Of a stretch of DNA of 39,873 nt, positions 1 through 39,873 are shown piece by piece. Positions within the stretch are counted from its first letter, which is position 1, and the number at the start of each line of letters is the position of its first letter. The stretch is from positions 1 to 39,873 of IMG/VR virus record IMGVR_UViG_3300007734_000677; one strand, 5' to 3'. A model generated the notes under the pieces. It did not search any database. It was not told the origin of the DNA and saw only the letters and a list, made by a program, of their open reading frames with translations. This stretch comes from a virus. Position numbers and translations under genes: made by a program.

Positions 1-339
1 GCTGAAGTAGCCTTTCGTGACGAGGTTCAGGTTACCGGCTCGGCTCAATGTCAAGGTCGTACTTCCGGTGATACCTGCGCTAAACGTGGCGGCTCCCGTC
101 ACGCCGAGCGTAGTCCCCACCGTAGCTGCACCCGCCATTGCTACGAGGCCGGAGGCATTGATTGCTGCTGCGGTCAGAGTGCCTGTAAGAGAAGTAGTCC
201 CCGGTACTGTCAAGTTTCCCGTGTAACTAGTACCATCTCCAAATCGAACGTATGTTACTGTGTCAGCGTCATTAAGCCAAGCCGCCACAATACGGTTGGC
301 TGTTACTGTTGATCCGTCTACAAATACTGTGTGTGCCAT
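1..339 (-). CDS. Tail fibre-like protein, N-terminal part (runs off the left edge)
   Basis: An open frame on the minus strand starts with ATG at 339 and stays open to base 1, giving 113 residues without a stop. The first residues (MAHTVFVDGSTVTANRIVAA) followed by WLNDADTVTY resemble the short N-terminal segment found at the start of many phage tail fibre and appendage proteins. After it the sequence becomes a low-complexity, Thr/Gly/Ala-rich beta pattern (TVPGTTSLTGTLTAAAI, ATVGTTLGVTGAATFSAG), typical of fibrous trimeric shafts. An AGGACT sequence lies shortly upstream of the ATG. The gene is the last visible one of the left virion block. Receptor-binding function is inferred from composition and context only, because the C-terminal part is outside the window. 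Confidence 0.6.
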   Translation of the reverse strand, partial: MAHTVFVDGSTVTANRIVAAWLNDADTVTYVRFGDGTSYTGNLTVPGTTSLTGTLTAAAINASGLVAMAGAATVGTTLGVTGAATFSAGITGSTTLTLSRAGNLNLVTKGYFS

Positions 340-353
340 AATAGAGTCCTAAG

Positions 354-686
354 TTAAGGAGTGAATGTGCCGGAAGGTACAGACTCCGGAAAAAATGCAC
401 CGGGAATAGCACAGCCGGGAGAAGCGTACCCCGGAATACTAGATGTAGTTTCTGGAGTACATGCAGTAAGTATGAAATCGTCAGGAGGCCAAGGCCTTGA
501 CCAAGGTACTGTCATCTTATCTACTGAGGCTCTTACAAAGTCTTGTGGTTGTCTAGGTTCCCAGTCGTAGGCACAGACCATGAGGTTGTCCCACCTCTTA
601 GTCAACTCTGAAGATAGGAAGGTAGTGCCGCATACATCGCACAAGACTTTCCACTTACCACTTCTGTACCCTCTTGCCCTAGACAT
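354..686 (-). CDS. Conserved phage protein with CxxC motif
   Basis: A 110-residue protein. The N-terminal half has a basic start (MSRARGYRSGKWK), then a CDVC pair (residues about 16-19) and the string LTKRWDNLMVCAYDWEPR followed by QPQDFVR. This pattern is familiar from small proteins beside tail or head genes in many phages, where a CxxC pair and a later Cys may bind zinc. The C-terminal third is Pro/Gly/Ser-rich and looks unstructured. It sits between the tail fibre gene and the structural gene at 721-1104, so it is probably expressed late. No biochemical function is known to me. The ribosome site before ATG 686 is weak. Confidence 0.6.
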   Translation of the reverse strand: MSRARGYRSGKWKVLCDVCGTTFLSSELTKRWDNLMVCAYDWEPRQPQDFVRASVDKMTVPWSRPWPPDDFILTACTPETTSSIPGYASPGCAIPGAFFPESVPSGTFTP

Positions 687-720
687 AATTACGTATTTCT
701 ATAAAGTTTAACAAGTTCCA

Positions 721-1104
721 TTAGATTTTGACCAGCTTGAGAACAATAGAAAAAGTCACTGTGCCAGAAGAATACCCGTTAGTGAGTAATTGGATTTTTC
801 CAGTAACTCCTGCTCCACCGTTATTTTGTAGTCCCCCAAACTTAGTAAATTTCATACGTCCTGCGTTAGTCAATGCCAGCATATCTACATCAGTAGAAGC
901 ATCCCATACTAGCCCAACAGCAAGGGGGGTACCTACTGAGTATTCAACAGCATCTACTCTGAATGTAGTTGGGACAGGCGTGAAAGAAGCAGGATCGACC
1001 ACTGTAATTGTAGACACATTACTTGTGTCTAAAATTCCAGTGATCTTCACCACAGCATTTCTTTCTCCATCCACTAGTATTTGAGTACTAAGTGCATTAG
1101 CCAT
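721..1104 (-). CDS. Putative virion structural protein (127 aa)
   Basis: The protein begins MANALSTQILVDGERNAVVK and is rich in beta-forming residues (Val, Thr, Ile) with no Cys and no membrane segment. Similar short proteins starting MANALSTQ lie next to capsid and tail genes in phages and are usually annotated as hypothetical or structural. An AGAGGGTAACT sequence is correctly spaced before ATG 1104, which supports this start. It lies 20 bases after the beta-helix gene on the same strand, so the two are probably co-transcribed. A head-tail or decoration role is possible, but the sequence shows no decisive motif. Confidence 0.55.
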   Translation of the reverse strand: MANALSTQILVDGERNAVVKITGILDTSNVSTITVVDPASFTPVPTTFRVDAVEYSVGTPLAVGLVWDASTDVDMLALTNAGRMKFTKFGGLQNNGGAGVTGKIQLLTNGYSSGTVTFSIVLKLVKI

Positions 1105-1124
1105 AGTTACCCTCTATTTAAATA

Positions 1125-2099
1125 TTACGAGTCAAGAGCGGGAATCGGGAAGCCTTGTCCAGCAAGAGCACCAGAGATGCTATTACCTTGCGAACGCCAA
1201 CCAATTGTTACAATGAACAACACACCAGCAGCAGCATCCAAACTACCAACGAAGTTGTTGCGGATCATGCCTGTGCCAGCAGTGCCCGTGCCAAGGATCA
1301 GCAGGGAGCTAGTGTGGGTAGTAGCTTTGTTCGTGCAGTTGTTGTTCTCAATCAGCAGATTCGTCACAGCACCTGTAGTACTAACAGCAAGGGTAGCAAT
1401 GTCCGAAGTGGAGATAGTGAAGACGTTGTTCCCGGAAATAGTCATGCGGTTGATTGCGTCAGCAACCAGAACACCCGTGTTGTAAGTCGTACCAATCGAC
1501 GGGTAGAAGCAGTTTGCCACATACAAACCATCAGCCGTATTCGCAGCACCCGTAGACTTCACCATGTTGGCAAAGTTAAGAGCAGCAGACGTATCACGGA
1601 ACTCACAGTTTTGAACCGTAAGATCCTTGGCAGTCGTCACAGTGATGGCAGCAGAGATGGTAAGGAAGTTAGCAACGAACAGCATGTTGACAATACTGCA
1701 ATCAGCAGCAGAGACAACAAACGGAGTCGTGTTAACCGTGTCCATCGTGATGGTAGGCCGCATAGAACCCGAACCAAGGCCAACAAGTGCTACACCAGCC
1801 ACATCCAATGCGACAGCAGAAGCTGCGGAAAGGGTTTCAGTGTGTCCCGGCTTGACAAAAATGATGTCGCCGCGACCAGCAGTACAACGACCAATTGCGT
1901 AGTCGATGGTATTAAACGGAGCCGAGAACGTACCCGGATTACCGTCAGAAGCACCAACATGTCTCGGAAGGACGTTGGCACTGGAGTCACCCACCCAGTA
2001 CACTTGACCCGGATGGGCCTGTGTAATAGGTACGCCACGAATCGTGACGTTGTTAAAACCTGCTGGGAAGTTACTGGCAGTAGTCAGTTGAAGAGCCAT
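1125..2099 (-). CDS. Right-handed beta-helix (pectate-lyase-like) virion protein
   Basis: A 324-residue protein. After a short N-terminal segment it shows SAPFNTIDYAIGRCTAGRGD and IIFVKPGHTETL (residues about 58-95), the usual entry into a parallel beta-helix in which a repeated-coil solenoid follows. Strand-turn repeats with hydrophobic and Asn stacks follow (VGLGSGSMRPTI, DLTVQNCEFRDTS, MTISGNNVFTIS, LLIENNNCTN). Such folds occur in tailspikes and depolymerases but also in capsid-associated phage proteins. A clean AAGGAG site precedes ATG 2099. No catalytic residues for polysaccharide cleavage can be assigned from the sequence. Its position next to the capsid gene argues for a structural protein, and enzymatic activity is only a possibility. 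Confidence 0.65.
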   Translation of the reverse strand: MALQLTTASNFPAGFNNVTIRGVPITQAHPGQVYWVGDSSANVLPRHVGASDGNPGTFSAPFNTIDYAIGRCTAGRGDIIFVKPGHTETLSAASAVALDVAGVALVGLGSGSMRPTITMDTVNTTPFVVSAADCSIVNMLFVANFLTISAAITVTTAKDLTVQNCEFRDTSAALNFANMVKSTGAANTADGLYVANCFYPSIGTTYNTGVLVADAINRMTISGNNVFTISTSDIATLAVSTTGAVTNLLIENNNCTNKATTHTSSLLILGTGTAGTGMIRNNFVGSLDAAAGVLFIVTIGWRSQGNSISGALAGQGFPIPALDS

Positions 2100-2161
2100 A
2101 TTTAAATCTCCTTGTTGAACTCTAGTGAGCCAGCATACGCTGGAATCTCAACAGTGTTTTA

Positions 2162-2413
2162 TTACTTTTTAGATTGGTTAGTGCCCATGCTAGTTCTGTT
2201 GTCTTCCATGCGCTCTTCCCACTCATCCCCTCCAGCACCAAACTTTTGCATGTGTTTTTCCATTGCTGCTTGTCTAGCTTCAGCAGCAGACTTAGCCTCC
2301 TTGGTAGGAGCATCTTTTTTCTTTCCGCTAGGAAGATCAAAGAACTGCCTCATATTAGGAAGCTTGCCCACTGGGGGACGCTTTCCTTTTGCTGCTTGAA
2401 TTTCAAAGCCCAT
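2162..2413 (-). CDS. Small charged protein of the capsid operon
   Basis: An 83-residue, strongly charged protein (many Lys, Glu, Arg) with a predicted helical middle (TKEAKSAAEARQAAMEKHMQK) and a polar C-terminus ending NQSKK. It has no Cys, membrane segment or recognised domain. An AAGGAG seven bases before ATG 2413 is a strong ribosome site and supports it as a real gene, although an unrelated frame overlaps it. It lies between the major capsid and beta-helix genes, separated from the capsid gene by a GC-rich hairpin. A minor head protein is the most natural guess, but the function is unknown. Confidence 0.55.
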   Translation of the reverse strand: MGFEIQAAKGKRPPVGKLPNMRQFFDLPSGKKKDAPTKEAKSAAEARQAAMEKHMQKFGAGGDEWEERMEDNRTSMGTNQSKK

Positions 2414-2437
2414 GTAAGGACTCCTTAAAGAATTAGT

Positions 2438-2462
2438 GGGAGGGACGTTTTAAGCCCCTCCC
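2438..2462 (-). terminator. GC-rich hairpin downstream of the capsid gene
   Basis: The RNA of the minus strand can pair GGGAGGG with CCCTCCC (7 perfect base pairs) around an 11-base loop, 18 bases after the capsid stop codon. It is followed by ACTAATTCTTT, not a clean U-tract, so it may be a partial terminator or an mRNA 3' stabiliser that favours capsid expression over the genes behind it. Confidence 0.45.
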
Positions 2463-2479
2463 GGTACAACAAGTAAAGC

Positions 2480-3400
2480 TTACGGGCCGTTAACTCCCCA
2501 GACAGCGCGGGGATCAGACCAGCCAAACGAGTAACGTTCGTAGCCTTTCGCTTTAGCATTCATGGTGTCAAAGTCATTGTCTTGGTCAAACATGATACCC
2601 ACACGTTCGTAGTGCTTCATGCCAGTGCCACCCGGAATAATGTTACGGATGAACCAAGCGTGAGCAGCCGTGAAGTAGTGGTTGACCTTAAAGCCACCCG
2701 GAAGGTAGTTACCTGCCTTAATGACGTTGATGTCATTGTTAGCGTTGCCGGGTTGGTACGAGCTGTGCAGAATACGTTGCGCGTTGAAGACTTCGTTACG
2801 AGCAATGTGAAGCGTATTCGGCATGACAGAGATCAAAAGGCCACGATCATTTGTGAAACCCATGATCGCAATCATTGCATCTTCAAGCGAAGCTTCACTA
2901 AGGTCAGCATCGACCGCAGGACGGTTCGCAAAAGTGCCGCCAGTCGTATTCGGGTGTACAGTGCTGCAAAGAGCAACACCATCCCCACCAAGATACGTAG
3001 CGTTAAACGCTCGGTTAAACACGTTCGCACCAATGTTTTCTTTGGTTTGCCGGAAAGACATGGCAAGGGCAGCAGCCCGATTGCGCGAAACTTTCTCATA
3101 CAGGTTGTCATCTTGCTCTTCTTTCGTAACGATGTAGCCCATTGCATACGCAACGTGCGTGTAACGGGTCACAAAGCCTTGAACTTCCGAGTCATAGCTG
3201 ACACCAGAAGCTTGGTTCTTAACAGGAACAAGACCAAACCCTGTCAGTTGAACGTCCTCTTCATAGTTCTGCGAAGAGCTGTCCGTATCAAACAGATCAG
3301 TATATTCAGTAACGTGTTCAGCGTAAGTCTGACCCCACCAAGCCTTAATACCGGGCCATAGTGCTTTGGGGTGTGATGCAGTAGTGATAACTCCAGCCAT
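2480..3400 (-). CDS. Major capsid protein
   Basis: A 306-residue protein in the standard capsid position, after scaffold and a probable decoration gene. It begins MAGVITTASHPKALWPGIKA and contains an acidic segment (TEYTDLFDTDSSSQNYEED). Later segments are typical of HK97-fold coat proteins of this type: VTRYTHVAYAMGYIVTKEE, NVFNRAFNATYLGGDGVALC, a STVHPNTTGGTFANRP loop, and the C-terminal KGYERYSFGWSDPRAVWG. A strong AGGAG site precedes ATG 3400. It would form the icosahedral shell with the scaffold encoded at 4611-5453. The family assignment rests on overall pattern and gene order, not on a single signature motif. Confidence 0.85.
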   Translation of the reverse strand: MAGVITTASHPKALWPGIKAWWGQTYAEHVTEYTDLFDTDSSSQNYEEDVQLTGFGLVPVKNQASGVSYDSEVQGFVTRYTHVAYAMGYIVTKEEQDDNLYEKVSRNRAAALAMSFRQTKENIGANVFNRAFNATYLGGDGVALCSTVHPNTTGGTFANRPAVDADLSEASLEDAMIAIMGFTNDRGLLISVMPNTLHIARNEVFNAQRILHSSYQPGNANNDINVIKAGNYLPGGFKVNHYFTAAHAWFIRNIIPGGTGMKHYERVGIMFDQDNDFDTMNAKAKGYERYSFGWSDPRAVWGVNGP

Positions 3401-3414
3401 GATTTTCTCCTAGG

Positions 3415-4062
3415 TTACGGTGCAAGGTAGGCAACAACTGTGCCTGACGCGCCGTTAGTAACACCGTACTCATGGTAGTTCCACTTGCAGAGAACATCCA
3501 CATAGGCACCAACCGCATTGTCAGGACGTTGCACAGCCCCAATAATGCGAATGGGGAGAGTGGCAGTCGTGGCAGGGGAGGTAAGAACCATAGTCGAGTA
3601 CGGAGTAGACGGAGTGTGAGCAACACTAGCCGAAACCGTTACAGCTGCGTTCTTGTGAAGATCAGTAATAGCTACAGCAGTGCTGTCAAACTGGACTTCA
3701 AAAACCGCAAGGGGATCATCAATGACATACACATACCGAACAGCAGTACGGGTACCAGCAAGGATGTAGGTCTGAGTAAGGTCAAGGTTGGAAGCAACGA
3801 GGGAGACCCCCGCATCAGCAGGGCTGATGCCAACAATAATACCCAGCGGAAGAGCGGAGGTAGTAGCAACACCACCCCATTTTTGGACGAAAGGAACGCC
3901 GTTGGCATCAGACGATGCCGCCGACATCACGCAGTCCCCAATAGCATAGCTATTGGACGTATCCGAAGTCGGGATAGCGTACATGCGCCCCTTCTCCGAA
4001 TAGTTAGAGCTGTGTAGAGCACCGACAGGGGAGAACCCTCGCGGTGTGTTAAGGTTAGCCAT
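3415..4062 (-). CDS. Putative capsid decoration or head structural protein
   Basis: A 215-residue protein beginning MANLNTPRGFSPVGALHSSN, a start common in small phage head proteins located just before the major capsid gene. The rest is mainly beta-type (Val, Thr, Ala, Ser), with segments such as YAIGDCVMSAASSDANG, ALPLGIIVGISPADAG and LPIRIIGAVQRPDNAVG, and no membrane segment. Its ribosome site (AGGAG before ATG 4062) is strong, suggesting high expression. It ends 15 bases before the capsid gene. A decoration or cement role fits the position and size, but it could also be another head or tail-tube protein. Confidence 0.6.
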   Translation of the reverse strand: MANLNTPRGFSPVGALHSSNYSEKGRMYAIPTSDTSNSYAIGDCVMSAASSDANGVPFVQKWGGVATTSALPLGIIVGISPADAGVSLVASNLDLTQTYILAGTRTAVRYVYVIDDPLAVFEVQFDSTAVAITDLHKNAAVTVSASVAHTPSTPYSTMVLTSPATTATLPIRIIGAVQRPDNAVGAYVDVLCKWNYHEYGVTNGASGTVVAYLAP

Positions 4063-4083
4063 AGTTTAAAACTCCTAGTGTAG

Positions 4084-4599
4084 TTAAGATAGCTTGATGC
4101 CGCCTTGGGGCACATAGAAGCCGGGTTGTTCTCCGACTACATTTTTGCCACTCCGAATAGCATTATCAATCTTGTCGTTACGCGATTGCAGTTCCGCCTG
4201 ATCTTCGTCATACCATTCTTGGCGGATCTTCATCAGGTATGCGTACATCGGTTGGCCTTCCTTGTTCAATCCAACCAGAAAACGAATCCTGCTATCTCCC
4301 AAGTCGCCGTTCCTAGAAACGACATTCTCGGACACTCCACTAATCTCACTAGGCTTAACGAAGTCATATCCGTTGTCCGTAGCGTCTGTAATACGAGTCC
4401 CATCATCATTCATAATGTGAAGATGGAACCCTGGAATTGTTCCCTCTACTTTCAGCTTGCCTTGCGAACCGTTGAATACGCCCCGCTTGCGGCGGGTCAT
4501 TCCATCCAGTGTAGGTGCTGACGGAGGCAGTTCAATCCTAGCAGCAACAGCTTCTAGGGCACGTTCTTTTTTCTCTTCCAATGTGTAGGCTCTTGGCAT
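4084..4599 (-). CDS. Conserved virion assembly protein (171 aa)
   Basis: The start chosen is ATG at 4599 (protein begins MPRAYTLEEKK) because AAGGGAG lies just before it. A longer reading frame starting at 4623 would overlap the scaffold gene and lacks such a site. The protein has a basic N-terminus, then MTRRKRGVFNGSQGKL, a segment FHLHIMNDDGTRITDATDNG, and a C-terminal region rich in charged residues (IRQEWYDEDQAELQSRNDKI) ending FYVPQGGIKLS. The pattern is seen in unnamed proteins encoded between scaffold and capsid genes of podovirus-like phages. No enzyme motif is visible. A minor capsid or assembly role is inferred from its location. Confidence 0.6.
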   Translation of the reverse strand: MPRAYTLEEKKERALEAVAARIELPPSAPTLDGMTRRKRGVFNGSQGKLKVEGTIPGFHLHIMNDDGTRITDATDNGYDFVKPSEISGVSENVVSRNGDLGDSRIRFLVGLNKEGQPMYAYLMKIRQEWYDEDQAELQSRNDKIDNAIRSGKNVVGEQPGFYVPQGGIKLS

Positions 4600-4610
4600 T
4601 TTATACTCCC

Positions 4611-5453
4611 TTACTCTGACCAATCGTAATCAGCAACATAAGCTTCTTTTGTCATTATCTTTTGTTTCACAAACCTATCGCAAGCAGCTTTAGCTTCAGG
4701 AGGAAGATTCTGATAACTCTTTGCAGGGCCACCAGCAGATCGACCCCTACCACTACCGGACTCGGCCCCGTAGTTAGGAGTACGCTTTTCCTTCTCACCA
4801 AACTTCTGAGGCAATTCTTCCAGAAGTACTTCATCTAATTTGTCCAGAAAAGCCTTGCCGGTAAGTCCCGGATTCTCCCTACGGAGAACTTCTCCAAGAG
4901 CGTTAGTCTGGGCTGTAAGCCTAGCGTCTTTGCCAAACCATTCATTGCCACTCAACCAAGTCTGTAAAGCCGGATCTACTGCTACGGTTCCTGTGTTCCT
5001 AGTAACAGTTACAGCTTCTTTAGCACTAGCTTTAGCTGCTTGAAGATCTTCCTTCAAGCCGTCAATCATATCGTCTACAGCAGTTACCTTGGTTCCATCC
5101 CCATCCGTAATAGCTTGGCTACGGGCAGATTTAAGAGCAACAATCTGGCCTTCAAGGTCAGAAGCTTTCCGCTCATAAGACTCTTTCTGGAACTTCTTAA
5201 ACTCCTCAGTTGCCTGACGAAGTTCGTTCATGCTGGCTTTAGTGTGATTAAGTTCTTTTAGCAGGTTCTCATTGTTCTTTCGCAAAATGGGCAGGATCTC
5301 CCTACCCCGCTTTACGAACGTCCCTGCATCAACCCAATCCTTTTCATCACCCCGGAATTTCTCCTTAGGCACCCAGCCTTGACCTGACGCCTCACTGACT
5401 ACAGCAGGATCAACTCCATTCTCTTCTTGACTTTGGTTCTCATTCTCAGCCAT
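4611..5453 (-). CDS. Capsid scaffold-like protein
   Basis: A 280-residue acidic, Glu/Lys/Gln-rich protein. Residues about 50-145 are a long predicted coiled coil (ILRKNNENLLKELNHTKA, LRQATEEFKKFQKESYE, GLKEDLQAAKASAKEAV). The region around residue 230 is Gly/Ser/Arg-rich (GAESGSGRGRSAGGPA), and the C-terminus is charged, ending ADYDWSE. Composition, length and position between portal and major capsid genes match scaffolding proteins, which template the procapsid and are then lost. The AGGAG site before ATG 5453 is well placed. No protease motif is visible, so removal by exit rather than cleavage is a guess. Confidence 0.75.
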   Translation of the reverse strand: MAENENQSQEENGVDPAVVSEASGQGWVPKEKFRGDEKDWVDAGTFVKRGREILPILRKNNENLLKELNHTKASMNELRQATEEFKKFQKESYERKASDLEGQIVALKSARSQAITDGDGTKVTAVDDMIDGLKEDLQAAKASAKEAVTVTRNTGTVAVDPALQTWLSGNEWFGKDARLTAQTNALGEVLRRENPGLTGKAFLDKLDEVLLEELPQKFGEKEKRTPNYGAESGSGRGRSAGGPAKSYQNLPPEAKAACDRFVKQKIMTKEAYVADYDWSE

Positions 5454-5500
5454 TATTGTACTCCTATATTCTTGTACTTGTCAACTTTGTAAGATTGGTC

Positions 5501-5851
5501 TCAAATCCCTTTTGTTAGGTGCGGATCTACAAGATCCACATCATCGTCTAGGACAGCGGTTACATCCCCATCATTTACCATCCGGTAATCTGCACCATCT
5601 CGGCCTGTGTAGACCAGTCCAGCAAACTTAGCAAAGGCTACTTTGTCCCCCACTTTGCACCAAGGCTTAAAGCCGTCTTCAATGTAGCAGGTAGGCCCCA
5701 TTGCTACTACAACTCCGGTAGTATTAGCCATTTGCTCTCGTTCTCGCAGGTTGTCTGTAGCCATAATAATGCCACTGGCAGTTTTCTTTGCAATCTGTCG
5801 GGGAAGGATCAAGATCCTGTGCCCACAGGGATTAATGCCACTAGTGTTCAT
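5501..5851 (-). CDS. GroES-like co-chaperonin
   Basis: The start is set at ATG 5851 (MNTSGINPCG), preceded by AGAGGG. An upstream start at 5890 has no better site. The 116-residue protein follows the chaperonin-10 plan: a first strand with HRILILPR, a flexible loop rich in charged residues containing SGIIM (matching the hydrophobic triplet of the GroES mobile loop that docks onto GroEL), then TTGVVVAMGP, the WCKVGDKVAFAKFAG strand, and a C-terminal YRMVNDGDVTAVLD. GroES forms a heptameric lid for GroEL. Phage versions such as T4 gp31 adapt host GroEL to fold the coat protein. No groEL is present here, and the gene lies between portal and scaffold genes, so a role in folding virion proteins with host GroEL is likely. 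Confidence 0.8.
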   Translation of the reverse strand: MNTSGINPCGHRILILPRQIAKKTASGIIMATDNLREREQMANTTGVVVAMGPTCYIEDGFKPWCKVGDKVAFAKFAGLVYTGRDGADYRMVNDGDVTAVLDDDVDLVDPHLTKGI

Positions 5852-6065
5852 TGTGTACCCTCTCTTCGTATAAATCCTGATACTGCACATCCAAGATCAA
5901 GGCAATAGCTTGGCACCTTCCCTTAATCATCTCTACTTGCTCAAAGTTGTCGTTTACCAATCCCTCCTTCATTCGTTCCCTCTCTAACTCTAGTACCTTC
6001 AGAAACTTCTTTGTGATAGCACTAGCCCTCCAATCGTTGAACTCTTCCTGAGTCACTGCGTTCAT
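5841..6065 (-). CDS. Small conserved helical phage protein
   Basis: A 74-residue, highly charged and probably all-helical protein (MNAVTQEEFNDWRAS, VLELERERMKEGLVND, VEMIKGRCQAIALILDV). The GRCQAI..ILD ending resembles small proteins encoded next to portal or terminase genes in many phages. AAAGGAGGG precedes ATG 6065, and the gene overlaps the GroES-like gene by 11 bases, so translation is probably coupled. The function is unknown; an accessory head-assembly role is inferred only from the neighbours. Confidence 0.6.
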   Translation of the reverse strand: MNAVTQEEFNDWRASAITKKFLKVLELERERMKEGLVNDNFEQVEMIKGRCQAIALILDVQYQDLYEERVHNEH

Positions 6066-6076
6066 CCAACCCTCCT

Positions 6077-8125
6077 TTACTTGGGTACTGCTTCTCCTTT
6101 GCTGGGTTCAGACTTCATAGCCTGAAACACCTTGGTCATAGTTTCAATGCTGCCTAAGACACCATCCCTACGTTCACGGGATAGGGCAATCTGGGTGTTA
6201 ACTTCATTGATCTTGGTTTGCTGGCCTACAGTGGCGGTTTCAGCTTTGAGCTTTTCCGCTTCAGCTTCAAGCTTGTGTATCTTGGCTTGACCTACTTCTG
6301 CTTCCTTCATCAGCTTCAGAAGCCCAAGCTTGAGGTTAAGTTCATTCTCCGCCTTGGCTGTCTCTGCCCGAATCTTCTCAATTTCAATCTTAGGATTAGG
6401 CGGGGATGCGATTGCATTTGACCCCCTTGGATCAGGCAACACTTGGTCAATGTCGGGCACTTTGAGGGCCTTAAGGAATCGTTTCTCTACTTCATAGCGG
6501 CTGTACATGCCCGGAGTAGATATCATGGCTTCTCTCATAGACATAGCTTGAGACAGTCTCAAGCTGTCGGAGGTAATACTTGGGTCAGCAGCAGGGCGAA
6601 CATCACTAGATTCCCCGTTGTAGTCCGTATTAAGGATCACCCCCTTTCCGTTAGCGTTAGATACAAATGTTTCATTCTCTAGAATGTGGAGTTGGTTAAG
6701 GCGGTACATCTTACGGAACTCTTGTTTTAAAGAACGATACGTCCTCTTAAAAATGCCATTAAAGACCTTCTTTCCTTCCTCTGCCATTGTCCTAGTTGTT
6801 TCAGCCGGAGTGTTCTGTCCGGGGCTTTGACCAACCAAGATGTCAACAGCGCCTCCGGTACGCTCCCCATAATTGATAAGCAAGCTAAGCAACGTAAAGA
6901 GCACTTGGCTAGGCTCCCTGACTGGCAAAGGCATAATACCTTTTCGGAGGTCGTCACCAGTTGTGTCAACGTGTTTCCATTCGAGCGGGGCAAAGGAGTA
7001 GTTGCCACCTCGTACTTTAATACCCCTAGACAGGAAACCACCAGCAGTATTAGACATAGTCCCAGCGTCCACAAGCTGGTTGATAAGAGTATTAATAGAC
7101 TCGTTAAGAGGGCCAAGAAGAACACCAAAGCCCAAGTCATAGAAACCCCCATCAGGGCTAGGGATGAACGGATACTTAGTAAAGCACTGTTCCGCTTTGA
7201 TGCTGAGAATCTTGTCATCTTTATTCCTTTTAATGCTGGATTCAAAATACCTTGATACGATACGGGCAACCTTTTTTGTATCCCGTCGAACGTAGATGAT
7301 GTACGGTTCTTCATAACCATCCCCGTCAAAGTCAAAGGTACGGTGTTGTTCTAGGATCTCGTAGGGAGTACTGTGGTCTTGGGCTTCTGGAGGAGTCATG
7401 CCCTGAGCTTTAGATTGGGCTGCTTGTAGGGTTTTGTTGTCTCCAAGGTTAGACACAGCAGGACGCTCTTCACCAACATCTTTCCACAACCCACGGACTA
7501 CTCGCTCGTAGATGTCGTTCTTGGAGTAGTACAGAATGTGGGTAACACGGGGGGAGGTGTCAAGGCTCTTAGTCCAGTAGTTGACTACCAGATCCTTAGC
7601 CAAGATGTTTTCACTGACGTTCATACCCCGAATGGGGTCAAACATTGTTTTCTTGAAAGCACAGCCAATGATAGGCTGGGTAATAAGGGCTTTGTCCATT
7701 TCGCTTTCCCAGTCCTCATCCTCTTCAAGAATTTGGTAGGACATGTGAGACTCAATGCGTTCTGCTCTCTTAGACTTTTCCCCATCAATGTCTTCACCAA
7801 TGACTCGGCATTTGACGGGAGTGTCTCCACTAATCAGGGTTGGGTAAGCTCTGGCGTGGTATTGCAACGCAGCAATAGTAACAAGGGGGAACTTGATATT
7901 GCTGGCCCCAACCCACGGGAAGTTCTTAGCTTCGGTTACTTGGAGAGCCAACTTCATGCTAGACTCCATACGCTTTTCCCAAGTGCTACGGCTCTGGAGA
8001 TCTACTTCAAACTCTTCAGCCACTTTACGCCCTATTTCTCCTAGCTGCGTTTCATCTAGGAGATCAGCAATGTTGGCCTCATAAACGAGGTCTGTAGTTT
8101 TAAGTTTGTACTTAGGTTCGTGCAT
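6077..8125 (-). CDS. Portal protein (head-to-tail connector)
   Basis: A 682-residue protein directly downstream of the large terminase. It contains segments typical of portal proteins of podovirus-like phages: NFPWVGASNIKFPLVTIAAL, the segment YHARAYPTLISGD, IESHMSYQILEEDEDWE, DLVVNYWTKSLDTSPRVTH, and EETRT-type residues in SPGQNTPAETTRTMAEEGKK near residue 450. The C-terminal 120 residues form a charged predicted helix (EIEKIRAETAKAENELNLK, KIHKLEAEAEKLKAETATV), consistent with a barrel or crown helix. Portals form the dodecameric ring through which terminase pumps DNA. Length is normal for portals that carry a C-terminal barrel. No frameshift is seen. Confidence 0.85.
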   Translation of the reverse strand: MHEPKYKLKTTDLVYEANIADLLDETQLGEIGRKVAEEFEVDLQSRSTWEKRMESSMKLALQVTEAKNFPWVGASNIKFPLVTIAALQYHARAYPTLISGDTPVKCRVIGEDIDGEKSKRAERIESHMSYQILEEDEDWESEMDKALITQPIIGCAFKKTMFDPIRGMNVSENILAKDLVVNYWTKSLDTSPRVTHILYYSKNDIYERVVRGLWKDVGEERPAVSNLGDNKTLQAAQSKAQGMTPPEAQDHSTPYEILEQHRTFDFDGDGYEEPYIIYVRRDTKKVARIVSRYFESSIKRNKDDKILSIKAEQCFTKYPFIPSPDGGFYDLGFGVLLGPLNESINTLINQLVDAGTMSNTAGGFLSRGIKVRGGNYSFAPLEWKHVDTTGDDLRKGIMPLPVREPSQVLFTLLSLLINYGERTGGAVDILVGQSPGQNTPAETTRTMAEEGKKVFNGIFKRTYRSLKQEFRKMYRLNQLHILENETFVSNANGKGVILNTDYNGESSDVRPAADPSITSDSLRLSQAMSMREAMISTPGMYSRYEVEKRFLKALKVPDIDQVLPDPRGSNAIASPPNPKIEIEKIRAETAKAENELNLKLGLLKLMKEAEVGQAKIHKLEAEAEKLKAETATVGQQTKINEVNTQIALSRERRDGVLGSIETMTKVFQAMKSEPSKGEAVPK

Positions 8126-8138
8126 GTCTCAGTAGCTC

Positions 8139-9659
8139 CTAATATCCTGTAACACCGTTTCGTCCGGTTTGTTCGTCAGTTTCGTACTTGGATTTCATAT
8201 CCAAGTAGTCTTCATCTTCAACTTCTTTTGTGGTTGGTGCTTCCCACATCTTATCCAACATCAGTCCCATATAAGCCCAAGCGTCCACTTGATCGTCGTG
8301 CTTATCCCTTGGAAACCGCATTAGTTCGTCTTCAAAGTTCTGGTACCACTCAGCCTCTTTATCGAACCTGACAGCACCTGCCCTCATCCTAGCTTGTATG
8401 CTTCTGGCCCTAACCATCTTTTCATTTGTTGGGGTAAGCAGGACAGTGTTAATAAAAGTATTACGCTTGAGCATCTCTGTTCTTAGGAACGGCCCTAGAG
8501 ACTTTTCAATCATCCCCTTCTCAATCCCAAACAGGATAGGTTTGTAGAATCTTTGAAGCATCATCATTGTGTCGATAATCTGTAGGGAATCCAAACGATC
8601 TTTGATTACATGTACACAGTATAACTTACCGTCCTCATCCATCCCGCCAACTACAAAAGCTGAGAAGTCAGATCTTTGAGATTGGGATACTGCCAGATCG
8701 CAAGTGATATAGTATACCATGCTTTTCTTCTTATCGTCTACCCGCATAGGAGCAAAGTCTTCTCTTCGGAAGTAGGTGTTCTGTTCGTCTAGGGGGATGT
8801 TGAGCATCTCTTGGGAGTACACATCAGACAGACCTTGCCTAGCGTAGTCCTCCTTAGACGCTTTAAATTCTTCCACAGACTTCTTTTCAGGCCATAAAAT
8901 TTTGGAATAGTCATTTGTAAAGGCACGATATTTGACCGACTTCCAAGGTAGTTTGGCATCACTGTACTCCTTCAGGTCTTCCCTAATCATCTTCTTGAGG
9001 CCCCCCTTGATGTCTTTAAGGAGGTTCTCGGGCATCAGGTTCTCTAGGAGACTGTCCAAGTGAAGGATAGTCCCTACAATCCGGATCTTACCTTTATCCG
9101 ATAGGGCAGGCAACAGTGCTCCATAGAACCACCGTTTGAACTTTAGACGCCTGTCTCGGTTCATAACGATCTCATCGTTCTCCATATCATCACCAATGAT
9201 GAGGCCGGGTCTACGGTTCTTCCATTTTAGACCCCGAAGCTTCTGTTCACTGCCCTTTGCCTGTATTCGGAAGAGGTGTCCATCATCCATCTGGCAAATT
9301 AGGTCATCTTCTGTGTCCTTTAGGAAGTCTTTTACCCCAAAAAGTGACCTAAGATCTTCATTATCCAGCAGTTCCTTTTTAATATCCCCTAAAAACTGTA
9401 CAGATTGCCCTACTGTGTCAGAAACAATGATGATGTAAGACTGATCTCTGAACAAAGCAGAGGCTAGGGTGTACGCATGGGTAACAACCGTAGATTTTGC
9501 GTGGTTTCTAGGGGCAGCAATAGCAATTTTAGGGTGAGAAGAGCAGACATACTCCCAAATTTCCCTGTGAAACTCCCCTGTCTCAGCAGGGTCATCAAAG
9601 TTTTTACGAAGGACAGTGTTAACAAATCCCTCAAGGACATCGGCTGTAAGCTTAGTCAT
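8139..9659 (-). CDS. terL: Terminase large subunit
   Basis: A 506-residue protein with both catalytic halves. The ATPase part has a Walker A-like PRNHAKST at residues 50-57, Walker B LIIGDDME at 153-160 with the catalytic Glu at 160, and a coupling motif VGTILH at about 195-200. The nuclease part has CDLAVSQSQRSDFSA with Asp 321 and Asp 331, a central FGIEKG with Glu 380, and DKHDDQVDAWAYMG near 452-465, giving the RNase H-like acidic triad. It cuts concatemeric phage DNA and drives packaging through the portal. It follows the small subunit gene and precedes portal, the normal order. The ribosome site at ATG 9659 is weak. Confidence 0.93.
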   Translation of the reverse strand: MTKLTADVLEGFVNTVLRKNFDDPAETGEFHREIWEYVCSSHPKIAIAAPRNHAKSTVVTHAYTLASALFRDQSYIIIVSDTVGQSVQFLGDIKKELLDNEDLRSLFGVKDFLKDTEDDLICQMDDGHLFRIQAKGSEQKLRGLKWKNRRPGLIIGDDMENDEIVMNRDRRLKFKRWFYGALLPALSDKGKIRIVGTILHLDSLLENLMPENLLKDIKGGLKKMIREDLKEYSDAKLPWKSVKYRAFTNDYSKILWPEKKSVEEFKASKEDYARQGLSDVYSQEMLNIPLDEQNTYFRREDFAPMRVDDKKKSMVYYITCDLAVSQSQRSDFSAFVVGGMDEDGKLYCVHVIKDRLDSLQIIDTMMMLQRFYKPILFGIEKGMIEKSLGPFLRTEMLKRNTFINTVLLTPTNEKMVRARSIQARMRAGAVRFDKEAEWYQNFEDELMRFPRDKHDDQVDAWAYMGLMLDKMWEAPTTKEVEDEDYLDMKSKYETDEQTGRNGVTGY

Positions 9660-9700
9660 GGTCTGAGATGTTCCATATAACAGGCATAAAGCCTATTAAC

Positions 9701-10243
9701 TTAGTCATTAAGTGGGATAATGTCTGCTATAACAGGCATTTCCCCAATTTGGGGCGTAACATCCCTAGCTTTGGCAAACCTTGCAAACTCTTCAGCAAGC
9801 TTCAAAAGTCTAGCATCCACAGTCTTTTCAACCTCAAGTTTCTCTGGAGCAGCCCTAAGCTTGTCTTGCTTGGTTAAGAGTTCGGTAGTGACCTTAAGGG
9901 CTACAGTAGCCTTAATTGGGATTCTAACGGGTTTACCCGTCTTGGGGTCATACTGGTAGTCACCGTGGTCTAAACGGTCTTCTAGGGCCTTTAAAGCCTT
10001 TCCTACGACCTTCTGAATGTTGGTATCCAGTTGCTGGACATCCTCATCCCGAATCTGAAGCTGAAGTTCCCTGAACCACTCAGATCTCTTCCACATCTTT
10101 AGGGTGTCAAGCGGGATGGTTGTGACTAGGGCGGTCTCAACCATGTTGCCTAGCATCACGTAAGTTGCCACAGCTTCTAGCTTTTGTTGGTCTGTCCAGT
10201 GAGCTTTACCATGTTCTGGGTAAATACTTTTCTTACGGCGCAT
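9701..10243 (-). CDS. terS: Terminase small subunit-like protein
   Basis: A 180-residue protein directly before the large subunit. The N-terminal part has a basic start (MRRKKSIYP) and a helix-turn-helix-like region (DQQKLEAVATYVMLGNMVE, TTIPLDTLKMWKRSEW; residues about 18-56), as expected for a DNA-recognition domain. A helical middle (LQIRDEDVQQLDTNIQKVV) would serve oligomerisation. The C-terminal region LTKQDKLRAAPEKLEVE is charged. A GGAG sequence precedes ATG 10243. Small terminases bind the packaging site and regulate the large subunit. The call rests on the HTH pattern, size and position. Confidence 0.75.
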   Translation of the reverse strand: MRRKKSIYPEHGKAHWTDQQKLEAVATYVMLGNMVETALVTTIPLDTLKMWKRSEWFRELQLQIRDEDVQQLDTNIQKVVGKALKALEDRLDHGDYQYDPKTGKPVRIPIKATVALKVTTELLTKQDKLRAAPEKLEVEKTVDARLLKLAEEFARFAKARDVTPQIGEMPVIADIIPLND

Positions 10244-10266
10244 ACGCTATCTCCGGTTTACTAGGG

Positions 10267-10340
10267 GGGACTGTGCGGGACTCGAACCCGCATTCGACGG
10301 TTTATCTGTCCGTCATTCTATCCAGTTGAACTAACAGTCC
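10267..10340 (-). tRNA. tRNA-like gene, apparent anticodon GAT, with a non-canonical anticodon loop
   Basis: The minus strand folds as a 74-base cloverleaf. The acceptor stem is GGACTGT/ACAGTCC, extended by two further G-C pairs outside it. Bases 8-9 are TA. The D arm is GTTC-AACTGGATA-GAAT with the conserved GG. The T arm is GCGGG-TTCGAGT-CCCGC with a perfect T-loop, and the variable loop is CGAAT. The anticodon arm is ACGGA-CAGATAA-ACCGT: the last stem pair is A-A, and position 33 is A instead of the nearly universal T. Bases 34-36 read GAT (Ile). CCA is not encoded. It lies 24 bases before the small terminase gene, apparently in its leader. It may be a degenerate or specialised tRNA, and decoding ability is uncertain. 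Confidence 0.75.
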
Positions 10341-10354
10341 CCACTTGAGGCAGT

Positions 10355-10363
10355 AGTATACCA
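10355..10363 (-). promoter_or_regulatory. Candidate extended -10 promoter for the tRNA/terminase operon
   Basis: The minus strand reads TGGTATACT here, matching the extended -10 consensus TGnTATAAT at eight of nine positions. A start point would fall about 7 bases downstream, just before the tRNA-like gene. No good -35 hexamer is present at 16-18 bases, which fits an extended -10 type. A perfect inverted repeat lies about 25 bases upstream. Inferred from sequence only. Confidence 0.45.
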
Positions 10364-10385
10364 CAGAGTGTGGAATAGGGGGGTA

Positions 10386-10402
10386 TTGAGAACAGTTCTC
10401 AA
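10386..10402. promoter_or_regulatory. Inverted repeat TTGAGAACAGTTCTCAA (candidate operator)
   Basis: Two perfect 8-base arms, TTGAGAAC and GTTCTCAA, flank a single A. It is placed just upstream of the candidate terminase-operon promoter, where an activator or repressor dimer could act. The AGAAC/GTTCT half-sites are shared, in opposite order, with the TGTTCTTAAGAACA palindromes found elsewhere in the window. Confidence 0.45.
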
Positions 10403-10870
10403 CTGAGAGATACAATACCAAGGCAGCAGAGCAAGAAGAATATAGGAAATGTAACAAGTTGTAACAGTAGTAGCTATTAGGTGTAATAGGTAGTATTTTA
10501 TATATATAGTAGTTACTATGTTCTTAAGAACATATATAGCTATATATAAGTAGTGTTGTTTATATACTATAGTTGTTTTTATAAGTATTGTTTTTACAAC
10601 AGTAGTTATTTATATATAACAACATATACCTCCCCTATATATAAAAACTATATAAATCGTTATAAGGTGCTATATATAATATAACTAAGCATGCTTTTTG
10701 CTCCCCCCTACCCCTAAATATAGTCAGGCTGTACTGTGGGTGAGCAGCTACCCCTCTCCCCAATAGGTCTTATATAAGAGTGGTATTGCACCAACCTAGA
10801 GGATCAATCACTTACTGTTTCCTTTTCAATCGTTATCTCCCCCTCAATCTACACTCCACCAATCCAAGTG
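10403..10870. other. AT-rich non-coding region, candidate replication origin and divergent control region
   Basis: No credible gene is seen here. From about 10480 to 10690 the sequence is almost entirely A and T, with many TATATA runs, a TATGTTCTTAAGAACATA palindrome, a repeated TGTAACA/TTGTAACA pair near 10450 and GTTGT...ACAAC inverted elements. It then changes to a pyrimidine-rich tract (CTCCCCCCTACCCC, about 10700-10715) and mixed sequence. It lies exactly between the leftward late genes and the rightward early genes. Such easily melted DNA at a divergent junction is a common place for a phage origin and promoters, but no family of initiator sites was recognised. Confidence 0.4.
10517..10534. 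promoter_or_regulatory. Palindrome TATGTTCTTAAGAACATA (candidate operator, copy 1)
   Basis: A perfect 18-base palindrome inside the AT-rich region. Its 14-base core TGTTCTTAAGAACA recurs at 12046-12059 and 14090-14103, each time in non-coding DNA. Repetition only between genes suggests a binding site for a dimeric regulator. Confidence 0.5.
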
Positions 10871-11395
10871 TATCCTTATCTCCCCCTTGTTACGCTCCGC
10901 TCCTCGCTGTTGAGTAGCTCCTACCCTATTACCTGCTTACCTTCGGTTGACCGCTGTTCAGCCAGAGCGTTCACAGCTCTCGTCTTGGAACACCACTATC
11001 TCGACGTTCGTAGCCCTCAAGCGGGTGGATACGCTACCAGCCGGTGCTCCGACTGCTGGGCTGTTACGCTTTGATCTCCGTCAACTGTGCCAAGTTTCTC
11101 CTATCGTAGCTGTGTGTCTGTGAAGTCCCCACAGCGGCCCCCCGTTCGAGTTGTCGTCTGCTGTTGGTTTACAGCCTGTGCTGTGGTGCAGCCCGTCCCG
11201 CCAGCCAGCTCCCCCTGCGCCTTATCCTCGAAACCCCGGATACGCCTTCGGCGTCCCGGCTCGGTAATGCTCGGTGTCGAATTCCTGTCTGTCATGCCGT
11301 GCCGCCCTGCGGTTTGTAGTTCTTTGAGTGGTTGATGTCCTCGGGCCGCTAATCTGTGGGGGACTTCCCCGACAACAGCAACAGGAGAAACAATC
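10871..11395. other. GC-rich non-coding region of unknown role (leader or structured RNA candidate)
   Basis: About 520 bases that differ sharply from the AT-rich DNA on the left and contain no convincing gene on either strand: the open frames are short, rich in Cys, Arg, Ser and Pro, and lack ribosome sites. Several local hairpins are visible, for example AGAGC/GCTCT around 10975, ACGCC-TTC-GGCGT near 11252 and GGGG-ACTT-CCCC just before the next gene (about 11360-11370). The region reads directly into the ribosome site of the 74-residue gene at 11396, so it could be a long structured leader, a non-coding RNA, or a decayed insertion. Confidence 0.4.
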
Positions 11396-11620
11396 ATGGC
11401 ACAAGACTTCGACTTCAAAGCTTTCAACAGCGCCTGCAACGGAGCAGGTTCCGGCCTCAAGCTCCACCTCGCTATCGGACTCCTCAAGGATGTCGAGTAC
11501 GTGATGTTCAAGTACGAGAACGCGCTGCTCACCGACCTCACCAGCGCGATCAACGACCTGAAGGCCGTGCAGGTGGCGGGCAAGGAGCAGGCCGCTCAAC
11601 GCGCCAAGGATCGGGCGTAA
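11396..11620 (+). CDS. Small early protein of unknown function (74 aa)
   Basis: It begins MAQDFDFKAFNSACNGAGSG and continues with a helical, moderately hydrophobic centre (LKLHLAIGLLKDVEYVMFKY) and a basic C-terminus (KEQAAQRAKDRA). A well-spaced AGGAG precedes the ATG and a strong terminator follows 7 bases after the stop, so it looks like a single-gene transcription unit. That is unusual beside the tightly packed genes further right. Codons are GC-rich (GCC, CTC, GGC) compared with later genes, suggesting a different origin or selection for high expression. It is the first gene of the rightward block, where host-takeover proteins are often encoded. Its function is not recognised. Confidence 0.7.
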   Translation: MAQDFDFKAFNSACNGAGSGLKLHLAIGLLKDVEYVMFKYENALLTDLTSAINDLKAVQVAGKEQAAQRAKDRA

Positions 11621-11627
11621 CAAAGAG

Positions 11628-11650
11628 GGGGAGCTTCGGCTCCCCTTTTT
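11628..11650 (+). terminator. Rho-independent terminator with TTCG tetraloop
   Basis: GGGGAGC pairs with GCTCCCC around the stable loop TTCG (closed by C-G), followed directly by TTTTT at 11646-11650. It ends the transcript of the 74-residue gene. Confidence 0.9.
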
Positions 11651-11696
11651 CATGTTACGCTACCCAACCAACCCACTCTCCCAAAGGGGAACCACC

Positions 11697-11909
11697 ATGA
11701 CCAATATCTACCTCATCACCGCCTTCCTCAAAGATGTTTGCATTATCCTATTGTGCATCCTTGTACTCGGATACGTTACGGGTCGTATTGACCAACGGTA
11801 CACTCCCTCCCGCACAACACACCTTGAAAGCCAGACCGGGTGCCATACCGATACCGAGTGCGAAGAACAGGAAGACTACCTCAACGCTCACAACATCTAC
11901 AGGATGTAA
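11697..11909 (+). CDS. Small single-pass membrane protein
   Basis: The start is placed at ATG 11697 because AAGGGGA lies at the right distance. The open frame reaches further upstream but without a ribosome site. The 70-residue product starts MTNIYLITAFLKDVC and has one strong transmembrane segment (IILLCILVLGYVTG, residues about 16-29). A polar tail follows with ESQTGCHTDTECEEQEDYLN, including two Cys. The tail is acidic, and which side of the membrane it faces is not clear. A second tiny membrane peptide follows immediately. Phage early regions often carry such proteins (superinfection exclusion, lysis control), but nothing here specifies the role. Confidence 0.6.
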   Translation: MTNIYLITAFLKDVCIILLCILVLGYVTGRIDQRYTPSRTTHLESQTGCHTDTECEEQEDYLNAHNIYRM

Positions 11910-11910
11910 C

Positions 11911-11988
11911 GTGGGTAAAACAACAGAAAACTGGATCATGTATATTCTCATAGTGGTTCTTGTAACCACGCTTTGCTTTGTACTCTAA
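11911..11988 (+). CDS. Very small membrane peptide (25 aa, GTG start)
   Basis: A GTG codon one base after the previous stop opens a 25-codon frame, VGKTTENWIMYILIVVLVTT followed by LCFVL. An AGGA lies six bases before the GTG, inside the end of the previous gene, suggesting coupled translation. Residues 8-25 form one hydrophobic segment after a short polar start. Small hydrophobic peptides like this can be real membrane effectors, but length and GTG start make the call tentative. Confidence 0.4.
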   Translation: MGKTTENWIMYILIVVLVTTLCFVL

Positions 11989-12134
11989 AGATTCCATAGG
12001 CAATCCCCGCGCCCGTCCGTTGGACGGTCACGGGTCTTGCTTCTGTGTTCTTAAGAACATTAACAAGGGTCGTAGGTCTCGGCCCGCCCCTACCGGGGCG
12101 AAGGCGGGCCTCGCCCTCCTCTTAGGAGTTTAGG
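11989..12134 (+). promoter_or_regulatory. Structured leader with competing hairpins and a paired ribosome site
   Basis: Three structures can be read in the RNA before the gene at 12135. First, CCCGTCCGT-TGG-ACGG-TC-ACGGG at 12012-12034. Second, GGCCCGCC/GGCGGGCC at 12081-12110, which cannot form together with CGCCCC-TACC-GGGGCG (12085-12100). Third, CTCCT-CTT-AGGAG at 12116-12128, which would hide the AGGAG ribosome site lying six bases before the ATG. A TGTTCTTAAGAACA palindrome is included (12046-12059). The arrangement suggests control by RNA folding or attenuation. No known riboswitch class was recognised. Confidence 0.4.
12046..12059. promoter_or_regulatory. Palindrome TGTTCTTAAGAACA (candidate operator, copy 2)
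   Basis: A perfect 14-base palindrome in the gap before the gene at 12135, identical to the core at 10519-10532 and to the copy at 14090-14103. It ends 75 bases before the start codon. Confidence 0.5.
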
Positions 12135-12449
12135 ATGAGCACATATAATGTATTAAAACTTAATAACATGTGCTGCATTGCAGCATGTGTTGATGGTGTT
12201 CGTGATGATCTGTATGAGCTTGGTGTACGTATTCATGCTTATGATGTAGACTTAAATATAGCTCAAGACGTTGCAGCTAATCTTTGGAGTGATGAGGTTG
12301 AGCACTACAACTACGCCGAGTTTGTGGACGCTGTTCTGGATGGTTTAGAGCGGGAGCCGGGATGTGCTGTTAAAGTCCAAGGAACTAAATGGGCGTCACC
12401 AACCACATCGTTTGACCTATCAACTGAACGTAAAAGAGAGGTGTATTAA
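12135..12449 (+). CDS. Unknown early protein (104 aa)
   Basis: It begins MSTYNVLKLNNMCCIAACVD and is acidic (VRDDLYELG, YDVDLNIAQDVAANLW, FVDAVLDGLEREPG), with three closely spaced Cys near the N-terminus (CCIAAC). No membrane segment or known domain is seen. The ribosome site AGGAG lies six bases before the ATG but can pair with CTCCT just upstream. Codon use is AT-rich, in contrast to the GC-rich genes that follow. Function unknown. Confidence 0.6.
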   Translation: MSTYNVLKLNNMCCIAACVDGVRDDLYELGVRIHAYDVDLNIAQDVAANLWSDEVEHYNYAEFVDAVLDGLEREPGCAVKVQGTKWASPTTSFDLSTERKREVY

Positions 12450-12451
12450 AA

Positions 12452-12871
12452 ATGAATACTCATAAATGGCCTCCGCCAGAGATAGAAACCATCCCCGCCA
12501 ACCCTGATGCAGAAACACCGATTACAGATGCGCTGGTTCTCGTCATGCAAGCGGGATGGCTGTCGCTTGGAAGTTCTGCGCCCGGTTCAATAAGGCCGTT
12601 GATTGAACTGCTCAAAGTGTTTGAGCGCGAGAACGCTGATCTCAAACAGCGCCTTCTGCCGCAGTACGTTGGCAGGGCAGAAAGGGCTGAGAAAGCGAGG
12701 CAGATGGCAGAGCACGAGCGGGATGCGCTGCTTGAGCAGTTGATTGAGGCGCGATCCGCAACGGCAGTCGATCACGGCTATGACCGCACCGCGTCTATCA
12801 ACGTGAGGCGGTACGTCTGCACCTGCGGAGCCTGTATAAGCGCCACGATACGCGAGGGGAACGACAAGTGA
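12452..12871 (+). CDS. Coiled-coil protein with Cys-rich C-terminus (139 aa)
   Basis: A Pro-rich N-terminus (PPPEIETIPANPDAETPITD) is followed by a helical region (LIELLKVFERENADLKQR) and a predicted coiled coil (RAERAEKARQMAEHERDALL, residues about 72-95). The C-terminal segment has a CTCGAC cluster that could bind metal or form disulphides. The DNA is distinctly GC-rich relative to the preceding gene. Its stop overlaps the GTG start of the next gene (GTGA), so the two are probably translated together. The role is unknown. Confidence 0.65.
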   Translation: MNTHKWPPPEIETIPANPDAETPITDALVLVMQAGWLSLGSSAPGSIRPLIELLKVFERENADLKQRLLPQYVGRAERAEKARQMAEHERDALLEQLIEARSATAVDHGYDRTASINVRRYVCTCGACISATIREGNDK

Positions 12872-13257
12872 GTACATCCGGGGCAATGGCAGGGGTCGCA
12901 GCCAGTCAGGCGGCAATCGCCCAAGCTGCCGCACATGAGGCAAAGGTGGAGCGGTGCAAGGCCGAGATTGCAGGCTACGACAGCAAGACAAGTTCTGTGA
13001 AGCAAGCGCAAAGCTACGCCGACTGCATCCGTACCGTTTACCCAGAGGCCATGAGCGTGGCTGACATTACGGGTCTGAAGGCTGTTTTTGTGGTCGCCTT
13101 GGTCTGCGGAATAATCGGCGGATGGCGCGAAAAGAACGGTCGATACACCGACCTTGCAGACATAGGAATGATGTTTTTCCTGTGGTTCTTTCTCGGCCCG
13201 ATGATTCTCGGCAGTGTCGCTGGCGTTCTTTACGGAATCTATTGGGTGCTGACTTGA
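12868..13257 (+). CDS. Membrane protein with two C-terminal transmembrane segments (129 aa)
   Basis: The GTG start overlaps the previous stop in GTGA. The N-terminal third is Ala-rich and helical (AASQAAIAQAAAHEAKVERC). A short domain with two further Cys (C29 lies in the helix, then the segment SYADCIRTVYPEAMS) precedes two hydrophobic segments: AVFVVALVCGIIGGW (about residues 72-86) and MMFFLWFFLGPMILGSVAGV (about 100-119), separated by a charged loop. Base composition is GC-rich like the preceding gene. A two-segment topology is compatible with a holin-like or other membrane role, but a better holin candidate exists at 26718. Confidence 0.6.
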   Translation: MSTSGAMAGVAASQAAIAQAAAHEAKVERCKAEIAGYDSKTSSVKQAQSYADCIRTVYPEAMSVADITGLKAVFVVALVCGIIGGWREKNGRYTDLADIGMMFFLWFFLGPMILGSVAGVLYGIYWVLT

Positions 13258-13416
13258 TTGCTCCTATTGCAAAGGAGAGCGACATTGGAAAGCACGACCC
13301 AAAAAACCAAAGTATGACAAGAAATGTAGTGGCCCTCTACGCGCAATCGCCCCCCGTGGAAGAGACAGAAATCAACGCGGCACGATCCGCAATAACACCA
13401 ACCAAAAGGAACTAAT

Positions 13417-13671
13417 ATGACACAAGCATGGACACGTAAAGAAGGTAAGAACCCAAAAGGTGGGTTAAATGCCAAAGGCAGGGCTTCATACAACGCAGCT
13501 AACCCCGGTAAACCGGGCTTGAAGCCACCTGCTCCTCATCCAAAAACAAAAAAAGATACTGCTAGAAGGAAATCTTTCTGTGCAAGGATGAGCGGAATGC
13601 CAGGGCCAATGAAGAAGCCTAGTGGCAAGCCCACCCGTAAAGCTTTGTCCTTGAAAGCATGGAATTGCTAA
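13417..13671 (+). CDS. DUF6321-like conserved phage protein
   Basis: The 84-residue basic protein has a pattern I recognise from many phages: AWTRKEGKNPKGGLNAKGRA, then a Lys/Pro-rich middle, RRKSFCARMSGMPGPMKKP, GKPTRKALSLKAWNC. The conserved blocks (KNPKGGLNAKGR, a MxGMPGP turn and the terminal LxAW) define a family whose function has not been established to my knowledge. The basic character suggests nucleic-acid contact. The next gene lies in the same reading frame, separated only by this stop codon and 18 bases. Confidence 0.75.
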   Translation: MTQAWTRKEGKNPKGGLNAKGRASYNAANPGKPGLKPPAPHPKTKKDTARRKSFCARMSGMPGPMKKPSGKPTRKALSLKAWNC

Positions 13672-13689
13672 AGTAAAGCCATACCCCGT

Positions 13690-13896
13690 GTGATCGCCAA
13701 ATATGACGTATTGGGGCAGGATTACGCCAAAACTCGTCAGATATGGCGAATGATTTTTAACGTAGTACAACCAAGGAATGCTGAGGTGAAAGATTATTTA
13801 CTGAAGAAAATTTACTTGTTTGCAAACAAATTCAATGGCAAACGCGCACAGAACGTGCGAGTCTGGTGCATTGAAAACATGAAAAGAGGAAAGTAA
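13690..13896 (+). CDS. Small basic protein (68 aa)
   Basis: The frame continues from the previous gene without shift after its TAA, and the GTG at 13690 is the first usual start. No clear ribosome site precedes it, so the true start is uncertain (an internal ATG lies at 13750). The product is helical and basic: AKYDVLGQDYAKTRQIWRMI, VKDYLLKKIYLFANKFNGKR, ending CIENMKRGK. It adjoins the next ATG directly. Function unknown. If homologues show one continuous protein with the preceding gene, this would be the rear part of a split gene. Confidence 0.5.
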   Translation: MIAKYDVLGQDYAKTRQIWRMIFNVVQPRNAEVKDYLLKKIYLFANKFNGKRAQNVRVWCIENMKRGK

Positions 13897-14079
13897 ATGG
13901 CTACTAAATACCAAATGATCCACAACGGAGAATTTGATGACTATTTAGTTGAACTCACAGTACAAGATGAGGACATTATCGAAGAACAACAGAAAGACAT
14001 GTATGAAGAATTAGAGTACCCACAAAAAGGAACTTTGGTCTATGGGAACTCCTTTTTAACCCCGTTGTCTAACAGTTAA
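13897..14079 (+). CDS. Small acidic protein (60 aa)
   Basis: The ATG follows the previous stop directly, and AAGAGGAAAG gives a good ribosome site. The product is strongly acidic: MATKYQMIHNGEFDDYLVEL and DEDIIEEQQKDMYEELEYP. Acidic small proteins of early phage regions sometimes mimic DNA or bind host enzymes, but no such function can be claimed here. A short non-coding stretch with the third palindrome follows. Confidence 0.55.
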   Translation: MATKYQMIHNGEFDDYLVELTVQDEDIIEEQQKDMYEELEYPQKGTLVYGNSFLTPLSNS

Positions 14080-14089
14080 CCACTTCAAG

Positions 14090-14103
14090 TGTTCTTAAGA
14101 ACA
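14090..14103. promoter_or_regulatory. Palindrome TGTTCTTAAGAACA (candidate operator, copy 3)
   Basis: The same 14-base palindrome as at 10519 and 12046, 61 bases before the ATG at 14165. Here it is nested in a second inverted repeat, AAGTGTTCTTA / TAAGAACACTT (about 14088-14116), so that two overlapping half-site pairs exist. GGGG...CCCC (about 14118-14135) adds a small hairpin further down. Confidence 0.5.
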
Positions 14104-14164
14104 TCTAAGAACACTTCGAGGGGTTACATTAGTCCCCGAAACAATGTTGTAAGGAGTACGCATC

Positions 14165-14434
14165 ATGGCAGGATGTACAAAAGCTGGGCGACAAAAAAAG
14201 CGAGGTACCAATGCACGTTACATTTCAGGTAACATGCAAGCTGTTAACAAAGCCAAAAAAGCTGCGCGAGTAGCAAAGTTCTTGGCTAAGAAAGCAGCTC
14301 GTCCTCCCTTTGCGGATGGTACTGCACGTATCAAACGTAGGGAATCGTGGCTCAAATGGAGAGCCAATCAAACTACAGGCTCTAAATACGAAACTTTTAC
14401 GTTTCAAGAATTTGAAAAAGCAGGATTCGCATAA
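14165..14434 (+). CDS. Small very basic protein (89 aa)
   Basis: A Lys/Arg-rich product: CTKAGRQKKRGTNARYIS, KAKKAARVAKFLAKKAARP, RIKRRESWLKWRAN. AAGGAG precedes the ATG at a suitable distance. The high positive charge suggests binding to nucleic acid or another acidic partner. The C-terminal part (SKYETFTFQEFEKAGFA) is less charged. Its stop overlaps the next ATG (TAATG), indicating a co-translated string of small early genes under the possible control of the palindrome upstream. No family recognised. Confidence 0.6.
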   Translation: MAGCTKAGRQKKRGTNARYISGNMQAVNKAKKAARVAKFLAKKAARPPFADGTARIKRRESWLKWRANQTTGSKYETFTFQEFEKAGFA

Positions 14435-14703
14435 TGGTCACTTCTAAGCGAGTTCATACTGGACTAGTAGATGTGTTCTATGGTTCAGAAGGTTGGGAGT
14501 CTAACCAGTGGGTACGTTGTTCTTTTAGTATTGAAAAAGGCTGGAAGTTCATTAGCCGTCCCACCAAAGCCCATCAACTCAAGTGGCCCATTAAGCCGGA
14601 TGATCGTGAAATAGAATTCGGCGTCAAGGTGGATCTCCACACAATGCTTGACGCTATTCACAATCATTTGGTGAGCATTTATGGAAAACGCGGTAATAAA
14701 TAA
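14434..14703 (+). CDS. Unknown protein (89 aa)
   Basis: Begins MVTSKRVHTGLVDVFYGSEG with beta-type segments (WVRCSFSIEKGWKFISR) and an amphipathic C-terminal part (KVDLHTMLDAIHNHLVSIYG). It overlaps the upstream stop by one base and the next gene by 23 bases. No catalytic motif or membrane segment is visible. The dense overlap on both sides supports a real coding frame. Function unknown. Confidence 0.55.
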   Translation: MVTSKRVHTGLVDVFYGSEGWESNQWVRCSFSIEKGWKFISRPTKAHQLKWPIKPDDREIEFGVKVDLHTMLDAIHNHLVSIYGKRGNK

Positions 14704-14920
14704 CCCGTGCCCTCCAAACTTTTCTTGGATGATTATAGGGAAGATTGATGGGTTTCCATTCTCAGTACCTTTTCTGGTAAAAGCAGAAGCAGCCCAGTAT
14801 ATATCCTCGTTGGATTGGGCAGCATACAACAGAAGCTCTCTTATAGAATACGTGGTCTATAAGAATGGTACTGAAGTAGGAAAGTACAAATCCCACGAAC
14901 ACTCTACAACTCTTAATTGA
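14681..14920 (+). CDS. Unknown protein (79 aa)
   Basis: It begins inside the end of the preceding gene (MENAVINNPCPPNFSWMIIG) and contains segments KIDGFPFSVPFLVKAEAA, QYISSLDWAAYNRSSLIEY and VVYKNGTEVGKYKSHEHS. The pattern of short strands and turns suggests a small globular protein. The 23-base overlap implies translational coupling. No known domain is recognised. Confidence 0.5.
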   Translation: MENAVINNPCPPNFSWMIIGKIDGFPFSVPFLVKAEAAQYISSLDWAAYNRSSLIEYVVYKNGTEVGKYKSHEHSTTLN

Positions 14921-14931
14921 GGTAAATAGCT

Positions 14932-15363
14932 ATGGAAGAAAGTGAATTGTACCAAGCAGCAACTAATAGCCTAGCATCTGATGCGAGTAGTGAAAATTGC
15001 TACTCCAAGATGGCTAACGAAACTAACGGCTATTGTGGAGATTACAAAAGCTTTGAGAGAGACCTCAAAAGCATTGAGGTTCGTATTAAGTCTGAGTACA
15101 AAATTACGTACATGCCTAGTGCGTGGCGTAGTGCCAAGAGTGTTTTGGTTAAATGTATGAAAGGTGGTGTTGCCATATTCAACAGCAATGACACTCTGAA
15201 AGGCAAAACTGAACTTCAAAATGAATTGAAAAACGATGTTTCGGCAGTTGGAAAGTATGCTACGTGTGAAAAACATGTTCATTTAGCATCTAGACTTTTC
15301 AAGTTTTTGTCTTTAACTGAACAAGCTGTAATTAAAAACCTCATTAACGACACATTTAAATAA
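14932..15363 (+). CDS. Unknown protein upstream of the CobT/CobS-like pair (143 aa)
   Basis: Helical and Lys-rich: MEESELYQAATNSLASDASS, FERDLKSIEVRIKSEYKI, then SAWRSAKSVLVKCMKGGVAI, and a C-terminal SLTEQAVIKNLINDTFK. GAGGT precedes the ATG. The gene ends one base before the CobT-like gene, which lacks its own clear ribosome site, so expression of the pair may depend on translation of this gene. It might be a third component of that module, though nothing in its sequence proves this. Confidence 0.55.
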   Translation: MEESELYQAATNSLASDASSENCYSKMANETNGYCGDYKSFERDLKSIEVRIKSEYKITYMPSAWRSAKSVLVKCMKGGVAIFNSNDTLKGKTELQNELKNDVSAVGKYATCEKHVHLASRLFKFLSLTEQAVIKNLINDTFK

Positions 15364-15364
15364 A

Positions 15365-17161
15365 ATGATAACCAATTCCATAGAGGTAATGAAGTACGTA
15401 AAAGCCTCTGCCGGGAGAAGCAAGTTATCTGTTGTTTTTGAAGATAAGAATCATCCCCGGCATGACGGTTCTACTATATATCTACCAAAGATAACTGTTC
15501 ACACTACCAAAGAACAGTTGTTAGAGATGATGTCTAGTGTTGACCATGAAGTAGGTCATGATTTGGATAGTGACTTTGAAATTCTCAAAGAAAAGGGTAT
15601 TGATGCTTCCAGCAGTTCGTTAGGACTGATTTGGAATATCTTAGAAGATTCAAGGGTTAATTACCTTCAAGCAGTAGAGTATGAGGGTTTCAGGGAACTC
15701 TGGGAGAAAACAACTCCTAAGCTGCTAAAGAAAATAGATGAAAGCACCAAGAAACCTGAAGGCATTAACCCACTAATCCGAGCCATAATGAAATGGGAAC
15801 ATAATTTGTCACGTAAAACATTCCCACTTTGTGCAGAAGCTGTTCGAGACATTGAAGTTGACGCTAGTATTTATACAAAGTTGCTTCCATTCTCAGACAG
15901 GTTAGTGAGTGTTCAGAAAGTTAAACCCAAAGTTGAAGGCACCAAGAGTGCTTGGGAGCTTGCTAGGGATATCTTCAGGGCTTTAGGTGGAGATCCCGAC
16001 GAAGAAGAACGTAAAGCAAAAGAAAAGAAAAAAGAAAAAGCATATAGCGGTAGAGGCACTCTCAAAGAAGTCTTTTCTGACGAAGATGAAGAAGATGTAA
16101 AGAAGCCTGTAGAGGATAAAAGTGAAGAAGATGGAGAAGAAGCAGAAGATGACAAGGATTGGTCTATAGTCCGTGTTAAACCTGAAGACATGAAAGACGT
16201 TGCAGACAAGCTTTTGTCCCTAGACAGCGTGGATCGTAAGAAGATGTCCAAGGTAGGTCTGTTGTATGAAGTAGATGACTTGGAAGATGGTTGGACAATG
16301 ACTGCTTTAGAAGATTTTATTGTTGTAGATTACTGCAATAAAACTGTTAGCCACCCTGAAGTTGTAGATCTTTTGAGTGATAGTAGCAATGAATACTTTC
16401 TAAACAGTATTACAACTAGAGCTAGTGTGTTAGCACAAGAGAACTTTGCAAACCAAGTTCGCAGGTTGATTCAAATCAGGGCTAAATCCAATTTTGAATA
16501 TGGTGTAAAGCGTGGTAAATTGGATTCTAGTCGATTGAGTCGTGTTGCTCTTAGACAACCGGGCTTTAGTGAGCGTGTGTTTAAGAACAAAATCAACAAT
16601 ACTGTTTTGGATGCTTCAGTATCTATTCTTGTTGACATGAGTGGGTCTATGAGTGGTGATAAAGTACTTTTTGCCACTCAAGCAGCTTTGTTGCTCAACG
16701 ATGTGTTCCAAGTGATCCAAGTTCCTTTGGAAATCATTGGGTTTACAGACAACGGCGATAGGCCAATACAATATCTGTATAAACCTTTTAATAAACACAA
16801 GGTAGTGCGGGAGCAGTTGTTAAATTATTTTGCAAGTAGCAGTCACTGCATGAGTGGAAATCCAGACGGTGACAGCATTATTTGGGCTTATGATCGCATT
16901 AAAAATAGAACAGAAAAGAAGAAGCTTCTTATTGTAATGTCTGATGGGCAACCAGCAGCTTCTAGGTACAATAAAGGCTTGGGTAAGTTTACAAAGCAAA
17001 CTGTTAAAGAAATTGAAGCTTCTAGAGTTGAGATTTATGGGTTGGGTCTTTGTGATGAATCTGTTGCAGGATATTACAAACACCACTCAACAGTAAAAAC
17101 AGCAAATGAAATACCACAGAAACTCCTAGAACTTATTGATAGGAAATTATTCCATGTCTGA
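15365..17161 (+). CDS. cobT: CobT-like VWA-domain protein with N-terminal HEXXH metallopeptidase-like motif
   Basis: 598 residues. The N-terminal part has HEVGH at 61-65 followed about 26 residues later by NILEDSRVNYLQ (Glu 94), the spacing of a zinc-peptidase-like helix pair. CobT proteins have a comparable E.xRVE helix. Residues about 210-265 form a very acidic, Lys-interrupted linker (for example SDEDEEDVKKPVEDKSEEDG), also a CobT trait. The C-terminal VWA domain has the metal-binding MIDAS residues: DMSGSMS with Asp 424, Ser 426 and Ser 428, Thr 461 in GFT, and Asp 527 in MSDGQP; NPDGDSIIWAYDRI is typical of CobT. In cobaltochelatase, CobT works with the AAA+ subunit CobS to drive cobalt insertion by CobN. 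The CobS-like gene overlaps its end by 8 bases. No CobN is present, so the target is open. Confidence 0.8.
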   Translation: MITNSIEVMKYVKASAGRSKLSVVFEDKNHPRHDGSTIYLPKITVHTTKEQLLEMMSSVDHEVGHDLDSDFEILKEKGIDASSSSLGLIWNILEDSRVNYLQAVEYEGFRELWEKTTPKLLKKIDESTKKPEGINPLIRAIMKWEHNLSRKTFPLCAEAVRDIEVDASIYTKLLPFSDRLVSVQKVKPKVEGTKSAWELARDIFRALGGDPDEEERKAKEKKKEKAYSGRGTLKEVFSDEDEEDVKKPVEDKSEEDGEEAEDDKDWSIVRVKPEDMKDVADKLLSLDSVDRKKMSKVGLLYEVDDLEDGWTMTALEDFIVVDYCNKTVSHPEVVDLLSDSSNEYFLNSITTRASVLAQENFANQVRRLIQIRAKSNFEYGVKRGKLDSSRLSRVALRQPGFSERVFKNKINNTVLDASVSILVDMSGSMSGDKVLFATQAALLLNDVFQVIQVPLEIIGFTDNGDRPIQYLYKPFNKHKVVREQLLNYFASSSHCMSGNPDGDSIIWAYDRIKNRTEKKKLLIVMSDGQPAASRYNKGLGKFTKQTVKEIEASRVEIYGLGLCDESVAGYYKHHSTVKTANEIPQKLLELIDRKLFHV

Positions 17162-18350
17162 TCTAAGTACTAAATCCCTTGGCGAACTACTTAAGGAAAC
17201 GCTTATGACCTCACCAGTTACTCCTCCTCCCATTGAAGACTTGGTTAAGTCTGCAATCAAGGATGCTTTGGCTAAACGCACACTAGCTGAAGGCAGCAAA
17301 GAATTTGCAACTGATGACACAACTATGGATTCATTGCATGCAATGGAAAAGTCTCTAGAACCTACTCCCGTAACAGAAGTTGTTCCTAAACACACACTGA
17401 AAGACGGTCAAATGTGGGCTTCAGATCTCTTCAAACGGATATTAAGCATATCCAAAAAAGATGATTTTCCTGTTTCAGTCTTCAAGCCCGAAGACTTTGA
17501 TGAGAGGATCAGGATGTTTATTCCCAAAGTTGATCCTACCTACGTTCTTGATAAGAAGAACAGCATCAACATCTTGAAAGGCTGGGAACAGAATGACAAA
17601 ACGTTGCTCTATGGCCCGACTGGAGCAGGTAAGAGCAGCCTTCCACAAATGTTGTGTGCTTACGTATGTAGACCCTTCGTTCGTATCAACTGTACTGAAG
17701 ACATGGATAGCTCAATGATCTTTGGTCAATTGACTGCTTCTGATGGTTCTACACATTGGGAAGATGGTACTATTACTGAAGCTGTAAAGTACGGTGCTGT
17801 GTTTGCTTGGGATGAATGGGATGTTACCCCTCCGGGCATTGCAATGGGTCTCCAGTGGCTCTTGGAAGACGATGGCAAGCTGTTCTTGAAAGAGAAGCCG
17901 GGAGCTGCCAAAGACAAGTTCATTGTTCCTGATAACAAGTTTCGCCTTATGGCTCTTGGTAACACCCAAGGTCAAGGTGATGACACTGGACAGCACACAG
18001 GTACCAACGTACAGAATACAGCTACAATTGACCGTTTTGGTACTACACTTCGCATTGGCTATATGAAGGAAGATGTGGAAGTTAAGATGCTCTGTGGTAA
18101 GTTTTCTGACATTGCTAAAGAGACTGTTCTTAAGCTGGTTAGGTTTGCCAATCTGGTTCGTCAGGGTTATACGACAGGCCAATTGAACCTTACCATGTCT
18201 CCAAGGTCTACTATCGGTATCTGCAAAAAGTTATCTTACGGACACACCATGCAAGAAGCAATTCAGCTTACCTACACAAACAAACTGGTGGAAACTCACC
18301 AAAAGGTAGCAATGGAACTGTATCGCAAAGTGTTTGGCTCGGCTGAGTAA
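17154..18350 (+). CDS. cobS: CobS-like MoxR-family AAA+ ATPase
   Basis: The start is ATG 17154 (AGGA upstream). A TTG at 17136 is less likely. In the 398-residue protein, residues 1-130 are a less conserved N-terminal part. The ATPase core has Walker A GPTGAGKS (154-161), a Walker B segment AVFAWDEWD (Asp 220, Glu 221) followed by LQWLLEDDGKL, the sensor region FRLMALGNTQGQGD and an arginine-bearing IDRFGTTL. The run from Walker B to DRF closely follows CobS of cobaltochelatase (FDEYD..., RVLE.DGK, FRL.ATANT.G.G, IDRW). MoxR ATPases usually act on a partner VWA protein, here the adjacent CobT-like gene. CobS homologues are also known in cyanophages. It likely forms a hexamer that remodels or loads metal into a client. 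Confidence 0.85.
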   Translation: MSDLSTKSLGELLKETLMTSPVTPPPIEDLVKSAIKDALAKRTLAEGSKEFATDDTTMDSLHAMEKSLEPTPVTEVVPKHTLKDGQMWASDLFKRILSISKKDDFPVSVFKPEDFDERIRMFIPKVDPTYVLDKKNSINILKGWEQNDKTLLYGPTGAGKSSLPQMLCAYVCRPFVRINCTEDMDSSMIFGQLTASDGSTHWEDGTITEAVKYGAVFAWDEWDVTPPGIAMGLQWLLEDDGKLFLKEKPGAAKDKFIVPDNKFRLMALGNTQGQGDDTGQHTGTNVQNTATIDRFGTTLRIGYMKEDVEVKMLCGKFSDIAKETVLKLVRFANLVRQGYTTGQLNLTMSPRSTIGICKKLSYGHTMQEAIQLTYTNKLVETHQKVAMELYRKVFGSAE

Positions 18351-18351
18351 C

Positions 18352-19215
18352 ATGATTTCACGCAGCATTATCTCCCCCATACTCAAAACTATGAGTGTGG
18401 GGGAACAAATTAAAGTCAACCACCTAGATTGTACGGCTGGTTTAGACACCAAACAACGACTCTATATCAAGAGAGTCCCTAGCGGTGGTGTGGCTTATTG
18501 CCACCACTGCAATCAATCTGGCTTTGTTAGGGAGCTAACTGCTGATGGTACAAAGCTCCGTAAATGGCTATTTGATAAACCCGATGGTGACATTATTAGA
18601 GTTACTAGGGGAGCTAGTGTGGGTTTACAAACTGATTTAGTTTGGACTAATCCCGAACATTTTTCTCCTCTTATTTGGTTGAGGAAATACCACATAGACG
18701 GGCAAAAAGAAAATGGATATTTTCAAACCAACGGAAAAGATCTGGTATTTCCCATAGCAGATGTTAATGGGGTAATTTTTGGTTCTCAAACTAGGTCGTT
18801 TAGTGGTGGTTCAAAGTACTTAACTAATTATGTTACTACAAACAGAACTAACGCCGCATGGTTTACTCTAAAAGAAGGTATGAGCCGAGTCTTAGTAATA
18901 ACTGAAGACTACACCAGTGCTTACAGAGTGTTTAGAGACTGTAACGTGGATTCTGTAGCGTTACTAAGAACAAGTGCTTCAGAAGAATTATTAAACACAA
19001 TTAGAGGCCAAGACTACAATAGAATAATTATTTGGTTAGATCCTGACGAAGCAGGTATTAAAGGGACTTTTACCTTAAAAACAAGGCTTAGGTTTGTTGT
19101 TGGTACCCACACTACCATCCATCCTATTGGAAAAGGAATTAGAGTTGAACCAAAAGAAATGGACAAAACAGCGTTAGCTTTAACTATTAGGAGCTTATCA
19201 TCGACTTTGATGTGA
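18352..19215 (+). CDS. DNA primase (TOPRIM, zinc-binding)
   Basis: The chosen ATG at 18352 comes directly after the CobS-like stop. The 287-residue protein has an N-terminal possible zinc site (Cys 27, then CHHC with Cys 50 and Cys 53, followed by the glycine/aromatic turn NQSGF). Its TOPRIM domain has VLVITEDYTSAYR (Glu 185), the serine-rich SVALLRTSAS strand and IIIWLDPDEAG (Asp 230, Asp 232), which bind metal during primer synthesis. This is the layout of the T7 gp4 primase half, here encoded apart from the helicase. It overlaps the helicase gene by 4 bases, consistent with the two proteins acting together at the fork. Product inferred with good confidence; primer specificity cannot be read. 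Confidence 0.85.
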   Translation: MISRSIISPILKTMSVGEQIKVNHLDCTAGLDTKQRLYIKRVPSGGVAYCHHCNQSGFVRELTADGTKLRKWLFDKPDGDIIRVTRGASVGLQTDLVWTNPEHFSPLIWLRKYHIDGQKENGYFQTNGKDLVFPIADVNGVIFGSQTRSFSGGSKYLTNYVTTNRTNAAWFTLKEGMSRVLVITEDYTSAYRVFRDCNVDSVALLRTSASEELLNTIRGQDYNRIIIWLDPDEAGIKGTFTLKTRLRFVVGTHTTIHPIGKGIRVEPKEMDKTALALTIRSLSSTLM

Positions 19216-20465
19216 TGTATTTGTGTGCCGAATCTCCTGAGAACTATTCAAAGTATCGGCACTATGTAAAAGACCATGTAGTACAACCCGAAACTGTTCT
19301 TATCTTGGACAAGATGGGTGACTATTACACCTTCTACCCTAGCTCTACTTTTGTTGATTGGGAAGCTTTCAGTAGTTTCCTGCTTGCTACTTATGCTATC
19401 AGGTTGTCTCCCGATAAGATCAGTATGCTTCGGGGTACGATAGTTAAGATGCAGACATTTACACCAACCATAGCCTACGAGCAGGTCATAAAAACCTTGA
19501 TTGAGATGGACTCACTGGCTTTGATTGCTGAAGAATGTCTTAAAGCCCGAGAAGGTACTTCAGATTTAGAAGCTATTAGTGAACTAACTACAAAGGCTCT
19601 TAAAGATGTCGAAAGATTTATTGATAAAAAAGACCTTTTTGTCGTTCCTGATATTTCTGGTGTTGTTGATCGCATATTGTCTACGGGATACCAGTGGAGA
19701 CTTATGCCTCTTAACCGGAGCTTGGGTCTTGTTAGATCTGGTGACTTTGTTATTGTTGCTGCAAGAGTCGAAGTTGGAAAAACTACGTTCTTGGCTAGTG
19801 AAGTAAGCTTTATTGCTCCCCAACTCCCCAAAGACCGACCTGTAATCTGGGTTAACAACGAGGAGAAGAGCGACAGCGTGTTCTTCAGGGTTGTACAAGC
19901 AACACTAGGAAAAACAACCAAAGAAATCATGGCAGACCACACCACAGCCATGAAAGACTACACAGCAGCAATGGGTGGTGACAAGAACAAGATTTTAATC
20001 ACAGACGGACACACCAACAACGTAAAGACCCTAGACGCCTTGTTTAAAGAAGTTAAACCCGGACTGATTGTGTTTGATGTCTTGGATAAGGTTGATGGCT
20101 TTAAGAACGACGAACGTGAAGACATCCGCCTCGGAAAACTTTACAAGTGGGCTAGGGACTGGGCTAGGCAAGACTGTGTAGTAATAGCAGCCAGTCAGTT
20201 GTCTGGTGAAGCTGAGATGCACAAAGATCCACCCTACATAGGCATGGATAGTCTCCGGGGTAGTAAGACAGACAAACCCGGAGAAGCTGATGCAATTATC
20301 ACGTTGGGTAAGTACAAAGAACCAGCTAATGATGATGAAGCAATGACAAGAACCATCAACGTTCCTAAGAACAAGTTACCGGGTGGTGGAGCTGACCAGA
20401 TGGAGTCAGAACGCCACGGACGGTACTTGGTAAGAATTGATCCCTTGAGGGCACGATATGAGTGA
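19212..20465 (+). CDS. Replicative DNA helicase (DnaB/T7 gp4-like RecA fold)
   Basis: 417 residues. An N-terminal helical part (about 1-140) precedes the RecA-like core: Walker A ARVEVGKTTF (184-193), Walker B LIVFDVLD (285-292), a motif VVIAASQLSG (about 330-339) and a C-terminal arginine-rich end (YLVRIDPLRARYE). The ARxExGKT form of Walker A occurs in phage helicases in which the first glycine is replaced. The enzyme would unwind DNA as a hexamer ahead of the family A polymerase. Primase is encoded just upstream as a separate protein, unlike the fused T7 gp4. The start overlaps the primase stop (ATGTGATG region). Confidence 0.88.
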   Translation: MMYLCAESPENYSKYRHYVKDHVVQPETVLILDKMGDYYTFYPSSTFVDWEAFSSFLLATYAIRLSPDKISMLRGTIVKMQTFTPTIAYEQVIKTLIEMDSLALIAEECLKAREGTSDLEAISELTTKALKDVERFIDKKDLFVVPDISGVVDRILSTGYQWRLMPLNRSLGLVRSGDFVIVAARVEVGKTTFLASEVSFIAPQLPKDRPVIWVNNEEKSDSVFFRVVQATLGKTTKEIMADHTTAMKDYTAAMGGDKNKILITDGHTNNVKTLDALFKEVKPGLIVFDVLDKVDGFKNDEREDIRLGKLYKWARDWARQDCVVIAASQLSGEAEMHKDPPYIGMDSLRGSKTDKPGEADAIITLGKYKEPANDDEAMTRTINVPKNKLPGGGADQMESERHGRYLVRIDPLRARYE

Positions 20466-20679
20466 TGATCCAGATAAGACAGATCCTGCTGGTAGTTGGA
20501 TGGGTAGGCGTAATCGCATTCAATGTCTTCATTGTCTAGATATTATTGAAGCCACTCACCAACATGACTTTAAGTACTGCAAGTGTAACAAGGTGTTCAT
20601 CGACGGTGGATTTGAAGGGCATTGGAGGAGGGGGTATCCCAGCTTCCCCGCAACAGAGCACTATAAGGAAATGCCGTAA
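20458..20679 (+). CDS. Small zinc-ribbon protein (DUF7695-like)
   Basis: 73 residues with CLHC (residues about 24-27) and CKC after HDFKY, followed by NKVFIDGG. The order IxCxHCxxxIExxHxHDFKxC.C, then (V/A)xIDGG, matches a small zinc-binding family found in many phages and some bacteria, whose function is unknown. It overlaps the helicase end by 8 bases and the next gene by one (TAATG), placing it inside the replication operon. A protein- or DNA-contacting accessory role is possible. Confidence 0.7.
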   Translation: MSDDPDKTDPAGSWMGRRNRIQCLHCLDIIEATHQHDFKYCKCNKVFIDGGFEGHWRRGYPSFPATEHYKEMP

Positions 20680-20924
20680 TGAAAGACTACACACCAATTA
20701 TTGAAAAGAAAGAGCTTAAGCATGGAGCCTACTATGAAGGTGTGTGTAGAAATGCTTCAATAGCTCGTTGGAATGCTGTTGGCAGTGTGTTCACGCACTG
20801 GAGGACTAAGTTTGGTCAAACCTACTTGGAAGAAATCAGGTGCCCAGAAGATGACCCACATTACGATGTCTTTGTAGCCACAAAAGAGATCCCAACTCCC
20901 ACCAAAGAAATACCCATTAACTGA
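20679..20924 (+). CDS. Unknown small protein (81 aa)
   Basis: Begins MKDYTPIIEKKELKHGAYYE and shows short strands and aromatic residues (CRNASIARWNAVGSVFTHWR, FGQTYLEEIRCPEDDPHYD). The first two thirds resemble small phage proteins with a GxxYxGxCRNAxxARW pattern near replication genes, for which no function is established. The C-terminus is a Pro/Thr-rich tail with a repeated KEIP motif (TKEIPTPTKEIP). Overlaps the upstream stop by one base. Confidence 0.55.
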   Translation: MKDYTPIIEKKELKHGAYYEGVCRNASIARWNAVGSVFTHWRTKFGQTYLEEIRCPEDDPHYDVFVATKEIPTPTKEIPIN

Positions 20925-20935
20925 GGTAAATGAGA

Positions 20936-21382
20936 ATGACTCCTATTAGCACCCATTTTACCCTCGAAGAAGCTCTTTTTAGCAGTACTGCCCTACGATT
21001 GGATATAAGCAACCTTCCTGCGATTTTGCAGAAATCCAATATCTCGGTAGCCAGTAACCGTTTGGAGGCCGTCAGGAGGCTCCTAGATGCCCCTATGCAC
21101 GTTGATAGCTGGTTTAGGTGTTCCCAGCTTAACAAAGTTGTGGGAGGAAGTCCAAATTCAGCCCACATGGATGGTTGGGCTATTGACTTTACCTGTCCAG
21201 TCTTTGGGGAACCTGAGGATATTGTCAGGTATATCTCAGAATCAGGTATTAAATTTGACCAGCTTATAGCAGAAGGAAACTGGGTTCATATCAGTTTTGA
21301 CCCCAAAATGAGGCAACAAACCATGACAGCACACTTCAAAAATGGTGTGGCAACCTACACAAACGGAGTTACAAATGCTTGA
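20936..21382 (+). CDS. Endolysin, M15-family peptidoglycan peptidase
   Basis: The ATG at 20936 is preferred because GAGG lies nine bases upstream. An ATG at 20930 is too close to it. The 148-residue protein starts MTPISTHFTLEEALF, the usual N-terminal signature of phage M15A peptidases. It has a zinc site in SAHMDGWAID (His 77, Asp 84) and WVHISFD (His 118), with a Glu at 113 suited to catalysis. These enzymes cleave peptide stems of peptidoglycan to release progeny. No signal peptide is present, so export would need the holin at 26718. It is unusually placed between helicase-linked and polymerase genes. Confidence 0.88.
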   Translation: MTPISTHFTLEEALFSSTALRLDISNLPAILQKSNISVASNRLEAVRRLLDAPMHVDSWFRCSQLNKVVGGSPNSAHMDGWAIDFTCPVFGEPEDIVRYISESGIKFDQLIAEGNWVHISFDPKMRQQTMTAHFKNGVATYTNGVTNA

Positions 21383-21494
21383 TTACTTTTATAGTTTGGA
21401 TATGTTGTTGTCTTATGCGTCTCAATCTAAACTTCAATTTTTGATACCAGTACAGCTTATTAGGCAAGAATTGTGTAACGAAGAGAACCAGTGA
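21375..21494 (+). CDS. Very small protein between endolysin and polymerase (39 aa)
   Basis: An ATG at 21375, inside the endolysin end, opens 39 codons: MLDYFYSLDMLLSYASQSK and LQFLIPVQLIRQELCNEENQ. Its TGA overlaps the polymerase ATG (TGATG). The continuous overlap at both ends is the main evidence that it is translated. It has an amphipathic, Leu-rich helical pattern but no clear membrane segment. It may simply couple translation of the polymerase. Confidence 0.45.
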   Translation: MLDYFYSLDMLLSYASQSKLQFLIPVQLIRQELCNEENQ

Positions 21495-23467
21495 TGGATG
21501 AACTGCTGTTAACAGTAATAGATGTAGAGACTACTCTCAATGCTCCTAAAGAGATTGGAAGTAGCCACCCCATGTATTATGACAACAGGGCTGTGTATAT
21601 TGGTGTTCTTGATAGTGAATCTAAACTACCTGCTTTTTGGGTATTTGATGAAAAGCGTTGTGCATTAATGCTTCGTAAAAAGTCTGACTTTTTGGTTGGT
21701 TGTAATCTGTCCTTTGATCTTTGCTATATGTATCGCAGAAATCCGCTCTTTAAAACACTACTACAAAAGAAACGTCTTTGGGATATTCAGTTGGCTGAGT
21801 ACTTGTTATCTGGTCAAACTGAGAAGTGGCCTTCTTTGGATAGGATGTCTGTAAAGTACGGTTATCCAGTCAAAGACGACACAATAACCAAAATGTTTGA
21901 AGCTGGTATTGGAGCTGACAAGATCCCAGAAGATCTCATCAAACCCTATCTCCTCCAAGACCTACAAAATACATTGAGAATAGCTGAGCAACAGATTGCC
22001 AAAGTAGTTAGTTTGGGTATGATGGATCTTGTCATATCTCAAATGGAAGCTTTGCACTGCGTGACTGAGATGATGTACAACGGCATGAATGTTGATTTTA
22101 AATACTTTTCCAAGTACGCCAGTGAAGTTGCCACAGATTATGCTGATGTACAGTATAGGCTTAATGTTGCTGTTGAAGGAATTCATGCTAGGTACTTTCC
22201 TCTTACTGATATCGACAGTTCTTTGCAGTGGAGCAAGGTGTTGTTTGGCGGAGTTAGTAAAGTAGTAGAAAAAGAAGCTGCTGGGTTCTACAAGAATGGT
22301 AAACCTAAGTTTAAAAATGTTACTAAAAACATTGCTTATGCTGCATTTTCTACTGTAATTGCCAAAGAGGAATGGAAGTCTGAAAAGACTGGTAAAGTGT
22401 CAGTAGATGAAGAAGTACTTCAACACATAGTGTTAACTGACACAATCCCTCAAGTCAGGGATGTAGTATCTTTGTTGTTAGAGTATAGAGAAATAACTAA
22501 ACAACTAACAACATATATACAAGGACTAGGTAAACATGTAATAAGAAATAAAACACAAGACTATATATATAGTAGAATAAACCAAGTAACAACAGCAACA
22601 GGAAGACTAAGCAGCACATCACCAAACATACAAAACATAAGCAACAACCCAATTAAAGCAATCTTTACTAGCAGGTATGAAGATGGTTACTTGGTTGAAT
22701 TTGACTTTAAACAACTTGAGGTAGCTGTACTAGCCCACCTTACCAAATGCAAACAACTGATAGCTGACATAGCAGGTGGTGCAGACATTCACAATGAACT
22801 ATACAAAGAGATGAATGGCAGGTACCCTGATGCAGCTACTAGGAAGTGGTTTAAACGTCTTACCTTTGGTTTGATTTATGGTGCTGGTGCTAAGACTCTT
22901 GCTGTTCAAGCTGGTTGTAGTCTTGATGTAGCTAAGAAGTTTGTTTCTACTTTTTATACTAGGTACCCTGAAGTCAAGAATTGGAATTTAATCATGGAAA
23001 TCTCTGCCAATTCCAAGGGGATTCATCTATCAACACCAGAAGGACTTACCAGCATCACTCGGCAATGGAAGCATGTTTCAGAGACCAAAAGGATCTACAC
23101 CTTCCACGAATATAAATCCAAATATGAGGGAACTAGAGACTATACTTTCAGTCCAACTGAGCTGAAGAATTATCCGGTTCAAGGTTTGGCTACAGGTGAT
23201 ATTGTTCCTTTGATGTTGGGTATTGTGTTTAGGGAACTTATTGATACTTCTGAAGTCAAACTCATCAATACGATCCACGATTCAATCTTGTTGGATTGTA
23301 GTAATAAAGCTGTTTTAGATGGTGTTATTGAGAAGGTAAAAAGGTTGTTGGATAATGCTCACAACTATTATCAAATGACCTTTGGAATCCCGTTGGCTCT
23401 GAAGCTTAGCGCAGGAGTTTCAATGGGAAAGAACTGGTTTGAAATGAAAGAACTGGAGGAAGTATAA
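21494..23467 (+). CDS. Family A DNA polymerase with 3'-5' exonuclease (T7-like)
   Basis: The ATG at 21494 overlaps the preceding TGA; a GTG one codon earlier is less likely. 657 residues. Exonuclease motifs: VIDVETT (Asp 10, Glu 12), NLSFDL (Asp 75) and YLLQDLQNT (Asp 156). Polymerase motif A VEFDFKQLEVAVLA (Asp 404); motif B R450xxxK454xxxF458xxxY462 within FKRLTFGLIYG; motif C TIHDSILLD (His 595, Asp 596). All catalytic residues are intact. Phe at 458 is the residue linked in T7 and E. coli enzymes to discrimination against dideoxynucleotides. It replicates the phage genome with the neighbouring helicase and primase. A stretch at about 22480-22660 has strikingly A-rich codons unlike the rest. 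Confidence 0.95.
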   Translation: MDELLLTVIDVETTLNAPKEIGSSHPMYYDNRAVYIGVLDSESKLPAFWVFDEKRCALMLRKKSDFLVGCNLSFDLCYMYRRNPLFKTLLQKKRLWDIQLAEYLLSGQTEKWPSLDRMSVKYGYPVKDDTITKMFEAGIGADKIPEDLIKPYLLQDLQNTLRIAEQQIAKVVSLGMMDLVISQMEALHCVTEMMYNGMNVDFKYFSKYASEVATDYADVQYRLNVAVEGIHARYFPLTDIDSSLQWSKVLFGGVSKVVEKEAAGFYKNGKPKFKNVTKNIAYAAFSTVIAKEEWKSEKTGKVSVDEEVLQHIVLTDTIPQVRDVVSLLLEYREITKQLTTYIQGLGKHVIRNKTQDYIYSRINQVTTATGRLSSTSPNIQNISNNPIKAIFTSRYEDGYLVEFDFKQLEVAVLAHLTKCKQLIADIAGGADIHNELYKEMNGRYPDAATRKWFKRLTFGLIYGAGAKTLAVQAGCSLDVAKKFVSTFYTRYPEVKNWNLIMEISANSKGIHLSTPEGLTSITRQWKHVSETKRIYTFHEYKSKYEGTRDYTFSPTELKNYPVQGLATGDIVPLMLGIVFRELIDTSEVKLINTIHDSILLDCSNKAVLDGVIEKVKRLLDNAHNYYQMTFGIPLALKLSAGVSMGKNWFEMKELEEV

Positions 23468-23468
23468 T

Positions 23469-23987
23469 ATGGCTGAAATGACAGGCGTTGTACAAGCAGT
23501 ATCCACGAAAGATGTTACCACCAAGTTTGGTGTGAAACCTACGTTCTCATTCAAGATTGATAGTGGTTGGGTTAAATGTGGTTTTAAAAATCCTATGGTT
23601 AACTCTGGTGATACTGTTACGTTCGATGGTGAACACGGTACTTATGGCCTTGAAGGTAAGAATATTCGCATTACAGAAAAAGGAGCACCGGGTGCAGCAG
23701 CAGCCAGTGTTCCTAGTAGCAAAGGTTCTACCTACTCTGGTGGTAGTTCTAGCCGAGTATTCCCCATCCCTGCTCTTCACGGGGATCGTTCAATTGTTCG
23801 GCAGAATGCCCTTGCCCGAGCAACTGAGCTTCTAATCGCCTCTAAAGGTGGTAAAGCGTTTGAGATTGACGACACCAATGCCGCAGTAGCCATTCATCTT
23901 GCCCGTAAGTTTGAAGCTTATACGGCTGGTGACTTGGACATGGCAGAAGCTATGGAAGAAAATGCAGCCGCTGCTAAAGCAGCTTAA
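23469..23987 (+). CDS. ssb: Single-stranded DNA-binding protein (OB fold)
   Basis: 172 residues. The N-terminal half is a small beta-barrel pattern (MTGVVQAVSTKDVTTKFG, TFSFKIDSGWVKCGFKNP, GDTVTFDGEHGTYGLEGK), as in phage OB-fold SSBs. A Ser/Gly/Ala linker (residues about 75-98) follows, and a helical C-terminal module (SIVRQNALARATELLIASKG) ends in a run of Glu and Ala. The gene lies directly after the polymerase with a GAGG ribosome site. SSB protects template strands and recruits replication enzymes, usually through an acidic tail; the tail here is only mildly acidic (MAEAMEENAAAAKAA). Confidence 0.7.
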   Translation: MAEMTGVVQAVSTKDVTTKFGVKPTFSFKIDSGWVKCGFKNPMVNSGDTVTFDGEHGTYGLEGKNIRITEKGAPGAAAASVPSSKGSTYSGGSSSRVFPIPALHGDRSIVRQNALARATELLIASKGGKAFEIDDTNAAVAIHLARKFEAYTAGDLDMAEAMEENAAAAKAA

Positions 23988-24003
23988 CTAGGAGATATGA
24001 ACT

Positions 24004-24183
24004 ATGACTACTATTAACTTTGAAGTTGTGTCCTCGTACCTGAAGAAACAATCTAACGCACGTATTCAAAAGATTATTGATGGTCTTTATGATCTGATGG
24101 ATGAGCGTGACGGCAAGCGTGAAGACAAAAAATGGCAATCGCTAGTAAAAGCTACAAAAGGCAAGACAAGCAAAAAGAGCTAA
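24004..24183 (+). CDS. Small helical protein (59 aa)
   Basis: ATG 24004 opens 59 codons: MTTINFEVVSSYLKKQSNAR, then IQKIIDGLYDLMDERDGK and a Lys-rich end (VKATKGKTSKKS). AGGAG lies ten bases upstream. The strong helical and charged pattern and regular spacing after the SSB gene support a real gene. A nucleic-acid or SSB-associated role is possible because of its basic tail, but unproven. Confidence 0.55.
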   Translation: MTTINFEVVSSYLKKQSNARIQKIIDGLYDLMDERDGKREDKKWQSLVKATKGKTSKKS

Positions 24184-24199
24184 AGAAACAAAGCAACAA

Positions 24200-24248
24200 C
24201 CCAGCCCAACCTGTCGGTTGGGTCTGGGCTACGGCCCCCTGCAGGGGC
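24200..24248 (+). promoter_or_regulatory. Two tandem GC-rich hairpins in an A/C-rich gap
   Basis: CCCAG-CCCAACC pairs with GGTTGGG-T-CTGGG around TGTC (12 base pairs with a one-base bulge, 24200-24228). It is followed by GCCCC/GGGGC around CTGCA (24234-24248), itself part of a CCCCTGCAGGGG palindrome. No U-tract follows, so these are not simple terminators. They could limit readthrough from the polymerase genes into the exonuclease gene or stabilise mRNA ends. Confidence 0.5.
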
Positions 24249-24279
24249 AACAACAACACAAAACAACCAAAGGAACTAA

Positions 24280-25089
24280 ATGAAGGCACTAGTTGACGGG
24301 GACATCGTAGCTTACCGTTGTGCTGCAAGTGCTGACACTGAGGAAGACGTTTCAGTAGCCTTGATTCGTACTGATGCCCTGATGAAAGAGATTCTAGAGG
24401 CTGTAGGGGCTGATACGTACACTGTGTTCCTCTCTGGAGCTAAAGAACTGAACTTTAGGTACACTGTAGATCCAATGTACAAAGCTAACCGGATAAGTAC
24501 GGTTAAGCCAATCTACCTAGAGTCTTGTAAAGAGTTCCTAGTAACAAATTGGGAGGCTGTGAGGTGTCATGGGTATGAAGCTGACGATGGGATGGGTGTG
24601 GCTCAAGACGCTAATTCGGTTATTTGTAGTATTGACAAAGATATGCTACAAGTATCCGGGTTACACTACAATTTTGTTAAGAAGGTATTTATTAATGTTC
24701 TACCCGAAGAAGGATTAAAATCCTTTTACATCCAGACTCTAGTGGGAGATACCTCAGATAACGTAATAGGAGTTAAGGGAATTGGCCCTGTGAAGGCTCA
24801 CAAACTCCTAGACCCCTTGTTGCCAGAGGAGTACTATGAAGCCTGCAAAGCCCTATATGACTCTGAAGAACGGTTTCACAACAACTGCAAACTACTATAT
24901 ATCTGGAGAGAATTTAATGACATCTGGAAACCCCCCGGAATATATAGTGGGCGTAAGACTCACCAACTCGAAGGTTCAGATTTATCGCATAGAAGTAAAG
25001 GAGTCTCCGATGGAACTGATTCATTATGTAATGAAGTCGGTAAAGCAAGCAGCAACATGTTTGGTACTAATCCCAAAGAGCATTCCTAG
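24280..25089 (+). CDS. 5'-3' exonuclease (T7 gp6-like, FEN family)
   Basis: 269 residues. Key motifs: ALVDGDIVAYRC at the N-terminus, the arch-side VDPMYKANR, HGYEADDGMG (Asp 101-102 region), SIDKDMLQ, and GDTSDNVIGVKGIGPVKA with the helix-hairpin-helix that holds duplex DNA. It would remove RNA primers and degrade host DNA. The last 50 residues (from about 219) lose the family pattern and overlap, in another frame, a convincing small gene with its own ribosome site. Thus this frame's tail may be non-conserved. The TAG stop overlaps the GTG of endonuclease I by one base. Confidence 0.88.
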   Translation: MKALVDGDIVAYRCAASADTEEDVSVALIRTDALMKEILEAVGADTYTVFLSGAKELNFRYTVDPMYKANRISTVKPIYLESCKEFLVTNWEAVRCHGYEADDGMGVAQDANSVICSIDKDMLQVSGLHYNFVKKVFINVLPEEGLKSFYIQTLVGDTSDNVIGVKGIGPVKAHKLLDPLLPEEYYEACKALYDSEERFHNNCKLLYIWREFNDIWKPPGIYSGRKTHQLEGSDLSHRSKGVSDGTDSLCNEVGKASSNMFGTNPKEHS

Positions 25090-25132
25090 TGAAACCTCGA
25101 TATGGGAAGTGGAAACATCGCTCCGGGCTTGA
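24917..25132 (+). CDS. Small protein overlapping exonuclease and endonuclease I (71 aa)
   Basis: This frame lies entirely over the end of the exonuclease gene and the start of the endonuclease gene, in a different phase. Support comes from GGAGAG six bases before ATG 24917 and a protein-like pattern: MTSGNPPEYIVGVRLTNSK, VQIYRIEVKESPMELIHYV, MKSVKQAATCLVLIPKSIP. It alternates strands and an amphipathic helix, unlike the polar, low-order tail encoded by the exonuclease frame at the same bases. No family recognised. It may be a real overprinted gene or the trace of a shifted boundary. Confidence 0.5.
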   Translation: MTSGNPPEYIVGVRLTNSKVQIYRIEVKESPMELIHYVMKSVKQAATCLVLIPKSIPSETSIWEVETSLRA

Positions 25133-25490
25133 AACTAAATTTAAAACCGCAACTCTAGAAAAAGGATATAACCTTGGGTACGAAACAAGTAGCTTATCTT
25201 TTACAACCCGTCCAGAAACGCACAAATACACTCCAGATTGGACAATCAAAGACGGCTGGTACATTGAAACAAAAGGCTACCTCGACCTCGAAGGACGCAA
25301 AAAGCTGCTCTATGTTAAAGAGCAGCACCCAGAGGCTCGCATCCTTGTCGTCTTCCAGCGGCCTACAAACCCCATCTACAAAGGATCTCCGACAGACTAT
25401 GGCAAGTGGTGTGACAAAAACAAAATCGAATGGTGTGCATTCGGAGAGATAGACAAGTGGGAAGCATTCATCAAGGAAGCCATTAAATGA
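25089..25490 (+). CDS. Endonuclease I, Holliday junction resolvase (T7 gp3-like)
   Basis: 133 residues, GTG start overlapping the preceding TAG. Segments match T7 endonuclease I: GLETKFKTATLEKGYNLGYE (catalytic Glu region), YTPDWTIKDGWYIETKG (Asp, Glu and Lys of the nuclease core), then DLEGRKKLLYVKEQHPEA, ILVVFQRPTNPIYKGSPTD and YGKWCDKNKIEWC. It resolves branched recombination and replication intermediates before packaging and also helps break host DNA. The gene follows the exonuclease, as expected for a T7-like recombination set, and overlaps the next gene by 4 bases. Confidence 0.9.
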   Translation: MKPRYGKWKHRSGLETKFKTATLEKGYNLGYETSSLSFTTRPETHKYTPDWTIKDGWYIETKGYLDLEGRKKLLYVKEQHPEARILVVFQRPTNPIYKGSPTDYGKWCDKNKIEWCAFGEIDKWEAFIKEAIK

Positions 25491-26254
25491 ACAAGAAGCA
25501 CTTTATTATCCCAGACTGTCAAACAAAAGAAGGCGTACCACTAGACCACCTAACTTGGGCAGGTAAATACTGTGCTGAAAAACATCCAGACGTTATTATC
25601 AATATTGGTGATTTTGCTGACATGCCTAGCCTTAGTTCCTATGATGTTGGTAAAAAAGACTTCGAGGGACGGAGATATACCAAGGATATCTCAGCCACTA
25701 AGAAAGCTATGGACTTGTTCATGGCTCCCATTAAACGAGAGATCCTAAGAACATCTAAGACCAAGACCCCGTGGAAGCCTAGGTTTGTTCTTACGTTAGG
25801 CAATCACGAAAATCGCATCAACAGGGCTGTCAATAACGATCCTAAACTTGAGGGACTCATCAGTGTTAAAGATTTACCTTATGGTGATTGGGAGGTTATT
25901 CCTTATCTTAAGCCTATTTCCATTGATGGCATTGTATACTGCCATTTCTTTGCCTCTGGTGTTATGGGGCGTCCTGTTACATCTGCTAAAGCTCTCACTA
26001 CTAAGAAGCATTGTAGCTGCATTATGGGTCACGTACAGAGGAAGGAAGTAGACATACAATATAAGGCTGACGGCAAAAGAATTACTAGCATTTTTGCTGG
26101 GTGCTACTACCAACACGACGAAGAGTACTTAGGCCCCCAAGGTAATGAGTGCTGGAGAGGTGTTTGGGTGCTCCACCAAGTACATGATGGAGAGTATGAC
26201 GAAATGCCAGTTTCTATTGAGTACCTTAAGATGAAGTACAAAGGAAAGCCGTGA
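25487..26254 (+). CDS. Calcineurin-like metallophosphoesterase
   Basis: 255 residues with the ordered metal motifs of this superfamily: IPDCQ (a variant of DxH, with Gln in place of His), INIGDFAD, LTLGNHENR, CHFF, and MGHVQRKE for the last histidine. They form a two-metal phosphoesterase site. The substrate cannot be deduced: the superfamily includes nucleases, protein phosphatases and nucleotide phosphodiesterases. Phage versions next to nucleases, as here, are often thought to act on nucleic acid. ATGA overlap with the endonuclease stop and GTGA overlap with the next start show tight coupling. Confidence 0.82.
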   Translation: MNKKHFIIPDCQTKEGVPLDHLTWAGKYCAEKHPDVIINIGDFADMPSLSSYDVGKKDFEGRRYTKDISATKKAMDLFMAPIKREILRTSKTKTPWKPRFVLTLGNHENRINRAVNNDPKLEGLISVKDLPYGDWEVIPYLKPISIDGIVYCHFFASGVMGRPVTSAKALTTKKHCSCIMGHVQRKEVDIQYKADGKRITSIFAGCYYQHDEEYLGPQGNECWRGVWVLHQVHDGEYDEMPVSIEYLKMKYKGKP

Positions 26255-26397
26255 GTACGTGGCTTATCTGGGCTTGTACTGCTGCTTATGCTTGGACTGC
26301 TGGAGAGCAACTGTTTAAAGAAAACGTGGGCCACGCTCTGATGTTTGGGGCTTATGCTGTGGCTAATATTGGTATCATCATGACACTAAAAGGATAA
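26251..26397 (+). CDS. Small two-TM membrane protein (48 aa, GTG start)
   Basis: GTG 26251 overlaps the preceding TGA, with AAGGA five bases upstream. The 48 residues show two hydrophobic segments, TWLIWACTAAYAWTAG (3-18) and HALMFGAYAVANIGIIM (28-44), joined by a charged turn EQLFKENVG. The N-in or N-out topology is uncertain. Similar unnamed membrane proteins (a GYALAN or GAYAVAN block in the second segment) are frequent in phages. It might take part in lysis or superinfection exclusion, but the sequence only shows a membrane protein. Confidence 0.55.
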   Translation: MSTWLIWACTAAYAWTAGEQLFKENVGHALMFGAYAVANIGIIMTLKG

Positions 26398-26400
26398 GAC

Positions 26401-26721
26401 ATGGCTGGTAAAATGGTTTTTGCTCATCTAGGGTACCCAGACGACCCGGCAATGAATAAGATGGAAGAGGACTTTATAAAAACTAAAGCTTCCGTTGCTC
26501 CATCGCAAGATGTTACTAGGAACTATTATGATGTAGGTGGTATTGTTACCCTAGACATCATCAAGGCCAAGCTTACTCCAGAACAGTACGAGGGATTCTT
26601 GCTTGGGCAGATTATCAAGTATGCAACTCGAATGAACTTCAAAGGGCAGCGTGTTGGAGATGCTGCCAAACTGTCTGAATACAGTAGATGGTTAGACTTT
26701 CACTACAGAGAAGGAAAATGA
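26401..26721 (+). CDS. DUF3310-like protein
   Basis: 106 residues. The N-terminal part is variable (MAGKMVFAHLGYPDDPAMNK), while the C-terminal part follows the DUF3310 pattern of many phage proteins: a VTLDIIKAKLTPEQYEGFLL helix, GQIIKYATRMNFKGQ, and DAAKLSEYSRWLDF. The family is often annotated as a nucleotide kinase-like protein because of distant relatives, but no P-loop is present here. It overlaps the holin start (ATGA). Its place between nucleases, holin and reductase gives no specific clue. Confidence 0.75.
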   Translation: MAGKMVFAHLGYPDDPAMNKMEEDFIKTKASVAPSQDVTRNYYDVGGIVTLDIIKAKLTPEQYEGFLLGQIIKYATRMNFKGQRVGDAAKLSEYSRWLDFHYREGK

Positions 26722-27215
26722 GCACAGCGGCAGACATCCTCAGGTCAATAGCTCCGACCATTGCAACAGCCCTAGGAGGGCCTCTGGCTGGAGCAGCGGT
26801 GTCCTTCCTAGCCAATAAGTTTGGAGTTGATCCAAGCCTTGTACAGCAGACTGTAGCCGGTATGGGGCCTTCTGATTTGGTTAAGATGAAACAGTTGGAT
26901 CTGGACTTCCAAGTTGAAATGGCTAAGCTAGGCATTTCCGTACAAATGGCTCAAATAGCAACCAATACGGAAGAAGCAAAGAGTACAAGCATCTTTGTAG
27001 CAGGGGCTAGGCCCTTTATCCTTTGGACTTGTGGAGTAGCCTTTGGGTACGTGGCTATACTAGAACCCCTAGCTAGGTTCGTAGCACAGGTCTTCTACGG
27101 GTATCACGGACAGTTCCCCATCATTGACACGACCCTAACCTTGCAGGTGCTTGGAGGTCTTCTGGGGCTGTCTGGACTGCGTAGTTTTGATAAGAAGAAT
27201 GGAGTGGCATCATGA
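26718..27215 (+). CDS. Holin, GTA_holin_3TM type
   Basis: The start at ATG 26718 overlaps the previous stop. Upstream starts would enter the DUF3310 gene. The 165-residue protein has a first hydrophobic region (IATALGGPLAGAAVSFLA, residues about 16-33) and a charged helix (LVKMKQLDLDFQVEMAKLG). Two further membrane segments follow: ARPFILWTCGVAFGYVAIL (about 97-115) and LQVLGGLLGLSG (about 144-155), with a C-terminal RSFDKKNG. The sequence SxFVAGARPFI.W is characteristic of the three-segment holins named after gene transfer agents. Holins time lysis by opening the membrane to the endolysin encoded at 20936. Confidence 0.82.
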   Translation: MSTAADILRSIAPTIATALGGPLAGAAVSFLANKFGVDPSLVQQTVAGMGPSDLVKMKQLDLDFQVEMAKLGISVQMAQIATNTEEAKSTSIFVAGARPFILWTCGVAFGYVAILEPLARFVAQVFYGYHGQFPIIDTTLTLQVLGGLLGLSGLRSFDKKNGVAS

Positions 27216-27376
27216 AGGGTTTTGGTGTTGAGTTCTCTTGGGTCTGTGGGTTGAAGTTTGGAGTTGAGTGGATTCACGAAGTTGATTCCTTCTGTGTTAG
27301 TTGTGGAATCTTTGATATGTTTTTCTACAGCATTAAAATCTTTGAAGCAGAACTGCCCAAAGATCCACCAGAATGA
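27212..27376 (+). CDS. Small protein after holin (54 aa)
   Basis: ATG 27212 overlaps the holin stop, and its own TGA overlaps the next ATG (ATGA at both ends). The 54 residues are aromatic-rich, with beta-type alternation: MKGFGVEFSWVCGLKFGVEW, IHEVDSFCVSCGIFDMFFYS, IKIFEAELPKDPPE. There are four Cys, two of them in CVSC. Not a clear membrane protein. Its place after holin could suggest a lysis accessory, but it resembles no known spanin. Function unknown. Confidence 0.55.
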   Translation: MKGFGVEFSWVCGLKFGVEWIHEVDSFCVSCGIFDMFFYSIKIFEAELPKDPPE

Positions 27377-27651
27377 GCTATACTTTAACTCAGCTCCACG
27401 ATATGCTTTTGGAAGAGAACGAAGTAGTTGTTCTAGAACTTTTAGACATCACTGCAGAAGAGTTACTAGTAACATACAAATACAAAATAAGGCAGCGACA
27501 TGGATTCATCTCAAAGTATTACGAAGAATCAGGGGAGGAAGAGGAAATCTCTCCTTGGAGTGAAGAACGTGAAGACCGTCCTCGTGGACTTAGTAGCCGC
27601 TCGGCTTGGGAAGATGCGGGCTTTGAACAGGATGACAGAGATCAACATTAA
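27373..27651 (+). CDS. Small acidic conserved phage protein (92 aa)
   Basis: Starts MSYTLTQLHDMLLEENEVVV, then LELLDITAEELLVTYKYKIR and an acidic tail (YYEESGEEEEISPWSEERED). The LxxLDITxEELVxxF/YxxxI pattern is shared by small proteins found near nucleotide-metabolism or lysis genes in various phages. After the stop, 32 bases with a short possible peptide lead to the reductase gene. No function can be given. Confidence 0.6.
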   Translation: MSYTLTQLHDMLLEENEVVVLELLDITAEELLVTYKYKIRQRHGFISKYYEESGEEEEISPWSEEREDRPRGLSSRSAWEDAGFEQDDRDQH

Positions 27652-27683
27652 AGAAGCAAAGCAAGACATTAAGGACTTTAAGA

Positions 27684-29351
27684 ATGGAACATAATCGCTT
27701 TAAAACTAGTTTTTCAGAACGAATCTTCCGGCTCAAGTACGCTCAAGGTGTTAATGACACTTGGGATGCTTTGTCAGACAGGGTAGTTGACGATGTATGC
27801 GGGAGCCGTGGAGGTAAGGATCGCTCTTTAGTAAGCAAAGATGACCAGAAAGACTTAGCTGAAGCTATTAAGACCATGAAAATAATTCCCGGAGGGAGGT
27901 ACCTTTATTATGCAGGACGAGAATTCAGTGCCTTTAACAACTGCTACCTACTCAGGGCTGAAGAAGACACGCGAGAAGAGTGGGCAAACATTGTTCATAG
28001 AAGTATGTCTTGTCTATCTACTGGTGGCGGTATTGGTGTGGATTATAGTATCCTCCGTCCTGCTGGTAGAGTACTTAAACGGACGGGTGGTATATCGTCA
28101 GGCCCCATCCCTCTTATGCAAGCCGTCAATGAGATTGGGCGTAATGTAATGCAAGGTGGGAGCCGTAGGTCAGCCATCTACGCATCTCTCAACTGGCAAC
28201 ATGAAGACGTTCCCCTATTCCTCAAAGCCAAAGACTGGTCAGATGTTATTAAGAACCTTAAGGCTACGGACTTTAACTTCCCTGCACCGTTAGACATGAC
28301 TAACATCTCAGTAAACTATGATGATGCAGCACTAATTAGGGACGTAGGTCTAGCAGACGAGTACTGGCTACACAAGAATCCCATCTTCCTAGAGAACTGC
28401 AAGCAAGCCATGATGACGGGTGAACCGGGCTTTAGCTTTAACTTTGGAGACAAGCAGAATGAAACCCTGCGTAACGCCTGTACTGAAGTTACCAGCGAAG
28501 ATGACTCTGACGTTTGTAATCTTGCGAGCATCAATCTGGGCAATGTGGAAAGTCTGGAGGAATTCAAAGGGCTGGTTGCACTTGCATCAAAATTCCTCAT
28601 TTGTGGTACAATCAGAGCTGATCTACCCTACGAAAAAGTGTACAAAGTTAGAGAAAAGAATCGTCGCTTGGGACTTGGACTTATGGGTATCCACGAATGG
28701 CTCCTCAAGCGAGGATCTAAATATGAAGTAACGCCGGAACTTCACACTTGGTTAGGAGTCTATAGAGATGAATCAAAACGAGCAGCAGATGAACACGCCG
28801 AAAGACTTTTTGTCAGCCCTCCAGTTGCATATAGGGCAATTGCCCCCACTGGCAGCATCGGAATTCTTGCAGGTACTACTACTGGAATTGAGCCACTATT
28901 CGCTGTCGCTTACAAGAGGCGTTATCTTACCAATGGCACAAAATGGAAATTTGAGTTTGTTGTTGATGCCACCGCCGACAGTCTCATCAAGCGGTATAAT
29001 ATCGCCCCAGAGTCAATTGATACTGCCTACAAACTAAGCCATGACTACGAGCGACGACTTGCATTCCAAGCGGATGTTCAAGATTACGTGGACATGTCCA
29101 TTAGTTCTACCATCAACCTTCCCTCTTGGGGAACAAAAGATAACAACGAAGGAAAAATTGAACAGTTTGCTGGCACTCTTGCAAGATACGCCCCTAGACT
29201 GCGTGGATTTACGTGCTACCCTGACGGAGCTAGAGGAGGACAACCCCTCACTGAAGTCGAGTACGGAGATGCCATCAAGCACTCAGGAATAGTCTACGAA
29301 GAGAACGATATTTGTGACATAACGGGTAAAGGAGGATCATGTGGTGTCTAA
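27684..29351 (+). CDS. nrdJ: Class II (adenosylcobalamin-dependent) ribonucleotide reductase
   Basis: 555 residues, AAGGA before the ATG. Active-site residues fit an RNR alpha chain: Cys 87 in FNNCYLL and Cys 278 in DVCNLASINL (redox pair), thiyl Cys 266 in NACTE with Asn 264 and Glu 268, a glycine-rich LSTGGGIGVDYS (111-122), TGSIGILAGTTTGIEPLF, and a C-terminal Cys pair (544 and 553) for reduction by thioredoxin. No beta-subunit (NrdB) gene is next to it, and the two adjacent C-terminal Tyr typical of class I are absent, so class II with a B12 cofactor is the best reading. It makes deoxynucleotides from ribonucleotides for replication. It may depend on host cobalamin, which is notable beside the CobS/CobT-like genes. 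Confidence 0.85.
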   Translation: MEHNRFKTSFSERIFRLKYAQGVNDTWDALSDRVVDDVCGSRGGKDRSLVSKDDQKDLAEAIKTMKIIPGGRYLYYAGREFSAFNNCYLLRAEEDTREEWANIVHRSMSCLSTGGGIGVDYSILRPAGRVLKRTGGISSGPIPLMQAVNEIGRNVMQGGSRRSAIYASLNWQHEDVPLFLKAKDWSDVIKNLKATDFNFPAPLDMTNISVNYDDAALIRDVGLADEYWLHKNPIFLENCKQAMMTGEPGFSFNFGDKQNETLRNACTEVTSEDDSDVCNLASINLGNVESLEEFKGLVALASKFLICGTIRADLPYEKVYKVREKNRRLGLGLMGIHEWLLKRGSKYEVTPELHTWLGVYRDESKRAADEHAERLFVSPPVAYRAIAPTGSIGILAGTTTGIEPLFAVAYKRRYLTNGTKWKFEFVVDATADSLIKRYNIAPESIDTAYKLSHDYERRLAFQADVQDYVDMSISSTINLPSWGTKDNNEGKIEQFAGTLARYAPRLRGFTCYPDGARGGQPLTEVEYGDAIKHSGIVYEENDICDITGKGGSCGV

Positions 29352-29709
29352 ACCAATACAGCACTTTCGTTATCCGTTGGTTGTAGTAGAATGGGATGAT
29401 GCCGAAACTAGTGGTGGCTGGGAAGAACCTCCCGCAGATCTTGGGGAAGCCATAGCCATCACAGTCGGGTTTCTTATACGAGAAACAACTAAGCACCTAC
29501 TTATAGCAAGCAGTTACGACAGTACAAACACACACACTAATGGCAGGATTCAAATCCCAGTTGGAATGATTAAGACCAAAGTAGTCTTAATTGATACTAA
29601 GAGGAGTCGAAAAGTGAGTTCCCGATCTTCAAGAGAACAGCTTGAGGTTCCGGCTGAAACTTCCACAAGAGCAATAAGTAAGCCAAACGAGTCTTTTCTA
29701 GAGAGCTAG
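29341..29709 (+). CDS. Conserved phage protein, last gene of the rightward block (122 aa)
   Basis: GTG 29341 lies inside the end of the reductase gene (11-base overlap), with AAAGGAGG upstream. The first 80 residues form a small beta domain: YPLVVVEWDDAETSGGWEE, IAITVGFLIRETTKHLLIAS, and IQIPVGMIKTKVVLID. This VEWxDA...GW...VGxLxxE....L......IPxxMI pattern is common in unnamed phage proteins. The C-terminal 40 residues are Ser/Arg/Glu-rich and look disordered. A terminator follows 75 bases later. Function unknown. Confidence 0.65.
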   Translation: MVSKPIQHFRYPLVVVEWDDAETSGGWEEPPADLGEAIAITVGFLIRETTKHLLIASSYDSTNTHTNGRIQIPVGMIKTKVVLIDTKRSRKVSSRSSREQLEVPAETSTRAISKPNESFLES

Positions 29710-29783
29710 TTCTAAACCAACTTGTTCCTAATAACAAGTTCCTAGATTTAGTAATACTGAGTTTATCAGATCTAATGCTGACT

Positions 29784-29825
29784 CCCTCAAATCCCAGAAC
29801 ATCTAGGATTTGGGGGGATTTTTTT
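29784..29825 (+). terminator. Rho-independent terminator of the rightward block
   Basis: CCCTCAAATCC pairs with GGATTTGGGGG (11 base pairs, one G-T) around an 11-base loop, followed by seven T at 29819-29825. It closes the early transcripts just before the leftward late genes, preventing convergent transcription. On the minus strand no T-tract follows, so it acts one way. Confidence 0.85.
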
Positions 29826-29831
29826 AGCAAA

Positions 29832-30158
29832 TTAGCCTGTCTGCTCTTTAACAAACCTGTTAAAGGGAATAAATCCAGAGTCCCCATCTTGGTCTAATAT
29901 GATTACTTCTGTGGGGCTAGATACTGTCCAGCAAGCTTCAAATAGCTTGCCTTTCCAAAGTACAGATGCCTTCATAAGCTCCCTAGTGGCCTTGATGTCT
30001 TCTCGGATAAGACTTAGGACGGAGGTGTACGTACAAGTTGTAGCATAAAGTCTTATTGAATTGCCGTCTAGGTTATATACCATTGTGTCTTCAGCTTTAG
30101 ACTCAACAGACCAACCAGCAATGACAACACTAAACAATACAATAACAAGCTTCAACAT
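29832..30158 (-). CDS. Secreted protein with signal peptide (108 aa)
   Basis: The start at ATG 30158 is chosen because GGAGG lies six bases before it. An upstream start at 30173 is weaker. The first 22 residues are a clear signal peptide (MLKLVIVLFSVVIAGWSVES then KA, cut before EDTMVYN). The mature part has two Cys and a C-terminal pattern LFEACWTVSSPTEVIILDQD followed by GDSGFIP, seen in small exported proteins of other phages. It lacks a lipobox Cys. It would be sent to the periplasm. Roles such as superinfection exclusion or lysis are possible, but not shown. It is the last gene of the right-hand leftward block. Confidence 0.65.
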   Translation of the reverse strand: MLKLVIVLFSVVIAGWSVESKAEDTMVYNLDGNSIRLYATTCTYTSVLSLIREDIKATRELMKASVLWKGKLFEACWTVSSPTEVIILDQDGDSGFIPFNRFVKEQTG

Positions 30159-30178
30159 GCTACACCTCCCCACAAAGT

Positions 30179-30376
30179 TTAAGTAATAGTAGCATCCTCT
30201 TCTAAAGGCTTCTCTTCTAAGGATTTAATTTTATCGACAGCAATTTGGAGTTGTTGTTTTAACACTTCCATTTCACCAGCAATAATACCTACTCGGGTCA
30301 TAGCCCAATTACGTTGTTGTTCAAGTTCGCTAATCATGGCTTGAATCTTAAGGTTTTGTTCAGACTGTTGTTCCAT
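30179..30376 (-). CDS. Small coiled-coil protein (65 aa)
   Basis: Gln/Glu-rich throughout and entirely helical: MEQQSEQNLKIQAMISELEQ, EMEVLKQQLQIAVDKIKSLE, EKPLEEDATIT. The heptad pattern suggests a short coiled coil. AGGAG precedes ATG 30376 (spacing about 8). It lies between the tail fibre and the secreted protein. It may be a tail-fibre assembly factor or a bell-shaped accessory, but this rests on position alone. Confidence 0.55.
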   Translation of the reverse strand: MEQQSEQNLKIQAMISELEQQRNWAMTRVGIIAGEMEVLKQQLQIAVDKIKSLEEKPLEEDATIT

Positions 30377-30391
30377 ATCTGTATCTCCTAA

Positions 30392-32803
30392 TTAAATTAC
30401 TTGGTATTGAAAGTTGTATTTGTAAGTAGTACTAGAGGTGGCAATGGCTACTAGATCAATCTGAGCACGATCATTTGTAAGATCAGAACTTATGGCCCCT
30501 GTCGAACCATCTCTACTACTAGAGGATATTATACCAGAACATTGTAATGTATCCCCAAAGTTAGAGGCTACTGGTAAAGACACCCCTATGCTGGTAGTAG
30601 TTCCTATAGTTGTGGAAGTTATGTCTACTGTTCCAGAACAAGTAACCACACTACCTACTCGAACGTACTGCCCAAGCCTAGTAGTGCTGGCAGTAACGTT
30701 GGTTACCGTTGTAAGGGTAGGAGTCCAAGTACCCCCAAGAACGTTAGGATATCCTGAACAGTTAGCCAAGTTCCCCGAAGCTGGAGTACCAAGAGCACCC
30801 CCGTTAACCACCACCGAACCAGCCGTTCCAGTATTGACCCCAAGGGCAGTAACAACTCCTGTACCAGTAGTTATAGTGGAAGGGGCAACCCCAGCCCCGC
30901 CACCCTGTACCAGTGCTCCAGCAGCAAGAGCAGCAGACGTAGCCCACGTTGTGGCACCAGAAAAGTATGGTATGCCGCCGCTTGTTCCTGCAACCGTTAA
31001 CGCAGGAGTAGAGGTAGCAGTTGCTACAGAAATTAACCCACCAGTAAAACTTACGCTTGTTACTGTTCCAGCCCCCGCAGGGGTTCCCCAAGTACCATCA
31101 CCGCGCCAAAAAGTAGAGGCTGACGCACTTGTACCGCTGTTCAGGTTTGTAACTGGAAGGTTGCCAGTTACACCCGTTGTAAGGGGTAGTCCAGTAGCAT
31201 TTGTTAATAATCCAGAAACAGGAGTACCTAGAGCAGGAGCAACAAACGTCTTATTGCTCATTGTCTGCGTTTTAGTCTTAAAGGTAAACTCATCAACAAC
31301 GCTGGCAAAATCAGGGATGGTAAGAGTAGTAGCCCCAATAGTCTGAGCAGTCAGAGCAACAGACACCAACTGTCCGTTGGTAAGCAGTAGCGGGGATGCA
31401 GCAGAGGTTGCAAGACTAGTGGCACTAGCCACTCCTAAGACAGGAGTAACTAATATTGGGCTGGTATCAACAACAAACTTTGTACCTGTTCCAGTCTGAG
31501 AGGCAATAGAGGTAGCGTTGCCTACACTAGTAATTGGGCCTGTCAGGTTAGCATTTGTAGAATTGTTTCCATCTAACTTCTGAATTGCTTGCAATATTGA
31601 GTCTGTGGCAGCTACGGTTCCAGCACCTGATACATAACCAGTTAACACTTTAGCAATTACTGGGGCATTGGTTAGGGTTGTAGCATTACCCACACTAGTA
31701 ACATCACCAGTTAAATTAGCATTAGTCACCACAGTTGTTGCGTTACCAACTGAAGTCACTCCACCAGTAAGGTTGGCGTTAGTTACAACTGTAGTTGCAT
31801 TGCCAACACTTGTTACCCCGCCTGTCAAATTGGCGTTGGTTACTACGGTAGTCGCATTACCAACTGAGGTTACACCACCAGTCAAGTTTGCATTAGTTAC
31901 TACTGTTGTTGCATTTCCAACAGAAGTTACGCCGCCAGTTAAGTTGGCATTGGTAACAACAGTCGCTGCATTACCCACCGATGTAACGCCCCCAGTTAAG
32001 TTAGCGTTGGTTGTCACGCTTCCCGCAGTCAATCCAGACGCTGTTCCTGTCAAGTTAGTGGCTACTCCAGAACTAGGGGTACCTAAAGCACCACCATTGA
32101 CTACAAATGCTCCTGCTGTTCCTACGTTGACTCCAAGAGCAGTTACTACACCTGTACCAGTGGTAGTTGTTGCAGGAGCAAGTCCAGCACCTCCACCCAG
32201 TACTATAGAATTAGCAGCCAAGGCCGTTGAACTAGCCCAAGTTGAAGTACTAGAGAAGTAGGGGATTCCACCAGAAGTACCTGCAATGGTAAACGCAGGA
32301 GTAGTTGTTGCAGTACCAACTGAAACAATCCCACCCGTCCAACCTACTGAAGTAACCGTTCCAGTAGCAGTTCCTGCTGGAATACTCCACGTTCCATCTC
32401 CCCGCCAAAAAGTTGTTGCTCCAGCACTAGTCCCACTATTTAAATTAGCTACAGGCAAATTACCGGATACCTCAGTAGCAAGAGCCACAGCCCCCCACGT
32501 AGGCGTAGTAGCACTACCATGCAACACTTGGGAAGCTGTCCCAGAAGTAAGCATGGTGTTCTGAGCAGAAGTCATGTGGTAGTACTCGTTAGAAGTACCA
32601 CCTTGCATACTCTGTAGTACGTTGTGAGCACGACTAAGGATGCTGGATAAAGTGCTACCAGTAAAGTCAATGCCCGTAGTCCAAGAAATAAGGCCCGTAG
32701 GAGCTAGGCCATTGACAATACGTTGTATCCTTGTCAACCACTCTTTCCAAACAGCAGGATTGCTTTGGATATCTCCGGGAGGTACGGGAGGTAAAGTAGC
32801 CAT
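30392..32803 (-). CDS. Long repetitive tail fibre protein
   Basis: 803 residues. N-terminal region (1-60, [20 protein letters not shown]) probably for virion attachment, then an [19 protein letters not shown] segment seen in fibre tips. Two long similar parts lie near residues 145-255 and 575-685 (each with VTSVxxTGGxxSV, [11 protein letters not shown], [16 protein letters not shown], VNGGALGTP). Between them are six tandem copies of a 19-residue unit ([19 protein letters not shown]). The C-terminal 110 residues have a GTWTPTLT start and strands typical of a receptor-binding beta-sandwich. Composition is Thr/Gly/Ala/Val-rich without Cys clusters. It likely recognises the host surface. Confidence 0.8.
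31670..32011 (-). repeat. Six tandem 57-base units in the tail fibre gene
   Basis: Each unit encodes the same 19 residues (consensus [19 protein letters not shown]), starting at 32011, 31954, 31897, 31840, 31783 and 31726 on the minus strand. The amino acids are nearly identical while third codon bases vary widely between units, so DNA identity is much lower than protein identity. A seventh, separated unit ([18 protein letters not shown]) lies near 31500-31560. Confidence 0.9.
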
Positions 32804-33051
32804 TAATATTTACCTTCTTCTAGGAGAGTGGTGTTCTTAATAACATCTTTCTTAGTTATACCCAACATCCAACTGCACAGATCTCCTTTATGAAGGCCCG
32901 GCTGAATTTTAAAAAGAGACCAACTGGAACGCACAAACCACTCCAAAGGCCAAGTCTCACTGTTTCCGTTAATGCTGCAATTACCACCCACATACATAGC
33001 ATGTCCGAATCCATGAAATATATCCTCTGTAAGTTTAACATCCATAATCAT
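32803..33051 (-). CDS. Small protein between tail fibre and large virion gene (82 aa)
   Basis: ATG 33051 overlaps the stop of the 1801-residue gene (ATGA), and its own stop touches the tail-fibre ATG. The product contains aromatic and charged segments ([60 protein letters not shown]). Two Cys are present and no membrane helix. It resembles no domain I know; overlap on both sides suggests a late virion or assembly protein. Confidence 0.55.
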
Positions 33052-36000
33052 TCCCAGCCACGTTCTCTAGCTTTATCTTTGTACTTTTTAATAAATTCTT
33101 TTTGTTCTTTAGCTCGCGTACTTCTTGCTAGTTTTTTCTCTGCGGCAGTTTTTCCGTATATAGGAAAGCCCATAGTGCCAGAAATAGCGCGACTCATTCC
33201 TTCTCCCTCAGGAGCATTTACTGCTGCAGAAATTTGAAATGGCAGAGCACTTTTTGCAATTACTCCTGCCCTATTAGCTAAGGAGGGATCAACAAGTTTA
33301 GGAGCATATGGACTAGCATACTCTAGTCCAGTAAGTCCTGTAATAGCAGCTTTAGGAACAAACCCCAACTTGTTTGTAAGGGTAGAAGCAGGATCAGATA
33401 ACCAGTGGTATGGTTCCATAGCGTGTTTCATAGCTTGCATACTGGTGCCATCTTGAAATTCTATTCGTGTGGGATCTTTGTTTTCCCAAATTGGGCGATT
33501 AGCCGTAACCATATTGATGGCATTTAACAGGGTAAAGTATAACAGAGCAGTTTTAAACTGGTACAGTCTAGCATAGTCAGCTTTGGTAGTGGGGTTTACC
33601 ATTCCCTTAATACCTTCTATAGGGTGCCAGTCTTTAGGGCTAAGTTTTTCAGGAAGAGCTGAAGTAAACGCTTTAATAGTAGATATAGTCCAGTCTGGAG
33701 CAAACAAAACTATTTGAAGATTCTTACGACCTTGAGGAGAGTACGCAGCCATAGACATACGTTTACCAAACTCTGTATTGGCTTTTGATGCTTCTTGAAA
33801 CCAGTTAAGACCACCAAAAGACCTGTTGATAAACTGAGTAATCTCTGCACGAGCAAGATCTTCATTAAATTCTTTACCACTCTTCATGGCATCTAGGCGT
33901 TGTTTCTCAAGGTACTTGTCTGCTGTATAGAGTTTACCTCCTGTATGCAAAAAATCCCAAGTAATCTTGTCAAAGATCCCTAGAGTATTCTTTTCTACAA
34001 ATGAAAGACTTGTTTCTAAAACCCTAGTCTTGGGGCCATATTTACCAATCATACTGTCTCCAAACTTACCAGCACTAGCAAGAAGTCCCTTAGTGACATC
34101 CTCAGGAACTTCTAGAACAAGTCCGGATTTGATCCATTTGTCAGTACTATCCCCAAGTCCACCTTCTTTAAACCGAGCAACAGCTTGAGTTATCCCAGAC
34201 ATCTTAGTACCAAGTATCTTGTCTGCTATACCTAAAGTAACTTCCTTAACTGGAGTCCACAGTGGTACGTGAGCACTAGACAACACTTCCATAAGACTTT
34301 TAGCGTGGAAGAAGGAGCCAATGACGTTTAGACGTTTAACTCCTTGTGAAACTGTATAAATGGCATCTATAGCTTTATTGCCTCTAGTCTCAAAAGCAAA
34401 CTTGAGGGCAGGAGCTAGATCAGGATGCACAGTGTAACCAGCAAATTGTCTGTCTTGAATCATTTCCCAGCCGCGAGGCATAGGGTCTTCTTCAGTAACT
34501 CTCCTAACCAAAGACTCCCCAGCAGCATTACGAATACCTTTAACGCTATCTATAAGTTTCTTGTTCTCAATAGCCTTTTCCATAGACAGAGCATATTCTT
34601 TGTATATCTCAGCTACGTCAGTAGTCTTGATCTCAAGTTTAAAATCCTTGCCAGCAGCAGAAATTTTATCATTGATCCATCCAAGAGTTTTTTCCAAATT
34701 TTCAAAAGTATCGACCTTACGCTCTTTACCAAAGCGGCTTTCAGGAGTCATGCCCCCAAGTCCAGCACCCTTCTTACCAAACAATTCTCCGAGTAATTCT
34801 TCTAGAGCACCCTTGGGCATATCAGACCAGTTAACAATGTGGGTAACGTAGTTCTCAAGAAGACCATTGACCACACCCTCCTTAACAGCCCTCTCCCCAA
34901 TGTCTTTCATAGCAACTTGGTAACGTTCTGCTAGTTCTTTAGCTGGGCCAGTAAGCTTATCGGCTTCACCCTTGTCAATAGCCCGAGCTACTTCTTCCCG
35001 GATGTTCTTAGGAACAAGTTCAGTCATCTTACGAGCTTCGTTATGGATGATCCGCTCATTAGCCATTTTGGTGTTGAGGTTTATGCTTACAAACTTCTCC
35101 ACTTCTTTAACAGGTTCTTTCCAAGTGCCTGTATACTTCTTCCAGTCTTCAAAGAACTTTAGAGCAGCAGCCTCACCTTGAGCAGCATAGATGTCTTCAG
35201 CGTGTTTCATAAACGCTGCTTCACTACTAATGGAACGGACATCAATGCCTTTAGCAGCCTTCTTGACTTCTTCAGGGAGAATCTTAGAAGCTGCTACAGG
35301 GCCACTACCTTCGGCAGCATCTCTTTTTGCCCTGAGTTTCTCAAAGTGGTATTCAGTGTAGTGTTTTCTAATAGAATCTTCTTGGACTTTGTTTAGAGTT
35401 GCGCCTTCTTGGTGGGCTTCAAATCCAGCTTGATAGACTTCGCCATCTGCTTCGTTCTCAGCCATTTTCCTCAATTCAGTATCAGTTTTTCTAGAAAACT
35501 CAAGACGTTCTTTATTGGCTCTCATGGTGTCAAAAGCTTTTTCCCCAACAGACCTATTGTCAGGAGAAGTTTCTCCGTAGTATTCCTCTGCCCTTTCCAT
35601 TTCTGTTGGGCCTTTCTTACGAAGAGCATCCCACTCTTGTAGCCACTTGCCCTCTGACCTCTCATCTAGAACTTTGTTGATGTGTTCTTTGCCTGCCATT
35701 TGTTTGTTAAAACTTCCTTCAGTTTCATCAACTTTTCTGGCAGCTTCAAGAATGTCGGCTTTAGTCAGATACTTTTTATAGATTTCACGCTGAGCTTCAT
35801 CTCTGCTGATGGTAGAGAAACGATCAGCCACAGGTTGGGACATTTCAACATCAACCTTTTCCCAAGCTTTTTTAGTATCAGGATCTTCAAAAAGATCTTT
35901 ACGTTTAGAGTCTAACTTAGTAACTTCTTTTTCGGAAGAAACTAGCGTAGGCTTCATTGCGTTTTGAGCATCCTTAACAAGCTTTCCTAGGGAATGTTCT

Positions 36001-38453
36001 TTGTACTTGTCAGCATGAGCATTTCTTTGCTTTGTAATACTATCTGCCACCTTAGACAACATGTTAATTTCAGCAGTAGTGGGGTACCCACCCCCATCTC
36101 TTCTACCCATAGATTTAATTACTTCTGTATGCTTGTCCCTGAGCCTTATGTCTTCTAACAAGCCTTCTTTGTCAAAGCCTACTACAGAAGTTTTTTTGGC
36201 TTTGCCATCTAGAACGTCTTGGTCTGATCCAGTCTCTTTGATTTCTCTAGAGGCTGCAGGTTTGTTAGGTTCAGCTCCATCAACAGGCACCTTTTTGGTT
36301 CTATCGAACTTCATATTCTTGCTTTCTTCAATAAGGCCACTAGCAATATCCATAACCTCATCAAGAGCCGTCTTGGTGTTGTTTTTAAGAGCTTCTACTT
36401 CAGCGTGTTGTTCCTCAGTTTTGGCATCCCTACGAAGCTTGGCTATGATCTCTTCGTGGACGATCTGCTTGAACTTGTCCCAGAGGTTAGTAGTCTTTGT
36501 TTCAAAGGCTTCAGTAGACTTAGTGGTTTTGAGATGTGCTTTGAAGTCATCGTTGTTCATTGCCTCCGACACAAACTCATGGACATTATCGTAACCATAC
36601 TCTGCCCTAGCTTCTGGAGAAGCACTAGCCTTGTGCATCTCGTACAAGGTGTTCATCTTCTGAGCCAAGGCAGATTGGTTGTCGTGCATAAGGTGCCACA
36701 CAGCCGCGTGAGTAGCCTCATGCAGAACAGTCTCAAAGTCCCCCCTATACCCAATGTCAACCCTATGGTTATCTGGGTGGTAAAGTCCCCGAGCAGATCC
36801 AGTTTTACCGTCATCAGTTCTGTAGGGAATAACATCCTTACGGAGCTGTAGCGATGCTTCATTAACAAGGTTACTAGTGGCAAGCAGCTTGGCAAACCAT
36901 TTCTGACTTCTGGTTCCAATGCCAGACTCTTCAATCTTCTTTAAAGCTTCACCAACAGTTTTAGCTTTGTATATAATGTCATGTACTTCTTCCCAAGCAG
37001 GGTTTTCAAGATTGTCAATTTTAGGTTTGGGCAAGTTTTCACGAAGTTTGTCCCTTTCCAATGTGTATTGGTCAATCTTGGCTTTTAATTCTTGTATACG
37101 TAAATTGGCCTCATTCTTTTGCTCAAGAAGTTGAGTGCGCTTTTCGTCTAGTTCTTTTTTCTTGGCCCTAGTGTTTTCATCTTGAGGAAGTTTTGCTAGT
37201 TCAATGGTTTCCTTAAGAGATTGGTCGTACTCATTAGAAGCTTTCTTGAGGGAGGTAGACTCTATGGCTTCATCTATGTCAAGGTAGTACATATCATCTT
37301 CTATAATTTCAATGCGATCCTTGTGCTCTTCTCTAGTAACTGGAGCCTTGTTGTTAGAAGTAGTAGGGGGTTTTTCTTCTACCTTAAACCTTTCGTCTCC
37401 AACCTTACGGAGATCATTACTATGCAATCCAACTTGTCCATCCGTAGGGGTCTCTAGCACATAATCTTTAGGGATTTGTCCAGACTTACGAGCTTGAGCA
37501 TCAGCTTCTGCTCGGGTATAAAACTTTCCAGTAGGATCAACAAAACCCGGCTCAAAGTCTGGGTCAGCTCTAAGTTCATCCGGATGTTTAGGGCCAGTCT
37601 TAAGGATGTTACCATCCTTATCCCTAAAAGCAGTCTCAGTAAGAGGAGATTTATCCTTAACCCGTTCTAAAAAGCTCTTACGTTCTGCATCAGAAACAGT
37701 AGGTTCTGGAGAAGAGTCTGTTTTAGGGGCTTCAGGTTTTTTTGAGAAAGCTTGACCAATTTTATCTACAGCGGTTCTACCCGTACCAATCATTTTCTCA
37801 CCAAGAGCAGTGGGTCTTCCTAACATTCCTGAACCTACATCCAAGGCTATGTCACCGGGACTAAGTACATCCTGCCCCTCTATAGCCCTCATACCAGCCC
37901 CAACGCCACCCATAATCGTACCACCTATAGCAGCCTCTGCAACAGTCCTAGGAAGCCCCACAGCCATCCCTGGCCCTACTAAGGTACCTGCCACATTACC
38001 AATCTTACTAGTCCACGGAAAGGCTTTATCTTGAGCAGCTTTGGTTTCCATAATCTTTGTACCAAAGACTGAATCTGAAACTTGCTCAAGAGAAGTAATC
38101 CCAAGATGTCCCAACATGCCACCAATAATACCTCCAACAAGACCGCCAACGGGGGCAGCATAAGGCACCTTAGTTTTGGCACCTAGTTCAGCACCAGCTC
38201 CAATACCATAAAGCATCGTGGGGATAGTGCCAGCACCTTCAGCTAAGGCTCGGTTGAAGGTGCCCATCTGAGATACCTCTGGCCCCTTCTTAGGCTCATC
38301 CAGCTTGCCAAGAGGTTTTATGGATTTAGCATTACTTTCAGCCCCAGCAGACATGGGGGCATCTTCTCCTAAATAAGCATCTGGATCAAACCCAGAGGAG
38401 CCAGCTTTAGGGGAAGATTTAACTCCAAGGTAAGCGTCTGGATCGAAGGGCAT
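33048..38453 (-). CDS. Giant virion protein (1801 aa), probably ejected, with HEXXH metalloprotease-like domain
   Basis: The N-terminus carries a repeated FDPDAYLG motif (residues 3-10 and 22-29), common at the start of internal virion proteins. A glycine-rich hydrophobic stretch (about 95-125, PVGGLVGGIIGGMLGHLG) could enter membranes. Charged coiled-coil regions follow (about 390-470). A zincin-like domain has HEATH at 578-582, with NVHEFVSEAM (Glu 626 or Glu 630) as possible third ligand. Long helical charged regions follow, and the end (ERIIHNEARKMTELVPKNIR, YGPKTRVLETSLSFVEKNTL and beyond) resembles large polyvalent phage proteins. It is probably packaged and injected with DNA, like T7 gp16, to protect or channel the genome. 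No lysozyme motif was found. Confidence 0.75.
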   Translation of the reverse strand: MPFDPDAYLGVKSSPKAGSSGFDPDAYLGEDAPMSAGAESNAKSIKPLGKLDEPKKGPEVSQMGTFNRALAEGAGTIPTMLYGIGAGAELGAKTKVPYAAPVGGLVGGIIGGMLGHLGITSLEQVSDSVFGTKIMETKAAQDKAFPWTSKIGNVAGTLVGPGMAVGLPRTVAEAAIGGTIMGGVGAGMRAIEGQDVLSPGDIALDVGSGMLGRPTALGEKMIGTGRTAVDKIGQAFSKKPEAPKTDSSPEPTVSDAERKSFLERVKDKSPLTETAFRDKDGNILKTGPKHPDELRADPDFEPGFVDPTGKFYTRAEADAQARKSGQIPKDYVLETPTDGQVGLHSNDLRKVGDERFKVEEKPPTTSNNKAPVTREEHKDRIEIIEDDMYYLDIDEAIESTSLKKASNEYDQSLKETIELAKLPQDENTRAKKKELDEKRTQLLEQKNEANLRIQELKAKIDQYTLERDKLRENLPKPKIDNLENPAWEEVHDIIYKAKTVGEALKKIEESGIGTRSQKWFAKLLATSNLVNEASLQLRKDVIPYRTDDGKTGSARGLYHPDNHRVDIGYRGDFETVLHEATHAAVWHLMHDNQSALAQKMNTLYEMHKASASPEARAEYGYDNVHEFVSEAMNNDDFKAHLKTTKSTEAFETKTTNLWDKFKQIVHEEIIAKLRRDAKTEEQHAEVEALKNNTKTALDEVMDIASGLIEESKNMKFDRTKKVPVDGAEPNKPAASREIKETGSDQDVLDGKAKKTSVVGFDKEGLLEDIRLRDKHTEVIKSMGRRDGGGYPTTAEINMLSKVADSITKQRNAHADKYKEHSLGKLVKDAQNAMKPTLVSSEKEVTKLDSKRKDLFEDPDTKKAWEKVDVEMSQPVADRFSTISRDEAQREIYKKYLTKADILEAARKVDETEGSFNKQMAGKEHINKVLDERSEGKWLQEWDALRKKGPTEMERAEEYYGETSPDNRSVGEKAFDTMRANKERLEFSRKTDTELRKMAENEADGEVYQAGFEAHQEGATLNKVQEDSIRKHYTEYHFEKLRAKRDAAEGSGPVAASKILPEEVKKAAKGIDVRSISSEAAFMKHAEDIYAAQGEAAALKFFEDWKKYTGTWKEPVKEVEKFVSINLNTKMANERIIHNEARKMTELVPKNIREEVARAIDKGEADKLTGPAKELAERYQVAMKDIGERAVKEGVVNGLLENYVTHIVNWSDMPKGALEELLGELFGKKGAGLGGMTPESRFGKERKVDTFENLEKTLGWINDKISAAGKDFKLEIKTTDVAEIYKEYALSMEKAIENKKLIDSVKGIRNAAGESLVRRVTEEDPMPRGWEMIQDRQFAGYTVHPDLAPALKFAFETRGNKAIDAIYTVSQGVKRLNVIGSFFHAKSLMEVLSSAHVPLWTPVKEVTLGIADKILGTKMSGITQAVARFKEGGLGDSTDKWIKSGLVLEVPEDVTKGLLASAGKFGDSMIGKYGPKTRVLETSLSFVEKNTLGIFDKITWDFLHTGGKLYTADKYLEKQRLDAMKSGKEFNEDLARAEITQFINRSFGGLNWFQEASKANTEFGKRMSMAAYSPQGRKNLQIVLFAPDWTISTIKAFTSALPEKLSPKDWHPIEGIKGMVNPTTKADYARLYQFKTALLYFTLLNAINMVTANRPIWENKDPTRIEFQDGTSMQAMKHAMEPYHWLSDPASTLTNKLGFVPKAAITGLTGLEYASPYAPKLVDPSLANRAGVIAKSALPFQISAAVNAPEGEGMSRAISGTMGFPIYGKTAAEKKLARSTRAKEQKEFIKKYKDKARERGWE

Positions 38454-39873
38454 TACTTTGCTTCAAGCTTTTTGAGTCTTGCCACATAATCTACGTAGGC
38501 ATTAATACTCACGTTGCCCCTTGCGCTTTGAGACAGCAGTTTAAACCTATTGAGTTCTGGATCATTAAATTTATCCCCTCGGGCAAAAGTTTCATCTCTT
38601 GCATTAGACTGCTTCTTTGGAACTTCTTGGGCTGGAGCAGCTTTGGCTGGAGCTTGTGCTGCACCAGAAGCTTTCTTTCTGATAGCTTCTGCCCTAGGAT
38701 CTTTGGGATTAGCGTCTGCCCAAGCAAGAGCTTCTGCATCTTCGGTAGAGCTTTGAGCACTTTTTTCTGGAGCCTTCTCCTCGGTGTTCTTAGGAGCAGG
38801 AGAAACCCTAGGAGAGTCTTTAAGAAGCTTCTTGTATTCTTCTGAAGCAAGTGTACGAGCAACGGTCATATTTTTCTCAGCTTCTTCAAGAGCAGTTTGC
38901 AGACGAACTTTTTCAAGCTTTTCTTTTACAGCGTCTTGTTTTTCTTCGTTCCTAGCCTCTTCCCAAGCCTGTCTTTTTTCAGACTCAGCTCCAAACCAAG
39001 ATTTACTAGGTTCAGGTTCTTTAAGAAGTTTGGCCCTAGCAATTTGAGTCCTGTTTAAATCAGACAACAACCCCCGATAATGATCGGCTGCTTTTTTGTT
39101 TTCAGTAAAAGAGGTGGCAGCAGCTCTATCTAGCTGTGCTCTGTCAGCTCTTGCAGAAGCTGCTACAAGACGGTTGTTGGCCATCGTAGCGTTTTCAGTT
39201 ATTCGCTTATTGTCAGCAACACGTTCTTGGTGCGTCATATCGTTTTTACGTTCAGTCTCACGCTGCTTCTTGCCTTCTATAGATCCCACATCTTTTTTCA
39301 ACATGTCTTTAAAAGCTTCAAAGGCTTTGGGATCTCCCTTAGTGCGATCAGCCCCAGCCTTAATCATAGCAGCCAGCTTGGGATCAACTTCTTTGTTTTG
39401 CATCATATCCATAACAACAGTATCCACATTCTCGGGAGTCATGCCACCTACCCACATATGTAGCTTTTCTAGTTGCTTTTCGTCGTGTTCATCCCTAAGT
39501 CTGCTAGCTCTTTCTTGCCTCTCCAGAGCTTTCCCAGCGTCATCAAACATCTTTTCAGCCATCTTAAGATTGCCCTTACCCGCAACAATCTGCCCCAACT
39601 CCTGCATCTGTTGGTGCATAGGCTTAGCTATGTTAAGCGGATCAGCAAAGTATTTAGTAGAAGCTTCTCGGATGTCCTTGTCTTGCTCAACACCTGTGAC
39701 CATCTGTTGAAGCTTGATGGTATCTTCCTTAAACTTAATGTCAGCTGCTTGCATATCCAACTCTCCTTTCTGGAGATCTTGGGTACCTTTCTGAAGCTGT
39801 TGTTGCAGCTTCTGAGTTTCCATAGGAAGCTGTTTAAGTTTTTCCTCAACCTGAGTAGGAAGAAGTTGTTGTT
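38453..39873 (-). CDS. Coiled-coil virion protein, C-terminal part (runs off the right edge)
   Basis: The frame is open from the right edge to the stop at 38453. ATG 39823 lacks a ribosome site, and the coding pattern continues before it (QQLLPTQVEEKLKQLP), so the true start is probably outside the window. At least 472 residues are almost wholly helical and Gln/Lys/Glu/Ala-rich: KLQQQLQKGTQDLQKGELDM, AEKMFDDAGKALERQERASR, KRITENATMANNRLVAASAR. An Ala/Pro-rich linker lies near the C-terminus. The stop overlaps the ATG of the 1801-residue gene. An internal virion protein like T7 gp14/gp15, or a scaffold for ejection proteins, is a reasonable guess. Confidence 0.65.
   Translation of the reverse strand, partial: QQLLPTQVEEKLKQLPMETQKLQQQLQKGTQDLQKGELDMQAADIKFKEDTIKLQQMVTGVEQDKDIREASTKYFADPLNIAKPMHQQMQELGQIVAGKGNLKMAEKMFDDAGKALERQERASRLRDEHDEKQLEKLHMWVGGMTPENVDTVVMDMMQNKEVDPKLAAMIKAGADRTKGDPKAFEAFKDMLKKDVGSIEGKKQRETERKNDMTHQERVADNKRITENATMANNRLVAASARADRAQLDRAAATSFTENKKAADHYRGLLSDLNRTQIARAKLLKEPEPSKSWFGAESEKRQAWEEARNEEKQDAVKEKLEKVRLQTALEEAEKNMTVARTLASEEYKKLLKDSPRVSPAPKNTEEKAPEKSAQSSTEDAEALAWADANPKDPRAEAIRKKASGAAQAPAKAAPAQEVPKKQSNARDETFARGDKFNDPELNRFKLLSQSARGNVSINAYVDYVARLKKLEAK

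Follow-up and report, generated by a model that had tools for sequence, protein, structure and literature searches.

A three-gene cassette in a viral genome, encoding the small protein orf143, a zincin-like/VWA protein and a MoxR-clade ATPase, is read here, with confidence slightly better than even, as a phage machine that remodels proteins for the DNA-replication module and not as a cobaltochelatase helper. Such a machine is considered likelier than a vitamin B12 booster because a zinc-protease-type site is kept, a third gene is linked to the pair and replication genes are adjacent.

The pairing itself is not new, since CobST in phages has already been published: a cobST cluster is carried by tailed viruses that infect several host orders, cyanophages among them, and its genes were filed as cobaltochelatase subunits, with the cyanophage 'peptidase' annotation called a mistake (PMC8651126). 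Group 2.2 jumbo phages contain a MoxR–vWA pair with an N-terminal metallopeptidase, proposed to act in virion assembly (PMC7824862). The pair is thus already known in both forms, read as a B12 helper and as a virion-assembly machine, respectively; a limited literature search found no paper that joins these two reports, describes orf143 or points out the residue-level difference from CobT, and none that combines ICP2 and CobT. The general view of MoxR/VWA pairs is that the VWA site captures a client, which is then remodelled with ATP (PMC7159879).

Organization of the locus

The window, that is, the whole 39,873-nt stretch of IMG/VR record IMGVR_UViG_3300007734_000677 that was analysed, contains both open reading frames of the pair as described in the first-pass annotation. 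The 'CobT-like' protein of 598 residues (15365–17161, + strand) is composed of an N-terminal domain (residues 1–215; 15365–16009), an acidic linker (residues 227–307; 16043–16285) and a VWA half (16319–17158). It is followed by the 398-residue 'CobS-like' ATPase (17154–18350, + strand), whose reading frame spans 17136/17154–18350; the ATG at 17154, which has AGGA upstream, was taken as the start, and with this start the proposed 8-base overlap of the two genes is exact (ATGTCTGA at 17154–17161). The gene for orf143, a small unnamed protein of 143 residues (14932–15363, + strand), ends 1 base before the start of the VWA gene.

Directly downstream, a DNA primase gene of the Toprim type (18334–19215, + strand; phrog_47, E = 7.8e-21) overlaps the ATPase gene, and a DnaB-type replicative helicase (19212–20465, + strand; PF03796, E = 9.3e-13) belongs to the same operon, in agreement with the earlier assignment of the pair to a replication operon. 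A family A DNA polymerase (21491–23467, + strand; PF00476, E = 1.2e-54) is located in the same gene arm, and the structural genes of the window are on the strand opposite to the pair. The region that separates the two gene arms contains a tRNA-Ile (gat) gene (10264–10341, − strand). Profile searches of the record found no CobN, whose absence had been noted before, and no match to the CobT family PF06213.

Relationship of the two proteins to CobS and CobT

The ATPase carries Walker A (GPTGAGKS, residues 154–161), Walker B (WDEWD; D220, E221), GNT (N270), DRF (R294) and SPR (R351) motifs, as expected of a MoxR-clade AAA+ protein with intact Walker A and B, sensors and arginine finger. Residues G154, G157, G159, K160, D220, E221, N270, R294 and R351 do not vary among ten diverse phage ATPases. 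A profile search gave a match to PD_CobS (125.5 bits, E = 2.5e-36), and the best solved relative is CobS (9ujv, E = 4.9e-35), so that the description of the protein as a CobS-like MoxR ATPase stands; with respect to the equivalog TIGR01650, 125.5 bits is far below the cut-off of 558.55. The SSU5-like and Rhizobium-phage ATPases (L006, L008 and L009) have an N-terminal C..C...H...H zinc-finger-like segment, which the window protein does not contain.

The VWA protein matched CobT_C with 79.8 bits (E = 2.9e-22) and the equivalog TIGR01651 with 84.9 bits, far below the cut-off of 759.05. The profile matches of both proteins are far beyond chance and the trees agree with them, upholding the affinity to CobS/CobT that had been claimed. 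The MIDAS is intact, with D424, S426, S428, T461 and D527 where they had been placed; D424, S426, S428 and D527 are invariant among 164 aligned full-length homologues, rows that are not independent because some loci repeat one contig. The ATPase gene accordingly has as its neighbour a VWA protein with a MIDAS, the arrangement of a MoxR–VWA pair. In a structure search, the closest structures to the VWA half were the VWA of NorD bound to NorQ and the MIDAS of Rea1/MDN1 (midasin). Both systems likewise combine a MoxR-clade ATPase with a MIDAS-bearing VWA adaptor, although the matches cover the VWA half only and not the zincin-like domain. The client of NorQ/NorD is nitric oxide reductase, and that of Rea1 is the pre-60S ribosome. 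The linker proposed earlier is real: residues 227–307 are predicted to be disordered (pLDDT <50), and its first 42 residues include 18 acidic and 6 basic ones.

The AlphaFold2 model of the N-terminal domain is confident (pLDDT 95.1, pTM 0.90). A fold search of the model against the PDB gave no significant match, none being below E = 1; the most probable one, itself non-significant, was selecase (probability 0.72 over 71 columns, E = 2.4), which is a zincin. The best viral fold matches were other phage 'CobT' and VWA proteins. A profile match to AcrIIA26 (E = 4e-4, 49 residues around the N-ED motif) was treated as a chance acidic match.

A zinc-site motif kept in phage proteins and absent from CobT

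Two motifs in the N-terminal domain were overlooked in the first-pass annotation: HEVGH (residues 61–65; 15545–15559) and N91-x-x-E94-D95, in which E94 (E94–D95, 15644–15649) is the proposed third zinc ligand. Among the same 164 non-independent rows, H/E/H is found at the HEVGH positions in 136, E94 in 151 and D95 in 142, and the combination of HExxH with a conserved downstream glutamate in 136 homologues is consistent with a gluzincin-type site. Proteins keeping HExxH and E94 span the window's clade and the ICP2, SSU5-like, Kyanoviridae, Bacteroides and Cobavirinae types. HExxH is lost in 14 near-identical Acinetobacter plasmid copies (QE..K), in Nican01 (SE..K), in the ANB28 type (RE..T) and in bacterial outliers; in the first three groups E62 is kept despite the lost histidines, and the pair persists, which means that proteolysis is not essential in every lineage. 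As some lineages have lost the histidines, protease activity of the zincin-like domain is put at about even odds.

The comparison set for CobT comprised 27 CobT-type proteins from alphaproteobacterial genomes, picked by TIGR01651 and most of them above its cut-off. HExxH is missing from the first 300 residues of all 27; the phage 'DHEVGH' aligns opposite 'D[ASQG]xALR' of CobT, whereas E94 and R97 are retained in nearly every case. In having HExxH, the window protein differs from the cobaltochelatase type, for which a CobT N-domain with no zinc site is expected. The two kinds of domain are homologous nonetheless: hhalign aligned the phage N-domain with CobT N-domains at 98.1% (E = 5e-13), a second profile–profile run gave 93.4% (E = 2.4e-7), and PF06213 was matched by 40 of 70 phage N-domains. 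Because HExxH is absent, E94 and R97 are kept and the domains are homologous, the N-domain of CobT resembles a decayed form of the zincin-like domain kept by phages.

In the ATPase tree, the window falls with its relatives in a clade supported at 100/99, and cellular CobS, itself supported at 100/99, branches within the phage sequences, beside Cobavirinae/Roseobacter phages (94/86). The VWA tree has the same outline with weaker support (82/71). Deep order is not resolved in these trees, in which long branches were flagged, and they fix no direction of descent; loss of HExxH in CobT would be the simpler reading because the tree neighbours of CobT conserve the motif.

Conservation of the pair and its link to orf143

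Both genes are present, always on one strand, in 180 of 203 sequences (loci plus the window), with the VWA gene first in 151 of these two-gene loci and the ATPase gene first in 29. Loci with a single gene can be put down to contig ends, except for one divergent bacterial VWA locus (L198). The pair had been proposed as a coupled two-gene module, with the suggestion that homologues be checked for keeping both genes; this coupling is borne out, and retention of a single gene was not seen in close homologues. The 'CobS' of Alteromonas phage R22Y, published as an auxiliary metabolic gene (PMC11705849; L276, 20445–21218), was considered as a lone-CobS counterexample and was not counted, being a short AAA+ protein of 257 residues with a weak score of 36 bits to the CobS-like profile. 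Profile and MIDAS-motif searches of the first 60 kb of the 68-kb R22Y record found no VWA/CobT-like gene.

Within the window's clade, orf143 is located directly upstream of the VWA gene in 44 of the 45 loci with enough upstream sequence. Viral contigs searched with orf143 alone yielded 71 further loci, several of which are parts of contigs already seen; in all 71 the VWA gene comes next (gap −11 to +25) and its product has HExxH. The MoxR gene is present in 67 of them, and the other four end inside the VWA gene. orf143 is therefore a strictly linked third member of the cassette in this clade. Family, profile and structure searches with orf143 gave no significant match in Pfam, PHROG or the PDB.

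Replication genes beside the pair

A replication gene was found in 151 of the 180 pair loci, always on the same strand and at a median distance of 397 bp from the pair, a figure that describes recurrence and not unbiased enrichment because the query genes came from the same loci. In the window's clade and in ICP2, the neighbours are primase, helicase and a PolA-type polymerase; DnaE lies beside the pair in SSU5, Nican01, ANB28 and Rhizobium phages and in E. coli and Aeromonas plasmids, and gp46, gp45 and gp44 do so in cyanophages and a Pelagibacter phage. The synteny between the pair and replication genes thus spans lineages with unrelated polymerases. No replication gene was detected near the pair in the Roseobacter CRP-810 and Gordonia lineages. 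Proximity to replication genes implicates the pair by association alone, and such modules also house genes for nucleotide metabolism.

Cobalamin synthesis as an alternative

The published reading is an auxiliary metabolic one, in which viral CobST raises the cobalamin supply by recruiting host CobN or a mosaic chelatase, with a B12-dependent ribonucleotide reductase (RNR) as one possible user (PMC8651126). It draws on the real homology to CobS/CobT and on the RNR of the window (27684–29351, + strand), which is closest to class II NrdJ, at 200.9 bits against NrdJ_Z, below the cut-off of 400, in a record that contains no NrdB. An RNR without NrdB was also found in two relatives and in the Cobavirinae phage T5S1, which has the pair; cobaviruses were named for their class II RNR (PMC6775973). 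Across 40 pair-bearing viruses, however, 20 had no RNR match and 10 had class I NrdA plus NrdB, the class being assigned from the presence of NrdB, in a survey in which six matches were weak (below about 31 bits) and some virus records may be fragments. Most of the ~45-kb relatives in the window's clade are without any RNR, and few members have one. There is no consistent link between the pair and B12-dependent RNR.

The distribution of CobN is also unfavourable. The CobN search (PF02514) was positive in 5 of 14 control genomes and not in E. coli, yet an SSU5-like gene occurs in 219 of 5,426 complete E. coli genomes, always on plasmids. The search gave no CobN match in Buttiauxella, Kluyvera or three MAGs carrying phage-type genes either; the gene was present in two alphaproteobacterial carriers of the phage-type pair, Phyllobacterium and Ancylobacter. 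Of the two alternatives put forward in the first-pass annotation, a phage-specific remodelling machine is favoured and a helper recruiting host CobN is disfavoured, because CobN was not found in E. coli or most tested carriers, the pair is not tied to a class of RNR and the zinc-ligand set, including the HExxH that phage proteins keep, is absent from CobT (27 of 27 equivalog-model proteins). The helper reading is accordingly held to be quite improbable.

In cells, too, CobST genes need not mean cobaltochelatase, because, among 22 alphaproteobacterial genomes sampled, 9 have CobT above the cut-off with no CobN match (G040, G041, G046, G048, G051, G055, G062, G064 and G066), although drafts may be incomplete; this could reflect a role of cellular CobST outside B12 synthesis or a CobN missed in drafts. 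Locus L204 (genome G003) likewise has CobT above the equivalog cut-off and no CobN match.

Proposed mechanism and further alternatives

As a remodelling machine, the cassette would work through an ATP-driven hexamer of the MoxR protein, as expected from its family, with the VWA protein as adaptor, the MIDAS metal gripping an acidic residue of the client as in NorD and Rea1/midasin. The flexible acidic linker would give the N-terminal zincin-like domain access to the client, or allow it to dock on the MoxR ring, so as to cut or hold the client. In this clade, orf143 may be an obligate co-factor, or else the dedicated client or loader. PDB entry 21vu contains a CobT N-domain chain together with a CobS fragment, which suggests that the N-domain may dock on the ATPase. 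A more specific form of this proposal, rather unlikely as a whole, makes the cassette the phage counterpart of AAA+/metalloprotease fork clearance (SPRTN/Wss1 with p97/Cdc48): proteins would be pulled from phage DNA or replisomes by the MoxR motor with its VWA adaptor and cut by the zincin, and authentic cobaltochelatase CobST would be a derived branch whose zincin decayed to a docking domain.

The zincin–VWA protein with MoxR has the architecture described in jumbo phages, for which a chaperone and peptidase that folds or trims structural proteins during virion assembly or maturation was proposed (PMC7824862); the same paper cites an archaeal virus whose tail assembly requires a MoxR–vWA system with no peptidase. 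The position of the pair in a replication module, on the strand opposite to the structural genes of the window, and its adjacency to replication genes in several phage types make this role unlikely here. Location among early-type genes and the union of a zincin with an unfoldase would also suit a host-takeover or counter-defence machine that unfolds or cleaves a host protein blocking replication, and MoxR–vWA modules with peptidases do occur in conflict systems (PMC7159879). Near-universal retention and fixed clade synteny nevertheless look like a core function and not a patchy weapon, and a PADLOC search gave weak AAA+ matches and nothing further, so that counter-defence is regarded as distinctly unlikely. 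Maturation of the phage RNR or another metalloenzyme, as performed by NorQD and CbbQO, would fit NorD with NorQ as best structural neighbour of the VWA half, but is very improbable given that half of the 40 tested pair-bearing viruses have no RNR match.

Relation to known systems and implications

The genes studied here are of the same kind as the viral cobST genes (PMC8651126), a CobS-like AAA+ and a CobT-like VWA protein; the differences are that a peptidase-type motif is conserved in the phages and absent from CobT, and that the links to CobN and RNR fail. The metallopeptidase–vWA plus MoxR architecture is shared with the jumbo-phage pair (PMC7824862), whereas the pair described here belongs to ~45-kb phages with a T7-like replication module and to ~110-kb phage-plasmids, is tied to replication genes and has, in the window's clade, the extra linked gene orf143. 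Aerobic cobaltochelatase CobS/CobT (TIGR01650/TIGR01651; 9uka, 9ujv) is homologous in its ATPase, VWA and N-domain, with CobS nested among phage sequences; in contrast, the phage scores are far below the equivalog cut-offs, CobT is without HExxH, the phage is without CobN, and the cobaltochelatase gene order is ATPase first, opposite to that of most phage lineages.

Viral ecology papers count phage cobS and cobT as B12 auxiliary metabolic genes, and one lists cobS as 'Vitamin B12 synthesis' (PMC9983427). The presence or absence of HExxH offers a simple residue test by which most phage-type proteins can be told apart from the CobT proteins in this sample. If the phage genes encode zincin–VWA/MoxR machines, this widespread metabolic inference would be wrong and a common annotation would need correcting; the cassette would then represent a common, uncharacterised machine of phage replication modules that could be tested in E. 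coli K-12, a strain that lacks CobN and is the recorded host of Escherichia phage PhiR41_1.
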